64,000 nt of DNA. Source: Gemmatimonadota bacterium (GTDB lineage: Bacteria > Gemmatimonadota > Gemmatimonadetes > Gemmatimonadales > Gemmatimonadaceae). Below the pieces are notes generated by a model that was not told the DNA's origin, searched no databases, and was given only the letters and a program-made list of their open reading frames with translations. Within the stretch, counting starts at the first letter, position 1. Each line of letters starts with the position of its first letter. The DNA is taken from positions 304,823 to 368,822 of the forward strand of contig JAPLKS010000007.1 in NCBI GenBank assembly GCA_026387915.1, written 5' to 3'. The position numbers and the translations under genes are program-made. Shown in pieces: positions 1 through 64,000 of this stretch.

Positions 1-963
1 CATCGAGTGCTCGCGGAGCTGCTCGACGATCTCGTCCCACGAGCCGTCGTAGCTGCGTCCATCGCGCCCCACCACGTGATGCACGACGGCCTGCTTTTGC
101 TCACCGAGGTCGGCCAGCAGCGCGCCGAACAGCTCGAGCTGCCCGCGCGCCTCCTGTTCGTCGGCGTTTTCGGCGGCCCGTTCGATTTCACTCAGCATCT
201 CGTCAATTGCGTCCTGATCGCCCGTGAGTTCGGCAAGCCGCTCGTCCCAAATTTTGAGCGACGGGTCGTTGTCCGAGAGATGATACGTGCTTTTGCGCAG
301 TTCCACGAGTCGCCAGATCCCTAACTCGTCCCAGTGATCCTCCGGCAACGTGCGCTCAAAGTGGTACAACGCCGTGTCGAAATCACCGCGGTCGAACAGG
401 AGGTTCCCGAGATAAATGCGGGCCTCGCTGAATTCGGGGTCGATCTGTAGCACCCGACGAAGCGCATCGATGGCAACATCATCATTGCCGAGGCGGTGCT
501 CAACATAGCCGATCATCGCTCGGCCTTCGACGTGATCCGGTTCTTGCTGTATCGCCACGTTGAGAAACTGTTTGGCCTCTTCCATCATGCCGTCACGGAA
601 GAGCGCGCGACCGACCTGTAGCATCAGCTCGACATCGTCCTGATAGCCAAGTTCCAGAATGCGCTGGAAGGCTTTGCTGGCGCCGCTGGTCTGACCGAAC
701 TTGAGCAGCGTCTCCCCGAGGCCGGCGAGCGCGTCTTCGTGATCGGGATCGAGCACGAGCGATTCCTCGAAACTCCGACGCGCCCACGCGAACTCGTCGC
801 GCGCGAGACGCGCATAGCCGACGCCGACGTGGAGCTCTACCGCATTGGGGTAGAGGGCAAGCCCTTCGCGGAGCGTTGAGAGCGCTTCGTCGTAGTTGCC
901 CTCGTTATACAGCTCATGCGCGCGCTCGTCATACTCTTCGGAACTGAGAAACGGAGAGGGCAT
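1..963 (-). CDS. Tetratricopeptide-repeat protein, partial at the left edge
   Basis: The reading frame starts at an ATG (complement of 961-963) and stays open to base 1, so 321 residues are visible and the C-terminus lies outside the window. The protein has no signal peptide or membrane segment and is built of degenerate TPR helix pairs from about residue 10 to 190, for example DEALSTLREGLALYPNAVEL and VAIDALRRVLQIDPEFSEA. Acidic, less repetitive sequence follows. TPR proteins are scaffolds for protein-protein contacts, and the partner here is unknown. It lies 77 bp downstream of the pseudouridine glycosidase on the same strand and could be co-transcribed with it. Confidence 0.8.
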   Translation of the reverse strand, partial: MPSPFLSSEEYDERAHELYNEGNYDEALSTLREGLALYPNAVELHVGVGYARLARDEFAWARRSFEESLVLDPDHEDALAGLGETLLKFGQTSGASKAFQRILELGYQDDVELMLQVGRALFRDGMMEEAKQFLNVAIQQEPDHVEGRAMIGYVEHRLGNDDVAIDALRRVLQIDPEFSEARIYLGNLLFDRGDFDTALYHFERTLPEDHWDELGIWRLVELRKSTYHLSDNDPSLKIWDERLAELTGDQDAIDEMLSEIERAAENADEQEARGQLELFGALLADLGEQKQAVVHHVVGRDGRSYDGSWDEIVEQLREHSM

Positions 964-1040
964 TGCCGGACCGACCTCCAGCTCAGAGTAGTAATGAGCA
1001 ACCTAACAACAGGTGCAGGGGACTTTCAATACACCAACCC

Positions 1041-1961
1041 TCACGCCGACCGTGCCCCCAGTTCCACCGCGATGGCAGCGGCCAACGACGCATTGGCCTC
1101 GAGGAGGGCTAGGTTGGCTTGCAACGACCGGCCCCCAGTGGCCCGTTCGACTGCGGCGAGCAAAAATGGGGTGACCTGCGCGCCACGGATTCCGGCCGCT
1201 CGCGCCTCGGCGAGCGCGGCCGTCACGGCAGCATCCACCTCACGACCATCCAGCGCCTCACGCGCCGGTGGTGCCTGCACCACCAGCAAGGCAGACGGTC
1301 GCCCGAGCGCAATCTGCGCCTGGAACGTATCGGCAATCCGCGCCACGCTCGTTGTGGAAGCGGACAACGCGAGTCCTGTGTGGCGGGTAAAAAACCCCGG
1401 AAACTCATCGGTCTCGTAGCCGATGACGGTCACGCCGAGCGTTTCGAGCCGCTCCACGGTGGCCGGAAGGTCGAGGATGGACTTGGCGCCCGCGCAAACC
1501 GTGATGACCGGCGACCGTGACAGCTCGAGCAGGTCGGCCGATTCGTCGAAGGGCGCCTCGCGGTGCACCCCTCCGATGCCGCCCGTCGCGAACACGCGGA
1601 GCTGCGCTTCGGTGCAAAGTGCGAGCGTGGCCGCAACGGTTGTTGCACCGTCGGCACCCGTGGCGACGGCCCAAGGGAGGTCGCGGGCGGACACCTTTTG
1701 CACACCATCTCGGCAGAGAAAGCGCTCGAGATCAGCGCCGTCGAGGCCGATGGTCGGCACGCCGCGCACGACGGCCGTTATCGCTGGCACCGCGCCGCGT
1801 ACGGCAACTGCGGTGCGCATACGCTCGTCCGCCTGCCGATTGGCGGGCTCGGGCAACCCCTGCGCGAGCACGGAGCTTTCGAGCGCCACCACGGGCGCGC
1901 CGCTCTGACGGGCGGCGGCGACGGCCTCGGAGAGGCGCACGATGGGTGGGATAGGACTCAC
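1041..1961 (-). CDS. psuG: Pseudouridine-5'-phosphate glycosidase
   Basis: The 306-residue product has the full length of the PsuG/IndA family, which reversibly cleaves pseudouridine 5'-phosphate to uracil and ribose 5-phosphate in the cytoplasm. Family sequence is clear throughout: ALESSVLAQGLPEPAN near the N-terminus, AITAVVRGVPTIGLD, DLPWAVATGADGATTVAAT, FATGGIGGVHREA and VCAGAKSILDLPATVE with the conserved lysine, then ETDEFPGFF. The start is a GTG at 1959-1961. No adjacent PsuK-type kinase is seen, so pseudouridine would have to be phosphorylated by an enzyme encoded elsewhere. Confidence 0.93.
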   Translation of the reverse strand: MSPIPPIVRLSEAVAAARQSGAPVVALESSVLAQGLPEPANRQADERMRTAVAVRGAVPAITAVVRGVPTIGLDGADLERFLCRDGVQKVSARDLPWAVATGADGATTVAATLALCTEAQLRVFATGGIGGVHREAPFDESADLLELSRSPVITVCAGAKSILDLPATVERLETLGVTVIGYETDEFPGFFTRHTGLALSASTTSVARIADTFQAQIALGRPSALLVVQAPPAREALDGREVDAAVTAALAEARAAGIRGAQVTPFLLAAVERATGGRSLQANLALLEANASLAAAIAVELGARSA

Positions 1962-2019
1962 GCTAGGTCGAGAGGGACGGCGTGGCGTTCCGAACCCGGA
2001 ACGCGATGCCGTCGGCTGA

Positions 2020-2247
2020 TCAGGCGTTGTCGAACTCTTCGGCCTTTCGCGTGCCCACCAGTTCGCGCTCGCGCGCGTCGGGGTCGAAGACGGCCAGCAA
2101 CTTCACGGTCTCGCCGGCATAGACGTCGAACGATTTCCCGACGCCGCGCTTGACGACGATTTCGTGGCCGTCTTCAAAGCGCATCACGACGTTGGGATAA
2201 TCAGTGTTGACGTACTGCTTGCGAAGTTTTTCCGGGGTCGGCGGCAT
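2020..2247 (-). CDS. Small conserved-looking hypothetical protein (75 aa)
   Basis: This short reading frame begins at an ATG (2245-2247) and encodes a 75-residue, charged, soluble protein without cysteines or membrane segments. The central part (FEDGHEIVVKRGVGKSFDVYAGETVKL, split here as FEDGHEIVV and VKRGVGKSFDVYAG) looks like a small beta-rich fold. I do not recognise the family. It sits alone between psuG (58 bp downstream) and the APC permease (92 bp upstream), all on the minus strand. It is kept because its codon use matches its neighbours and no other frame in the interval is better. Confidence 0.6.
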   Translation of the reverse strand: MPPTPEKLRKQYVNTDYPNVVMRFEDGHEIVVKRGVGKSFDVYAGETVKLLAVFDPDARERELVGTRKAEEFDNA

Positions 2248-2339
2248 AGGACTCTGGTGAAGGGGAGGCGTAGTCGAATGTTACGCGCGTCGACGAGACG
2301 AGGCCAGTCGCGGCCACGTCGGATGCGCCGGCCGCGCCA

Positions 2340-3671
2340 TCAGGTGGACGCGACCTGCTTGCGGCGGAACAGGTAGAGCACCGCGCCGACCGCGAGCGTG
2401 CCCCCAACGGCGCGCATTTCCTCGGCCGTCGCGCTCCGCAACAGGAACAGGATGACGAGCACGCTCAGCCACGGCACCACGGCGCCGCCGGGCACGCGGA
2501 AGGGGACGCCGACTTCCTGCACGTTGCGCCGGCGCAGCTCAAAGGCGGCCACGCTACACAGGCCGTACAACAGCAGTGCCGAAATGTTCGAGAGCACCGC
2601 CAGCGACTGAAAACTTCCCGACAGTGCCAGGAGCGTCACTGCCACGGCATGGGCGTAAATGGCGTTGGCCGGGACATGCGTGCGGGCGTCCACTTTCGCG
2701 AAGAAGGCCGGCAGATATCCGTCGCGAGCAAACGCAAAGAGCGCGCGCGGCATGGCGAGCATCATGCCCGTGAGGTAGCCGAACATCGACACCGCGGCGC
2801 CGATCATCAGCAGGAACCCACCGACGGGCCCAAGCGCGACGCGCGCGGCGGCGGCGAGCGGCGCATCCGTGTGCGTGGGGAGCGACGCGCCGAGCACGCC
2901 CTGCGCCACCACCTGCACCACGACGTAGAGCAGCGTAATCGCAATCATCGCCAATGCGATCGCACGCGGCACCGTACGCGCAGGATCACGCACTTCGCCG
3001 CTCGGCACCAGCGCGCTTTCGATGCCTGAGAATGCAAAGACGAGGACGATGGAGGTCCGCCCGATATCCGCAACCGAGGGCATGGCCGGCCACACTAGAT
3101 TCGCCGACGTCATCACGAAGGCGCCCGACACCACGAACACCAGCAACGGCAGCAACTTGGCGACGGTGGCGATTTCAATGAGGCGCGCGCCCTGCTGTAC
3201 GCCGCGCGAGTTGATAAAGGCAAAGAGTGCAAAAACGCTCACGATCATCACGACGCGCGCCACGCCAATGCCAATGCCCGGCACGAGCGCGTTGAGCGCC
3301 TGCGCAAAAAGGCTGGCGACCGCGGCGTGCGCGATGGTGCCGAGCATCCAGAGCAGCACGTTACTGAGGTAGCCCACGAAGGGGCCGAAGACGCGCCCCA
3401 CATACATGTAGGGGCCACCCGTGAGGGCGACGCGGCTTCCCGCCTCCGCAAAGCACATCACGATGAGTCCAAAGGCCACGGCGCACACGAGATATGCGAG
3501 TGGCGCGGCAGCACCCAGCGTGGCCGCGACGATGGCCGGGACCACAAAAATGCCCCCGCCGACGGTGACGTTTACGATGCTCGCCGCGAGGGGGCGTACC
3601 CCCAGCGATCGCTGGAGCGCGCGCTCGCCCGACGGGCCCGACGGAATGGGTGTGGTGTCTTGATCTGGCAC
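2340..3671 (-). CDS. APC-superfamily amino acid permease
   Basis: The protein has about twelve hydrophobic helices and the broken-helix signature VTVGGGIFVVPAIV near residue 35, which is the substrate-binding TM1 motif of amino acid-polyamine-organocation transporters. The cytoplasmic loops end in the typical short basic tail FRRKQVAST. The frame is open further upstream, but a start at the GTG 3669-3671 gives 443 residues, the usual family length. It also avoids overlap with the divergent gene that begins at 3766. Substrate cannot be told from sequence; a cationic or neutral amino acid is likely. Confidence 0.85.
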   Translation of the reverse strand: MPDQDTTPIPSGPSGERALQRSLGVRPLAASIVNVTVGGGIFVVPAIVAATLGAAAPLAYLVCAVAFGLIVMCFAEAGSRVALTGGPYMYVGRVFGPFVGYLSNVLLWMLGTIAHAAVASLFAQALNALVPGIGIGVARVVMIVSVFALFAFINSRGVQQGARLIEIATVAKLLPLLVFVVSGAFVMTSANLVWPAMPSVADIGRTSIVLVFAFSGIESALVPSGEVRDPARTVPRAIALAMIAITLLYVVVQVVAQGVLGASLPTHTDAPLAAAARVALGPVGGFLLMIGAAVSMFGYLTGMMLAMPRALFAFARDGYLPAFFAKVDARTHVPANAIYAHAVAVTLLALSGSFQSLAVLSNISALLLYGLCSVAAFELRRRNVQEVGVPFRVPGGAVVPWLSVLVILFLLRSATAEEMRAVGGTLAVGAVLYLFRRKQVAST

Positions 3672-3765
3672 GCGGCGCTCTTGTTGGGAGAGGAGCAGCA
3701 AAGGTATCCTCTTGAACAGCAGGATGCACCGCGTCCATGCTCTCACGCTTTTCGGAGTCTTTCCC

Positions 3766-4176
3766 ATGCGCCCACTGTCTGCCTGTCTTTTGTTTGCGCT
3801 CGTCGCGACCGCGCACCTCGACGCGCAATCCACCACGACTTCGAACACGACAGCCGTCACGCCCAGCGCCGCGACCGCCACCAGTACTCCGACGGAACAC
3901 GTCGTCGCCACGCCATCCGCCAATGTTGCCGAGCCAATCGCGACGCGCCCAGCGGGTCCGTCGCTCGCCAGCGAACGCATTGGACTCACGGAAGCGGCGC
4001 CGGCGCTGACGCCGCCAGCTCCGCGCCGCACCGACACGTCGCGCAATCGCGCGCTGATGATCGTCGGTGGGGCGGCGCTCGTCGTGGGCGCGGTGATCCG
4101 CGGGACGCCCGGCACGTTGGTGATGTTGGGCGGAGCCGTGACCGGCTTGTACGGGCTGTACAAATTCCTCGAGTGA
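3766..4176 (+). CDS. Hypothetical exported protein (136 aa)
   Basis: The start ATG at 3766 is preceded by GGAG about nine bases upstream and opens a Sec signal peptide (MRPLSACLLFALVATAHLDA, cleavage probably after DAQ). The mature part is rich in Thr, Ala and Pro, which suggests a flexible extracytoplasmic linker. It is followed by a C-terminal hydrophobic, glycine-rich segment (LMIVGGAALVVGAVIRG and LVMLGGAVTGLYGLY) that may form two short membrane helices. The family is not recognised. Its stop codon overlaps the GTG start of the patatin gene (GTGA at 4173-4176), so the two are probably translationally coupled. Confidence 0.65.
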   Translation: MRPLSACLLFALVATAHLDAQSTTTSNTTAVTPSAATATSTPTEHVVATPSANVAEPIATRPAGPSLASERIGLTEAAPALTPPAPRRTDTSRNRALMIVGGAALVVGAVIRGTPGTLVMLGGAVTGLYGLYKFLE

Positions 4177-5303
4177 TTGACCATCGCCCGCTTCCCCGCC
4201 TCCCCGAGCGCCTCGCGCTGGTACTCGGCGGCGGCGGGCTTAAGGGCTTCGCCCACATCGGCGTGTTTCAGGCGCTCGAGGAACGCGGCGTGCGCCCGTC
4301 ACTGGTGTCGGGGACGAGCATCGGTGCGCTGATCGCGGCTGCATACGCGGGCGGCATGCCCGTGGCAGAGATGAAGAAGCACGCGTTGAGCCTCTCGCGC
4401 AAAGATTTATTTCGCATTGATCACATGCACATGGTGACGCGTCGCATGCTGTCACCGTCGCTGTATCTCGAGGCGCCGCTGCAGGACGTGATTGACGCCA
4501 TCGTGCCGGCCACGACGTTTCGGCAACTCGACATCCCGCTCCTCGTGAATACGGTGGATATTGAGCGAGGGTCGCAGGTGGTGTGGGGGCTGCCTGGCCT
4601 GCAAGACGTGTCGGTCGCGGACGCCGTGTATGCGTCGTGCGCACTCCCAGGATTCTTTCCGCCGCGCACCATAAAGGGGCATACCTGTGTGGACGGCGGT
4701 GTGATGGACAACCTCCCCGTCGGCGTGTCTATGCAGGGAATGGATGCGATGATCGGCGTAGACGTTGGAAGCACGAGTCTGGCAGCGGCGCGGCGGATTA
4801 AAGAAAAAGGATTCGCGGCCATCTACATGCGCGCGGCGCAGACCATGATGAAGTCGCTGCAGACCTCGCAGCTCGCCAATTGGGCGGGGCCGCCACTGCT
4901 ACTCGTGCGCCCCGCCGTGTGGCACTTCAACTGGTTTAACTTCACGCACACCGAGCGCATCATCCAACTCGGATACGAGGCTGCGCACGACGCCCTCGAC
5001 CGTGCCGGGGAATCGCTGCTGGCAACCGGCGGTGTCTACCCGATCCGCCGCTTGGAGCTGAGCGTAGACCGTGAGCGTTGCATTGGATGCCGCCTGTGCG
5101 CCGTCATGGCACCGGACATCATGGAAATGGACGTCTCGGGAAAAGCACGCGTCGTCACCCCCGATGTGGAATGGTCGCGAGCCGACGGCGATTTTGTGCA
5201 CCAGTGCCCGACCGACGCCATTGGCGTCACCGTCGTCGAAGGCGACCTCCGCCGCACCACCATGGAGTTCCAGACCCTCGACCCCCACCCCGACGCCGAC
5301 TGA
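4173..5303 (+). CDS. Patatin-like phospholipase fused to a C-terminal ferredoxin domain
   Basis: The first about 290 residues are a patatin-like acyl hydrolase: the oxyanion loop is GGGGLKG, the nucleophile elbow is GTSIGA and the catalytic aspartate is in VDGGVMDN. All Ser-Asp dyad residues are intact, so lipid acyl-ester hydrolysis is expected. The last about 85 residues hold CIGCRLC followed by a distal CPTDAI, which is a four-cysteine ligand set for one [4Fe-4S] cluster in a ferredoxin fold. The start is the GTG at 4173, overlapping the previous stop. There is no signal peptide, so it is cytoplasmic or peripheral. The fusion is continuous in frame with no stop or frameshift. Confidence 0.87.
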   Translation: MIDHRPLPRLPERLALVLGGGGLKGFAHIGVFQALEERGVRPSLVSGTSIGALIAAAYAGGMPVAEMKKHALSLSRKDLFRIDHMHMVTRRMLSPSLYLEAPLQDVIDAIVPATTFRQLDIPLLVNTVDIERGSQVVWGLPGLQDVSVADAVYASCALPGFFPPRTIKGHTCVDGGVMDNLPVGVSMQGMDAMIGVDVGSTSLAAARRIKEKGFAAIYMRAAQTMMKSLQTSQLANWAGPPLLLVRPAVWHFNWFNFTHTERIIQLGYEAAHDALDRAGESLLATGGVYPIRRLELSVDRERCIGCRLCAVMAPDIMEMDVSGKARVVTPDVEWSRADGDFVHQCPTDAIGVTVVEGDLRRTTMEFQTLDPHPDAD

Positions 5304-5432
5304 CGCGCGGCGCTGGCGGCGGTCGGAACGGCGCCTGTCGAACGGGTCGACGGGCTCCGCCGTATTGACGGAGGACGGACTGGACGCCATGTACTTGTGA
5401 TCTCAATGAGCCCGCCTTTTTTGGAGGACGTG

Positions 5433-7694
5433 ATGCGATCGATGCTCTCCCGCGTATGGCCCCTACTCCTCGCCGCCCCACTCGCGGCGCAATCGGCCAA
5501 ACGGCCGATGACCTTCCTAGATGTTCAGGACATGCGACAGGCCAGCGCACCCGCCGTGAGTCCCGATGGCAAATGGGGGCTCTATACGATCTCCACGCCG
5601 GACTGGAAGCAGGCGCGTCGGCAGTCGGACGTCTATTTGGTAAGCCTGCAGGACGGGTTGCCCTCCACGCGGCAGCTCACCTTTAGCAAGGACAAAGACG
5701 AACTCTCGCCGCGGTGGGCGCCGGACGGAGGCTTTGTGTTCGCCTCCAACCGTGACACGCCAACGGCGGCGGGCGCGGCCGCACCGGCCGCAGGTCGCGG
5801 TGGTGGCGCAGGAGCGGGCGGCGCGGGCGGCGGCAATCAGCTGTACTACATGCGCGCCGACGGCGGCGAAGCACGGAAGATCACCGACGCCACGGGCGGC
5901 GTAGGACAGTTCCAGTTTACCCGCGACGGCAAATGGTTGCTCTTTACCGGCGGTCGCGCCGAGACGCAGCAACTGTGGGCCGTTCCCGGCGGCGCGCTCG
6001 ACGCACCAGCCGTGCAACTCACGCGTCACCCGACGCCGGTGGGTCAGTGGCAGCTCTCGAAGGACGGCACCAAGCTGTTCTTCCTCGCGCCCGACACCAC
6101 GCTCACCGACGAACGCCGCCGCACGGATGCCCACTTCGGCGTGATGATCCGCAACGCCGAAACGCCGCGCGTGCACCTGTGGATGCTCGACCTCGCGTCG
6201 CGCGCCACCAAGCGGCTCACGAGCGACTCGTCGTATAGCGTCACCGGCATCACGATGTCTGACGACGCCAAGTGGGTGGGGTTCAACGCCACGCGCGATG
6301 ACCGCTTCTACCGCGGCACCACCGACGAGCGCGACGCGAGCGAGCTCTACCTGCTCGACGTCGGCACCGGCAAGGTCGAACGGCTCACGAACAACGTGGA
6401 CATCGGCGAGAGCGCCCTCAGCTTCTCCCCCGACGGGCAGACCATCGCCTTCAGCGCCGAAGACGACTTCAAAATGATGAAGAACCGCAAGCTCTATGTG
6501 CGCCCCATTGGCGGCGGCACATGGCGCAAGCTTGGCATGGGCTGGGACGGCAATGTGAACGCCGGCTGGTGGAGTGCGGATTCCAAGACGGTCTATTTCA
6601 ACGAAGGATGGCGTGCCACCGCCCAGCTCTTCTCGGTGGATGTGGCGAGCGGCAAAGTCACACAGCTCACCGACCTGCGCGCGTCGATCTCCGTCAACCG
6701 CGATGAGACGAGCGGCGCCCTGCTCATCAACTACACGGACCCCAGCACTCCGCCGTCATCGTACACGGCACCGCTCGCCCAGATCGGCAACAAGAGCGCG
6801 TGGGTGCGACTCACCAAGCCCAATCCGCAGGCCGACGGCTTTGCACTCGGCGAAGAAGAAGAGACCTGCTGGAAAAGCGCCGACGGTGCGCAGGCCTGCG
6901 GCGTGCTCCTCAAGCCGGTTGGCTACCAGAAGGGCACGCGCTACCCGCTGATCGTGGCGATTCACGGCGGTCCGGCCGCGGCCGATATGCTCACGTTCAA
7001 CGGCGGGTACGGCGCCCAGATCTATGCGGGTGCTGGTTATGCCGTGCTCATGCCGAACTATCGGAACTCCACGCAATACGGCGAAAAGTTCAAGACCGAA
7101 AGCCAGGGTGACTACTTCACCAAGGGCTACAACGACATTATGACTGGCGTGGATCAGCTCATCAAGGATGGCCTGGTTGACGGCAATCAGCTCGGCGCCC
7201 TCGGTTGGAGCGCCGGCGGTCACTGGTCGAACTGGATCCTCACGCACACCACGCGCTTCAAGGCCATCAGCACCGGCGCGGGCACCATGAACTGGCTCTC
7301 GATGTACGCCGAGAGCGATGTGCAGCGCGTGCGGCAGTGGTATATGGGCGACAAGCTTCCGTACGACGACTTCGATCATTGGTTTGCGCAGTCGCCCATC
7401 AAGTACATCAAGAACGCCAAGACCCCCACGATGATCCACGTCGTGCAGGGCGACCCGCGCGTGCCGCGTCCGCAGAGCGAAGAACTCCACATGGCGCTCA
7501 AGAAGCTCGGCGTCCCCACCGAGTTCTATGTGTACCCCGGCAACACGCACGGCATTCCTGAGGCGCGCGACCAGTATACGAAATCCATGGCCGAGTTCAC
7601 CTGGATGGAGAAGTGGGTCCGCGGCAAGCCGGCCAAGTTTGAATGGAAGGACTTGCTCAAGACGCTCGAGACCAACACTGGCCCAAAGATGTGA
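5433..7694 (+). CDS. Exported S9-family prolyl oligopeptidase-like peptidase
   Basis: The chosen ATG (5433) has an excellent GGAGG ribosome-binding site five bases upstream and gives a signal peptide ending near LAAPLAAQSA. The mature enzyme has an N-terminal seven-bladed WD40-like beta-propeller (repeats such as SPDGKWGLYTIS and FSPDGQTIAFSAEDD). The C-terminal alpha/beta-hydrolase has nucleophile GWSAGG, aspartate in VQGDPRVP and histidine in NTHGIPE, so the Ser-Asp-His triad is complete. Such enzymes cleave short peptides in the periplasm. A Gly/Ala-rich insertion lies in the propeller near residues 108-132. A strong hairpin follows the stop, so it is probably monocistronic. Confidence 0.92.
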   Translation: MRSMLSRVWPLLLAAPLAAQSAKRPMTFLDVQDMRQASAPAVSPDGKWGLYTISTPDWKQARRQSDVYLVSLQDGLPSTRQLTFSKDKDELSPRWAPDGGFVFASNRDTPTAAGAAAPAAGRGGGAGAGGAGGGNQLYYMRADGGEARKITDATGGVGQFQFTRDGKWLLFTGGRAETQQLWAVPGGALDAPAVQLTRHPTPVGQWQLSKDGTKLFFLAPDTTLTDERRRTDAHFGVMIRNAETPRVHLWMLDLASRATKRLTSDSSYSVTGITMSDDAKWVGFNATRDDRFYRGTTDERDASELYLLDVGTGKVERLTNNVDIGESALSFSPDGQTIAFSAEDDFKMMKNRKLYVRPIGGGTWRKLGMGWDGNVNAGWWSADSKTVYFNEGWRATAQLFSVDVASGKVTQLTDLRASISVNRDETSGALLINYTDPSTPPSSYTAPLAQIGNKSAWVRLTKPNPQADGFALGEEEETCWKSADGAQACGVLLKPVGYQKGTRYPLIVAIHGGPAAADMLTFNGGYGAQIYAGAGYAVLMPNYRNSTQYGEKFKTESQGDYFTKGYNDIMTGVDQLIKDGLVDGNQLGALGWSAGGHWSNWILTHTTRFKAISTGAGTMNWLSMYAESDVQRVRQWYMGDKLPYDDFDHWFAQSPIKYIKNAKTPTMIHVVQGDPRVPRPQSEELHMALKKLGVPTEFYVYPGNTHGIPEARDQYTKSMAEFTWMEKWVRGKPAKFEWKDLLKTLETNTGPKM

Positions 7695-7699
7695 TGGTC

Positions 7700-7738
7700 A
7701 GAGGAGGCCGGAGGGGTGTTTCCCCTCCGGCCTCCTCT
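7700..7738 (+). terminator. Rho-independent-type hairpin after the S9 peptidase
   Basis: A 17-bp perfect inverted repeat (7700-7716 with 7722-7738) encloses the loop TGTTT. It begins six bases after the peptidase stop codon and lies about 106 bases before aconitase. There is no long T tract, only a T-containing stretch (CGCATTACATTT). Confidence 0.7.
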
Positions 7739-7844
7739 CGCATTACATTTCAGGTAGCCTGATCGGCGCCGATGGCTCCGGTCAGTGGCTCAGGCCATCA
7801 CCCGCCCGCACCTATTCCTCTTGCGGGCAATGCACATACGGCCA

Positions 7845-10562
<2,718 letters not shown>

Positions 10563-10596
10563 CCGGTCACCGCGCGCAACGTCGGAGACATCGTAC

Positions 10597-11529
10597 ATGA
10601 CGCGGACTGTCGTGTTGGTGAATCCGGCTGCAGGACGAGGACGCGGCGCTCGCCTGTTTCCACGGGTGAGCGCCGCGTTCAATTCGGTGGGCGTGTCGGA
10701 CGTGCGTCGCACGCGCGCCGCGGGAGAAGAGCACCGCGATGTGCAAGACGCGCTCCAACAAGGCGCCGACACACTCGTGATAGTTGGCGGCGACGGCACC
10801 TGGAGTAAATGCGCCGCAGCAGTGGCGGAGGCACGCGCATCGGTCGCCATGGCATTCGTGGACGGCGGCACGGGCAATGATTTCGCCAAGAACCTCCCCG
10901 CCCCGTCGCGCAATCCAGAGGCGATGGCGCGGCTCGTCACCGGCGCGCACACCGTGTGGAACGCCGACATGGGACGCGTGGAACATGAGGGTGGTGGCGA
11001 CTGGTTCCTGAATGTGGCCGGCTTTGGCTTTGACGTCGCGGTACTCGAAGACATTGTGCGCGGCGGGCGGCTGACTGGGCCGTCGGTGTATATCGTCGCG
11101 GCACTGCGGCAGCTCCTCCGCTATCCGGGGCTGACGTTCTCCGACGCCGCACCGGCGCGACGTGCCATGATGCTTGTGCTCTCCAACGGGATGAACTTTG
11201 GCGGCGCATTCCGCATTGCGCCCACCGCGCAAATCACCGACGGCCTGCTCGACGCAGTCGAGATTGGCGACATCCGCGGATTGGCACGCATTCCGCTCTT
11301 TGCGCGCGCCCTGCGCGGTGCGCACGTGCGGCATCCGCTCGTCCGCAGCACGCGCGCGTCAGAGTTTGCGTTCACCTTTGACCACGCGCCGAGTTACGAA
11401 ATCGACGGCGAGTGGCGCCAATCCGCGTCGCGCGAGGTGCAGGTGCGGTGCGTGCCGCAGCTGTTGCGCGTCATCTGCGGTTCCCCCCCGCGCCTTGAGG
11501 ACAAGCACGATCGTTCGGTGAGGACTTAG
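10597..11529 (+). CDS. Diacylglycerol/lipid kinase, YegS-DagK type
   Basis: The 310-residue protein has the diacylglycerol-kinase catalytic domain at its N-terminus. It starts VVLVNPAAGRGRG and contains the nucleotide-binding VIVGGDGTWSKC with the invariant GGDGT, then FVDGGTGNDFAKNL. The C-terminal half is the beta-sandwich lobe typical of bacterial YegS/DgkB proteins, ending with the conserved YEIDGEW. Bacterial members phosphorylate diacylglycerol, phosphatidylglycerol or sphingoid lipids at the membrane; the lipid used here is unknown. Its stop codon overlaps the stop codon of the convergent Ser/Thr kinase by four bases. Confidence 0.92.
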   Translation: MTRTVVLVNPAAGRGRGARLFPRVSAAFNSVGVSDVRRTRAAGEEHRDVQDALQQGADTLVIVGGDGTWSKCAAAVAEARASVAMAFVDGGTGNDFAKNLPAPSRNPEAMARLVTGAHTVWNADMGRVEHEGGGDWFLNVAGFGFDVAVLEDIVRGGRLTGPSVYIVAALRQLLRYPGLTFSDAAPARRAMMLVLSNGMNFGGAFRIAPTAQITDGLLDAVEIGDIRGLARIPLFARALRGAHVRHPLVRSTRASEFAFTFDHAPSYEIDGEWRQSASREVQVRCVPQLLRVICGSPPRLEDKHDRSVRT

Positions 11530-13367
11530 GGAACCGCCTCAACGGCAAACTCCGCCGAGCGCCATCCGTCTGCACTTGGTACCGCGCTGAGTCGCACCAG
11601 CACCAGCCGCCGTCCGCCGCGCCACTCGAGATCCACCACAAACTCGATTTCGGTGCGTTCTCCAGCGGCGACCGCCGCTGAGGGCAAGCGATCGAATCCC
11701 GCCGAAAAATCCGTGGCGGTGCGTGACAACCGAATCACCTCGGCGCGTAACGCGGCGTCGCCACCACTGCTGGGCATTGCATTCAGTTCGCTCCACCGAT
11801 GCTGGTTGAGCTGCGTCACGAACTCGCGCGCGAGGCGGCGCGCGTCAGTCACCGTTGGGAGCGACCGCGCGGCGGGAGCGATCGGCTCCGATGCGCGCGC
11901 CACGGGCGCAGGTGCGGCAGCCGGCGGCGTCAACGCGGGCGCCGCGTTCGGTGGCTGGGGCTGCTCTGAGTTCCGCGTCGAGTTTGGGAGCGTTGTGCTG
12001 CCGGCGGCACGTCCGTCCGGCGTCGCAGTCACGACTGCACGAGATGGGGACTGATCCACGGGCACTGCATTGCCGGCGCGCAGCCCGCCGGTATCACGTC
12101 GCGTATTCGCAATGGGCGCACCCAACTTCCCGGGTCCGTCCGCCACGCCATCGCGCGACGCCGTCGACGCGCTCGCCGCGCCACCTTCGGCGGCACTCAC
12201 CGGCGAGTCTGCTGGCGCGCGCCACTGCCAAGCCACGGCGGCCGCGATCACAACGATGCCTGCAATGAGCATCGTCAATCGCGCACGCGACGGCGTCGTG
12301 ACCGTTGGAGCCTGCGGTGCCGCGATCGCGGCGGGTGCCATGGGCTCCGTTGGGGCAGACCGCGCGAGCAACGAAGCGCGCGGATGCGCCAGCGCTGCCA
12401 TGAGCGCCGTCGTCGCTTTTTCGTTCGGCGACAACCGGCGGAACGCACGCTCCACCTCGCGCAACGACGGAAATCGCTCCTCCGCCGTTTTGCCCAGCAT
12501 GCGCTGCACCATCTGGTCGATGTCTTCCGGTACCTCCGGGCGTAACCCGCGCATCGATGGCGCCGGGTCGTTCAAATGCGCGCGCAATAACTCACGCGCC
12601 GTTCCCGTGAACGGCAGGCGACCTGTGAGCGCCTCAAACGCGAGCACGCCGAGCGCGTACTGATCGGTCGCGGCGGTCAGCGCGTCGCCGGTGCGTTGTT
12701 CCGGACTCATATACGCCCACGTTCCAACCACCATCCCCGTTTCGGTAATGCGCGGCGCCCCATCGCGACGCGCAATGCCAAAGTCGGATACGACGGCGTG
12801 CCCATCGGCATCGAGGAGCACGTTCGCCGGCTTCACATCGCGATGAATGACGCCGCGCTCGTGCGCGTGTTGCAGCCCGTCCGCCACCTGCGCCAGCATC
12901 AGGCCGGCGACGTCGAGCGACTGCACACCATCCTCGCGCAGCACCACATCGAGGCTCCGCCCATCGACGTACTGCATAACGATGGCCTGCGTCGACTCAC
13001 CCGACCGCACCGCATACACCGTCACCACGTGCGGGTGCTGCAGCGCCGCCACCGTACGCGCCTCGCGCAGAAAGCGCTCCGCCATTTCAGGGTCGGCGGC
13101 GATTTCCGGCAGCAGCGCTTTGATCGCCACGCGACGCTGCAAGGCAGGATCGAACGCCTGATACACCACCGCCATTCCACCGCGGCCAAGCTCGCGATCC
13201 AACTCGTACTCGCCGTGAAACAAACGCTCGAGTTTCTCGCGCACGGGATCGCTCTCGCTGGCCAGCGCCGCCGTGGCACCACAGCGCGAACAAAACGACG
13301 AGACCGGGCCCAGCACGGCACCGCACAGTCGACAGCGACGTTCCACGCGTTGGGTGGTGTCCGTCAT
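11526..13367 (-). CDS. Zinc-ribbon Ser/Thr protein kinase with single TM segment
   Basis: A GGAG ribosome-binding site precedes the ATG at 13367. Residues 12-29 form a zinc ribbon (CRLC...CSRC). A Hanks-type kinase follows at about 45-305 with GRGGMAVVYQ, the lysine in VAIKALL, HRDVKPANVLLD, DFGIAR and the MSPEQRTGD activation segment, so it should be active. A Pro/Ala-rich linker and a transmembrane helix (LTMLIAGIVVIAAAVAWQW) lead to an extracytoplasmic Ala/Pro/Thr-rich stretch. The C-terminal domain of about 100 residues (RRLAREFVTQLNQHRWSEL to the end) looks NTF2-like and may sense a ligand. The 613-residue size is normal for the class. Confidence 0.92.
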   Translation of the reverse strand: MTDTTQRVERRCRLCGAVLGPVSSFCSRCGATAALASESDPVREKLERLFHGEYELDRELGRGGMAVVYQAFDPALQRRVAIKALLPEIAADPEMAERFLREARTVAALQHPHVVTVYAVRSGESTQAIVMQYVDGRSLDVVLREDGVQSLDVAGLMLAQVADGLQHAHERGVIHRDVKPANVLLDADGHAVVSDFGIARRDGAPRITETGMVVGTWAYMSPEQRTGDALTAATDQYALGVLAFEALTGRLPFTGTARELLRAHLNDPAPSMRGLRPEVPEDIDQMVQRMLGKTAEERFPSLREVERAFRRLSPNEKATTALMAALAHPRASLLARSAPTEPMAPAAIAAPQAPTVTTPSRARLTMLIAGIVVIAAAVAWQWRAPADSPVSAAEGGAASASTASRDGVADGPGKLGAPIANTRRDTGGLRAGNAVPVDQSPSRAVVTATPDGRAAGSTTLPNSTRNSEQPQPPNAAPALTPPAAAPAPVARASEPIAPAARSLPTVTDARRLAREFVTQLNQHRWSELNAMPSSGGDAALRAEVIRLSRTATDFSAGFDRLPSAAVAAGERTEIEFVVDLEWRGGRRLVLVRLSAVPSADGWRSAEFAVEAVP

Positions 13368-13398
13368 TCGACGCTGGCTCCGCCGCGGCAATCCAACA

Positions 13399-13842
13399 TC
13401 ACGAAATGCGGCGGAGCGCCTCGCGCGCCCGCTCGCGCTCGCCCCAACTCGGCACCATCATTTTGCCGGCGGCCATGCACTTCGTGTCCGGTGCGGTGGA
13501 CTGCGGGGAGCCCATGGGGAGCCAGGCCAACACACACCGCATGACGGCCTCGGAATCCGAGGCGCTCCAGCCCAGCGCGGCGCCCGCCACAACTGGAGCG
13601 TGAGCCATCGGGCTTGGCGTGGGCACTCCACGCTCGTCGACCGAAGCTGCCCCTGTGCTCGCTACCGGCGAGGTATCAGCCATACCCGTGCACTCCGCCA
13701 GCGCCGCTTTGGCCATTGTGAGCGCTTGAGAGGTTTTGGCACGCACCGTATGCTGGCGTACCTCCCCGCGGTACATCGCATGCACGGCCGCCTCTACGTC
13801 CTTGACGAGCTGCTCGAGGATGCTGTTTGGGTTTGGGGTCAT
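13399..13842 (-). CDS. Hypothetical protein (147 aa)
   Basis: The reading frame starts at ATG 13840-13842, preceded by GGAG about ten bases upstream, and ends 31 bp before the Ser/Thr kinase start on the same strand. The first 50 residues are predicted helical (ILEQLVKDVEAAVHAMYRGEV, given here as ILEQLVKDVEAAV and HAMYRGEV). A low-complexity Ala/Ser/Thr/Pro stretch follows, then a short C-terminal segment containing two cysteines. No signal peptide, membrane helix or known motif is visible and I do not recognise a family. The same frame continues upstream, but that part overlaps the divergent peroxiredoxin and is rejected. Confidence 0.55.
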   Translation of the reverse strand: MTPNPNSILEQLVKDVEAAVHAMYRGEVRQHTVRAKTSQALTMAKAALAECTGMADTSPVASTGAASVDERGVPTPSPMAHAPVVAGAALGWSASDSEAVMRCVLAWLPMGSPQSTAPDTKCMAAGKMMVPSWGERERAREALRRIS

Positions 13843-13948
13843 TGGACTGGAACTCCGCGCGGTAGGCGATGGTTGAACTAAAGTTGCGGTCGGCTCCGCA
13901 CAGCGCAATCTTCCGCGCACCCCCCGACGCTCCCTGAGAGGAACACCG

Positions 13949-14524
13949 ATGCTCGCACGATTCGCTCGCCACACCGGAATGGCCCTCGTCCTCTCCGCAA
14001 CCGTCGCGGGAGCACAAGCCGCACCGGCACAACCGGAGCCCGGCCCCAAAGTCGGTGACATGGCGCCTGATTTCACGCTCAGTGGCGCGACCAGTGCCGG
14101 CGTGCTCGCCAGCCCCGTGTCGCTCTCGAAGTTTAAGGGGCAGACGGTGATTATCGCCTTCTTCCCCAAGGCGCGCACCACGGGCTGCACCGCGCAAATG
14201 ACCACCTACCGCGATCAGTGGGCCACGCTGTTCAACGGCGGCAAGAGCGTCACGGTGATCGCCATCAGCATGGACGCCGACACGACGCAGGCCAACTGGG
14301 CCAAGGAAGCCAACCTGCCCATGACCTTCGCCAGCGATCCCAAAGGCGATGCCGGCAGATCCTACGGCGCATATCCCTGGCGCGAAGGGATGGAGAACCG
14401 GTTGCTGTACGTGGTGGCACCTGACGGGCGCATTGCCTACACGGCCAAACCATTCAAGCCACTGTCTGCCGACGCCTACACCGAACTCGGCGCGGCCGTC
14501 AAGAAAAGTGCGGGGATCAAGTGA
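13949..14524 (+). CDS. Exported peroxiredoxin (Bcp/AhpC-TSA family), cysteine form
   Basis: The 191-residue protein has a signal peptide (LVLSATVAGAQA) and a thioredoxin-fold peroxidase domain. KVGDMAPDFTLSGAT opens the fold, and the peroxidatic loop is FFPKARTTGCTAQM with Cys80 in the PxxxTxxC arrangement of Bcp-like peroxiredoxins. No second cysteine is present, so it is a one-Cys enzyme reducing peroxides outside the cytoplasm with an external reductant. It is the first gene of a tandem pair. Its TGA stop overlaps the GTG start of the next gene (GTGA at 14521-14524), and the two proteins are clear paralogues over their whole length. Confidence 0.93.
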   Translation: MLARFARHTGMALVLSATVAGAQAAPAQPEPGPKVGDMAPDFTLSGATSAGVLASPVSLSKFKGQTVIIAFFPKARTTGCTAQMTTYRDQWATLFNGGKSVTVIAISMDADTTQANWAKEANLPMTFASDPKGDAGRSYGAYPWREGMENRLLYVVAPDGRIAYTAKPFKPLSADAYTELGAAVKKSAGIK

Positions 14525-15093
14525 TCACCACCAAGCTCGCCGCGCTAAGCATCGCCGGCCTCGTCGCGATGGCACTGTTCGTGTCGCGCGCCGACGCGCA
14601 GGAGGCGCCGAAGGTCGGCGAACTCGCGCCGGACTTCTCGCTGCAAGGCGCCACCAAAGCTGGCGTCACCGCCAAACAACTCCGCCTCTCCGATTTTCGC
14701 GGACAGGTCGTCGTCCTGGCCTTCTTTCCCAAGGCGCGGACCAAGGGCTGAACGGTTCAAATGGAGGCGTACCGTGATCAGTACGCCACACTGTTCCACA
14801 ACGGCAAAGGGGTGGCCGTCATCGGCATTAGCACCGATGCGGACACCGTGCTCGCCAACTGGGCGCGCGAAAAGAACTTTCCGGTGTACTTCGCGAGCGA
14901 CGACAAAGTCGAGGTCGGCAAGCTCTATGATGCCAAGATTCCCCTCGTCAACTACGAACGCCGCAAACTGTTCGTGATTGGCCCCGACGGGCGAGTCGCG
15001 CACATTATGGATCCGTTCCGGGAGATTTCCCCGGCGGCCTACACAGAGCTCGCCGAGGCCGTGAACAAGGCGCTTCCGCCGGGTACCAAGTGA
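14521..15093 (+). CDS. Exported peroxiredoxin with in-frame TGA at the peroxidatic position: predicted selenoprotein
   Basis: Reading from GTG 14521 gives a signal peptide (SIAGLVAMALFVSRADA), KVGELAPDFSLQGAT, then FFPKARTKG, a TGA codon at 14749-14751 (codon 77), and TVQMEAYRDQYATLF onward to a TGA at 15093. The TGA replaces exactly the TGC of the upstream paralogue (FFPKARTTG-C-TAQM). The 114 codons after it stay open and match the paralogue to its C-terminus. The intact length would be 190 residues. No cysteine exists elsewhere, so the enzyme would depend wholly on this residue. The simplest reading is selenocysteine (UGA recoding), supported by a hairpin at 14766-14787. A TGC-to-TGA nonsense mutation or a sequencing error is the alternative. 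Confidence 0.8.
14766..14787 (+). promoter_or_regulatory. Candidate bacterial SECIS hairpin
   Basis: A perfect 7-bp stem, GGCGTAC (14766-14772) with GTACGCC (14781-14787), closes an 8-nt loop CGTGATCA. Exactly 21 nt separate the TGA from the loop, and G is the second loop base. This fits the known bacterial SECIS pattern (stem-loop just 3' of UGA, apical loop 16-37 nt away, G in the first two loop bases). The homologous region of the cysteine paralogue encodes a similar peptide (YRDQ) but has no such stem. SelB binding is inferred. Confidence 0.65.
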
Positions 15094-15099
15094 CAGCCT

Positions 15100-15140
15100 A
15101 ATGGGGCGCGCTATCTTTATAGCATGACTCGCGCCCCATT
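15100..15140 (+). repeat. 11-bp inverted repeat bracketing the aguB start codon
   Basis: AATGGGGCGCG (15100-15110) is perfectly complementary to CGCGCCCCATT (15130-15140), and inside it CTAT-CTTT-ATAG (15111-15122) can also pair. The aguB ATG (15124-15126) then lies in a 7-nt bulge. No clear Shine-Dalgarno sequence is seen before this start. It could modulate aguB translation or attenuate read-through from the peroxiredoxin genes. Confidence 0.5.
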
Positions 15141-16035
15141 TACTGTTGCACTCATTCAGGACGCCGTGACTGGCGATCCCACGCAGACGCTCGCCTCCAC
15201 CATTGTCCGCATCCGCGAAGCCGCGGCCAATGGCGCGCAAATCATCTGCCTGAAAGAGCTGTTCAACGCACCGTACTTCTGCAAAACACTCAAGCAGGAG
15301 TACTTCGACCTCGCCGAGCCCATTCCGGGGCAAACCATTGAGTTCCTGCGCGCACTCGCCGCAGAACTCGAAGTGGTGCTCGTGGTGCCGATGTACGAAA
15401 AACAGGCGCCGGGGGTGTATCGCAACTCCGCCGCCGTCATCGACGCCGACGGCACGCTCCTCGGCGTCTACCGCAAAATGCACATCCCGCACGACCCGAT
15501 GTTCGAGGAGAAGTACTACTTCGCACCGGGCGATGCGACCTCCGATGGCCCCGACAGCGCCGCGGGCTTCAAGGTGTGGAAGACGCGATACGCCACCATC
15601 GGGGTGCTCATCTGCTGGGACCAGTGGTACCCAGAAGCCGCACGCATCACTGCATTGCTCGGCGCCGACGTGCTTTTGTATCCCACGGCCATCGGCTGGC
15701 ATCCCGCCGAAAAGGCCGAGTGGGGCGCCGCACAGGTGGACGCCTGGCGCACGGCACAGCGCGCGCACGCGATTGCCAACGGTGTGTTTGTGGCCGCCAC
15801 CAACCGGGTCGGCTTTGAACCCGAACCCGGCACCGACGGACTCGAGTTCTTTGGCCATTCGTTTGTGTGCGATCCGTACGGTCGCGTCGTCGCGGAGGCC
15901 GATACCGCACCGGCCATCGTGATGGCCAAGTGCGATCCCGCGCTCATCGAGTACACGCGCCGCAACTGGCCCTTCCTCCGCGACCGGCGCATCGACGCAT
16001 ACGGTCCCATCCTCAAGCGCTGGCTCGGCGCGTGA
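15124..16035 (+). CDS. aguB: N-carbamoylputrescine amidase
   Basis: The 303-residue protein is a nitrilase-superfamily amidase with the Glu-Lys-Cys triad in place: the glutamate in CLKELFNAPYF, the lysine in YRKMHIPHDP and the cysteine in LICWDQWYPEAAR. HIPHDPMFEEKYYFAPGD and the C-terminal GHSFVCDPYGR are characteristic of AguB. It hydrolyses N-carbamoylputrescine to putrescine, CO2 and ammonia in the cytoplasm. Its stop overlaps the GTG start of aguA (GTGA at 16032-16035), so the two steps of the agmatine route are translationally coupled. Confidence 0.95.
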   Translation: MTRAPFTVALIQDAVTGDPTQTLASTIVRIREAAANGAQIICLKELFNAPYFCKTLKQEYFDLAEPIPGQTIEFLRALAAELEVVLVVPMYEKQAPGVYRNSAAVIDADGTLLGVYRKMHIPHDPMFEEKYYFAPGDATSDGPDSAAGFKVWKTRYATIGVLICWDQWYPEAARITALLGADVLLYPTAIGWHPAEKAEWGAAQVDAWRTAQRAHAIANGVFVAATNRVGFEPEPGTDGLEFFGHSFVCDPYGRVVAEADTAPAIVMAKCDPALIEYTRRNWPFLRDRRIDAYGPILKRWLGA

Positions 16036-17084
16036 GCACCGGAACGGTGCGCTGGCCAGCCGAGTGGGAGCGGCACGACGCGACGTGGATTGCGTGGCCG
16101 CACCACGAGCCCGACTGGCCGGGGAAGTTCGCGCCCATCCCGTGGGTCTACGCCGAAATCGTGCGCGCACTCGCAGCGCACGAACGTGTGGAGATTGTGT
16201 GTCACGACCCCACCGTACTCAAGGACGCGACGCACTGCCTCGCCGCACACGGCGTAGACACCTCCCGCGTGCGGTTGCACCGCGCCCGCACCGACCGCGT
16301 GTGGATGCGCGACTCCGCCCCCACCGTGGTCTTTGACGGTCCCACCCCTACCCTCGTCAACTGGGGCTTCAACGCCTGGGCCAAGTACGACAACTACGCC
16401 GACGATGCCCGCATGGGTCAGGTGATGGCCGAAGCCACGGGCCTTGTACGCCACGAGCCCATGCGCCCCGACGGCGGCGGCCGTGTGATGCTCGAAGGCG
16501 GTGGCATCGAAACCGATGGACGCGGCACTATCCTCGTCACCGAGGAATGGCTCCTTACCGACGAACAGGTGCGCAACCCGGGACTTGGCCGCGCCGACTA
16601 CGAGGCCATCTTCGCGCGCGAACTCGGCTGCTCCAAAACCCTCTGGCTCGGCGAAGGCTGTGTTGGTGATGACACGCACGGACACGTGGACGACATCGCA
16701 CGCTTTGTTGCGCCTGGCGTGGTGGTGCTCGCATACGAGAGCGACCCCACCGACGACAATCACCGCCGCTCCGCCGACAATCTCCACCGCCTCGCCTCCG
16801 CCACGGATGCCACCGGCGCCCCGATTCGCACGGTGACGTTGCCATATCCGCGCGCCGTGATGATGGACGGCCAACGCCTACCGGCGAGCTACGCGAATTT
16901 TTACATCGCCAACGGCTCCGTCATTGTCCCCACGTTCAACGACCCCAACGATCGTGTGGCACTCCACACGCTCGCCGAGCTTTTTCCGGGACGCGAAATC
17001 GTCGGCATTCACGCGGTCGATCTCGTCTGGGGGCTCGGCACCCTGCACTGCCTGTCGCAGCAACAACCCGCCGCACCCCGCTGA
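16032..17084 (+). CDS. aguA: Agmatine deiminase
   Basis: The 350-residue product belongs to the peptidyl-arginine/agmatine deiminase (PPADPF) fold. It starts at GTG 16032 with RWPAEWERHDATWIAWPHH and carries VWMRDSAPTVVF, the metal-free substrate loop LEGGGIETDGRGTIL and GDDTHGHVDDIARF. The C-terminal catalytic cysteine is in GTLHCLSQQQPA. It converts agmatine to N-carbamoylputrescine, the substrate of the preceding aguB product, giving a putrescine pathway that bypasses ornithine decarboxylase. No arginine decarboxylase gene is in the window. Confidence 0.95.
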   Translation: MSTGTVRWPAEWERHDATWIAWPHHEPDWPGKFAPIPWVYAEIVRALAAHERVEIVCHDPTVLKDATHCLAAHGVDTSRVRLHRARTDRVWMRDSAPTVVFDGPTPTLVNWGFNAWAKYDNYADDARMGQVMAEATGLVRHEPMRPDGGGRVMLEGGGIETDGRGTILVTEEWLLTDEQVRNPGLGRADYEAIFARELGCSKTLWLGEGCVGDDTHGHVDDIARFVAPGVVVLAYESDPTDDNHRRSADNLHRLASATDATGAPIRTVTLPYPRAVMMDGQRLPASYANFYIANGSVIVPTFNDPNDRVALHTLAELFPGREIVGIHAVDLVWGLGTLHCLSQQQPAAPR

Positions 17085-17177
17085 CGCAGTGCTGATGCCC
17101 CGCACCGGGTCAGTTTCGCTCCGCCTTTCCATCCTGCACATTGCAGTGTCGGCAGCCTGCCGCGTTCCTCCCCCTTC

Positions 17178-18914
17178 GTGTCCGACGTGAACCGAGCGCC
17201 CTTCTTGTCCGTGAACCTGTTCTCCCAGCACTCCATTCGCGGCCGCCTGATCACCGCAATGGGCGCGCTGTTGCTCCTGCTCGCCGTGGCCGGTGCATTG
17301 GGGCGTCTCTCGCTGGTCGCCCTTTCCGATAAGAGCGCCCGCGCCATGACCGACGTGCAGCAGGAGGCGCAGTCCGCGGCCCTCCTCACGTCGAGCGTCG
17401 TGCAGCAGCTGGCGGCGGGCGAGCGCTATCTGCAATCCGCTGACTCCGGTGCCCTTGAGGCGTTTCGCCGTGACGGTGTGGCGGCTCACAGCGCGCAACA
17501 GTCACTGCGCGCCAACCGCACGCTCCTAGCCAGCGATGGTGCGCTCCTGACCACCATTGACGGGCGACTCGCACAGCTTGAATCACTCCAAGACAGCGCG
17601 TTCCATCTCAAAGCGCTGCATCGTGACGCCGATGCGGTACGCACGATGACGGAGATTCGCCCCGTAGAGGCGGCACTGCTCGACGACGTGCAACAACTCG
17701 GCCTCCTCCGCGCCAAACGGCTCGAGAGCACCATCAGCACCCTCCGCAACGACGCCATTCGACGCGCCGCCGCGCTCCTCGCGGTGATCGCCGCGGCGAT
17801 GCTGCTCGGGCTCGCCATTGTCTCGTGGACGTCGCGCGCCGTGTCCACACCACTGGCCCAGCTCGTGGCACACGCCAGCGCGCTGGCCAGCGGCCGACTC
17901 GACGTGCGCACCACCACCGAACTCCCCGACGAGTTCCGCGCCCTCGGCGTCGCCATGAACACGACCGCCGATTCGCTCGAACGCATTGTCGGTGCCGCAC
18001 AAAGCACGGCGGTGAGCGTCACCACGTCCGCCCACGAACTGGCCAACGCCGCTGAGCAGATTTCGCTCGCTGCGGGGCAGACGGCCACCGCGATGTCGGA
18101 CGTCACCGAAGGCGCCGAACAGCAGGTGTATGCGCTCCGCGGCGTGGATGACGCCCTCCACGTGATGCGCGGCCGCGCCGACGCCGTGCGCGCGGGCGCC
18201 GCCGAAGTGAAAACACTCGCCGACGACATCGAACGCTCCGCGCAAGAAAAACGCGCCGAGCTGCGACGCGCCCTCGGGCTCCTCGACGGCATTCGCACCT
18301 CCGTCGAACGCGCCTCCGCCGAAGTGCGCGAACTCACCAGCACCGCCGACAACATCAACCGCTTTGTGGCCACCGTCAGCCGTATCGCGGAGCAAACGAA
18401 TCTGCTCGCGCTCAATGCCGCCATCGAAGCGGCGCGCGCGGGCGTTGCCGGTCGCGGCTTTGCCGTGGTCGCCGATGAAGTGCGCAAGCTCGCCGAACAA
18501 GCACAGACCGCCGCCGATGACGTGGTCGAACTCACCGCCGTCGTGATGGCGCGCGTTGGGAGCACCACGACGGCCATGCGCGATGGCTCGTCGCGCGTTG
18601 GGGAGATCGAAACCCTCTCGCGCGAAATCGACGCCGCCCTCTCGGCTATCGCGCTCGCCGCCGAACACACGCTGCGCGCCGCTGCCGACGTCACCATCGC
18701 CGCCGACGAAAATGTCTCCGCCGTGCTCGAAGCCAGCGGCGGCATTCAGCAGGCCACCCACACCGCCGAAAACCACGCCGCCGCCGCGCAGCAGGTCAGC
18801 GCGAGCACCGAAGAACAGAGCGCGGCCTGCGAAGAAATGAGCTCCGCCTCCGCCTCGCTGCTCGACGGCGCCAGTAAACTGCGCGACCTCGTCGCCGGCC
18901 TCCGGCAGCGCTGA
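17178..18914 (+). CDS. Methyl-accepting chemotaxis protein
   Basis: The 578-residue protein starts at a GTG (17178). One membrane helix lies at about residues 30-50 and a second at about 195-215, enclosing a periplasmic four-helix-type sensor of about 145 residues. A HAMP domain follows (about 215-270), then a long coiled-coil signalling domain whose hairpin tip is [20 protein letters not shown], the CheA/CheW-binding signature. Ala/Glu-rich heptads toward both ends would carry methylation sites. The ligand is unknown. No che genes are nearby, and queC starts four bases after the stop, although the functions appear unrelated. Confidence 0.94.
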
Positions 18915-18917
18915 CCG

Positions 18918-19607
18918 ATGGGCAAACCCGCAGTGCTGCTTCTCAGCGGCGGCCTCGACTCCACCACGCTCCTCGCATTGGCCACGCGCGATGGCTGGTC
19001 GGTAAATGCGCTCACCTTTCGCTACGGCCAACGGCACGGCGTCGAAATCGAACGCGCGCGCGCCCTCGCCGAGCACTATCACGTGGCTCGGCACGTGATC
19101 GCGGATATTGACCTGCGACAGTTCGGCGGCTCCGCACTGACCGCGGACATTGCCGTCCCCAAGGATCGCGATGCCTCCGCGATGGGCGAGGGCATTCCGG
19201 TGACGTACGTGCCGGCCCGCAACACCATCTTCATGTCGTTCGCGCTCGCCTGGGCCGAAACGCTCAACGCGCAAGACATTTTCATTGGCGTGAATGCGCT
19301 CGACTACAGCGGCTACCCCGACTGCCGCCCCGAGTACATCCACGCGTTCGAATCAATGGCCAACCTCGCCACGCGCGCCGGCGTCGAAGGCACGGCGCGA
19401 CTCCACATTCGCACGCCGCTCATTGACCTCACCAAGCGCGAAATCATTGCTCTCGGTCTCTCGCTCGGCGTGGACTACGGCATGACCACCAGTTGTTACG
19501 ACCCCGCGCCCAACGGAGCGGCGTGCGGCCACTGTGATGCCTGCCAGCTCCGGCGACGAGGCTTCGAGCAGGCCGGCGTGGCGGACCCCACGCCATACGC
19601 GCCGTGA
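18918..19607 (+). CDS. queC: 7-cyano-7-deazaguanine synthase
   Basis: The 229-residue enzyme converts 7-carboxy-7-deazaguanine to preQ0 with ATP and ammonia. The PP-loop [13 protein letters not shown] is at residues 10-22, [14 protein letters not shown] and [17 protein letters not shown] follow, and the C-terminal zinc site is [14 protein letters not shown] preceded by SCYDP. It is the first of three consecutive preQ0 genes, and its stop overlaps the GTG start of queE by four bases. Confidence 0.97.
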
Positions 19608-20239
19608 CCTACACCGTAAAGGAGTGCTTCTACACCCTGCAGGGTGAAGGAGCACACACCGGACGCCCCGCGGTGTTTCTCCGTTTTTCGGGATGCAATC
19701 TGTGGACGGGGCGCGAGGAAGATCGCGCGAGCGCCGTCTGCAAATTCTGCGATACCGACTTTGTTGGCGTCGGACCAGACGGCGGTAAGTTCGCGTCCGC
19801 TGCGGAACTCGCCGCGTTGGTGGCAAGCCGCTGGCCGGCGAGTGACGGCGGCGCCCACCGCTACGTGGTGTGCACCGGCGGCGAGCCCTTGCTGCAACTC
19901 GACGCGCCTCTCTTGGACGCCCTGCACGCGCGCGGCTTTGCGGTGGCGGTCGAAACCAACGGCACCCAACCTGCGCCGAGCGGCATCGACTGGATTTGCG
20001 TGAGCCCCAAAATCGGCGCGCCGTTCGTCCTCACGCGCGGTGACGAGCTGAAACTCGTCTTCCCGCAGGAAGGAGGCGACCCGGTACCCTTTGAACAGCT
20101 GGCCTTCACCCATTTCTTCCTGCAGCCCATGGACGGGCCGAACGGCGCCGCCAACACGGCGAGCGCCGTCGCCTACTGCCTCGCGCACCCGCGCTGGCGG
20201 CTCTCGGCGCAAACTCACAAGCAGATTGGAGTGCGGTAA
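19604..20239 (+). CDS. queE: 7-carboxy-7-deazaguanine synthase (radical SAM)
   Basis: The 211-residue protein begins [21 protein letters not shown], given here as [17 protein letters not shown], the usual QueE opening. Its cluster-binding motif is a widened CX14CX2C: C in FSGCNLW, then VCKFCDTDF. This longer spacing is known from one QueE subgroup and is not a defect. [12 protein letters not shown] is the SAM-contacting GGE segment. It rearranges 6-carboxytetrahydropterin to 7-carboxy-7-deazaguanine. GTG 19604 overlaps the queC stop and TAATG overlaps the queD start. Confidence 0.96.
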
Positions 20240-20604
20240 TGACGGCGATCGCCGAGGCCTTCTGCGAGTTCACGGTGGCCGCCTCCCGGCGCCTCACGGG
20301 GGTCCCTAGCGACCATCCGTGCGCTCGGATGCACGGGCACACCTTTCTGGTGCGGGTGGTGGCACGGGGCCCGATAGACCCCACCACGGGCTTTGTGGTG
20401 GATTTTGCCGACATCCAGCGAGACTGGGCACCGCTGCAGGAGGCGCTGGATCACCGATACCTGAACAACGTGCCAGGGCTCGAAAACCCCACCTCTGAGG
20501 TGCTGAGCCGCTGGATCTGGGAGCGGCTCGCCCCCACACTTCCCGCCCTCTGGGCCATTGAGGTCCGGGAAACGGGCAATTCTGGGGTAGTTTTTCGGGG
20601 CTGA
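20239..20604 (+). CDS. queD: 6-carboxy-5,6,7,8-tetrahydropterin synthase
   Basis: The 121-residue protein is a PTPS-fold enzyme making 6-carboxytetrahydropterin from dihydroneopterin triphosphate. The catalytic cysteine and zinc histidines are in HPCARMHGHTFLVRV, GFVVDFADIQRDW is the conserved core and LDHRYLNNVPGLENPTSE carries the catalytic histidine. The C-terminus keeps the substrate-binding glutamate (IEVRETGNSGV). It completes a queC-queE-queD operon for preQ0. The queF reductase and transglycosylase are not in the window. Confidence 0.96.
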   Translation: MTAIAEAFCEFTVAASRRLTGVPSDHPCARMHGHTFLVRVVARGPIDPTTGFVVDFADIQRDWAPLQEALDHRYLNNVPGLENPTSEVLSRWIWERLAPTLPALWAIEVRETGNSGVVFRG

Positions 20605-20627
20605 AAGGGTTCCGCGGGGGGGTAAAA

Positions 20628-21299
20628 ATGGGTAGGTTTGGTGATTCTATGACCAGCCGACGACTCCTCCTTGCCGTTTTCCTGACCGCCGCCGCGTCCG
20701 TTGCGGGGGCTCAGGGGTCTTCGGCTAAGCCAAAGGCGTCGGTCAAGGCGGTGTCCAGCAAGACATCGGCAGCGCGCAAAACGGTCATCAAGAAGCGCAC
20801 TCTGGCAGCGCTGGAAGATCGCGGATCCAACCCGCGTGGCCCGTTCGCCAAGGTGTCGACTGAGCAGCGGGACTCGCTCGGCGAACACGCCCGTCAGCTG
20901 CTCGGCACCCGCTATAAGTGGGCCGGTGCCAACCCGGCGCGTGGGCTCGACTGCAGTGGCTTCGTGAAGTACGTCTTTGCCAAGCTCGGCGTCGACCTGC
21001 CGCATTCGGCCAAGGAGCTCGCCAAGCTGGGCGGCTCCATCACCAAGGACACCGCGGACATGCAGCCCGGCGACCTTTTGGTGTTCGGCAAGGGCAAGCG
21101 GATCTCCCACGTTGGCATCTACATCGGCGACGGCATCATGATCCACGCCTCAAGCTCCAACAAGAGCGTCGTTGAGACCCCGGTCAACAAGTACCGTCCC
21201 GCCGGCGGACTGCAGTGGAAGGGCGTGCGGCGCGTGCTGTCGGTTCCCGGCACGGGCGATGACGGCGAAGGCCCCGAGAACGCGCCGGCCAACCGGTAA
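20628..21299 (+). CDS. Exported NlpC/P60-family cell-wall hydrolase
   Basis: The protein has a signal peptide (LLLAVFLTAAASVAGAQ), a basic Lys/Ser-rich spacer, and a C-terminal NlpC/P60 cysteine peptidase domain from about residue 90. The nucleophile is in GLDCSGFVKYVF, the histidine in ISHVGIYIGDG and the third residue in MIHASSSNKSV, so the Cys-His-His triad is intact. Such enzymes cut gamma-D-Glu-diamino acid bonds in peptidoglycan stem peptides. ATG 20628 follows a G-rich Shine-Dalgarno-like run; ATG 20649 is an equally plausible start, seven residues shorter. Confidence 0.9.
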   Translation: MGRFGDSMTSRRLLLAVFLTAAASVAGAQGSSAKPKASVKAVSSKTSAARKTVIKKRTLAALEDRGSNPRGPFAKVSTEQRDSLGEHARQLLGTRYKWAGANPARGLDCSGFVKYVFAKLGVDLPHSAKELAKLGGSITKDTADMQPGDLLVFGKGKRISHVGIYIGDGIMIHASSSNKSVVETPVNKYRPAGGLQWKGVRRVLSVPGTGDDGEGPENAPANR

Positions 21300-21322
21300 C
21301 GTTCCGGAACAGAAGCAACCTG

Positions 21323-21342
21323 CGGCGCGAGAGATCGCGCCG
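21323..21342 (+). terminator. Hairpin with GAGA tetraloop after the NlpC/P60 gene
   Basis: CGGCGCGA (21323-21330) pairs perfectly with TCGCGCCG (21335-21342) around a GNRA-type GAGA loop, 23 bases after the stop codon. The following sequence TTCGTGTTTA is only mildly T-rich. Confidence 0.6.
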
Positions 21343-21436
21343 TTCGTGTTTAACTGAACTTCGCGCCCCCTAGCAGAAGCGCTCGATTTTTCGCAGGATT
21401 CAGCAGTTGTCTCCCGAACATTCCTCAGGAGTTGCA

Positions 21437-23485
21437 ATGCGCTTCCGCCACCTCGCCCTCGGGGCCATTTGTGTGGGGCTCGCCGTGTCCGCCACGGCCG
21501 CCCGCGCCCAACAACGGCCCGTCAAGACGCTCACGCTCGAGCAGTACCTCGACTGGGAAGACGTCCAGAATCCACAGCTCTCGCCGGACGGCTCGCAGGT
21601 CATCTTTACGCGACGCTGGATCGACAAAATGAACGACAAGTGGGAATCGTCGCTCTGGATTATGAACGCCGACGGTTCGCACCCGCGCGCCCTCACGACC
21701 GGCTCCGACGTAAAGTGGTCGCCCGACGGCAAGCGCATTGCCTACATCGCCAAGGGCGAACCCAACGGCGCGCAGATCTTCACGCGCTGGATGGACGCCG
21801 AAGGCGCCGTGTCGCAGCTCTCGCACCTCACCGAATCGCCCGCCAATCTCGAATGGGCGCCCGACGGCAAGTCGATTGCCTTCACGATGCCCGTGCCCGT
21901 CAAGCAGGAATGGCGCATCCCCATGCCCGCAGCGCCCAAAGGCGCCAAGTGGGTCGAAGCACCAAAGGTCGTGAGCAAACTCAACTACCGCTCCGACCGC
22001 ATCGGCTACACCGATGAATCATTCCGGCACATCTTCGTGCTCCCCGCCGACGGCGGCACGCCGCGTCAGATCACCGACGGCGACTGGAACCACAGCGGCG
22101 CCAGCTTCTCCGCCGACGGTAAGACGCTCATTTTCTCGTCGCTGCGCATCGCCGACCCGGAGCACGCCTTCCGCAAGTCCGCGATCTACGCCGCCAACCT
22201 CGAGACGGGCGACATCAAGGCCATCACCGGCTCCAAGGGCACCAACGGCAATGCCGCGTACTCGCCCGACGGCAAGCTCATTGCCTACATGTCGGCCGAT
22301 TCCGTCAACCACTCCGCGTACGCCGAGTCGAAGCTCTGGGTGATGAACGCCGATGGCAGCAGTGCGCACGCCATCTCGGGCAATCTCGATCGCCCGATCA
22401 GCGGCCTGCTCTGGGCGCCGGACAACAGCGGCGTCTATTTCAGCGCCGAGAGCGAAGGCTCCAAGAACTTCATGTTCGCGAGCACGGCCGGTGCGGTGCG
22501 CACCGTCACGAGCGGCAAGCAGGTCATCACGGTGAGTGATGTCGGCGCCAACGGCATGGCCGTGGGCGTGCGCTCCACGTCGCTCAAGCCGAATGACGTC
22601 GTGACGTTCGCGGTGCCAAAGAGCGGCGCGGCCGCCACGACATACACCCAGCTGACCGCGGTCAATGATGACGTGCTCGCCGGCAAGACGCTCGGCGAGA
22701 CCGAAGAAGTGTGGTACACGTCCAAGGACGGGATGAAGATTCAGGGCTGGATCGTGAAGCCGCCGAACTTCGACAAGACCAAAAAGTATCCGCTGATGCT
22801 CGACATTCACGGCGGACCGCAGGCGATGTACAACGTGGCGTTCAATTATTCGCGCCAGGACCACGTGGCCAACGGCTATGTGATGCTGTACACCAACCCG
22901 CGCGGCAGCACCGGCTACGGCGTGAAGTTCACGAATGAGATCATGAATGCGTATCCCGACAAGGACTTCGACGACCTGATGGCTGGCGTCGACACCGTGA
23001 TCGGACGCGGCTACATCGACAGCAAGAATCTCTTTGTGTACGGCTGCTCCGGCGGCGGCGTACTTACCGCGTGGACGGTCGGCCACACCAACCGTTTTGC
23101 GGCCGCGAGCTCCAACTGCCCGGTGATCAACTGGATGAGCTTCGTTGGCGAAACCGACGGCGCCGGCTGGTATCAGAACTTTGACAAGCCGTTCTGGGAA
23201 GATCCGAGCGAGTACCTCAAGCGTTCGCCGATCATGTACGTGGGCAATGTGAAGACGCCGACGATGCTGATGACCGGCGTCCTCGACCTGCGCACGCCCA
23301 TTCCGCAGACGGAAGAGTTCTACCGGGCGCTCAAGTTGCGCGGCGTACCGACCGCCATGATTCGCATGAACAACGAGTTCCACGGCACGAGCTCCACGCC
23401 GTCGAATTTCCTGCGCACGCAGCTGTATCTACGAAGCTGGTTCGACAAGTACTCGACCAAGCCGGCCAAGACCGCGTCCGAGTGA
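21437..23485 (+). CDS. Exported S9-family acyl-peptide hydrolase-like peptidase
   Basis: An AGGAG site sits six bases before ATG 21437, which opens a signal peptide (LALGAICVGLAVSATAARA). Residues of about 30-400 form a WD40-like propeller (LSPDGSQVIFTRRW, YSPDGKLIAYMS). The C-terminal alpha/beta-hydrolase has nucleophile YGCSGGGVL, aspartate in GVLDLRTPIPQTEEFY and histidine in NEFHGTSS. It is a second exported S9 peptidase, only distantly similar to the one at 5.4 kb and with cysteine rather than tryptophan before the serine. Its stop overlaps the GTG start of the thermonuclease gene. Confidence 0.92.
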   Translation: MRFRHLALGAICVGLAVSATAARAQQRPVKTLTLEQYLDWEDVQNPQLSPDGSQVIFTRRWIDKMNDKWESSLWIMNADGSHPRALTTGSDVKWSPDGKRIAYIAKGEPNGAQIFTRWMDAEGAVSQLSHLTESPANLEWAPDGKSIAFTMPVPVKQEWRIPMPAAPKGAKWVEAPKVVSKLNYRSDRIGYTDESFRHIFVLPADGGTPRQITDGDWNHSGASFSADGKTLIFSSLRIADPEHAFRKSAIYAANLETGDIKAITGSKGTNGNAAYSPDGKLIAYMSADSVNHSAYAESKLWVMNADGSSAHAISGNLDRPISGLLWAPDNSGVYFSAESEGSKNFMFASTAGAVRTVTSGKQVITVSDVGANGMAVGVRSTSLKPNDVVTFAVPKSGAAATTYTQLTAVNDDVLAGKTLGETEEVWYTSKDGMKIQGWIVKPPNFDKTKKYPLMLDIHGGPQAMYNVAFNYSRQDHVANGYVMLYTNPRGSTGYGVKFTNEIMNAYPDKDFDDLMAGVDTVIGRGYIDSKNLFVYGCSGGGVLTAWTVGHTNRFAAASSNCPVINWMSFVGETDGAGWYQNFDKPFWEDPSEYLKRSPIMYVGNVKTPTMLMTGVLDLRTPIPQTEEFYRALKLRGVPTAMIRMNNEFHGTSSTPSNFLRTQLYLRSWFDKYSTKPAKTASE

Positions 23486-24000
23486 GCGGCGTTCGTCGTC
23501 GCGCCCTCGCGGGCGCATGGATCGTGGGCTGCGCCGCCGTTCCCTTGCTGGGGACGGCGGCGCAGCCGCGTACAGGCCGTTCGGACTGTGTCGTGAAGCT
23601 CGTCAATGACGGGGACACCTTCCGCTGCACGGACGGGCGGAGGGTGCGCCTTCTGCAGGTGGACGCGCCGGAAAAGGATCAGGCTCCCTTTGGCGCCGCC
23701 GCGCGCGCCGCGCTCGTGCGGCTCGCTCCCCCAGGCGCTCGGGTGGAGCTTGAGTACGACACCCGCCGGCAGGACCAGTACGGGCGCACCCTCGCCTTTG
23801 TGTGGCTCGCTGATGGCCGCATGGCCAACGAGGAGCTCGCCCGTCAGGGAGCGGTGGTGGTGCTCGTGTATAAGCCGAATGTGCGGTATGTGGAGCGCAT
23901 CGAGGCGGCGGTGGCGGCCGCACGGAAAGCTCGGATTGGCGTGTGGGCGGATCGTGGACTGACCTGCGAGCCTCGCCTCCACCGCCAAAAACGCTGCTGA
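23482..24000 (+). CDS. Exported thermonuclease-like (SNase) protein
   Basis: The 172-residue protein starts at GTG 23482 in a GTGA overlap with the preceding peptidase. After a signal peptide (AGAWIVGCAAVPLLGTAA) it is an SNase-like OB fold: VNDGDTFRC, RVRLLQVDAPEKDQ with the catalytic Arg and Glu, and YGRTLAFVWLADG with the second catalytic Arg. Those three residues are the known active site of staphylococcal nuclease, so calcium-dependent nucleic-acid cleavage outside the cytoplasm is expected. The C-terminus ends with a short basic tail containing two cysteines. Confidence 0.9.
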   Translation: MSGVRRRALAGAWIVGCAAVPLLGTAAQPRTGRSDCVVKLVNDGDTFRCTDGRRVRLLQVDAPEKDQAPFGAAARAALVRLAPPGARVELEYDTRRQDQYGRTLAFVWLADGRMANEELARQGAVVVLVYKPNVRYVERIEAAVAAARKARIGVWADRGLTCEPRLHRQKRC

Positions 24001-24179
24001 CCCCCCAAAGTAACCCCCGTCGGCCTCCCCCTCTGGACCCCCCTAAGACTTGCCTAAAACGGCGCGGGAGCCAAAGTTAGAGCATTCGTTACCTCATGCC
24101 GGCTATGCCGTCCTAGAGAAACGGAGCCCGGCCTAGCCACCTCTAGGCCGTACACACTCGCAACACGAGGTACAACCTT
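24001..24179 (+). other. Intergenic leader before the TonB-dependent receptor
   Basis: This 179-bp gap precedes a large receptor gene. It contains an inverted repeat CCTAGAG (from about 24112) with CTCTAGG (ending about 24147) and GGCC-rich pairing between the arms, which could form a structured leader. I see no match to a riboswitch class that I know and no clear -35/-10 pair. Confidence 0.35.
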
Positions 24180-26999
24180 ATGGTAGGACGTTTCGTCAAC
24201 CGGCTGTTCGCGCTCGCCGCGTTCTGTGCGGCAGCGACCAGCGCAGCGGCACAGGCGGGTCAGATCGCCGGGCGCGTCTCGGAAGTCGACGGCGGCAAGG
24301 GCGCGGTGGGTGTGCGCATTCAGGCCGTGTCCGGACTCAAGATTGCCGCCGTCGTTCAGACGGGCGACAACGGTAACTATCGCATCGCCAACCTCGCGCC
24401 CGGCACCTACGCCGTGGTTGCGCAGCGCATTGGCTTCCAGGCCAAGCGCAGTGAAGGCATCGTCGTCAAGGCCGGTGCCACGACAACGGCCAACTTTGCG
24501 CTTGAAGCGGCGGTCACGTCCCTCAACGAAGTGGTCACCACGGCAACGCGCGGCGCAGCTGAGGAAAAAGTCCTCGATGCGCCGGCTTCAATTTCGGTGG
24601 TCTCCTCGGAGCAGATGAGCAATCGTCCGGCCTCGACGATCGCTGGTCAAATGAAAAGCGTGCCGGGCCTCTCCGTGTCGCAGGGCGGCCTCGTGCAGTC
24701 GAACATCGTGTCGCGCGGCTTCAACAACGCGTTCTCGACCGCGATGCTCATGCTGCAGGATTATCGCAACGCCGGCGTCCCGTCGCTCCGCGTGAACATT
24801 CCCTTCCTGTTCACCGGCACCAACGAAGACGTCGAGCGCGTCGAAGTGCTCAACGGCCCCGCCTCGGCGCTCTACGGCGCCAACTCGGCGAACGGCGTGC
24901 TTCACATCATCACCAAGTCGCCCTTCAACTCGCAGGGCACGACGATGACGGTCGACGGCGGCACGCAGTCGCTGCTCCGCGGCGCGTTGCGTCACGCCGG
25001 TGTGTTCGCCGACTCGTGGGGCTACAAGCTCTCCGGCGAATACTTCTCCGGCACCGACTTCAAGTACACCGATCCGAACGAACCGCTCGTCTTCCCGACG
25101 ATCGCCGGCTCGCCGCGCTCCGGTCAAGCGGCCGCGCGCGACTACAACATCCGTCGCTGGTCGTCGGAAGCGCGCCTCGATTACAAGCCGAGCCAGGATT
25201 TTGAAAACATCCTCACCGGCGGCATCACCAACATCGGCAGCGCCGTGGAACTCACGGGCGCGTTCGGTGCGTCGCAGATCAAGAACTGGTCCTACTCGTC
25301 GTTGCAGGACCGCGTGCGCTACAAGAAGTTCTTCGCGCAGGTGTTCTTGAACACCAACAACTCCGGTAACCAGAACGCGACCGACGCCAACGGCACGTTC
25401 TATATGCGCACCGGCATCCCCGTGGTCGACAAGTCCACGGTGCTGTCCGCGCAGCTGCAGCAGGGCTTTGAGCTCGGCGGCAATAAGTACACGATGGGCG
25501 TGGACTACATCTCGACGCACCCGCGCTCCGAAGGCTCGATCTTCGGCCGCAACGAAGGCAGCACCGACATTCTCGAAGAAGGTGCGTACCTCCAGAGCAC
25601 CACGCCGCTCACCTCGAAGCTCGACTTCGTGTGGGCCGGCCGCGCCGATTACACGGACCGTTTGAGCGGCGTCCAGTTCTCCCCGCGCGTGGCGTTTATG
25701 TACAAGCGCACGCCGACCGAGAACTATCGCTTCTCCTTCAGCCGCGCCTTCAACTCGCCGGCCAGCTTCTCGTACTTCCTCGATCAGATTTCCAACCCCA
25801 ATCAGGCGCCGGGCTTTGCCCTCCGCGCGATTGGTAACCCGGCCAAGGAAGGCTGGCAGTTCAGCCGCGGCTGCGACGCCACGATCAACTCCGGTCTCTG
25901 CATGCACTCGCCGTGGGTGGCGCAGGGCCCGACGACGAACGTTTCGTCCACGGCCGCTAACGCCTTCCCGGGCTTCATGGCCGCGCTGCCGACGATCATC
26001 GCCGGCTTGCCGACGCTGAGCGCCGCACAGAAGGCCGCATTGCTTGGCTTGCTCGGACCGCAGTCGGCCGGCGGCCTGGGCACGTTGCTCAACTCGCTCC
26101 GCCCGACCGACGCCCAGGTGGGCTCGGTGCTCCGCCTTGGCTCCACGCAGGTGCAGGTTGCTGACGTCAAGGATCTGCAGCCGCTGCAGGCCTCGTTCAA
26201 CAACACGTGGGAGTTCGGCTACAAGACCATCATCGCCGACAAGCTCCGCATCTCGCTCGACCTGTGGTATCAGCTCCGCGGCGACGTGGGCGTGCCGATT
26301 ACCCAGGCCAACCCGCTCGTGTTCTATGATCCGGCCAAGCTTGGCGCCTACCTCGGCACCTCGATTGCCACTGGTTTGATTCAGGCCGGCGTTCCGGTCG
26401 CGGTTGCGTCGGCCACGGCCGCTCAGGCCGCTGCCGCACTCGTGCCGCTGATGGCCGCGCTCCCGCAGGGTGCGCTCTCCTTCACGAACACCAAGCTCGC
26501 GCCCGACCAGACGATCATCGCCACCTACCAGAACGGCAGCGGCGAAGTGGATGTCCGCGGTATCGACCTCGCCGTGGATTATCAGTCCGACGAACACTGG
26601 CTCTACTCGGCCACCATGTCGCACACCGGCCAGATCGCGTTCCCGACGGTGGGCGGCCCGACCAACCCGCTGATGTCGAACTCGCCGAAGTGGCGTGCGA
26701 CCGGTTCGGTGCACTACATGGACGAGCCCAATGGCTGGTCGTGGGACGGCACGGTGCGTTACACCGACGCCTTCCCGGTCAACTCCGGCGTGTTCAGCAC
26801 GCTCGGCTGGCCGCCGGTCTACCAGCCGGTTCCGGCGTCGACGCAGTTCGACCTCGGCGCCACGTGGAAGCTGCCGATTGGCCAGCGCATCGCGTGGTCG
26901 CTCAACGTCACGAACCTGCTCAACACCCCGGCGCCGACCTTTGCCGGCACGCCGAACATTGGCCGCATGCTCGTCACGCGCGTCAAGTACGACTTCTAG
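24180..26999 (+). CDS. TonB-dependent outer-membrane receptor
   Basis: The 939-residue protein has a signal peptide (LFALAAFCAAATSAAAQA), a carboxypeptidase-regulatory-like beta-sandwich (about 28-108, GQIAGRVSEVDGGKGAVGV) and a plug domain (about 115-230). The plug carries ISVVSSEQMSNRPA and VEVLNGPASALYGANSANGV. A long beta-barrel follows and ends in the terminal aromatic residue VKYDF that directs outer-membrane insertion. An Ala-rich segment near residues 730-775 probably lies in an extracellular loop. Such receptors import siderophores, cobalamin or carbohydrates and peptides using TonB energy. No substrate-linked genes are adjacent, so the ligand is not predictable. Confidence 0.93.
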   Translation: MVGRFVNRLFALAAFCAAATSAAAQAGQIAGRVSEVDGGKGAVGVRIQAVSGLKIAAVVQTGDNGNYRIANLAPGTYAVVAQRIGFQAKRSEGIVVKAGATTTANFALEAAVTSLNEVVTTATRGAAEEKVLDAPASISVVSSEQMSNRPASTIAGQMKSVPGLSVSQGGLVQSNIVSRGFNNAFSTAMLMLQDYRNAGVPSLRVNIPFLFTGTNEDVERVEVLNGPASALYGANSANGVLHIITKSPFNSQGTTMTVDGGTQSLLRGALRHAGVFADSWGYKLSGEYFSGTDFKYTDPNEPLVFPTIAGSPRSGQAAARDYNIRRWSSEARLDYKPSQDFENILTGGITNIGSAVELTGAFGASQIKNWSYSSLQDRVRYKKFFAQVFLNTNNSGNQNATDANGTFYMRTGIPVVDKSTVLSAQLQQGFELGGNKYTMGVDYISTHPRSEGSIFGRNEGSTDILEEGAYLQSTTPLTSKLDFVWAGRADYTDRLSGVQFSPRVAFMYKRTPTENYRFSFSRAFNSPASFSYFLDQISNPNQAPGFALRAIGNPAKEGWQFSRGCDATINSGLCMHSPWVAQGPTTNVSSTAANAFPGFMAALPTIIAGLPTLSAAQKAALLGLLGPQSAGGLGTLLNSLRPTDAQVGSVLRLGSTQVQVADVKDLQPLQASFNNTWEFGYKTIIADKLRISLDLWYQLRGDVGVPITQANPLVFYDPAKLGAYLGTSIATGLIQAGVPVAVASATAAQAAAALVPLMAALPQGALSFTNTKLAPDQTIIATYQNGSGEVDVRGIDLAVDYQSDEHWLYSATMSHTGQIAFPTVGGPTNPLMSNSPKWRATGSVHYMDEPNGWSWDGTVRYTDAFPVNSGVFSTLGWPPVYQPVPASTQFDLGATWKLPIGQRIAWSLNVTNLLNTPAPTFAGTPNIGRMLVTRVKYDF

Positions 27000-27023
27000 A
27001 ACACAGGCAACACCAGCGTTTGA

Positions 27024-27064
27024 CGGCGGGGGGCGGCGAAAGCTGCCCCCCGCCGTGCATTTTA
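27024..27064 (+). terminator. Strong terminator after the TonB-dependent receptor
   Basis: CGGCGGGGGGC (27024-27034) pairs with GCCCCCCGCCG (27045-27055). The stem continues inward through GC/GC to a GAAA tetraloop, and a TGCATTTTATA tail follows. It ends just before the glycerophosphodiesterase start. Confidence 0.8.
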
Positions 27065-27069
27065 TAGCT

Positions 27070-27879
27070 GTGCCACACCCCTCCATCCTGCCATCGACGC
27101 CGAGCGTGATCGCCCATCGCGGCGACTCCGCCAATGTCCCCGAAGACACCATTGAGTCGCTGCGCGCCGGCCTCGCGCTCGGCGCGGACGGCATTGAGTT
27201 TGACGTGCGCCTCTCGCAAGACGGCCACGTCATGGTCATTCACGATCCGAGCGTGGATCGCACCACCAATGGCACGGGTGAGGTGCGCGCGATGACGCGC
27301 GAGCAGTTGCAGCAGCTCGACGCCGGGTACCGATTCACGCGCAACGACGGGCTCACCTTTCCGTGGCGCGACCGCCGCGTGCGCATGCCGACACTCGACT
27401 TTGTACTCGAGTGTTTTCCGCACGAGCGGCTTATTCTCGAGCTCAAAACAGCCGAGGCCTCCGCCGAAACCCTCCGGTTGTTGCAGCACCATGGTGCGCG
27501 TGACCGATGCCTCGTGGGGTCGTTCCACGAGGAGGCGCTCGCCCCGTTTCGCGCGGCTGGTTTTGCCACCGGCGCCACGAAGGCCGATGTGATTCGGCTC
27601 TATCAGCGGATATGGAGGCGTATCCAGCCGCGTGCGCTTCCCTACGATGCGCTGATGATCACGCCGCGCTATCGCTCGGTCCTTCCCGTTCCTGTGGGAC
27701 GCTTTGTGCGGATGGCCGCCGCGTGCGGCGTGCCGACCCACGTGTGGACCATTGATGACCCAGCGCAGGCGCAGCGGCTGTGGGCGATGGGCGTGCACGG
27801 GATTATGTCCAACAACCCCGCCACCATTTTGCGGGCGGCAGGGCGGGAACCGAACCGGGACCCCAGCCCATTAGATTGA
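27070..27879 (+). CDS. Glycerophosphodiester phosphodiesterase
   Basis: Starting at GTG 27070, the 269-residue protein is a GDPD TIM barrel that hydrolyses glycerophosphodiesters to glycerol 3-phosphate and an alcohol. The catalytic region is SVIAHRGDSANVPEDTIES, with metal ligands in GADGIEFDVRLSQDG and MVIHDPSVDRTTNGTG. ERLILELKTAE and THVWTIDDPAQAQRLWAMG are the later conserved strands. No signal peptide is visible, so it is cytoplasmic. The frame is open further upstream, but that region belongs to the receptor and terminator. The ABC exporter starts four bases after its stop. Confidence 0.93.
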   Translation: MPHPSILPSTPSVIAHRGDSANVPEDTIESLRAGLALGADGIEFDVRLSQDGHVMVIHDPSVDRTTNGTGEVRAMTREQLQQLDAGYRFTRNDGLTFPWRDRRVRMPTLDFVLECFPHERLILELKTAEASAETLRLLQHHGARDRCLVGSFHEEALAPFRAAGFATGATKADVIRLYQRIWRRIQPRALPYDALMITPRYRSVLPVPVGRFVRMAAACGVPTHVWTIDDPAQAQRLWAMGVHGIMSNNPATILRAAGREPNRDPSPLD

Positions 27880-27883
27880 GAGC

Positions 27884-29815
27884 ATGGAAACACGTTCCGG
27901 GCGGGCTCGTGACCCGCTGCCCTCGGCCGCTCCCGCCGCACCCCAAACAACCCCTCCGGTGACTCAGCCCGGCGCAGTGCCCAAGAAAAAGAAAGTCAAC
28001 TACACGAACGCGTGGGCCGAGGCTCGCGAGCTCATGTGGAAGCATCGGGTCACGCTCTCGATTGGACTCGGGCTCATGCTCATCAACCGCTTAGCAGGAT
28101 TTGTGCTGCCGGCGTCGTCCAAGTGGTTGATCGACAAAGTCATTGGCGAAAAACGCGGCGAGTTGCTCGTGCCGCTCGCTATTGGCGCGGGGCTGGCCAC
28201 GCTGGTGCAGGCGGCCTCCAGCTTTGGGCTGTCACAAGTGATCAGCGTGGCCGGCCAGCGCGCGATTACCGACCTCCGACGCCGCGTGCAAGAGCGCGTG
28301 ATGCGCTTGCCGGTGAGTTTCTTTGACTCCACGCAAAGCGGCATTCTCATTAGCCGCGTGATGACCGACGCCGAGGGCGTGCGCAATCTCGTGGGCACGG
28401 GGATCATTCAGTTGGTGGGCGGCATCGTGACGGCCAGCATCGCACTCGGCGGCCTGTTCTGGCTCAACTGGAAGCTGACCACTGCGACGCTGTGCATTTT
28501 GTCGCTGTTCGGCGGCGTGATGGCGTATGCGTTCAACAAGTTGCGCCCGATCTTCCGCGAGCGCGGAAAAATCGCGGCTGAAATTTCCGGTCGCCTCGGC
28601 CAGGCGCTCGGTGGTGCTCGCGTGGTGAAGGTGTACACCGCCGAAAAGCGCGAAGAGATTGTGTTCACCAAAGGCGCGCACCGGCTGTTTCGTAACATTG
28701 CCGGTACCATTACTGGCACCTCGGCCGTCACCGCCTTTTCGACGGTGATCATCGGCGGCGTGGGCGTGCTCATGATTACGATTGGCGGACGCGACATTCT
28801 CGCCGGTCACATGACGCTCGGCGATTTTGTGGTGTACGTGTTCTTGGTGGGGCTCGTCACCTTCCCCGTGGTACAGATGGCCGCAATTGGCACGCAGATG
28901 AGCGAGGCCTTAGCCGGGCTCGACCGCATCCGCGAGATTATGACCACGCCAACCGAAGACGCGGACGATGCCAACCTCGAGCCGCTCGCGAGCGCCGACG
29001 GCGACATCGTGTTTGATCATGTGTGGTTTGAGTACCGCGAAGGCATTCCGGTGCTCAAGGACGTGACGTTTGTGGCCAAAGAAGGCACGACCACGGCGCT
29101 CGTCGGCTCCAGCGGCTCGGGCAAGAGCACGTTGATCTCGCTCATCATGGCGTTCAATCGCGCCGGCAAGGGGCGTATTCTCGTGGCCGGACGCGATCTC
29201 GCGGGCGTACGGTTGCGCGATTACCGGCGCAATCTCGGCGTGGTGCTGCAGGACAACTTTCTCTTTGACGGCACGATCGCCGACAACATCGCATTCGCCA
29301 AGCCTGGCGCGACGCTGGAAGACATCCGCGCCGTGGCTGTGGTGGCGCACTGCGACGAGTTTATTGATCAGTTCCCCGACAAGTTCGACACCATCGTCGG
29401 CGAACGCGGCGTGAAGTTGTCTGGCGGTCAGCGGCAGCGCATCGGTATTGCGCGCGCCATTCTTGCCGACCCCAAGATTCTCATTCTCGACGAAGCCACG
29501 TCGAGCCTCGACTCCGAGAGCGAGCAGCACATTCGCGATGGCTTGCGCACGTTGCGCCGCGGACGCACGACGTTCGTGATTGCGCACCGACTCTCCACCA
29601 TCCAGAGCGCCGATCAGATTATTGTGCTCGAGCACGGCGAAATCGTGGAGCGTGGCACGCACGACCAACTGCTCGCCAACGACGGGCGATACAAACAACT
29701 CTACGACAAGCAATATCAGATTGAGCGCGACCAGTTCATCAATCCGGGCGAAGATTTTACGCCGGAGCCAGCCAAGGGGGCTGGGGGCGCGGCCGGCGGG
29801 ACCAACGCGCTCTAG
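27884..29815 (+). CDS. ABC exporter, fused membrane and ATPase domains (MsbA-like)
   Basis: The 643-residue half-transporter has a Pro/Ala-rich N-terminal tail and a six-helix exporter membrane domain (about 50-350). Its ATPase domain has Walker A VGSSGSGKSTL, Q-loop VVLQDNFLFDGTI, signature KLSGGQRQRIGIARA, Walker B ILILDEATSSLD and switch VIAHRLSTI. All catalytic residues are intact. It should act as a homodimer in the inner membrane. Lipid A or lipid-linked export (MsbA) and drug export cannot be separated by sequence alone. It follows the GDPD gene with a four-base gap and is ended by a 17-bp hairpin. Confidence 0.93.
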   Translation: METRSGRARDPLPSAAPAAPQTTPPVTQPGAVPKKKKVNYTNAWAEARELMWKHRVTLSIGLGLMLINRLAGFVLPASSKWLIDKVIGEKRGELLVPLAIGAGLATLVQAASSFGLSQVISVAGQRAITDLRRRVQERVMRLPVSFFDSTQSGILISRVMTDAEGVRNLVGTGIIQLVGGIVTASIALGGLFWLNWKLTTATLCILSLFGGVMAYAFNKLRPIFRERGKIAAEISGRLGQALGGARVVKVYTAEKREEIVFTKGAHRLFRNIAGTITGTSAVTAFSTVIIGGVGVLMITIGGRDILAGHMTLGDFVVYVFLVGLVTFPVVQMAAIGTQMSEALAGLDRIREIMTTPTEDADDANLEPLASADGDIVFDHVWFEYREGIPVLKDVTFVAKEGTTTALVGSSGSGKSTLISLIMAFNRAGKGRILVAGRDLAGVRLRDYRRNLGVVLQDNFLFDGTIADNIAFAKPGATLEDIRAVAVVAHCDEFIDQFPDKFDTIVGERGVKLSGGQRQRIGIARAILADPKILILDEATSSLDSESEQHIRDGLRTLRRGRTTFVIAHRLSTIQSADQIIVLEHGEIVERGTHDQLLANDGRYKQLYDKQYQIERDQFINPGEDFTPEPAKGAGGAAGGTNAL

Positions 29816-29860
29816 GGGCGCGGGGGAGATCAGAACAGCCGACGAGACGTTTCTCAATGC

Positions 29861-29899
29861 AAGCGGGGCCGGACACACTCACTGTGTCCGGCCCCGCTT
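29861..29899. terminator. Bidirectional terminator between convergent genes
   Basis: A perfect 17-bp inverted repeat (29861-29877 with 29883-29899) surrounds the loop CTCAC. It lies between the ABC exporter and the convergent lipoprotein gene, so it can serve both. Confidence 0.8.
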
Positions 29900-29931
29900 G
29901 GTATTCCGGTACCGCGAGCGTTGTGGCGCGC

Positions 29932-30435
29932 TTACTTCGCGCGGCGCTTGCCGGTGAGTTTGGAGCCGTCGCCGGCCATCGACCAGTCGCCGGAAATATT
30001 GTTATCGCTATCGATGGTCATCGAGATGATCGCATCGCCGCCGTCGGGCGCCATGACGACCATCCGCACGATGTTCCCTGTGACCGTGACCGACTTCACC
30101 GGAAGCGTCGGAATGCCGTCGCCGGTCACCTGACCGCCGTACGTGCCATCCGCCTTCTTCTCGATGCGCGCGTTGAGCACCATCTCGTTGCCCATCGCGA
30201 TCAGATTCACGTCGTACATGCCGACGGGATCGACGTTGCGGCCGCGCGCTGCCGGTGCGGGCGCCGGCGCGGGGGCCGGCGCAGGGGCCGCAACCGCTGG
30301 CGCGGGTGCCGGAGCCGCCTTGGCAGCAGGAGCGGGCGTCGGAGCGGGTGCAGCGCCTGCACCAGTGGACGCAGGCGCACTACACGCCGTGGCGTAGAGC
30401 AACGCCGCCAGGCACACATTGAGTCGGTTCGTCAT
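29932..30435 (-). CDS. Putative lipoprotein with Ala/Pro linker
   Basis: The ATG at 30435 has AAGGA upstream and opens a lipoprotein signal (LAALLYATAC, with Cys as acylation site). A Pro-Ala repeat of about 50 residues (PAPAPA units) spans the cell-wall side. The C-terminal 95 residues form a small beta-rich domain (GMYDVNLIAMGNEMVLNARI and ISGDWSMAGDGSKLTGKR) that resembles a lipocalin-like or beta-barrel fold, with no assigned function. It is convergent with the ABC exporter and divergent from the T2SS-F-like gene. Confidence 0.75.
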   Translation of the reverse strand: MTNRLNVCLAALLYATACSAPASTGAGAAPAPTPAPAAKAAPAPAPAVAAPAPAPAPAPAPAARGRNVDPVGMYDVNLIAMGNEMVLNARIEKKADGTYGGQVTGDGIPTLPVKSVTVTGNIVRMVVMAPDGGDAIISMTIDSDNNISGDWSMAGDGSKLTGKRRAK

Positions 30436-30567
30436 CGGCATTTCCTTGGTCAAGGTCTGCCCAAACTTGGCAGGCGCGGGGCGATTGCGCCATCCGCCCG
30501 CCACTGCGCCCGCCCCCGCCACCAGCCCCCTGCCCTCCGCCGGAGCGCTGCGTAACTTCCCGACCAT

Positions 30568-31392
30568 ATGTCCGTCACCCTCGCCAGTGAACTCCGCCGC
30601 TTTGACGAACCGCGCTACCGAGCGGAGTTTTACCGCGCTTGGCACGCTGGCTGTTCGGCGGGGTTGACCCACCACGCCACGCTCAGCGCGCTCGCTCCCT
30701 CCCCGTCGCCCTCCGTGGAGGCGCTCCGTCGGTGCATTGTGGACGGGACAGAGGCTGGGCGGTCCGTCGTTTCTGCCATCGCCACTGCGCCAGGAGCGCT
30801 CGCGACGTTTGAGGCGGCGCTGCTCGCCGCCAGCGAAGCGAGTGGTACGCTCGACGCCGCGCTCCGCCTGCTGGCCGATCATTTTGGGTACGAATACAAA
30901 CGGACCCTGCGCGTGCGAATTCTGATGGGCTACCCAATATTCCTCTGGGTGGTGGCCAGTTTTGCGATTCCGATTGTCGGGCTGCACGTGCAGGGATGGC
31001 AGCGGTACCTCACGACCGTCGGGCTCTGGCTCGCCGCGCTCTTTCTCGTGGGCGGCGTGCCAATCCGCGCGATTTCGGGAATCCTGCTGGAATCCCCGCA
31101 GCGCGTGGGGGTGCGGGTCGCCCGCGTGCTCGCGATGTTGCTGGCGGCCGGCGCACCGCGCGGGCGTGCGGTGCGGGCGGCGGTGGACGCCTCAGGCGGC
31201 GCTGACCTCAAGCGTCATTTTGCCAAACGCTCTGAGCGCGACCTCAACACGATTCCGCTCGCGACGCTCTTTGAGGGAAGTCGCGCAATCCCGGCGGCGT
31301 TGCTCAGTCAGATGCGCATTGCCGATGTCACGCACGACTATCAGGACACCCTCGGGCGCTACGCCGAGATGGCGGAGCACGACGCGCGCTGA
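30568..31392 (+). CDS. Type II secretion F-domain membrane protein (short, orphan)
   Basis: The 274-residue protein has a T2SS-F/GspF-type domain. The first half carries LLAASEASGTLDAALRLLADH, close to the family consensus, followed by two membrane helices (ILMGYPIFLWVVASFAIPIV and VGLWLAALFLVGGVPIRAI). A second, weaker F-like segment follows (RVLAMLLAAGAPRGRAVRAA). Full GspF or PilC proteins are about 400 residues with three helices, so this one is short. No secretion or pilus genes are nearby. A role in a membrane assembly platform is only a family inference. Confidence 0.75.
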   Translation: MSVTLASELRRFDEPRYRAEFYRAWHAGCSAGLTHHATLSALAPSPSPSVEALRRCIVDGTEAGRSVVSAIATAPGALATFEAALLAASEASGTLDAALRLLADHFGYEYKRTLRVRILMGYPIFLWVVASFAIPIVGLHVQGWQRYLTTVGLWLAALFLVGGVPIRAISGILLESPQRVGVRVARVLAMLLAAGAPRGRAVRAAVDASGGADLKRHFAKRSERDLNTIPLATLFEGSRAIPAALLSQMRIADVTHDYQDTLGRYAEMAEHDAR

Positions 31393-31433
31393 CTTGGCCG
31401 CGCGCGTCCGCTCGTTCCTCTCCTGCCACATCC

Positions 31434-31459
31434 GCGGCGGCGCCAACTGGCGCCGCCGC
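31434..31459. terminator. Hairpin between the T2SS-F-like gene and the M28 peptidase
   Basis: GCGGCGGCGCC (31434-31444) pairs with GGCGCCGCCGC (31449-31459) around a short AACT loop. It lies between two convergent genes and overlaps neither coding region. Confidence 0.6.
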
Positions 31460-31466
31460 TCGTCCA

Positions 31467-32555
31467 TCAGGGCTTGCCGCCGGCCTTCCACTCCGGCTTG
31501 GGACCGTCGGAGAGCAAGCGAGCCGCCTTTGCACCGGCGTTGATCACGCCCGTCATGTGATCGTAGTCGGCATGCGACGCGTCGTCCGTCACCTGGTGGT
31601 AGTCGGTGTGGAGATTGAACGTCGAGAGCGTGTGTGCCACAATCCCACGCCGCGCGAACGCGATGTTGTCGCTCCGCTGAAAGAAATTCTGCGCCGGTCG
31701 CTTGTCCGGGCCAATCGGAATGCCATTGGCGGCGAGCATTTCGCCCATGTTCGAGCGCTCGTAGCCGGTCAGCCATGCACGCCCGCTTCCACCCGCGAGT
31801 GAGTCGGGGCGCATGATCATCTCAATCTCGAGGTTCGCCACCATCTGCTCGAGGGGGAGTGCCGGATGCGCGATATACCAGTTGGTGCCCACGAGCCCCA
31901 CTTCCTCGCCGGTGGTCGCCGCAAACACCACGGTGCGCTTGGGGCGCGGCCCCTTGGCGAACTGCCGCGCAATCTCCAGCACCGCCGTCACACCGGAGGC
32001 GTCGTCGTCGGCGCCGTTGTAAATGGAGTCGCCATTCACGCCGGGGCCGCGCATGCCCAGGTGGTCGTAGTGCGCGTCAATCAGAATGTGTTCGGCCTTC
32101 AGGGCGGGATCGCTCCCGCGGAGTACGCCCACCACATTCACCGACGGACGACGGCGCGCCACCGGCGCAGAATCGTACGCGGCCATTGAAGTGAACGTCT
32201 TGAGCGGTACCCGCCACGTAAACGAACTGCTGTCCACCTTCATGGTGGACTTCGCCGGATCGGTCGGATCGGGCACCCGCGTCCGACGAAATTGTTTGAC
32301 CGAATCGCCCACAGTAACCGGTACGCGCTGGAAGAATCCGGAGTCTCCCATTGGCTCCAGCCCAATCCGCTTCATCTCGGCGGCAATCATCGTCGCCGCA
32401 CGCAGCGCGCCGGGCGTTCCGGTGGCGCGCCCCTGCATGGAGTCGTCGGCAAGGCCGGTGAGGAGCCGCTTCACCATAGCGGGCGTGGTCTGCTGCGCGC
32501 CGAGTGGGAGCGCTGCGGCGAGAATGAGAAAGGCGAGCGTGCGAGCGTAACGCAT
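31467..32555 (-). CDS. Exported M28-family zinc aminopeptidase
   Basis: From ATG 32555 the 362-residue protein has a signal peptide (TLAFLILAAALPLGAQ) and an M28 di-zinc aminopeptidase domain. Metal ligands and catalytic residues are visible: histidine and aspartate in IDAHYDHLG, the bridging aspartate in NGADDDASGV, the catalytic base in ATTGEEVGLVG and a late histidine in FNLHTDYHQVTDD. It should release N-terminal residues from peptides in the periplasm. The frame continues upstream of the chosen start, but the signal peptide marks the real N-terminus. Confidence 0.92.
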   Translation of the reverse strand: MRYARTLAFLILAAALPLGAQQTTPAMVKRLLTGLADDSMQGRATGTPGALRAATMIAAEMKRIGLEPMGDSGFFQRVPVTVGDSVKQFRRTRVPDPTDPAKSTMKVDSSSFTWRVPLKTFTSMAAYDSAPVARRRPSVNVVGVLRGSDPALKAEHILIDAHYDHLGMRGPGVNGDSIYNGADDDASGVTAVLEIARQFAKGPRPKRTVVFAATTGEEVGLVGTNWYIAHPALPLEQMVANLEIEMIMRPDSLAGGSGRAWLTGYERSNMGEMLAANGIPIGPDKRPAQNFFQRSDNIAFARRGIVAHTLSTFNLHTDYHQVTDDASHADYDHMTGVINAGAKAARLLSDGPKPEWKAGGKP

Positions 32556-32661
32556 CGGCGTACCGGGGCAGAAGGAAGCGGGGCGACGGCGCCGCCCCAC
32601 CCCGCAGATTAGCGCGACACCCTTGCCCTCCGCCAGCCACCTCGCCACACTCCCCGCCACG

Positions 32662-33249
32662 ATGCTGAACGTCCCGACCCTCGGCCCCAACGTCCCGCGC
32701 CGCGGCAACGCCATCTCGCGCGGCCTGTCGCACCTCGCACTCCGCCTCTCAGGATGGCGCATCGAGGGCGAAATGCCCAACGAGTCGAAGTTCGTGATCA
32801 TCGTGGCCCCGCACACGTCCAACTGGGATTTTTTCATTGGCGTCATGGTGATGTTCGCCCTTGACCTGCGCGGTACTTTCCTCGGCAAGCACACCATCTT
32901 TCGCGAGCCGCTCGGCTCGCTGATGCGGTGGCTGGGTGGGGTGCCGGTCAATCGGGCGGCATCGCATGACATGGTCGCACAGACCGTGGGCTATTTCGAG
33001 AGCCGCCCACATATGGTGCTGGCGCTCTCCCCCGAGGGAACGCGCAAGAAGCTTCCCGCCTGGCGCACCGGCTTTTATCACGTCGCGCGCGGCGCGCGCG
33101 TGCCCATCGTGCCGGTGTCGTTCGATTTTCCAAAGCGCCTCGTGCGGATCTATCCCGCCTTCACCGTCACTGGTGATCAATCCGCCGACCTTGCGGTGCT
33201 CCGTTCCCATTTTGACGCCAGCATGGCCAGGCATCCGGCCAAGTACTAA
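32662..33249 (+). CDS. Lysophospholipid acyltransferase-family protein
   Basis: The 195-residue protein contains the PlsC-type acyltransferase motifs: APHTSNWDFF (HX4D), the acceptor-binding KHTIFREPLGSLMRWLGGVP, and LSPEGTRKKLPAWRTGF (EGTR). It is the short class of 1-acylglycerol-3-phosphate acyltransferase-like enzymes that act at the cytoplasmic face of the membrane. ATG 32662 is used; a TTG at 32623 is in frame but adds no conserved sequence. It diverges from the M28 peptidase and is followed by a small membrane protein gene after 45 bp. Confidence 0.88.
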   Translation: MLNVPTLGPNVPRRGNAISRGLSHLALRLSGWRIEGEMPNESKFVIIVAPHTSNWDFFIGVMVMFALDLRGTFLGKHTIFREPLGSLMRWLGGVPVNRAASHDMVAQTVGYFESRPHMVLALSPEGTRKKLPAWRTGFYHVARGARVPIVPVSFDFPKRLVRIYPAFTVTGDQSADLAVLRSHFDASMARHPAKY

Positions 33250-33294
33250 GCCGGTCCTACTGGATACCGCGCGCATAAAAGGTCATAGTTGGAT

Positions 33295-33756
33295 ATGCCG
33301 CGCCCCGACATCCGCGCCCCCGCGACGCTTTTCGCCAAGCATCGTCCAGACCACGTGCCGCCCGAGTCGCTCGATCACGCGGAACTCGCTGCGTCTATTG
33401 CGTCGCTTGAGCTCAAACTGTTGTCGTCCAAGCGCGCGCTTGTGGCGGCGCAAACAGCTGGCGCGTTGCTCGTCACCTTTGTGGTCGTGCTCGGCGGCGC
33501 CCTACTGTATTTCGGCCCGAGCCCGTTTCTGCAGCACGTCTTTCACAACAGCGAATCACTCGTCGCCACGACGTACGACGTTGTGCTCTGGTGGCTGGCG
33601 CTGGTGGTGCTCGCGGTGATCGGCGGCCTCATTGGCGACCAACTCTTACGTGGACGCTTGCGACTGGCCCGCGGGTGGAAGCACCGCGTCGCCGACCTCA
33701 GCCGACGCCTCGAAGACGCGCAGCGCGTACGCCAGCGGCGCGAAGACAGCCGCTAG
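33295..33756 (+). CDS. Two-helix membrane protein of unknown function
   Basis: The 153-residue protein begins at ATG 33295. It has a soluble N-terminal region of about 55 residues (coiled-coil-like around ELAASIASLELKLLSSKRAL) and two membrane helices (AGALLVTFVVVLGGALLYFG and LWWLALVVLAVIGGLIGDQL). It ends in a basic C-terminal tail rich in Arg. I do not recognise a family. It ends eight bases before the convergent hydrolase gene. Confidence 0.65.
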   Translation: MPRPDIRAPATLFAKHRPDHVPPESLDHAELAASIASLELKLLSSKRALVAAQTAGALLVTFVVVLGGALLYFGPSPFLQHVFHNSESLVATTYDVVLWWLALVVLAVIGGLIGDQLLRGRLRLARGWKHRVADLSRRLEDAQRVRQRREDSR

Positions 33757-33763
33757 CGCACGG

Positions 33764-34567
33764 TCATCGGTTGGCCGCAAAGAAATCGAGCAACGCTCGG
33801 TTCACCATTTCCGGTTGCTCGATGGTTGATGAATGTCCGGCGCCGGGAATACGGATCAAGCCTGAGCGCGGGATCAGCGCGTGAATGCGCTCGGCCTTCT
33901 CGGGGGTCGTTGCCACATCTTCCTCTCCCACCATGATGAGTGTGGGCGTGGTAATGCCAGGCAGTTCATCGGTGATCCCGGCGCGCTCAATCACCCCATG
34001 CACGGACCGCACCACCGCACGGCGATTGCGCCGTAACTCCGCCCGCCAGCGTTCGCGTTTAGCGGTGCGGGTGGGATCGTTCAGGAAGGTCTGACTGAAC
34101 AGAATCGGCATCACCGGGCCGATGACCGCCCACGGGCCGAGCCAACCAGCCACGAGCGCGAGCCGCCGGTACTTTGGCACATTGGACGCTGGCTCCGGCT
34201 CCGCGGACGACTCCAACACGGTGAGCGTGCGGAGCAGGTCGCGGCGGCGCGCGGCAATGCGCATCCCCACAAAGCCGCCCATCGAAAGGCCCACAAAATG
34301 GCAGGGCCCGAGCCCCATTTGCTCAATGAGCGCCACGCTGTCGGTGTACGCCTGCTCAATGCTGTACGCGTGCCCCGTGGCGTCACCGCTCTGACCGTGA
34401 CCCGGGAGGTCGTAGGCCACACAGCGGTACGACGGCGAAAGCTCGCGCACCTGCGCCTCGAACATGCGCGACGAAAAGAGGAGTCCGTGACAGAACACCA
34501 CCGGCTCACCTGAACCGCCGCTGTCCTCCACATAAATCTTCCGACCGTCAATTTGCAGTGTTGGCAT
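33764..34567 (-). CDS. Alpha/beta-fold hydrolase
   Basis: The 267-residue protein starts at ATG 34567 and has a complete alpha/beta-hydrolase core. The oxyanion region is VVFCHGLLFSSRMF, followed by VAYDLPGHGQSGDA. The nucleophile elbow is GLSMGGFVG, the aspartate is in LIMVGEEDVATTPEKAE and the histidine is in GAGHSSTIEQPEMV. Closest in style to 3-oxoadipate enol-lactonase or esterase-like hydrolases, but the substrate cannot be assigned. It is isolated from any pathway and diverges from the hybrid histidine kinase at 34619. Confidence 0.88.
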   Translation of the reverse strand: MPTLQIDGRKIYVEDSGGSGEPVVFCHGLLFSSRMFEAQVRELSPSYRCVAYDLPGHGQSGDATGHAYSIEQAYTDSVALIEQMGLGPCHFVGLSMGGFVGMRIAARRRDLLRTLTVLESSAEPEPASNVPKYRRLALVAGWLGPWAVIGPVMPILFSQTFLNDPTRTAKRERWRAELRRNRRAVVRSVHGVIERAGITDELPGITTPTLIMVGEEDVATTPEKAERIHALIPRSGLIRIPGAGHSSTIEQPEMVNRALLDFFAANR

Positions 34568-34618
34568 ACCCCGATAATGGCGCGACAGTGGAGCAAACGC
34601 CATCTTTAGAACATCCAC

Positions 34619-37051
34619 ATGACTGATCTCCCCCCCGTTTTGCCCGTACGCCCCCGTCGCAGTCTGCGCCCGCTTTGGATCGGACTGATGTACGGGAGCG
34701 TCGTTCTCACCGCGACTGGCGTCATTGGCGGCACAATCCGCTTCAGCATGCGGAAGGTGCTCTTTGACGATGTGCACGAGTATCTGCGCTCCACCGCTGA
34801 GACCGCGGCGTCGCTCGTCGACGGGGAGTTGCACGCGGGGTTGCGTGCGCGGGAACAAGAATCCAGTGCGGCATACATCGAAGCCGTGCGCCCCTTACAG
34901 CATTTGCTTGACGGCAACCCGTCCATCAAACGCGTCGTCACGGGCGTGGTGGTGGGCGACTCCATTCGATTCATTCTGGACGCCACGCCGCGCGGCAAGC
35001 TCTCCGCCGACGGCGTAGAGGAGCACGTCGAACTCGGTCGCATGGATGTCGCGCCACCGCAGCTGCTCCAGATGTGGAAGGATCGTACGGTTGTCGTAGA
35101 GCCAATGCCCCGCCCCGCGGATTGGGCCAGGGGGGTGCGCGCCAATGCGCCGATTCTCACCAAGGACGGCCGCATTACGGGATTTGTTGGGATCACGCTT
35201 AGTGTCGATCGTTACGACGATCGGATTGGGCGCCTCGACCGCATCGTGACCATCGGCATCACCGTCGGTGTGTTGCTCGCGCTCATCAGTGGCTTTGCCG
35301 CGTACCGTGTGGAGCGCTCGCGCGTGGACGCCGAAACGGAACTCACCGCCGCCAAGATGGCGGCCGAGGCGAGCGCCCGCGCCAAAGGTGAGTTCCTGGC
35401 CAATATGAGCCACGAAATTCGCACGCCACTCCACGGCGTGCTCGGAATGAGCGAAGCGCTGCTCGCGTCGGCGCATACGGAAGCGGATCGCCGGTCGCTT
35501 GAAGTCATCAACAAGTCCGCGTCGTCGTTGCTCGGCATTCTCAACGACATTCTGGACTACTCCAAACTCGAAGCGGGCCGCGTGGACTTGGTGAACGCGC
35601 CGTTCGATCCGCGCGCGTTGCTCGACGATGTGTCGGACCTCTTTGCCGTGAAGGCCGAAGAACAAGGGCTCGACATTGCCGTGCGCGAAACCATCCGCGC
35701 CGAGCGCTGGCCGGTGGGCGACGCCGCGCGACTCAAACAGGTGCTACTCAATCTGGTCGGCAACGCGGTGAAGTTCACCGAACACGGCGCGGTGCGCGTG
35801 GACCTCGAGACGGTGATGATTGGTCGGCAGACCATCGCACTGCGCGTCGGGGTGAAGGACACCGGCATCGGCATTTCGCCCGAAGTGCAGCAGCGACTCT
35901 TTGAACAGTTTCAGCAAGGCGAAGCGTCCACCGCCCGGCGCTTTGGCGGCACCGGGCTTGGACTGGCCATTTCACGGCAACTCGTGATTCTCATGGGCGG
36001 GACGCTCTCGGTAAAGAGCACGCCTGGCACGGGCACGGAGTTCACCGTCGATCTGCAGTTGCCCGCCGCCGCGACCGCGCGCGAGGTGCCACTCCACGGG
36101 CGTCTCCCCAATACGGCGCGCGCCCTTATTTGCTGCGCGTCGGCGCTCACGCGCGACGCTCTGTCAGAAATGTTGGGCCGTGCCGGCATCGCCGCCGAGA
36201 TGGCACCCGACCTCGACGCCATGCGCGCGACGCTCGCCAGTGGACGACGGTTTACGGTGCTCATTGCCGATGCACCCGCACAGCCCGACAGCTCGCCGCC
36301 CCTGATTGATCCGTCGCTCGAGCATCCGCCGCTGGTACTGCTCAGTGGCTTGCATCAGCCGCTCAATAACTCGCAGCTCTCGGCGCTTGGCTCGGAGGCG
36401 CAGTTGCGGCGCCCCGTGCGCGAAGACCATTTGCAATCGCTCCTCGACGAGCTGGCCGACGGTCGAGTGCGCGCTGTCGTGGTGCCGCGAGTCGAGCCCT
36501 CCGAACCTGCCTCCGAACCTGCCTCCGGACGTGCCGCCGAGCCCGCCACGGAGCCGATAAAGGCACCAGCGCCACCGGTCACCGCAAAGTCCGGCAAAGT
36601 ACCAGCGGCCGTCGCCGCACCGTCCGCGGACCGCCCGCGCATTCTCGTGGTGGACGATGTTGAGCTCAACCTGATGGTCGCCCGTGCGATGCTCGGCTCT
36701 ATCGGTGCCGAAGTTATTTCGGCCAACGGAGGCGGCGTGGCGCTCGACCTGCTCGCCAAGCAGAAATTTTCGCTCGTGTTCATGGACTGCCACATGCCGG
36801 AGATCGACGGCTACGAAGTCACGCGCCGAGTACGCGGCGCGGCCGGTATCAACCAGACCACGCCGATCGTCGCGCTCTCTGCGAGTGCGTTTGCAGAAGA
36901 CCGTCAGCGCGCGCTGGATTCTGGAATGAACGACTTTGCGCCGAAGCCGATTGAACTCAACGGCCTCCGATTCGTCCTCGAGCGTTGGATTCCCGGCTAC
37001 GCCACGTCGGCGACCCCAGCGGCCCCGGCGACCGCCAAACCAAAGAGCTGA
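34619..37051 (+). CDS. Hybrid sensor histidine kinase with C-terminal receiver
   Basis: The 810-residue protein has a membrane helix at about 20-42 and a periplasmic sensor of about 160 residues with a Cache-like core ([22 protein letters not shown]). A second helix lies at about 206-226. The HisKA box is [18 protein letters not shown], the ATPase has [25 protein letters not shown] and [13 protein letters not shown], and a degenerate receiver-like segment of about 120 residues follows. After a Pro/Glu/Ala linker comes an intact receiver ([10 protein letters not shown], phosphoacceptor in [18 protein letters not shown]). All kinase residues are present. The stimulus is unknown. Confidence 0.93.
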
Positions 37052-37070
37052 CCGCGCGCCACGGCCGCGC

Positions 37071-37090
37071 GCGTGTGCGTGTGCGTGTGC
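37071..37090. repeat. Short GCGTGT tandem repeat
   Basis: About three copies of GCGTGT lie between the convergent hybrid kinase and DUF4136 genes. No hairpin terminator with a T tract is seen in this 61-bp gap. Confidence 0.5.
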
Positions 37091-37112
37091 GGTCACCCGC
37101 TACATCAGTATT

Positions 37113-37691
37113 CTACGGTGCGCCAGGAAAGTCGCGCAGCAACCGCGCGATGCCGCGCCGAATCACTGCCTCGCTCGACGAACGATCCGTCACCTCGGCG
37201 GCGATGTGCCCGCGCCAGGCCAACTTGAGCGCCGGCTGCGTGAGAAAGTCGAGCATCAACGATCCCTCGGCGTAGGGCACCTCACGGAGTGAGGCTTCGG
37301 GCGCACCCCAAAAGCCCCACGACATCACCCCATCGATGCACGGTTTGCCATCGCACGCCGGCACGCTGCGCAGGGTGTCCACGCGCTGCTGTACGCCGAT
37401 GTGGTAGTGCACCACCAACTGCGCCCGGTCAAAGGCAACACGCTGAAAACCACGGAGCGCCAACTCCGCGTCGATGGCACGCACGATGCGCGCGCGCACG
37501 CTGTCGTTCACCTCACGCGCGTCGCGCTCAGCCGCGGTGCGCGGACCATCGACGGCGCCCCACGCATACGTGGTGCGCGGATAGATCGGGAGCGACGCGT
37601 CGCGCGTGATCGTCACGGCGGGGCCGCACGCGGCGACCGCGGCGACGGCGGCGACCGCAACCAAGGTGAGCACCAATCGAGAGGTCGTCAT
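37113..37691 (-). CDS. DUF4136-type lipoprotein
   Basis: GGAG precedes ATG 37691, which opens a lipoprotein signal (LVAVAAVAAVAACGP, acylated Cys at about residue 22). The remaining 170 residues have the DUF4136 pattern: a short strand TTYAWGAVD, then RIVRAIDAELALRGFQRV and AQLVVHYHIGVQQ, ending with AVIRRGIARLLRDFP. This family is found as outer-membrane-anchored lipoproteins of unknown role. A CDGKPC pair of cysteines may form a disulfide. It is convergent with the hybrid kinase. Confidence 0.85.
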   Translation of the reverse strand: MTTSRLVLTLVAVAAVAAVAACGPAVTITRDASLPIYPRTTYAWGAVDGPRTAAERDAREVNDSVRARIVRAIDAELALRGFQRVAFDRAQLVVHYHIGVQQRVDTLRSVPACDGKPCIDGVMSWGFWGAPEASLREVPYAEGSLMLDFLTQPALKLAWRGHIAAEVTDRSSSEAVIRRGIARLLRDFPGAP

Positions 37692-37903
37692 AGTCCGCTC
37701 CCCACATGACAAAGGATACACCCTACCCTCCACCCGCCAGTCACTCCCATCAGATGAAGTGCCACGGCGCCGAAGCACACCCCCAAGTTGCCCCAGCGGG
37801 CAGGCACGCGGGAGCGGCATTCCCCTCGTATTGTGTCGGGTTTTTTCGTCCGATCGCCGGATTTCACTCCAGCCGAGCGTGCGCAAGGACGATACTAAAC
37901 CAA

Positions 37904-39145
37904 ATGGAGCTTTTCTTCGCACGGCAGCCAATTTTCAACGTAGCCGAAGAGGTCGTCGGCTACGAAGTCGCCCACCGACCGGCCGGCGGAACCGACTTTC
38001 CCGAGGTCGCCCCCAAGGACGTGGACGCGCGAGTGCTCGTGGAGGCTGTGATGGGAGCCGGCCTCAAACGCCTCGGCGAAGGGCGCCGCGTGTTTATGAA
38101 AGTCACTCCCGAGGTACTGACCAGCGAAACCATCGGCTTGATCTCACCCGGCACGATCGTATTTGAGATTGACGCCGCCGACCCAGTTGATGCCACGCTC
38201 TTTGAAGCCTGTACCTCACTCCGCGCCGCTGGGCATAAGCTCTCGCTGGGCAACTATGCGTGCGATGCTCCTGGGGACGCCCTGCTTTCTCTGATGCATG
38301 CCGTCAAGCTGCGCGTCGGCCAGCGTTCCGACCTCGAGCTCGCGCCGGCCGCCACGCGCGCCACGCAGCAAGGGCGCATTCTCATTGCCGAACAGGTGCA
38401 CGAGCGTGGCACGCGCGACCGGTGCGTGGCCCTTGGCGTTCGTTTTTTTCAGGGCTACGGGTTCACGCAACCGGAGACCGTGGTGCGCCGCGATCTCGAC
38501 ATGAACCATCTCGCCATCTTCCATGCGATGCGCGATCTGCTCGATCCCACCATCAGCGATCGTGAGATTGAGCACGTCTTCGCGCGCGACGTGCACCTGT
38601 CGTACCGCCTGTTGCGCATTGTGAACTCCGCCGCCGTTGGCGGAACGGAAATCTGGTCCATCGCGCACGCCATTCGGTTGCTCGGCCGCGTCGCGTTGTA
38701 TCGGTGGCTCTCGATGTGCCTGCTCGCCTCGCACAGCGGACGGGGCGTCACGGAGGAACTCCACCGCGCCACGCTCGTGCGGGCGCACTGGTGCGAGTCG
38801 CTGGCGGCCGCGTGTGGCGTGCCGCGTGCGGCGCCCTCCCTGTTTCTCGTGGGGCTGTTCTCCCTGCTCGACGTCATCACCGGTGTGACGATGCCGGATC
38901 TCCTGCGGCAAATCCAACCCGCCTCCGACGTGCGCGCTGCGCTCCTCGAGCGCCGTGACTGGTTTGGCGCCGCCCTAGCGCTTGTGGAGGCTTGGGAGGA
39001 TGGCGACTGGCCAGAGGTGCTCAATCGGTCAGCGGAACTCGGTGTCGCCCCCACGGCGCTCCCCACGCTCTACCGCGAGGCGCTCGATTGGGCGGATGCC
39101 CAGAGCGCCATGGCCGCGGCCGCCGCAGCGGCCGCGGCGGCCTGA
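37904..39145 (+). CDS. EAL/HDOD-domain signalling protein (YuxH-like)
   Basis: Starting at ATG 37904, the 413-residue cytoplasmic protein begins ELFFARQPIFNVAEEVVGYE, the opening of the YuxH class. The first about 200 residues are an EAL-like domain without the E-A-L metal ligands, so c-di-GMP hydrolysis is not expected. The second half is an HDOD domain (LSYRLLRIVNSAAVGG, SIAHAIRLLGRVALYRWLS), which lacks a full HD metal site in this class. The C-terminus is a run of about eleven alanines. The upstream frame to 37706 is open, but the family N-terminus fixes the start. Confidence 0.88.
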   Translation: MELFFARQPIFNVAEEVVGYEVAHRPAGGTDFPEVAPKDVDARVLVEAVMGAGLKRLGEGRRVFMKVTPEVLTSETIGLISPGTIVFEIDAADPVDATLFEACTSLRAAGHKLSLGNYACDAPGDALLSLMHAVKLRVGQRSDLELAPAATRATQQGRILIAEQVHERGTRDRCVALGVRFFQGYGFTQPETVVRRDLDMNHLAIFHAMRDLLDPTISDREIEHVFARDVHLSYRLLRIVNSAAVGGTEIWSIAHAIRLLGRVALYRWLSMCLLASHSGRGVTEELHRATLVRAHWCESLAAACGVPRAAPSLFLVGLFSLLDVITGVTMPDLLRQIQPASDVRAALLERRDWFGAALALVEAWEDGDWPEVLNRSAELGVAPTALPTLYREALDWADAQSAMAAAAAAAAAA

Positions 39146-39149
39146 CCCC

Positions 39150-39359
39150 TCACGCGCCGTTGGTCTTGCAGGTCGAAAAACCAAACAGCGTGTAGGCGGG
39201 GCAGGTGCCCAGGAGCCCCGTAGCGAGCGGGATAAAACCGAGATAGCCCCAGGGCGTCTGCGGTCCGACAAACGCGAGCGCGAGAAGCACAACGCCCACC
39301 GTCACGCGCACGGCGCGATCGGCGGTGCCTTCGTTCATGGGAAAGAGCTTGCTGGCCAT
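39150..39359 (-). CDS. DUF2892 / YgaP-type inner-membrane protein
   Basis: The 69-residue protein starts at ATG 39359 with GAGGAG upstream. It has MNEGTADRAVRVTVGVVLLA followed by a second helix (GFIPLATGLLGTCPAYTLFG) and the C-terminal CPAYTLFGFSTCK. This is the DUF2892 pattern, where the conserved cysteines sit at the membrane surface. Relatives occur fused to or beside rhodanese sulfurtransferases; none is present here. It is convergent with the EAL/HDOD gene and diverges from the large surface lipoprotein. Confidence 0.88.
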   Translation of the reverse strand: MASKLFPMNEGTADRAVRVTVGVVLLALAFVGPQTPWGYLGFIPLATGLLGTCPAYTLFGFSTCKTNGA

Positions 39360-39494
39360 TGGGATGTACTCCTCAAAAAGGTGAAAACCAGTGGGCGCGA
39401 TGCCCGCGGGATGGTGCACATCGGCGTGTGGCAACGCCGAGCGCCGGACCTGTCGAGATTACCTCCCCTCGCCGAGTCGCGCCATCCGAAATAC

Positions 39495-39537
39495 CCTTAT
39501 ATAACTGTAAGGAAAAATAGGCATATAGTTGTATATG
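39495..39537. promoter_or_regulatory. AT-rich palindromes in the DUF2892 / surface-lipoprotein divergent region
   Basis: Within the 301-bp gap between the divergent genes the base composition turns AT-rich. It holds CCTTA-N8-TAAGG (39495-39512) and the perfect palindrome CATATA-GTTG-TATATG (39522-39537). Both are of operator size. The rest of the gap shows no recognisable signal. Confidence 0.45.
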
Positions 39538-39660
39538 GATAGGAACCCATCGCCAACCCTGCGATTTCTCCTCCCGATCTGTCACAAAAACCGGTTTGCC
39601 GGGTATTGCTAACGTGAGTGAAGGACCGCCCCCCCAGGCCCACCCCACTCTGGAAGGTTT

Positions 39661-41481
39661 ATGCGTCGTTCCCGCCCCCCGCGCCTCACCGCGCTCGCCC
39701 TGCTCCTCGCCGCCGCCTGCGGCGGCGGTGGTGGCAACTCGGCGCCTGCCGCCACCCCCACCACCCCGACCCCCGTCATACCGCCCGCACCGACCGTCGC
39801 GGCCGTGAAACTTGGACTCGCGCCAGCCGACGATGTCGTCGTCGTGGGTGGGAGCGCCTCGCTCTCCGCACAACCCGTGACCGCGAGCGGTGATGCCGTC
39901 AGCGGACAAACCATCGCGTGGAGCTCGAGCGATCCGCTCACACTCGATGTCACGCCCGCGAGCGGTGGCGCGTCCGCGACGCTCGCCCCAAAAAAGGGCG
40001 GCATCGTCACGCTGACCGCCTCCACGGCCGGCATCTCTTCCTCCGTGCGACTCGCCGTGCACGAACCGATTGCGGTGCCGGCTGCTGGCGCCGCCAGTAG
40101 CCAACTCTCTTTGATGGGCGGCGCGGTCGCAATCACCGTTCCCTCTGCGGCGGCCTCCGCGAGCACGCAGCTGCACGTGGGCCCGAGTCTCAAGGTGTCT
40201 CCCACGCCGAGTGCCGTGGTTGGTTCGGTGTATGAGTTCTCCCCCGACGCACTCCGTCTCGATAAACCGCTGACGGTCACGCTCCAGCATCCCGCCACCA
40301 GCGTGCCCGCCGGCAGCATTCTCTTGCTCTCGTCGCGCGGCGCCACATCGTGGACCGCACTCGCCGGCGGCACCTGGGACGCCACGGCTCGTACCGTCAC
40401 CGCCAGCGTGGCTCAACTCGGCGCGTTTGCCGCCGTGGTGCAACCACAAATCGCGACGGCCATCACCGCCACGCCCGCTTCCGCGAGCGTGAGTGTTGGA
40501 GGCAGCACACAACTCTCCGTCACCGCGCGTGACCAGATTGGCGGCGCGATGACTCCCGCCGTCACTTGGAGCAGCGCGGCAACCAGCGTGGCCACGGTCT
40601 CGTCCAGCGGCCTCGTGCAGGGCGTCTCCGCTGGCACCACTACTATTACCGCCAGTGCAGGCGCGGGCATCACGAGCACCGTGGCGATCACCGTCACCGC
40701 GCCCGTTGGCGTGACGAGTGTCTCCGTGAGCCCGTCGAGCGCGACCGTGCAAATCGGCGACACGCGGCAACTCAGTGCCACCGTCGTGGCCAGCGCTGGA
40801 ATCGCCACCACCGTGACGTGGAGTTCGTCGGATAACAGCAAGGTGACCGTCAGCGCCGCCGGACTCGCCACTGCGGTCGCAGCATCTGGTGCACAAGTGT
40901 GCGCCACATCCACCGCCGATGCGTCGAAGCAAGCCTGCGCCGCCATCACGGTGCCAGCGCCGGCCGCGCCGATTGCCGTGTCGATCTCGCCGTCGAGCGC
41001 GAGCCTGACCGTTGGTCAGGCCTTGCAGTTCAGCGCGACGGTGACTGGTGGACCGGCCGGTACGGCCACGAGCGTCACGTGGGTCGCCGCCGACGCGACC
41101 AAGGTTTCGATTACGACATCGGGCTTGGCAACAGCGGTCGCCGCACCTGGCGCGCAAATCTGCGCCAAGTCCACGGCGGACGTGACGAAGCAGGCGTGCG
41201 CCACCGTGACGGTAGCGGCGGCTTCATTCCCGCTCGGCGCCAACGTCGAAACTTCGGGCGATTCTTTTTCCCCCGCCTCGGTGGATATCGCGGTGGGCGG
41301 GAGCGTCGGCTTCACCTTCAACGGCCTGCACAACGTGTCGTTTAGCCCGCAGTCGGGTGCACCGTCCGACATTCAGAACACTGGGAGCGGCACCGTCTCG
41401 CGTACGTTCAACTCTGTCGGCACCTTTTCGTACCAGTGCACACTGCACTCCGGTATGACGGGCAACGTCATCGTGCACTAG
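39661..41481 (+). CDS. Surface lipoprotein with bacterial Ig-like repeats and a C-terminal cupredoxin domain
   Basis: The 606-residue protein has a lipobox (LLLAAACGGGG, acylated Cys near 20). It contains four Ig-like (BIG2-type) domains recognisable by motifs such as VSVSPSSATVQIGDTRQLSA and VSISPSSASLTVGQALQFSA. The last two repeats each carry a matched cysteine pair in CATSTADASKQAC and CAKSTADVTKQAC, probably disulfides. The C-terminal 85 residues are cupredoxin-like with copper ligands His in LHNVSF and Cys, His, Met in YQCTLHSGMTG. It should be displayed on the outer membrane, with adhesion and electron transfer or copper binding as possible roles. A 19-bp hairpin follows. Confidence 0.88.
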   Translation: MRRSRPPRLTALALLLAAACGGGGGNSAPAATPTTPTPVIPPAPTVAAVKLGLAPADDVVVVGGSASLSAQPVTASGDAVSGQTIAWSSSDPLTLDVTPASGGASATLAPKKGGIVTLTASTAGISSSVRLAVHEPIAVPAAGAASSQLSLMGGAVAITVPSAAASASTQLHVGPSLKVSPTPSAVVGSVYEFSPDALRLDKPLTVTLQHPATSVPAGSILLLSSRGATSWTALAGGTWDATARTVTASVAQLGAFAAVVQPQIATAITATPASASVSVGGSTQLSVTARDQIGGAMTPAVTWSSAATSVATVSSSGLVQGVSAGTTTITASAGAGITSTVAITVTAPVGVTSVSVSPSSATVQIGDTRQLSATVVASAGIATTVTWSSSDNSKVTVSAAGLATAVAASGAQVCATSTADASKQACAAITVPAPAAPIAVSISPSSASLTVGQALQFSATVTGGPAGTATSVTWVAADATKVSITTSGLATAVAAPGAQICAKSTADVTKQACATVTVAAASFPLGANVETSGDSFSPASVDIAVGGSVGFTFNGLHNVSFSPQSGAPSDIQNTGSGTVSRTFNSVGTFSYQCTLHSGMTGNVIVH

Positions 41482-41514
41482 CTTCGTGCACTAATTTCGA
41501 ACATCCAAAAGCTC

Positions 41515-41555
41515 GTGAACGCGGGGTCGTGCGCATCGCACGACCCCGCGTTCAC
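41515..41555 (+). terminator. Strong terminator after the cupredoxin-Ig lipoprotein
   Basis: A perfect 19-bp inverted repeat (41515-41533 with 41537-41555) has a three-base CAT loop and is followed by GGTTATT. It isolates the downstream operator/promoter region from upstream transcription. Confidence 0.85.
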
Positions 41556-41589
41556 GGTTATTACCGCGCGCTGAGCGAAAACCGCCGTG

Positions 41590-41645
41590 GGACAGATCAC
41601 CCCGCCTCACTAGGACAGCAACTACCGAGAACGGACAATCTGTCC
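41590..41645. promoter_or_regulatory. GGACA-type operator cluster upstream of the 206-aa gene
   Basis: GGACA occurs at 41590, 41613 and 41633, about two helical turns apart. The third copy is a full palindrome, GGACA-ATC-TGTCC (41633-41645), identical to the first site of the array at 49235. It lies upstream of a sigma-54-type promoter and is proposed as an enhancer for the NtrC-type regulator encoded at 47.6-49.1 kb. Confidence 0.6.
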
Positions 41646-41675
41646 GACGCCGCGCCTTTCTCCCTATGAAGCCGT

Positions 41676-41691
41676 TGGAATGAAGCTTGCA
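41676..41691 (+). promoter_or_regulatory. Sigma-54-type promoter
   Basis: TGGAATGAAGCTTGCA carries the invariant GG (41677-41678) and GC (41689-41690) separated by exactly ten bases, with a consensus TTGCA -12 box. Transcription would start near 41702, ahead of ATG 41726. Confidence 0.6.
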
Positions 41692-41725
41692 CTACTACGA
41701 GGCGGTACTCCTCACAGTAGAGCTT

Positions 41726-42346
41726 ATGATCCGCACTCTTTTTGTCGGCGATCTCACCCAAGATTCCAATCGCCGCGACCGCGCCGTTGAGTTGATGGCG
41801 GGCGCCCACCAGTTTGGCATTGAGCCATTAGATGCCACGCTCAAACTTGTGTCGCGCGTCAACACGGACGGACGCGTCGTAGATCCCAGCGCCTGGTGGC
41901 TGTCCGAAACCGTCCACCGCATTGAGCCTTGGTTCGGATCGCACCCACGGTTGATCGTCGGATTCGATCCTTTACATACGGCCATCGCGAAGCACCTCTT
42001 TCCGGGCACTCCGGTGGTGCTGCACATCGACGGTGTGGGGAGTGGAGTGCCCAAGCTCTCCATCAACTGCGCGTCGATGTTGCCCGGACTCCAGGAAGTC
42101 ATCACCGGCACGTTGCGCAGCGCCTCCTTCGTTTTTGTGAGCAACCCGCGCAACGTGGCCGCGCTCCAAAAGCAGCCGTGGGATGTGACGCCGCAGCGCA
42201 TTCAGCGGGCGCCCGTCGAAATCGGCTCGGTGGGTCCGCTCTACCTTGAGGCGGCGCGCGCCCCGAATGTGGAGACGCCCGCACGCTATCACTGGTGGCT
42301 GGACCTCTGGCCTATCCGAACCGCACAGGTTCTTCGAATGGCGTAA
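41726..42346 (+). CDS. Unrecognised 206-residue protein, putative sigma-54 target
   Basis: The start is placed at ATG 41726, the first ATG after the predicted promoter; an in-frame TTG at 41687 lies before the predicted transcription start. The protein opens with a Rossmann-like strand (IRTLFVGDLTQDSNRRDRA) and has alternating strands and helices (PRLIVGFDPLHTAIAKHLFP, PVVLHIDGVGSG, FVFVSNPRNVAALQ). There is no signal peptide or membrane helix. The arrangement is reminiscent of the N-terminal half of a GT-B glycosyltransferase, but no catalytic motif supports that. Its operator and promoter tie it to the neighbouring two-component operon. Confidence 0.6.
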   Translation: MIRTLFVGDLTQDSNRRDRAVELMAGAHQFGIEPLDATLKLVSRVNTDGRVVDPSAWWLSETVHRIEPWFGSHPRLIVGFDPLHTAIAKHLFPGTPVVLHIDGVGSGVPKLSINCASMLPGLQEVITGTLRSASFVFVSNPRNVAALQKQPWDVTPQRIQRAPVEIGSVGPLYLEAARAPNVETPARYHWWLDLWPIRTAQVLRMA

Positions 42347-42364
42347 GGCGTCAGGTCGCGTACG

Positions 42365-42402
42365 GAAGCACGGCGGCGGGGTTCACCCCGCCGCCGTTCT
42401 TC
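42365..42402. terminator. Bidirectional terminator between convergent genes
   Basis: ACGGCGGCGGGG (42370-42381) pairs with CCCCGCCGCCGT (42386-42397) around TTCA. After one mismatch the stem is extended by GAAG/CTTC outside. It lies between the 206-aa gene and the convergent sensor-kinase operon. Confidence 0.75.
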
Positions 42403-42405
42403 CGT

Positions 42406-43857
42406 TCAGCTTGCCTGCAGCTCGAAACCTGCGCTCGCCGGCGGCAAATGCATCTGCACCGTGGTGCCCATGCCGGGTGCCGTATCGATATCCCACCGGC
42501 CGTCGGCGCCCTGCAGCATCCGCAGCACCGACCAGAGGCCCAGCCCCGTGCCCTGCCCTTCGGCCTTGGTAGACACAAAAGGCTCACCAATCCGCGCGAG
42601 TAGACGCGGGTCCATTCCCGCCCCCGTGTCACGCACGCTCACATCAATCCAGCCGGGCGCTTCCGCACTCGGCGCCACCGTGAGCGTGAGCTGTCCACGT
42701 CCGGCCATCGCATCGCGCGCGTTCGTCGCCAAGTTCACGATCGCTTGTTCCAGCTGGTAGTCGGCCACGCCCACGGGGCACGCATGATCCGGTACCCGCA
42801 GGGTAATGCTGACGGTGCGCGGCAATAGCGCTTCGAGCAGGCGCGCCATGTCGCGTGCCACCGCGCTCGCATCGCAATTTCCGCCCGGACGTTCCACACC
42901 GCGCCGACTGAAGCCGAGCAGGTCGTGCGTGATTTGCGTGCCGCGGCGAATCGCCTGCTGCATTTCGGTAATCGCCATGCGCGACGCATCGGCCGACGCG
43001 GGCCCACTCAGCGTGCGGAGGTGGACAAGACACACCTGCAGCACGGTGGCAAAGTCGTGCGAAATAGACGCGGACAGGCGCGCCGTGGTTTCCATGCGTT
43101 CGAGCCGGTGCACCTCTTTTTCGAACCGCTGCAAGGCCGTGATGTCGGTGACCACAAGCTGGAGCGCGGGTTCCCCTTCCCACACCACGACACCGCCGGC
43201 CACGCTGCAATCGAACGCACCGGCCTTGGCAGACCAGGGCTCGGCGTCGGCGGGCCCGATCGTGCCAGTGCGCGCGTGCTCAAGCATCCGCGCGGCGGCG
43301 GCGGCGGCTTTGTCGCCGAGCACCGCGGCGATCGTCGCGTCCATGATGGATTCACCGAACAGCACCTTCGCCCGCTCGTTGGCAAAACAGACGCGCCCCG
43401 AGGCACCTCGCACCACCAGCACGCCATTGGGCGAGAGCGACACCAAACTGTCGAGGCGCTGACGCTCCTCCAGCACGCGACGATAGCGGTTGAGGCGACA
43501 GATAGCCGTGATGCGCGTGCGCATCTCGAGGCGGTCGAGCGGTTTCGCGAGAAAGTCGTCGACGCCCGCTTCGAGCGCGCGCAATTTTTCCGGTCGCCCG
43601 GTGTGCGCGGTGAGCATCAAAATCGGCACGTCGCGCGTGCCGTCCGACGCGCGTAGGCGGCGGCACAACTCCAGCCCGTCCACCCCCGGCATCATCAAGT
43701 CGAGCACAATCGCGTCGGGCGGATCGGACACGGCTTGCAGCGCTTCGAGCGCCGACTCGCACTCCACGACGTCGAGATCGAGCCCCTCGAGTGCCGACAC
43801 CACCACGAGCCGACTGGCCCGTTCATCGTCCACCACCAACACACGCGGGCGACGCAT
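42406..43857 (-). CDS. Receiver-PAS-histidine kinase (last gene of the signalling operon)
   Basis: The 483-residue cytoplasmic protein starts at ATG 43857, whose A-T-G overlaps the TAA of the preceding gene (TAATG). An N-terminal receiver (VLVVDDERAS, phospho-Asp in IVLDLMMPGVDG, lysine in FLAKPLD) is followed by a PAS domain (LVSLSPNGVLVVRGASGRVC). The kinase has the SASISHDFATVLQ histidine box of the HDF class. The ATPase has LATNARDAMAG, VRDTGAGMD and GQGTGLGLWSV. All kinase residues are present. With no membrane segment, the signal must be internal or passed on by the other kinases of the operon. Confidence 0.92.
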   Translation of the reverse strand: MRRPRVLVVDDERASRLVVVSALEGLDLDVVECESALEALQAVSDPPDAIVLDLMMPGVDGLELCRRLRASDGTRDVPILMLTAHTGRPEKLRALEAGVDDFLAKPLDRLEMRTRITAICRLNRYRRVLEERQRLDSLVSLSPNGVLVVRGASGRVCFANERAKVLFGESIMDATIAAVLGDKAAAAAARMLEHARTGTIGPADAEPWSAKAGAFDCSVAGGVVVWEGEPALQLVVTDITALQRFEKEVHRLERMETTARLSASISHDFATVLQVCLVHLRTLSGPASADASRMAITEMQQAIRRGTQITHDLLGFSRRGVERPGGNCDASAVARDMARLLEALLPRTVSITLRVPDHACPVGVADYQLEQAIVNLATNARDAMAGRGQLTLTVAPSAEAPGWIDVSVRDTGAGMDPRLLARIGEPFVSTKAEGQGTGLGLWSVLRMLQGADGRWDIDTAPGMGTTVQMHLPPASAGFELQAS

Positions 43858-45314
43858 TACGCCGCCTGGTAGGGGAGTTCCATGCGCACGCGCACGCCCA
43901 CACGGTCGCCACGATTCTCGATCACGCAACGCCCGCCGGCAATGCGCACTCGCGTGGCCACCAACGAAAGGCCGAGTCCCATGCCAGGCACCTCGCCGGT
44001 CAGCGCCGGATCACCCTGCACGTACGGTTCGAGCGCGCGCGCCAACTGTCCAGGCGTCATCGTCACGCCGTCATCTTCGATGTCGATGCGCAACCACCCC
44101 GCGCGATCGGAGCCCACTTGCACCGTGACCTCTGGATCTTGCTTGGGATGAAAACGGCGTGAGTTCTCCAGCAACTCGCGCATAATGGTACGCATCGACG
44201 TTTCGCCGAGGGCCACCGACGCGCCGGCCAGCGCCGGTGCCACATTGATGCTCACGCGCGCCACGTGCTGATCTGAGGCCACGCTCTGCGCCAACGCCGA
44301 AAAATCCGAAATCGGTAACGGCGCTTCGCGCGTCGCCCCGCGATCGGCGTAGTCGAGCACATCCACCACCGCATTGCTCAGGCGTGCCGCCGACACCTTG
44401 AGCACGTCGAGCAACTGTGCCGTGGCACCGGAGAACTGCGCCGCGTCGGCGCTGAGCAGGTCCACCGTCGCCACCACACCGTACAGCGGCGTGCGGAGTT
44501 TGTGCGACACGAGTTCGTGAAACTCAAACAGGCGCATCTGCCGTTCCACCTGCGCGGTGACGTCCTTGAGATTGATCACCGTCATAGCGTCGGGGTCGAG
44601 GGCGTCGCGATGCGGCGTCACCTGGAGCCACTCGCTGTACGCGGCACCGTCGACGTTGCGCACCAAAAAGAGCGGCGCGTCATTGCCTTCGGGGGTCCCC
44701 CAATGGTCCCACGCGCCAGCGGGGTGCGGCACGTTGTCAGGCTTCAGCCGCGCCATAAAATCCCCTTGCACCGCTTCGCCGTCACCGAACCCGAGAAAGC
44801 GCCGAGCGGCGGCATTGCAATTGAGGATCTGTCCGGCGCGATCGAGCAGCGCGAACCCGTCGGTGGCATGCTCGAACACCCACGAAAAACGGTCGCGTTC
44901 CGCGAGCGCACGATGCTGCGTACCGAGGCGCACCAGCGACGCGACGCGCGCGCGGAGTTCCCACTTATTAAACGGTTTGCCAATGAAGTCGTCCGCACCG
45001 GCTTCGATCCCCTGTGCCATCGACGCATTGTCGGAGAGCGCCGTGACCAACACAATCGGAATGCCGCGCAACGCCGGATCCTGCCGAATCCGCCGGCACA
45101 CCTCAAAGCCGTCCATCCCCGGCATCATCACGTCGAGCAAAATGAGGTCGGGCTGATGCAAGGCCGCCAGTCGCAAGCACTCGAGCCCTGAATCCCCTTG
45201 AATGATTTCGTGTCCTTCGCGACCGAGCGCCGCTTCGATGGTCATGCGGCCGCTGGCCGTGTCATCAATTACTAGGAGGCGACTGGGCCGCAGGGGGTTT
45301 CGGTTCGGGGTCAC
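43857..45314 (-). CDS. Receiver-PAS-histidine kinase-like protein with altered H box
   Basis: The 485-residue protein starts at GTG 45314 in a GTGA overlap with the preceding gene. Its receiver is intact (LLVIDDTASG, phospho-Asp in ILLDVMMPGMDG, GKPFNK) and a PAS domain follows (FEHATDGFALLDRAGQILNC). The histidine box reads FHELVSHKLRTPLYG, so lysine replaces the acidic residue that normally follows the phosphoacceptor histidine. The ATPase domain keeps LLENSRRF and GMGLGLSLV, but the G1 box is DIEDDGVTM instead of DTGIG. Kinase activity may be weak or lost, leaving a receiver or dimerisation role. Confidence 0.9.
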   Translation of the reverse strand: MTPNRNPLRPSRLLVIDDTASGRMTIEAALGREGHEIIQGDSGLECLRLAALHQPDLILLDVMMPGMDGFEVCRRIRQDPALRGIPIVLVTALSDNASMAQGIEAGADDFIGKPFNKWELRARVASLVRLGTQHRALAERDRFSWVFEHATDGFALLDRAGQILNCNAAARRFLGFGDGEAVQGDFMARLKPDNVPHPAGAWDHWGTPEGNDAPLFLVRNVDGAAYSEWLQVTPHRDALDPDAMTVINLKDVTAQVERQMRLFEFHELVSHKLRTPLYGVVATVDLLSADAAQFSGATAQLLDVLKVSAARLSNAVVDVLDYADRGATREAPLPISDFSALAQSVASDQHVARVSINVAPALAGASVALGETSMRTIMRELLENSRRFHPKQDPEVTVQVGSDRAGWLRIDIEDDGVTMTPGQLARALEPYVQGDPALTGEVPGMGLGLSLVATRVRIAGGRCVIENRGDRVGVRVRMELPYQAA

Positions 45315-47590
45315 GTCATGTCTCCAGCATCCTTCATATCAAGGAACCGACCAATGCGAGCCGTGAGATCGCGAAGGCTCGTGGGTTTGGTGACATAATC
45401 ATTGGCGCCTGCGAGCAGGCAACGCTCGCGGTCGCCTGGCATCGCGAGGGCGGTGAGCGCAATAATCGGCGTAGCGGCGAATGCCGGATCGGCGCGCAGA
45501 CGCGTGATGGTCTCAATGCCATCCATGTTGGGCATTTGAATGTCCATCAGGATGATCGCGGGATGCGATTCTTGGGCCATGAGAATCGCTTCCTCGCCGT
45601 CTGGTGCCACCAACACGTCGTAGCCCTTGGCGACGAGATAGCCGACGTAGGTGCGCGCATTGGCGTCGTTGTCCTCGGCCAAAAGAATTGTGCGCCGGCG
45701 CGAGGACAGATGCGCCTTGACGGCCCCAGTCGGCACGGCGGCCGCGGCCGCCTCCAGCCCGCCAAGATGCGTAGGCAGGGTGAGCGTGAACACGCTCCCA
45801 ACGCCCGGCTCACTCTCCACCGATACCGTGCCATGAATGGCATCAGCCAGTCGGGCGACGAGCGCGAGGCCGAGCCCCGTGCCACCGTACGCTCGCGTGA
45901 GGCCACGGTTGACCTGAACAAACGGCTTGAAAATGCGCCCGAGTTCGTCGGCGGCAATGCCGATGCCCGTGTCGGTCACACGGAAGGTGACGACGTTGGC
46001 ATTAACATCCACCTCTAGCAACACCCGCCCACCCGCTTGCGTGAACTTCACGGCGTTGTTGAGCAGGTTGAGCAAAATCTGCATCACGATCCGGCCGTCG
46101 GTGTCAATGATCGGCCCTTCTTCCGGCAAGCGACTCGCCAGATGGATCTGCTTTTCCATCGCCAGCTGCGTCACAAGACGAAGCGTGGACGTGGCGGTAC
46201 CGATGATGTCCACCGGCCCCATTTCCGGCGCCAGCTTGCCCGCACCAATCTTGGCCAGATCCAAAATGTCGTTGATCAGCGACAGCAGATGGCGTCCACT
46301 TTCTTCGACAATGCGCAACTTGTCGTCTTGTTCCGGCGTGATCGGCCCCCAAATTTGCTCACGCATGGCTTCGGTCATACCGAGGATCGCGTTGAGCGGG
46401 GTCCGCAGTTCGTGGCTCATACTGGCGAGAAATTCGTCCTTGAGCCGCGCCGCTCGCGCGAGGTCCGCGTTGGCTTCGCTCAGATCGTGCGTGCGATCCA
46501 TGACCAATGTCTCAAGGCGCGCGCGCTCCTCGGTAATACGTTCCTGCGCTTCAACATCTCCGGTCACGTCCTTCATGGCCGCCACAATCATCGCCGACCG
46601 GTCGGGGGTTGCCGGGGCATACACCGACGCTTGCCGGACGTGTAGCCAGCCTCCGTCAGTAGCCTTGATGCGGTACTCCGCGTTCGCGCTTACTCCCGGC
46701 TGATCCATGATGGCCTGCCGTGACATGTGGATGATGTCCAGATCGTCCGGATGCACGAGGTCGAGCCACCACTGCCGCAGGTCTTTCAGCTGCAACTCGG
46801 TTGGCATCGGGTACCGCAGACCGTTCCCGGCCTTTTCTACGGTGGACACGCCAGTGGCCGGGTCTAAGGCGACCAGCGCGTCGCACGACACCATTGCGGC
46901 CAACCGCATCCGAAACTCGACCCGCTCCAACTCCGCGCGCTGGCGTGCGACCTCGCGCCGCTCCGCATCTCGCGAGAGTCGCAACTGATGATATTTTTCG
47001 CTCGCGGCAATCGACTCGGCGAGCCGCGCCAGAAAATACTTCTCCGCCGTCAAGTATTCTCGTGACGCTCCGCTTCGCACGACGCGGCACACGCCCAACA
47101 GTTCCGCCTCCCAGAGCACGGGCATCGCGAGTTTGAACCCACACGGACTCAGCGCGCAGGTGGCGCACACGGCCGCATCGGAGTGCGACGGGTTGAACAA
47201 TCCGCCGCCTGTCGTCGCCCAGTCTTCGACCACCAACGCGCGGGCTTCAATGGCGCGTTGCAGGATGGTCTCGTTCACGCCTCGCACGGGGCAGTGGGCC
47301 GGCAACGATTCTGACGCAAAAATCGCGGTCATGGAACCGTTGGGCGCAAGACGGAAATATTCGAACTGCAGGTGTTTGAACGCCAGGAGATGCACGACCT
47401 CGACGGCCTCGGCGCTCTCATGAATTTCAGCAGTAGCGATGGCCTTCCCGATGGCTTCGTACTGCGACCAGAGCAACCCGAGGTGGCTATTCCAAACGTC
47501 GGCCACGCTTTGCTCGGTTCCCGGCGACACCAGCGCCGCGGTGTCGTGCAACGCGTCGAGTGGGGCCGTGCGTGATGTTTTGTCGCTCAC
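45311..47590 (-). CDS. GAF-PAS hybrid histidine kinase with cysteine-rich sensor and C-terminal receiver
   Basis: The 759-residue cytoplasmic protein starts at GTG 47590 (GTGA overlap with the regulator gene). Residues of about 30-200 look like a GAF domain carrying Cys100, a CATCALSPC cluster (142, 145, 150) and Cys168. A PAS domain follows (WWLDLVHPDDLDIIHMSRQA), then HisKA FLASMSHELRTPLNAILG and an intact ATPase ([30 protein letters not shown]). The C-terminal receiver has ILLAEDNDAN and phospho-Asp in ILMDIQMPNMDG. The cysteine cluster may bind a metal or act as a redox switch; this is inference. Confidence 0.92.
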   Translation of the reverse strand: MSDKTSRTAPLDALHDTAALVSPGTEQSVADVWNSHLGLLWSQYEAIGKAIATAEIHESAEAVEVVHLLAFKHLQFEYFRLAPNGSMTAIFASESLPAHCPVRGVNETILQRAIEARALVVEDWATTGGGLFNPSHSDAAVCATCALSPCGFKLAMPVLWEAELLGVCRVVRSGASREYLTAEKYFLARLAESIAASEKYHQLRLSRDAERREVARQRAELERVEFRMRLAAMVSCDALVALDPATGVSTVEKAGNGLRYPMPTELQLKDLRQWWLDLVHPDDLDIIHMSRQAIMDQPGVSANAEYRIKATDGGWLHVRQASVYAPATPDRSAMIVAAMKDVTGDVEAQERITEERARLETLVMDRTHDLSEANADLARAARLKDEFLASMSHELRTPLNAILGMTEAMREQIWGPITPEQDDKLRIVEESGRHLLSLINDILDLAKIGAGKLAPEMGPVDIIGTATSTLRLVTQLAMEKQIHLASRLPEEGPIIDTDGRIVMQILLNLLNNAVKFTQAGGRVLLEVDVNANVVTFRVTDTGIGIAADELGRIFKPFVQVNRGLTRAYGGTGLGLALVARLADAIHGTVSVESEPGVGSVFTLTLPTHLGGLEAAAAAVPTGAVKAHLSSRRRTILLAEDNDANARTYVGYLVAKGYDVLVAPDGEEAILMAQESHPAIILMDIQMPNMDGIETITRLRADPAFAATPIIALTALAMPGDRERCLLAGANDYVTKPTSLRDLTARIGRFLDMKDAGDMT

Positions 47591-49062
47591 AACGACTCCT
47601 CGGCTTCAGCATTATTGTCATCGTCTTGCGGCGGCATTCCGCCGATCGACATCGCCTTGAGTTTCCGGCGCAGGGTGCGGACGTGCATGCCGAGCAGTGC
47701 GGCAGCGGCAGTTTTGTTATAGTCGCACCGTTCGAGGGCCACGCGAATCAGCCGTGACTCGGCCTGTGCGACATCCAGTTCCTCTGCGGAGGCACCGTGC
47801 CCCTCGAACGTGGAACTGGACGGCTTGCTCGTCACCGCGCGTGGCGGCTCGGCAAGGGGCGACGGACGCGTCCCGAGGGCAAAATGCCAGGCCTCGAGTC
47901 GCGCGCCACCACTCGTGACGACGGCGCGCTCCACGGCGTGCTGCAACTCGCGCACATTCCCCGGCCAGTCATAGCCGTCGAGGAGTTCCATCGCTCCTGG
48001 GGAGATGGACTCCAACGGCCGTTCTTGCTCGCTCGACGCACGCGCCGCAAAATAGCGCGCGAGCGGCGCAATGTCGTCGCGCCGCTCGCGGAGCGGCGGC
48101 ACGCGCAGCGGCACCACGTTCAATCGGTAGTACAGATCTTCACGGAAGGTGCCCGCGCGCACGCACGACGCCAGATCGCGGTTGGTGGTCGCAATCACGC
48201 GCACATCCACGCGCAAACTTTCCGACCCGCCCACGCGCTCAAACTCTTGTTCCTGCAGCACCCGTAACAGCTTGGCCTGCAGGTCGAGCCGCATTTCAGA
48301 AATTTCGTCGAGCAAGAGCGTCCCACCGTTCGCGCGCTCAAACGCGCCAATGCTGCGTTTGACGGCACCGGTAAAGGCCCCGCGCTCGTGCCCAAAGAGT
48401 GCACTCTCAATCAGCCCTTCGGGGAGCGCGGCGCAGTTGAGCGTGATATAGGCCGTCCCCGACCGATCGCTCATGTCGCGAATCGCTTGCGCCACAAGTT
48501 CCTTGCCGGTGCCGGTTTCTCCTTCGATCAGCACCGTGGCCTTCGACGCGGCCACCTGCTGCACGGCGCGCATCAACCGCCGAAAGGCAAAGCTCGCGCC
48601 CACCATCCGGCGCCCTGGACGCTGCGCCACCACACTGCGGCGCAACGCATTGATCTCCTCGGCTTCGCGCCGAGCCTCGAGTGTTTTGCCAATGACGTTG
48701 CTGAGCACATCTGGGTCGACCGGCTTCACGAGGTAGTGCTGAGCGCCGCGTTGCACCGCCTCAACCGCATCGGCCACCGCCGCGTACGCCGTGAGCACGA
48801 TCACCGGCGTGTCGAGTCCGTCGGCGCGCAGCAGCGCAATGAGATCCACGCCACGCAACGTCGGCATCTGCTGATCGGTGACAATGAGGTCAATGACCTC
48901 TCGGCGTGCGATTTCGAGCGCCTCGCTCACCGACCCAGCCGTTCGCGGCTCGTAGCCGCCACTGCGCACGACCACCTCGAGCGCCCGGCACATCTGCGGG
49001 TCGTCATCGACACACAGGATGCGGGGGAGATGGAGGGACAATCCTTCGGAGTCAGCTCGCAT
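47587..49062 (-). CDS. NtrC-family sigma-54-dependent response regulator
   Basis: The protein has a receiver domain ([10 protein letters not shown], phospho-Asp in [20 protein letters not shown]). A sigma-54 AAA+ domain follows with Walker [12 protein letters not shown], the sigma-54 contact loop [12 protein letters not shown], Walker [10 protein letters not shown] and the arginine-finger region [14 protein letters not shown]. It ends in a Fis-type HTH ([20 protein letters not shown]). ATG 49062 with AAGG upstream gives 491 residues. The frame opens earlier at 49146, but a sigma-54-type promoter at 49124-49137 would lie inside that extension, favouring the shorter form. It heads an operon with three kinases. 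Confidence 0.94.
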
Positions 49063-49123
49063 TTTCGCCTTGGAGTCGCGCGGGGGGATGAGCATTTGGA
49101 GATGCCGCATAGAACGAATCAAG

Positions 49124-49137
49124 GCATTTATTGTGCC
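49124..49137 (-). promoter_or_regulatory. Sigma-54-type promoter of the regulator/kinase operon
   Basis: On the minus strand GGCACAATAAATGC gives GG (49137-49136) and GC (49125-49124) with ten bases between, and GGCAC matches the -24 consensus. Transcription would begin near 49112, about 50 bases before ATG 49062. Confidence 0.65.
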
Positions 49138-49234
49138 GACAGGCATATCGACGGCAAACCGGCCCTCCCTCTCCCCGCGCCGTGACTTTCCGCCTCATTT
49201 CCTCTGCGATTCCGCATCGCACATCAACTGCGCC

Positions 49235-49291
49235 GGACAATCTGTCCTACTCACTCGGACACATTGTCCTAGCAACACGGACAGAACGTCC
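49235..49291. promoter_or_regulatory. Triple 22-bp-spaced operator array GGACA-N3-TGTCC
   Basis: Three 13-bp palindromes start at 49235 (GGACA-ATC-TGTCC), 49257 (GGACA-CAT-TGTCC) and 49279 (GGACA-GAA-CGTCC, one mismatch). Nine-base spacers give a strict 22-bp period, placing all sites on one DNA face. The array lies about 100-155 bp upstream of the minus-strand sigma-54 promoter and about 175 bp before the divergent kinase start. It is proposed as the binding site of the NtrC-type regulator. Confidence 0.7.
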
Positions 49292-49465
49292 CTGTTTGTC
49301 GTTCGGATGCTGACGAACGCCACGTCCCCGCGCAGTAGTAACTCATCTCGGGGGTTGGTAACTTGTTGTTGGATTTGCGCGCTATGTATCGTGATGAGAT
49401 ACCCTGAGCAGTCGCGCGCAACACGTGCCACTCCGTAGGCACGATTTCTGCGCTCAATCACCTCA

Positions 49466-51937
<2,472 letters not shown>

Positions 51938-51955
51938 CGAACCGGAACTCCCGCC

Positions 51956-52390
51956 ATGACAGTACCATCCAACGTGCCAACCATCGCATCAACTAACGGA
52001 CCGTCCAATCGCACCGTGCTCCTCGTGGATGACCACGAGGGGAACATCAGCACGTTCCTCGACTACTTGGAAGCCAAGGGGCTGCATGTGATTGTGGCGC
52101 GCGACGGGATCGAGGCGCTGTCACGTTGCCATGAGACGCCGCCGGCGCTCATCCTGATGGATGTGCAGATGCCACGCCTCGACGGACTCAGCGTCACGCG
52201 CGAGTTGCGCAAGGAGCCGGCGTTCGCCGACACGCCGATCATCGCCCTCACCGCACTGGCAATGCCCGGCGATCGCGAGCGCTGCATGGAGGCGGGCGTC
52301 AACGAGTACTTTGCCAAGCCGGCGAGCCTGAAAGCCGTGCACGCCGCGATCCTCAAGTACCTCGGACCCGAACCCACGGTCGCGGCATAG
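51956..52390 (+). CDS. Stand-alone receiver-domain response regulator
   Basis: The 144-residue protein is a single receiver domain with VLLVDDHEGN, phospho-Asp in LILMDVQMPRLDG, Thr in IIALTALAMPG and lysine in YFAKPAS, and no output domain. A Ser/Thr/Pro-rich tail of 18 residues precedes it. An 18-residue stretch (TPIIALTALAMPGDRERC) is identical to the C-terminal receiver of the hybrid kinase at 45.3-47.6 kb, which indicates a recent common origin. It probably takes phosphate from the kinase encoded just upstream. Confidence 0.92.
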   Translation: MTVPSNVPTIASTNGPSNRTVLLVDDHEGNISTFLDYLEAKGLHVIVARDGIEALSRCHETPPALILMDVQMPRLDGLSVTRELRKEPAFADTPIIALTALAMPGDRERCMEAGVNEYFAKPASLKAVHAAILKYLGPEPTVAA

Positions 52391-52430
52391 CCCCTGGTTA
52401 ACGGCTGGTTAGCCGCGGGTTAGCCGCTCG

Positions 52431-53279
52431 TTATAGCTCGGTGCGCAACGCCCAGAGCTCCGGAAACAACACAACGTCGAGCATCGTGCGCAGATACGCG
52501 ACGCCGGAGGTGCCGCCGGTGCCGCGCTTGAAGCCGATGACGCGCTCCACCGTGGTGACGTGGCGGAAGCGCCAGAGCCGGAACGCATCTTCGAGATCCA
52601 CCAGTTCTTCTCCCATCTGGTAGAGATCCCAATAGCGCGTTGGGTCGCGATACACCTGGAGCCACGCCGCTTTGACGCCGTCCTGGGTGACGTACGCCTG
52701 CGTCCAGTCGCGCTCAAGTGCTTCCGCGGGGAGTGCGAGGCCTCGCCGGGCCATCAGCCGGAGCGTTTCGTCGTAGAGCGACGGCGCGCGCCACACGGCA
52801 TCGACCGCCGCGAGCAGGTCCGGGCGGTGCGCGTGGATCTTGAGCATGCCGGCGTTCTTATTGCCCAACATGAATTCGATCTGCCGGTACTGCGCACTTT
52901 GAAAGCCGCTGCTGTTGGAGAGATACGGGCGAATCGCCGAGTATTCCGGCGGCGTCATCGTGGCCAACACGTCCCAGGCGTGCACGAGTTGCTCCATAAT
53001 GCGCGACACGCGCGCGAGCATCTTGAACGCTTCGGGCAACTGATCGGCCGCCACGTGGCGCACCGCCCCGTGCATCTCGTGCAGCATCAACTTCATCCAG
53101 AGTTCGGACGTTTGATGCTGAATGATGAAGAGCAGCTCATTGTGTTCGGGCGAGAGCGGGTGCTGTGCGTTCAACACCTCGTCGAGGTGCAAATAGTCGC
53201 CGTAGCTCATGGCTTTCGCAAAATCGAGCCGCGCACCTTCTTGCGTGAGGTACGCTTCGCCCTGGGTCGGTTCGCTCAT
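52431..53279 (-). CDS. kynA: Tryptophan 2,3-dioxygenase
   Basis: The 282-residue haem enzyme opens the indole ring of L-tryptophan to N-formylkynurenine. [20 protein letters not shown] begins the core, the substrate-site histidine is in [20 protein letters not shown], and the haem ligand histidine is in [13 protein letters not shown] followed by [14 protein letters not shown]. Length and motifs match the bacterial family. ATG 53279 overlaps the kynU stop (ATGA), so it is the second gene of a kynU-kynA operon diverging from the anthraniloyl-CoA genes. Confidence 0.96.
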
Positions 53280-54577
53280 GTGACGGCTCCTGGCGTGACG
53301 TAAACGACATGTTGCCATTCCTCGGTGCGGAGCACCGCGGAGAGCTGTTCGACGGCATCGAACACGTCTGCGAAGCCGAGGTAGAGTGGCGTGAATCCAA
53401 AGCGCATGATGTGGGGTACTTCGGCGAGGCGCGCGGTGTCGCCGGCGCGGAAATCGCCAATCACGCCGCGCGCGATCAACGCCCGCATCACCGCATACCC
53501 CGCCTGCTCCAGAGGGGCGTCGAGACGCAGGCAGACCTGACTGCCGCGTTGCGCGGCGTTGCGCGGCGAGGCGAGGCGCACGCCCTGTTCCCCGCACCGC
53601 GCTTCCACGAGTTCAATAAACAGTTCTGTGAGAGCTTCCGACTTCGCTCGGATCGCGGCCATACCACCGAACGGTTCGGCGGCGAGGAGTGTGTCGACGC
53701 CACACTCGAGGGCGGCCATGGCGAGCACCGCGGGCGTGCCGCACAAAAAGCGCCGAATGTCCGCGGCCGGCTCGTAGCCTGGAGTAAACTGGAAGGGCAT
53801 GCTATGCCCCATCCAGCCAACCAGCGGTTGCTCGCATCGCGTCACGAGCCGTGGATGCACCCACACGAAGGCCGGCGCCCCGGGACCGCCATTCAGAAAT
53901 TTGTAACCACAGCCAACCGCAAAGTCCGCATTGGCGCCGTTCAAGTCCACTGGTAGCGCGCCAGCCGAATGGGCGAGGTCCCACACCACCAACGCCCCCG
54001 CGGTATGCGCCGCCGTGGTGAGCTCGCGCATCGCGTGTTTGTAGCCGGTGCGGTAATTCACTTCGGTCAGCAGGAGTACGGCGACATCGGAGGTGAGCGC
54101 GGCCGCAATGTCTTCGGGGCGGTCCACCAAGTGCAGCGTCATACCAAACTGCTGCACGACGCTGTGCGCGATGTACACATCGGTGGGAAAGTTGCTCCGC
54201 TCCGACACCACGCGCGTGCGCGTGGGCGCATCAGCACGCGTAATCCGCAACGCGGCGGCGAGCACTTTGTAGAGATTGACCGAGGTAGAATCGGCGACGA
54301 CTAACTCGTTTGGTCCGGCGCCCACCAGTCGCGCGATCTTGTCGCCGACGGCTTCTGGCAGAGAAATCCACTCGGCGCTATTCCAACTCGTAATGAGGTC
54401 GCGCCCCCACTCCGTGGCGATCACCTGTTGCACGCGGGCCGCCGTCGCGCGGGGGAGCGCGCCCAGTGAGTTGCCGTCGAGGTAGATGACGCCGGCGGGG
54501 AGGTCGAACTGCTGCTTGAGGGTGCGCAGCGGATCGGCGGCATCGAGGGCAAGGCAGTCTGCGCGACTTTTCATCAT
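53276..54577 (-). CDS. kynU: Kynureninase
   Basis: The 433-residue PLP enzyme hydrolyses kynurenine to anthranilate and alanine. [16 protein letters not shown] opens the fold, [17 protein letters not shown] binds the cofactor phosphate, [14 protein letters not shown] carries the PLP-ring aspartate, and [16 protein letters not shown] contains the Schiff-base lysine. Two ATGs occur in tandem (54577 and 54574), and the AAGGGG site favours the second. Its product anthranilate is the substrate of the CoA ligase in the divergent operon. Confidence 0.96.
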
Positions 54578-54631
54578 TCCCCTTCGTTCGGAAAAGCTGT
54601 ACGTGGCCAGCGCTCAACGGCTTCCTGCCGC

Positions 54632-54669
54632 AAGATAAGCTTGACACCTAAACTATCAATACCTAAACT
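54632..54669. promoter_or_regulatory. Back-to-back promoters sharing a palindromic candidate MarR operator
   Basis: TTGACACCTAAACTATCAA (54641-54659) is partly palindromic. Rightward, TTGACA (54641) is followed after 17 bases by TAAACT (54664-54669). Leftward, its far end reads TTGATA on the minus strand, followed after 16 bases by TATCTT (54637-54632). ACCTAAACT is also repeated at 54646 and 54661 with a 15-bp period. A repressor bound here would block both transcripts. Confidence 0.6.
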
Positions 54670-54692
54670 GAATAGCAATCAAGGAGAGGTGC

Positions 54693-57047
54693 ATGCGCAT
54701 CACCTGCGTTGGCGGCGGCCCGGCCGGATTGTATTTCGCGCTGCTCATGAAGTTGCAGAACCCGGCGCACGAGGTCGAGGTGCTGGAGCGGAACGCGCCT
54801 AGCGACACGTTCGGCTGGGGGGTCGTGTTCTCGGACCAGACGCTGGCCGCCTTGCGCGAGGCGGATGCCAAGACCGCCGACGCGATTCTGAGCGCGTTCA
54901 ATCACTGGGATAACATCGACGTGCACGTCAACGGGCGCACCCTGCGCTCCGGTGGTCACGGCTTTTGCGGCATTGGCCGTATGAAGTTGCTGCAGGTGCT
55001 CCAGGCTCGCTGCGCGGAATTGGGGGTGAGGCTCCGCTATGAAACCGAGGCGCCGGACGACACCGCGATCGACGCCGACTTGATTATCGCGGCCGACGGA
55101 CTGAACAGCCGACTCCGCGAGAAATACGCGGCGACGTACCAGCCCGACATCGACCTGCGGCACTGTCGCTTTGTGTGGCTCGGCACCTCCAAACTCTTTG
55201 AGGCCTTCACCTTCGATTTCCAGAAAACCGACGCTGGCTGGTTCCAGGCGCATGCCTACCGCTACGACGACACCACCTCGACCTTTATCGTCGAGGCGCC
55301 ACAGGAGGTCTGGGCCGCGGCCGGCCTTGAACAGATGGGCAAGGACGAGAGCATCGCGTTCTGCGAGCGGCTCTTTGCCAAGGTGCTGGATGGCCACTCC
55401 CTGGTGTCCAACGCGGCCCATCTCCGCGGCTCGGCGCAGTGGATTCGGTTCCCGCGTGTCGTCTGCAAACAGTGGGTGCACCACAATGGTCGAGCCCCCG
55501 TGGTCTTGATGGGAGACGCCGCCCACACCGCGCATTTCTCGATCGGATCCGGCACCAAGCTGGCGTTTGAAGATGCGATTGCTCTGGCCCAGAACATCGC
55601 GGCGCATCCCGACGATCTACCCGGCGCCCTCGAGCAATATGTGGCGACGCGCTCCATTGACGTGTTGCGCATTCAGAACGCGGCGCGCAACTCCACCGAG
55701 TGGTTTGAGAACGTCGAACGCCACATGCAATTGGAACCGGAGCAGTTCGCCTATTCCCTGCTCACGCGATCGCAGCGCATTTCGCACGAGAATCTTCGCC
55801 TGCGCGACGCGGGCTACGTCGCGTCATTTGAGCACTGGCTTGCCGCTCGCTCAGGGCTCACGACCACCGTCGCCGTGCCGCCGATGTTCACGCCGTTTAC
55901 AGTGCGGGGGCTCACGTTGCACAACCGCGTCGTGGTATCGCCAATGGCGCAGTACTCCTGCGTCGATGGCGTGCCCGGTGACTATCACCTCACGCACCTC
56001 GGCGCGCGCGCCCTCGGCGGGGCCGGACTCATATTTGCCGAGATGACGGCCCCCTCTGCGGACGGCCGCATCACCCCCGGCTGCCCCGGCCTGTACACCG
56101 ATGCGCAAGGCGAGGCCTGGCAGCGCATCGTGCGTTTTGTGCATGCGAACAGCAGCGCCAAGATTGCCATGCAGCTCGGTCACGCCGGTGCCAAGGGTTC
56201 CACTCGCCTCGGGTGGGAAGGCATCGACCAACCGCTGGCCGAGGGCAACTGGCCGCTCATCTCGGCCTCGGAGCAGCAGTACCTCGCCGGTGTCAGTCAA
56301 CGCTCGCTCGCCATGACACGCGCCGATATGGATCGCGTACTGACGGAATTTTGCGCGGCGACGGATCGGGCCACGGCGGCAGGTTTTGACTGGTTGGAGC
56401 TGCACTGCGCGCACGGCTACCTCCTCTCGAGCTTCCTCTCGCCGCTCACCAACCAGCGCCGCGATGAGTACGGAGGATCGCTCGAGCATCGCCTGCGCTA
56501 CCCACTCGAGGTCTTTGCCGCACTCCGTGCCCGCTGGCCTGCTGACAAACCCATGTCGGTGCGCATCAGCGCACACGACTGGGTGGCCGGTGGCACCACA
56601 GTGGAGGACGCGGTGCAGATGGCCGCGGCATTCAAAGCAGCGGGTGCCGACGTGATGGATGTGTCGTCCGGCCAAGTGAGCAAGGAGGAGAAGCCCACCT
56701 TCGGCCGCATGTGGCAGACGCCATTCTCCGAGAGCATCCGCAATCGGGTGGGTGTCGCGACGATGGCCGTCGGTGCGATTTCCGAGGCCGATCATGTGAA
56801 CAGCATCATTGCGGCGGGCCGCGCGGATTTGTGCGCGGTGGCACGTCCGCATTTGGCGAATCCCGCATGGACGCTCACCGAGGCCGCTCGCATTGGCTAT
56901 ACCGGTCCGCACGGACTGGCATGGCCGCGTCCGTATGTGTCGGGCAAGGCGCAACTGGAAAAAGAATTCGAACGTCAGCGCGCACAGTCCAGCCAGAACG
57001 CGGGGTTGTCCGCGCTTGAGCAAGCCAATCGAGCATTGGGAGTCTGA
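54693..57047 (+). CDS. 2-aminobenzoyl-CoA (anthraniloyl-CoA) monooxygenase/reductase
   Basis: AAGGAGA precedes ATG 54693. The first about 380 residues are a class A flavin monooxygenase: [20 protein letters not shown] binds ADP and the second FAD motif is [18 protein letters not shown]. The last about 390 residues are an Old Yellow Enzyme-type reductase ([37 protein letters not shown]). This fusion at 784 residues is the architecture of the Azoarcus evansii enzyme that hydroxylates and then reduces 2-aminobenzoyl-CoA, removing aromaticity. Database names often call it salicylyl-CoA 5-hydroxylase. The neighbouring kynU and ligase support anthraniloyl-CoA as substrate. Confidence 0.93.
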
Positions 57048-57842
57048 ATGCCAAGCACACAGAGGTCGGGGCAGTCGGTGGAAGGGTTGCACGCAGTCGT
57101 CACCGGCGGCGGGAGCGGCATTGGTGCCGCCGTGGCACACGCGCTGCTCGAGGCTGGCGCGCGCGTGACGATGGTGGGACGCAACGCTGATCGCCTCCAG
57201 ACGCAGGTGCTGGCGCTTGCCACCCTCGGCCACGCCGAGCAACAGGTGATGGACGTTGGCAATGAAGCGAGTGTGCAGAGCGGGTTTGCCGCGTTGGTGG
57301 CGCGGAGCGGCCCGGTCGATGTTCTCGTCAACAATGCAGGACAGGTAGAGACCGCTTCGCTGGCACGCACCTCGACCGACCTCTGGCAGCGTATGCTCCA
57401 GGTCAACCTGACGGGCACCTTTCTCTGCTCGCGTGAAGTGGTGACGGCCATGAGCACGCGTGGCTTTGGCCGCATTGTGAATGTGGCCAGCACGGCCGCG
57501 TTGACGGGCTACGCCTATGTGGCGGCGTATTGCGCCGCGAAGCACGGCGTCCTCGGACTCACGCGAGCGATGGCGTTGGAGTTCGCCGCGCGGGGCGTCA
57601 CGGTCAATGCGGTGTGCCCCGGCTACACCGACACCGCCATCATCACGCGTGCCGTTCAGACGATTGTCGAGAAGACCGGGCGCAGCGACGCCGAGTCGCG
57701 CGCCGAATTTGCAGCGAGTAATCCGCAGGGCCGATTGATCACACCGCAGGAGGTGGCGGCTTCTGTATTGTGGCTGTCGCGGCGCGACAGTACGGCGATG
57801 AACGGCCAAGCGATCGCCGTGTGCGGCGGGGAGGTCATGTAA
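57048..57842 (+). CDS. SDR-family NAD(P)-dependent oxidoreductase
   Basis: The 264-residue short-chain dehydrogenase starts directly after the monooxygenase stop (TGAATG). TGGGSGIGAAVAHALLEAGA is the dinucleotide-binding loop, LVNNAGQVE the structural NNAG and YVAAYCAAKHGVLG the catalytic Tyr-x3-Lys. Its place in the operon suggests it oxidises or reduces a hydroxy/keto group of the dearomatised ring or of the opened acyl-CoA, as 3-hydroxyacyl-CoA dehydrogenases do. The exact substrate is inference. Confidence 0.93.
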   Translation: MPSTQRSGQSVEGLHAVVTGGGSGIGAAVAHALLEAGARVTMVGRNADRLQTQVLALATLGHAEQQVMDVGNEASVQSGFAALVARSGPVDVLVNNAGQVETASLARTSTDLWQRMLQVNLTGTFLCSREVVTAMSTRGFGRIVNVASTAALTGYAYVAAYCAAKHGVLGLTRAMALEFAARGVTVNAVCPGYTDTAIITRAVQTIVEKTGRSDAESRAEFAASNPQGRLITPQEVAASVLWLSRRDSTAMNGQAIAVCGGEVM

Positions 57843-58426
57843 TGGAAACCGTGCTCGATACGCTGGAGCCACAGGAACGGGATTTAGAATCGCGGGTGAC
57901 CGGCGATGATCACCAAGCGCTCAAGTTGTGGCTCCGACTGCTGAGCTGTGCCAACCGGGTGGAACGGGTGATTCGTCACCGGCTCCGCCGCGACTTTGGC
58001 ACCACGCTGCCCCGCTTTGATTTGCTCGCACAACTCGAGCGTCATCCGGATGGGTTGTCGATGCGCGAAATTTCACAGCGCCTGATGGTGACCGGCGGCA
58101 ACATCACCGGCATCACCGATCAACTCGAAGCGGAAGGGCTCGTCTTGCGCGAAGCGCATCCGAGCGATCGGCGAAGTTTTTCGGTGAAGTTGACCCCAAC
58201 GGGGCGGCGTCAGTTCAAGCGCATGGCGCGCACGCACGAGCAGTGGGTTGTGGAGCTCCTCGACGGGTGGAGCCCAAAAGAAAAGACTCAGCTGTATGCG
58301 TTGCTGGCGGGACTGAAGCAGCATTTGGCCGAGCCCGTCTTTGACACCTCTGTCGCGCCGTCGCCCAAACGGGCCGCTGCGCTCTCCGCAGTCTCCGCCA
58401 GTGCATCCAAGGAGTTCAAACGATGA
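57842..58426 (+). CDS. MarR-family transcriptional regulator
   Basis: The 194-residue winged-helix protein starts at ATG 57842 in a TAATG overlap. The DNA-binding core is [20 protein letters not shown] followed by the wing [19 protein letters not shown], with a C-terminal dimerisation helix and a Ser/Ala/Pro-rich tail. In aryl-CoA catabolic operons, MarR proteins commonly repress until an aryl-CoA binds. Here anthraniloyl-CoA is the obvious candidate inducer and the palindromic site at 54641-54659 the obvious operator; both are inference from position. Confidence 0.93.
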
Positions 58427-59274
58427 GTCGCACCATGGACAGCCGCCTCGCGGCGGGCAACCGCGTGAGCCTCGCCGAGTACCAGCCCGCACACTTTACC
58501 TGGCAGCAAGAGGGCGCGGTCGGCATCATCACGCTGAATCGCCCCGAGCGAAAGAATCCATTGACCTTTGCCTCGTATGCCGAGCTGCGCGATCTCTTTC
58601 GCACGCTCTGCCAAGTGGAGGAGGTGCGCGCGATTGTGGTGCAAGGCGCTGGCGGCAACCTCTGCTCCGGCGGCGACGTGCATGAAATCATTGGACCGTT
58701 AACGGAAATGGGCATCCCCGACCTGCTCGCCTTCACTCGCATGACGGGTGATTTGGTCAAGGCGATGCGCGCCTGCCCGCAGCCGATCATCGCGTCAATT
58801 GATGGCGTCTGCGCCGGCGCGGGCGCCATTATGGCCATGGCCTCCGACCTGCGTGTCGGCACGGCGCGCAGCAAAACCGCGTTCCTCTTTACCCGCGTAG
58901 GGTTGGCGGGGTGCGACATGGGCGCCTGCTCCATTCTTCCGCGTTTGATTGGACAAGGACGTGCCGCGGAGTTGCTGTACAGTGGTCGCAGCCTCGGCGG
59001 CGACGAAGCGCTCAGTTGGGGGTTCTTGAATCGTGTGGCGGAGCCCGAGGCGCTGTTCACCGCCAGTGTCACCTGGGCGCAGGAGATTGCCGCGGGCCCG
59101 AGCTTTGGCCACGCGATGACCAAGAAGATGTTGCATCAGGAGTGGGCCATGGGCGTGGACGAGGCGATTGAATCCGAAGCGCAGGCGCAGGCGATCTGCA
59201 TGATGACACAGGATTTCCATCGCGCGTATCACGCCTTTGTGGCCAAGGCGCGCCCTGAGTTCCAAGGAGACTGA
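58423..59274 (+). CDS. Enoyl-CoA hydratase/isomerase-family protein
   Basis: ATG 58423 overlaps the marR stop (ATGA). The 283-residue crotonase has the two oxyanion segments [12 protein letters not shown] and [20 protein letters not shown]. At the usual catalytic region it reads [19 protein letters not shown], with Asp where many hydratases have Glu. A role in hydration or hydrolytic ring opening of the CoA-bound alicyclic intermediate is expected from the operon. The altered acidic residue may reflect a substrate other than a simple enoyl-CoA. Confidence 0.92.
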
Positions 59275-59276
59275 CC

Positions 59277-60446
59277 ATGGCGGCGACGCAGCATCAGCAG
59301 TTGCAACATCTGCAGTGGCCGTTTTTTGATGCGCGACATCGCGAACTCGCGGCGTCGCTCGACACGTGGTGCGCCACACATCTCGATCAGGCGCACGGCG
59401 CGGACGTGGATACCGCCTGTCTCGCCCTCGTGCGCTCGCTTGGCGAGGGCGGCTGGTTGCGTCACGCGGTGGCGGGTCAGGCGTTTGGTGGTGCCACCGA
59501 GACGATCGACACGAGGGCGGTGTGCCTGCTGCGTGAAACGTTGGCCCGTTACAGCGGGCTCGCGGATTTTGCCTTTGCCATGCAGGGGCTCGGCTCCGGT
59601 GCCATCTCGCTGGCAGGCACGGAGGCACAGCGCGCGCAGTATCTCCCCCGCGTGGCGAGCGGCGCCGCCGTGGCGGCATTCGCGCTCTCCGAACCCGCGG
59701 CCGGATCGGACGTGGCCGCCCTTCAGTGTGCCGCCACGAAAGATGGAACTGCCTATGTGCTGAATGGCGAGAAGACCTGGATCTCCAATGGCGGCATCGC
59801 CGATTTCTACGTGGTGTTTGCGCGCACGGGTGAAGCGCCGGGCTCACGCGGGATCAGTGCGTTTATTGTGGATGCCGGACTTCCCGGATTTGAGATTACG
59901 GAACGCATTCAGGTGATCGCCCCGCACCCACTGGCTCGGGTGACGTTCACGAACTGCCGCGTGGCCGCGTCGCAGATGGTCGGCGCGCCGGGGGAAGGAT
60001 TCAAAGTGGCAATGCGCACGCTCGACGTGTTCCGTACGTCGGTGGCCGCGGCGGCCGTGGGGTTTGCGCGGCGCGCGTTGCACGAAGGCGTTGCGCACGC
60101 CAAGCAGCGTGCGATGTTCGGCGGCACGCTCGCTGAGTTACCGCTGACGCAGGCCAAGCTGGCCGACATGGCCTGCACCGTCGACAGCTCGGCGCTCCTC
60201 GTGTACCGCGCCGCGTGGCAGCGCGATCAAGGACAGACCATTACGCGCGAAGCCGCCATCGCCAAACTCATGGCCACCGAGGGAGCGCAACGCGTGATTG
60301 ATGCCGCCGTTCAACTGCACGGTGGCCGCGGTGTGCGGAGCGGTGAAATAGTGGAATCGCTGTACCGTGAAATTCGGGCGTTGCGCATTTACGAAGGCGC
60401 GTCAGAGGTGCAACAATTGATCATCGGCCGAGAGCTCCTCAAATGA
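59277..60446 (+). CDS. Acyl-CoA dehydrogenase
   Basis: The 389-residue flavoprotein has [20 protein letters not shown] (FAD/substrate loop), [20 protein letters not shown], the arginine-rich [20 protein letters not shown] region and the C-terminal [18 protein letters not shown]. The glutamate of IYEG is the usual catalytic base. The family start is reached at ATG 59277, two bases after the hydratase stop. It would introduce a double bond in a CoA-bound intermediate during beta-oxidation of the dearomatised ring, passing electrons to ETF, which is encoded elsewhere. Confidence 0.94.
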
Positions 60447-62059
60447 ACACGACCGCGCACCTCGACTCCTTTGCTCGCGACCACTTGCCGGCGCCGGCGC
60501 TCTGGCCGGAATTAATCTTTGAACTCCCCGAGTTGCAGTTTCCGGACCGATTGAACTGCGCGCACGAACTGCTCGATGCATGGATCGAGCGCGGCGAGGG
60601 AGACAGACTCTGTCTGCAGGGACTCGGCGTCCGTTGGAGTTATGCCGAGTTGCAGGCACGTGCCAATGCCATTGCCCAGGTACTGGTGGACGACATGGGA
60701 CTCGTCCCCGGCAACCGTGTGTTGTTGCGCGGCGCCAACTCGCCGCAGCTCGCCGCGTGCTGGTTTGCGGTACAGAAAGCGGGCGGCATTGCGGTGGCCA
60801 CAATGCCGCTGCTCCGCGCCAAGGAACTGTGTCAGGTGCTCGACAAAGCGCAGGTCACGCACGCGCTATGCGACGCACGGCTCAGCGACGAACTCGCGGT
60901 GGCGCAGCAGCAGTCGCCGACGCTCCGGCAGGTGCAGTTTTTTCACAGCGCCGAGCCAAGCGGCCTCGAGGCACGTGCGAGCACAAAGAGTGGTCAGTTC
61001 ACCAACATCGATACCGCGTCCGATGACTGCTCGCTGATTGCCTTTACGTCTGGTACCACCGGTCAGCCGAAGGGCACGATGCATTTTCATCGTGACGTAC
61101 TCGCCATCTGCCGTTGCTGGCCACCGCACGTGCTCAAGCCCACGGCGGACGACGTGTTCATTGGCAGTCCGCCTCTCGCTTTCACCTTTGGACTTGGCGG
61201 GCTGCTGCTTTTCCCAATGACCGTGGGCGCCTCCTCCGTGCTGCTCGAGAAGGCCTCACCCGACACGCTGCTCGCGGCCATTCCGCAGTATCGGGCCACC
61301 GTGCTCTTTACCGCACCCACCTCGTACCGCGTGATGGCTACGCAAGCCGCACAACACGACCTGACCAGTCTGCGGAAGTGCGTGAGCGCCGGCGAAACAC
61401 TGCCGGCGGCCACCCGACAACTCTGGAAAGACGCCACGGGCATTGAGCTGATTGACGGCATTGGCTCCACGGAGTTGTTGCACATTTTTATTTCTCATAC
61501 CGAGGCGCAGGCGCGCCCGGGTGCGACCGGCGTGCCGGTGCCAGGATATCGCGCGTGCGTCATCGACGAACAGGGCAACGTTCTCCCCGCCGGAAAAATT
61601 GGGCGACTGGCCGTCAAAGGTCCCACCGGCTGCCGCTACCTGGCCGACGATCGGCAGCAACACTACGTGCTCAACGGGTGGAACCTCACGGGCGACGCGT
61701 ACTCTGTGGATGACGACGGCTTTTTTGTTTACCAGTCCCGCACCGACGATATGATCATCTCGGGCGGCTATAACATTGCCGGACCCGAGGTGGAGGCGGC
61801 GCTGTTAGCGCATCCCGCGGTCGCCGAATGTGCGGTGATCGGCGAGGCCACCGAGGAACGCGGGCAGATTGTGAAGGCCGTGGTGGTGCTGCGCGACGGG
61901 TTCGAGGCGGGGCCCGCCATGATCAAGACGTTGCAGGATTTTGTGAAAGCCAGCATTGCGCCGTACAAATACCCGCGCGCGGTTGAGTTCCGCACCAGCC
62001 TCCCGCGTACCGAAACGGGCAAGTTGCAACGCTTTCGTTTGCGCGGTCCCGACGCATGA
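60443..62059 (+). CDS. Aryl-CoA ligase, predicted 2-aminobenzoate-CoA ligase
   Basis: The 538-residue AMP-forming ligase starts in an ATGA overlap. [20 protein letters not shown] is the P-loop-like motif, [15 protein letters not shown] the A5 region, [20 protein letters not shown] and [20 protein letters not shown] the hinge segments, and [14 protein letters not shown] carries the catalytic lysine. It belongs to the benzoate-CoA ligase branch. Given kynU and the anthraniloyl-CoA monooxygenase/reductase in the same locus, activation of anthranilate is the most likely reaction; benzoate or salicylate cannot be excluded by sequence alone. Confidence 0.92.
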
Positions 62060-62154
62060 CCGCGCCAGCGCATTGCATCCAAGCGGTCGACGAATCGGCG
62101 ACGCGGCGACATGCCAAGTACGCCAACGACCAACACTTTACTGAGGTTTGAGCC

Positions 62155-62580
62155 ATGCAGGTTGTGTTTGAACGCCAGGACCTCGTTCGGTTTGGCCACT
62201 GCGATCCGGCTGGCATCGTCTACTTTCCGCGCTACTTCGAGATGCTCAATGCGTTGATCGAAGACTGGTTCACCGAAGGGCTTGGGGTGGACTTTGCGGA
62301 GTTTACCGGTACGCGCCGGATGGGAATTCCTACGGTCCACCTCACGACGCACTTCAAGCAGGTGAGCCGCGTGGGCGACCGATTGACGCAACGCATTGCG
62401 ATCCAGAAAATCGGCCGCAGCTCGCTCGTGCTCAATACGGTGTTTGAGGCGAGCGATGGCGTCCGCGTGTCGTTTGAGCACGTCGTGGTGTGTACGTCGT
62501 TGGAGACACACCGTCCGATCCCCTTTCCACCCGATCTACGCAGCGCCCTCGAGCGGGCGATTGGAGCTTCGCATGCCTAA
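62155..62580 (+). CDS. 4-hydroxybenzoyl-CoA-type thioesterase
   Basis: The 141-residue hot-dog protein begins VVFERQDLVRFGHCDPAGIV (shown as RFGHCDPAGIVYFPRYFEM), which contains the catalytic aspartate of the 4HBT family. VHLTTHFKQVSRVGDRL forms the core helix-strand. It is placed 95 bp after the ligase. The likely job is to release CoA from dead-end or excess aryl-CoA, or from the pathway product. It overlaps the ridA-like start by eight bases. Confidence 0.9.
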   Translation: MQVVFERQDLVRFGHCDPAGIVYFPRYFEMLNALIEDWFTEGLGVDFAEFTGTRRMGIPTVHLTTHFKQVSRVGDRLTQRIAIQKIGRSSLVLNTVFEASDGVRVSFEHVVVCTSLETHRPIPFPPDLRSALERAIGASHA

Positions 62581-62983
62581 CGCGCACAAGCAGGTTCTGC
62601 AGCCCGATGGTTGGGTTGCGCCACGCGGCTACGTCAACGGCGTGGCGGCCACGGGGCGGATGATTTTTGTCGCGGGTCAGGTCGGCTGGAATGCCGCCGG
62701 CCAGTTTGCCAGCGAGGATTTTGTGGATCAGGTGCGCCAAGCCCTGGAGAACGTCAAAGCCGTGCTGGCGGAAGGGGGAGCCGCTCCCGAGCATATCACG
62801 CGTATGACGTGGTATCTGACGGATAAGCGGGAGTACTCGGCACGCACCCGCGAGGTTGGAGAGGCCTATCGCCAAGTACTGGGACGCGAGTATCAGATTG
62901 CCATGTCGGCGGTCGAGGTCAGCGGGCTCATCGAGGACGGCGCCAAAGTGGAGATCGAGGTCACGGCCGTGGTGCCCGCGTAG
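62573..62983 (+). CDS. RidA/YjgF-family protein lacking the catalytic arginine
   Basis: The 136-residue protein has the Rid fold: FVAGQVGWNAAGQFASEDFV, QVRQALENVKAVLAEGGAA and a C-terminal VEIEVTAVVPA. In archetypal RidA the segment is PARS-x-V with an arginine that binds the 2-imino acid; here it reads IAMSAVEVSGL, so methionine replaces that arginine. It is therefore one of the Rid subgroups without proven imine deaminase activity. Placed at the end of an operon that should create a CoA-bound enamine, it may still handle such an intermediate. It is not an assured deaminase. Confidence 0.88.
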   Translation: MPNAHKQVLQPDGWVAPRGYVNGVAATGRMIFVAGQVGWNAAGQFASEDFVDQVRQALENVKAVLAEGGAAPEHITRMTWYLTDKREYSARTREVGEAYRQVLGREYQIAMSAVEVSGLIEDGAKVEIEVTAVVPA

Positions 62984-63042
62984 GCTCGGCGGCTCCACGT
63001 CGGGTGGGGGAAACCAAGGCCCCCAGCGAAAGGCCGGCCCAC

Positions 63043-63084
63043 AAAAAAAAGCGCCGTCCGGCAGTGGTTGCCGGACGGCGCTTT
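63043..63084. terminator. Bidirectional terminator between the ridA-like gene and tRNA-Gln
   Basis: A 16-bp perfect inverted repeat (63048-63063 with 63069-63084) has the loop GTGGT. On the minus strand it is followed by a run of eight T, making it a strong terminator for the tRNA. On the plus strand it ends in CTTT and can also stop the anthranilate operon. Confidence 0.85.
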
Positions 63085-63087
63085 GAG

Positions 63088-63160
63088 TTGCCCCTCCAGG
63101 GGTCGAACCTGGACTCTTCTGCTCCAGAGGCAGACGTGTTGCCAGTTACACCAAGGGGCA
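63088..63160 (-). tRNA. tRNA-Gln (anticodon CTG)
   Basis: The 73-nt minus-strand sequence folds as a tRNA. The acceptor stem is TGCCCCT/AGGGGCA, with the D arm next. The anticodon stem TCTGC/GCAGA holds loop CTCTGGA (anticodon CTG, reading CAG). The T arm is CCAGG-TTCGACC-CCTGG, with A as discriminator. No CCA is encoded. Confidence 0.95.
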
Positions 63161-63267
63161 ATGCGAACTCCTGATTATCGGCAGTTGCGCCGCCAATCAG
63201 GAACCCGAATTCTAGCGTCCTCCCCCCGTCTGGGCAACCCATTGCGGGAGGCGCTACTGTATAGGAT

Positions 63268-63777
63268 ATGACCACAGACCTTCGGTTTCCCATCGGAAAG
63301 TTCGCCCGCCCCGCAGCCCTCACCGCCGAGGAGCGGACGGCCGCCATCGCGCGTATTGCGGCCCATCCGGCGGCGCTCCGCGCCGCCGTACAGGGGCTCG
63401 ATGACGCACAACTCAACACCCCGTACCGCCCTGATGGTTGGACGGTGCGGCAGCTCGTTCACCATATGGCCGACTCGCACATCAACGCGTATGCGCGAAC
63501 GCGCATGGCGCTGACGGAAGCGACACCCACGATCAAGCCCTACGACGAGGAGCCCTGGGCGGAACTGTGGGATGCCCGTTCGCTTCCGGTTGAAGTGTCG
63601 CTTGGCCTCGTGGATGGCTTGCACGAGCGTTGGGTGGCCCTGCTGCGACACCTCGAACCGGCGGCCTTTGCGCGGACGATGGTACATCCGGCGAACGGCC
63701 CTATGACGATTGATGTGCAGCTCGCGCTGTACGCGTGGCAAGGTTCTACCCCCCAAGATCGGTACTGTATGATGTAA
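63268..63777 (+). pseudogene. DinB/YfiT-like metal-dependent hydrolase, C-terminus disrupted
   Basis: The reading frame starts at ATG 63268 and follows the YfiT/DinB four-helix pattern, beginning FPIGKFARPAALTAEERTAA and including the metal histidines of LVHHMADSHINAYAR. The C-terminus should continue from LALYAWHG into a helix with further metal-binding histidines (H-x3-H). Here it reads LALYAWQGSTPQDRYCMM and stops. The last two histidines are lost and the base composition changes to AT-rich at this point. It is probably broken by the mobile element that follows and inactive. Confidence 0.75.
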
Positions 63778-63890
63778 CTCATTGTTGTATCAGTGTTTAG
63801 TTTTAGTACACATACTGTTACTCCGGAACTATGGGTGTTCTTGCTTCTAGTAAGTCCATATGAGATGCACTGGGTTCGGTAGACAGGGAG
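63778..63890. other. AT-rich junction between the broken YfiT gene and the insertion sequence
   Basis: This 113-bp stretch is much lower in G+C than the rest of the window. Near its right end TGCACTGGGTTCGGTAGACA (about 63866-63885) could be part of an insertion-sequence terminal repeat, but the other end lies outside the window so this cannot be confirmed. The remainder shows no coding sequence. Confidence 0.45.
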
Positions 63891-64000
63891 TTAAGCTACT
63901 GCCGCCCGCTCGAAGTTGATCGGGCTCTTGTTGCCGAGGGTCGAGTGCCTCCGGGTGGGATTGTAGAAGCGCTCGATGTAGTCGAAGATGTCGGCCCGCG
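63891..64000 (-). mobile_element. IS3-family transposase, C-terminal fragment cut by the window edge
   Basis: The minus-strand frame enters at base 64000 and ends at TAA (63891-63893), giving 36 residues. It reads [20 protein letters not shown] followed by [15 protein letters not shown]. This is the C-terminal tail of the rve-type integrase domain of IS3-family transposases, where FYN-x2-RRHS-x-LG-x3-P is diagnostic. The rest of the element lies beyond the window. Confidence 0.88.

Follow-up and report, generated by a model that had tools for sequence, protein, structure and literature searches.

A predicted exported selenocysteine peroxiredoxin in Gemmatimonadota, with TGA at the peroxidatic position

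A tandem pair of peroxiredoxin genes

We analysed a 64,000-nucleotide stretch of DNA from a Gemmatimonadota bacterium (the window), in which a peroxiredoxin gene is followed by a related frame that contains an in-frame TGA. The features of the locus, and of one gene on another contig of the same genome (G000), are listed below with the evidence for each.

13949..14524, + strand: upstream tandem Cys paralogue, a peroxiredoxin with a predicted signal peptide (ORF list, Pfam, signal-peptide heuristic)
14186-14188, + strand: Cys codon TGC of the upstream paralogue (aligned with TGA 14749-14751)
14521..14524, + strand: GTGA overlap of four bases between the paralogue stop and the start of the TGA gene (sequence)
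14521..15093, + strand: predicted selenocysteine peroxiredoxin of 190 residues, likely exported, starting with GTG and containing a single in-frame TGA (translation, Pfam, homologues, AlphaFold2)
14521..14598, + strand: signal peptide predicted for residues 1-26, with cleavage following ADA (sequence, simple heuristic)
14749..14751, + strand: TGA as codon 77, occupying the peroxidatic position (TKGU) and predicted to encode Sec (alignment with paralogue Cys, homologues, model)
14761..15093, + strand: 110-aa ORF from an internal ATG, which ordinary gene finding gives in place of the full protein (ORF list)
14766..14787, + strand: SECIS-like hairpin, 7-bp stem of 14766-14772 with 14781-14787 (RNAalifold, covariation, codon freezing)
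14773-14780, + strand: hairpin loop, 8 nt, CGUGAUCA (RNAalifold)
G000:C22:299281-299733: gene of a thioredoxin-like protein of G000

Translation of 14521-15093 gave a single in-frame TGA at codon 77, followed by the terminal TGA at 15091-15093. An earlier note on this DNA had placed the in-frame TGA at the position of the peroxidatic Cys of the paralogue, and the alignment of TGA 14749-14751 with TGC 14186-14188 confirmed this. The two proteins were 56% identical over 158 residues. The TGA protein contained no Cys residue, as the note had also stated. The frame after the TGA was indeed open to 15091-15093, with 113 sense codons and not the 114 given there. Because the two genes overlap by the four bases GTGA, their translation is likely coupled. 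With the upstream Cys copy the locus yields a second peroxiredoxin, likely exported too.

Both proteins matched the Pfam family AhpC-TSA (PF00578) over its cut-off of 26 bits, the TGA protein with 97.3 bits over residues 32-161 and the paralogue with 91.5 bits. An AlphaFold2 model of the TGA protein, built from a 77-row alignment, had a mean pLDDT of 90.8; in it, residue 77 lies within the first turn of a helix formed by residues 75-86. The predicted active site is that of a peroxiredoxin, with Sec where this helix begins. The best PDB matches of the model were BCP, AhpC, and peroxiredoxin structures. Among curated NCBIfam models, BCP/PrxQ (NF006960) matched best, yet its 67 bits were below the cut-off of 140. 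The PrxU equivalog (NF040737), whose cut-off is 270 bits, was rejected because the score was 53 bits. For Prx-SUH (NF045827; cut-off 298 bits), the Cys paralogue scored 14.8 bits, and the TGA protein was not among the matches.

Signal peptides had been proposed for both peroxiredoxins, and a simple home-made heuristic supported this. By the same heuristic, 129 of the 134 distinct TGA copies described below passed, including the window copy, while 4 failed and 1 was not scorable.

Homologues, locus arrangements and the active-site proline

Homologues were drawn from 30 loci found in 119 relatives, from the best 80 of 93 named loci, and from 78 homologue stretches; two additional G000 stretches proved not to be homologous and stand outside the 78. 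Together these gave 188 loci and 211 BLAST hits, none of which was dropped, and 178 distinct sequences. The aligned codon was TGA in 134 of the distinct homologues and Cys in 44, and nothing else occurred there, which settled the earlier question of whether close homologues carry Cys or TGA. Another Cys within the matched part was present in 8 of the 134 TGA copies. All of the best 80 of the 93 named loci were assigned to Gemmatimonadota or lower taxa, except that L122 and L125 were named 'uncultured bacterium' only.

The arrangement of the genes varied. Over the 188 loci, a count that includes duplicates and in which the loci of the sources overlap, we found a lone TGA gene at 141, a lone Cys gene at 24, Cys then TGA at 16, Cys-Cys at 5, TGA-Cys at 1, and TGA-TGA at 1. 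The tandem Cys/TGA pair is therefore one arrangement of several. The natural pair pointed out in the earlier note holds at the window, but within the window's genus it is found only in part. A tandem pair with TGA at the catalytic codon of both copies was seen in L152 (G008), around 1219 and 1822. The genome G065, first taken as a TGA case by its stop count, was rejected because its aligned position is Cys.

On a quick tree with both the Sec/Cys and the proline columns masked, the residue changed between Sec and Cys at least 8 times. L035, L037, L074, and L082 are Cys-Cys tandem pairs in which one copy groups with the Sec copies, and these tree positions point to Sec-to-Cys switches. As for the genomes with Cys-Cys pairs, G012 keeps tRNA-Sec and SelA, and G006 keeps SelA and gave no tRNA-Sec match.

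We then compared the active-site motif. The window copy keeps PxxxTxxU (PKARTKGU). The Pro of PxxxT/SxxC was kept in all 44 Cys copies and in only 42 of the 134 TGA copies; in the remaining 92 it was replaced by F (42), Y (41), I (4), V (3), or S (2). Among the 120 database homologues listed, of 1042 found, 116 had the motif Pro and the other 4 had no readable motif. On the same masked tree, Pro and non-Pro states interchanged at least 8 times. The Cys row L167, with Pro, grouped with four Pro-less Sec rows (support 94, long branch), and the Cys row L169, also with Pro, grouped with four Sec rows, three of them without Pro and one with it (support 87). An independent-pairs test of Sec against Pro loss was small and underpowered, with only 4 pairs (starred branches) and a median p of 0.5; over 200 pairings, the mean number of pairs was 1.8 with Pro loss on the Sec side, 0 against, and 2.2 with no difference. 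For this reason the claim about Pro rests on the counts and the tree. The motif PxxxTxxU is called highly conserved and crucial in PMC13188914. The Gemmatimonadota TGA branch departs from that description in that Pro is mostly absent. Loss of Pro in the Sec-peroxiredoxins of an exported Gemmatimonadota branch was not found in the literature searched.

The gene neighbourhood was examined at those named loci, 73 in all, whose downstream sequence exceeded 1.7 kb. Thioredoxin-like (WCxxC) or CcdA/DsbD neighbours were present at 24 of them, and none were shown at the other 49. A thioredoxin-like WCxxC ORF was found at 17, a DsbD_TM/CcdA ORF at 13, and both at 6, lying downstream of the peroxiredoxin gene on the opposite strand. 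Clustering had given 26 loci, of which L070 and L099 were excluded because the clustered ORFs had no CxxC; the ORF filtering may lose or mis-cluster neighbours. Two thioredoxin-like examples and one CcdA example were confirmed by Pfam. The N-terminus of the thioredoxin-like protein of L079 resembles a signal peptide by eye. In the window, the genes that follow the TGA gene are of another kind; in G000 the thioredoxin-like and CcdA genes adjoin each other on another contig (G000:C22:298511-299733), with 68% and 57% identity.

These data bear on whether the protein could be a selenoprotein other than a peroxidase, that is, an exported Sec enzyme of thiol-disulfide or other redox chemistry built on the peroxiredoxin fold. 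The absence of Pro in most TGA relatives would fit such an enzyme, and thioredoxin/CcdA neighbours serve disulfide chemistry too. However, the window copy keeps the complete motif, all 178 distinct homologues retain the motif Thr/Ser, and the motif is complete in the Cys copies. The window protein has no Cys and therefore no UxxC pair. We consider a non-peroxidase function unlikely.

A SECIS-like hairpin and the selenocysteine machinery

A bacterial SECIS is expected directly behind the UGA. RNAalifold, applied unaided to the 63 bases from the TGA, found one 7-bp hairpin with an 8-base loop. Over 126 distinct rows, 98.4% of the cells were paired compared to 91.7% in shuffles, and the covariation score was 0.127 compared to 0.025; none of 500 shuffles was as high in either pairing or covariation. 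One of five covariation measures, that for further pair types, was not above the shuffles (294/500). The outer stem pair was GC in 73 rows, CG in 27, UA in 11, AU in 1, and unpaired in 14. Of the remaining pairs, two varied in one or two rows, and four of the seven stem pairs were invariant. On the 3' side, the outer pair involves the free third base of an Ala codon. On the 5' side it involves the third base of a codon for which the encoded amino acid varies as well. The hairpin alone was more stable than shuffles (z -3.37), and the single 63-nt segment of the window was no more stable than its shuffles (z -0.81).

The synonymous positions under the hairpin were nearly frozen. The codons GCG, TAC, CGT, GAT, CAG, and TAC were each present in 129 to 134 of the 134 TGA copies. 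CGT occurred in 129 of the 134 TGA copies compared to 6 of the 44 Cys copies, which mostly used CGC (34/44) and GAC (33/44) at hairpin codons. The mean relative synonymous entropy was 0.16 at 7 conserved codons (+3 to +11) and 0.89 at 19 others (p 1e-4). All seven pairs were kept in 86 of 100 distinct TGA stretches compared to 2 of 44 Cys copies. No Rfam SECIS family matched the hairpin region up to E 5. A hairpin-model search of G000 matched the TGA gene with 82.5 bits, the Cys paralogue with 42.4 bits, and a chance-level site with 15.4 bits (E 5.7), and found no second gene with the same SECIS. The covariation and codon freezing 3' of the TGA, where a SECIS had been sought, suggest that 14766-14787 is a SECIS element.

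A pattern of TGA plus hairpin with at most 2 mismatches was found in 246 of 395 genomes of the phylum and in 86 of 138 genera; this count includes some TGC copies, and at least 2 genomes (G137 and G273) match only through them. These TGC copies match most of the hairpin pattern with two mismatches and are possible recent Sec-to-Cys switches. The pattern was found in no genome of the families coded f6 (15 genomes), f8 (3), f10 (1), and f11 (6). Judged by this pattern, the gene is widespread in Gemmatimonadota and not universal.

The earlier note had named selA, selB, selC (tRNA-Sec), and selD as genes to look for, and all were present in G000, a genome of 3.58 Mb in 23 contigs with completeness 100. 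Its tRNA-Sec (83 bits, anticodon TCA by ARAGORN) adjoins selD, and SelA (532 bits), SelB (336 bits, two pieces of one frame), and SelD (380 bits) were found; all scores were over the cut-offs. Among 119 relatives, G000 included, where the tRNA-Sec search used stricter filters, 79 of the 80 genomes carrying the TGA gene had tRNA-Sec or SelA, compared to 15 of the 39 without it; the homologues share ancestry, so the Fisher p overstates the significance. In the 80 TGA genomes, 67 had both tRNA-Sec and SelA, 7 lacked a tRNA-Sec match, and 7 lacked a SelA match; neither was found in G066, which is 86% complete. When only the 100 better genomes were considered (at least 90% complete, at most 5% contaminated), the numbers were 71 of 71 and 11 of 29. 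G038 and G063, each a single contig, carry Cys copies, and neither gave a tRNA-Sec or SelA match.

Could the UGA be read through with another residue, such as Trp or Cys by suppression? Cys is the sole alternative residue at the position, which would suit such a reading. However, tRNA-Sec or SelA accompanies the TGA gene in all but one of its genomes, and the hairpin lies directly behind the UGA at the place expected of a bacterial SECIS. In addition, both genes of the pair end in TGA, so UGA is also a stop in G000. Read-through other than as Sec is very improbable.

A working product of 110 residues from the internal ATG (14761) was rejected on conservation and selection and is barely credible. 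The database searched contains such a 110-aa protein (P0002), which is 98% identical, and the ATG is kept in 130 of the 134 TGA copies. However, this fragment would have neither the active-site loop nor the signal peptide, the ATG is replaced by CAT in three distinct rows and by GTG in one, and codons -25 to -1, counted from the TGA, are under purifying selection in nine congeners (pN/pS 0.23).

A true stop, in a fresh pseudogene or through an assembly error for TGC, was likewise rejected and has next to no probability: although TGC becomes TGA by one base and an intact Cys paralogue lies next door, the TGA is common to most distinct homologues and recurs with the hairpin across genera by the pattern (some matches being TGC), pN/pS after the TGA is 0.33 in the nine congeners, and in a second genome (G007; L025 and L054) a protein 98% identical carries the same TGA in an intact copy, free of the decay for which sister copies were to be checked. 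Since the G007 copy and 134 of 178 distinct homologues share the TGA, it is not a product of chance or sequencing error.

A stop at the codon of the reactive Cys, together with a conserved hairpin, recurs in many Gemmatimonadota genomes and is therefore very probably read as selenocysteine. The suggestion in the earlier note that 14521-15093 is a likely selenoprotein is strongly supported by the conservation of the TGA, the hairpin, and the Sec machinery.

Predicted function and relation to known peroxiredoxins

Taken together, the comparisons make it very probable that 14521-15093 encodes an AhpC/TSA peroxiredoxin whose TGA is read as Sec via SelB, tRNA-Sec, and the hairpin, and which is likely exported and would act as a one-Sec peroxidase. 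SelB and tRNA-Sec would read TGA 14749-14751 as Sec, aided by the hairpin just behind it. The selenol (Sec-SeH) would attack peroxide outside the cytoplasm and become Sec-SeOH. As the TGA protein has no resolving Cys, an outside thiol would have to reduce the Sec-SeOH. The best candidate donor is a thioredoxin-like protein with WCxxC, itself likely exported, which would receive electrons by way of a CcdA/DsbD-type membrane protein, so that reducing power may pass from CcdA to the thioredoxin-like protein and on to the Sec-peroxiredoxin. Gene neighbourhood in other genomes suggests this donor link.

Sec-peroxiredoxins with TxxU are an established class (PMC13188914, PMC9312934, PMC5029168, PMC1088965). 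The first member was PrxU of Eubacterium acidaminophilum, in COG1225/PF00578 (cited in PMC13188914 and PMC9312934). Like this class, the TGA protein has the AhpC/TSA fold, the TxxU motif, and UGA at the peroxidatic position. Unlike PrxU, the Gemmatimonadota branch is likely exported, widespread in the phylum, mostly without the Pro, and sometimes paired with a tandem Cys copy. BCP/PrxQ structures (PDB 3hjp, 3drn, and 2ywn) were among those matched by sequence and by fold, but the TGA protein differs from BCP/PrxQ in its predicted signal peptide and in having no resolving Cys. A Sargasso Sea set of 43 peroxiredoxin selenoprotein sequences with TxxU, a bioinformatic prediction, belongs to the same motif class by its description; a term search of that source gave no mention of a signal peptide (PMC1088965). 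The thiol peroxidase Prx-SUH (NF045827) is another Sec peroxidase of related fold, but with the motif CxxU in place of TxxU (PMC13188914).

We found no report of an exported Gemmatimonadota Sec-peroxiredoxin branch, nor of thioredoxin-like or CcdA/DsbD neighbours of a Sec-peroxiredoxin, in the literature searched, a scope outside which most subscription papers and bioRxiv preprints fall. None of the main texts of PMC13188914, PMC5029168, PMC9312934, and PMC12013277 contains the string 'Gemmatimon'. PMC8318568 mentions Gemmatimonadetes as a reconstructed genome, and its text does not use the word 'peroxiredoxin'. Thus the TxxU class is known, and within this literature the exported branch, the Pro loss, and the thioredoxin-like/CcdA neighbours appear to be new.

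In a joint reading, to which we give about even chances, the exported Sec-peroxiredoxins form a widespread Gemmatimonadota branch in which selenium relieved the need for the active-site Pro, electrons come from an exported thioredoxin/CcdA chain, and Pro was retained or restored in the copies that changed to Cys. Since the motif Pro is lost only in Sec copies, its role in peroxiredoxin catalysis becomes directly testable. The tandem Cys/Sec copies and the repeated switches between Sec and Cys provide a natural test of what selenium gains for a non-cytoplasmic peroxidase.

Gemmatimonadota are common in soils and in fresh water. The present analysis adds to this phylum a large set of likely selenoproteins, in 246 of 395 genomes by the pattern, some of whose matches are TGC. 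Ordinary gene finding cuts the TGA gene short, and the protein database searched holds the fragment P0002, which is without the active site.

G000 may contain a second selenoprotein. A formate dehydrogenase alpha homologue at G000:C9:57633-59501 has one in-frame TGA and scored 622.5 bits, below the cut-off of 666. Six TGA genomes with the Sec machinery (G010, G013, G021, G030, G081, and G118), two of them less than 90% complete, gave no formate dehydrogenase match at E 1e-50; thus the peroxiredoxin may be their main reason to keep Sec.

Directly downstream of the TGA gene, the window at 15124-17084 encodes a carbon-nitrogen hydrolase (Pfam) and then another ORF, which we take to resemble agmatine deiminase. 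The neighbouring ORFs at 18918-20239 presumably resemble QueC and QueE of queuosine synthesis.
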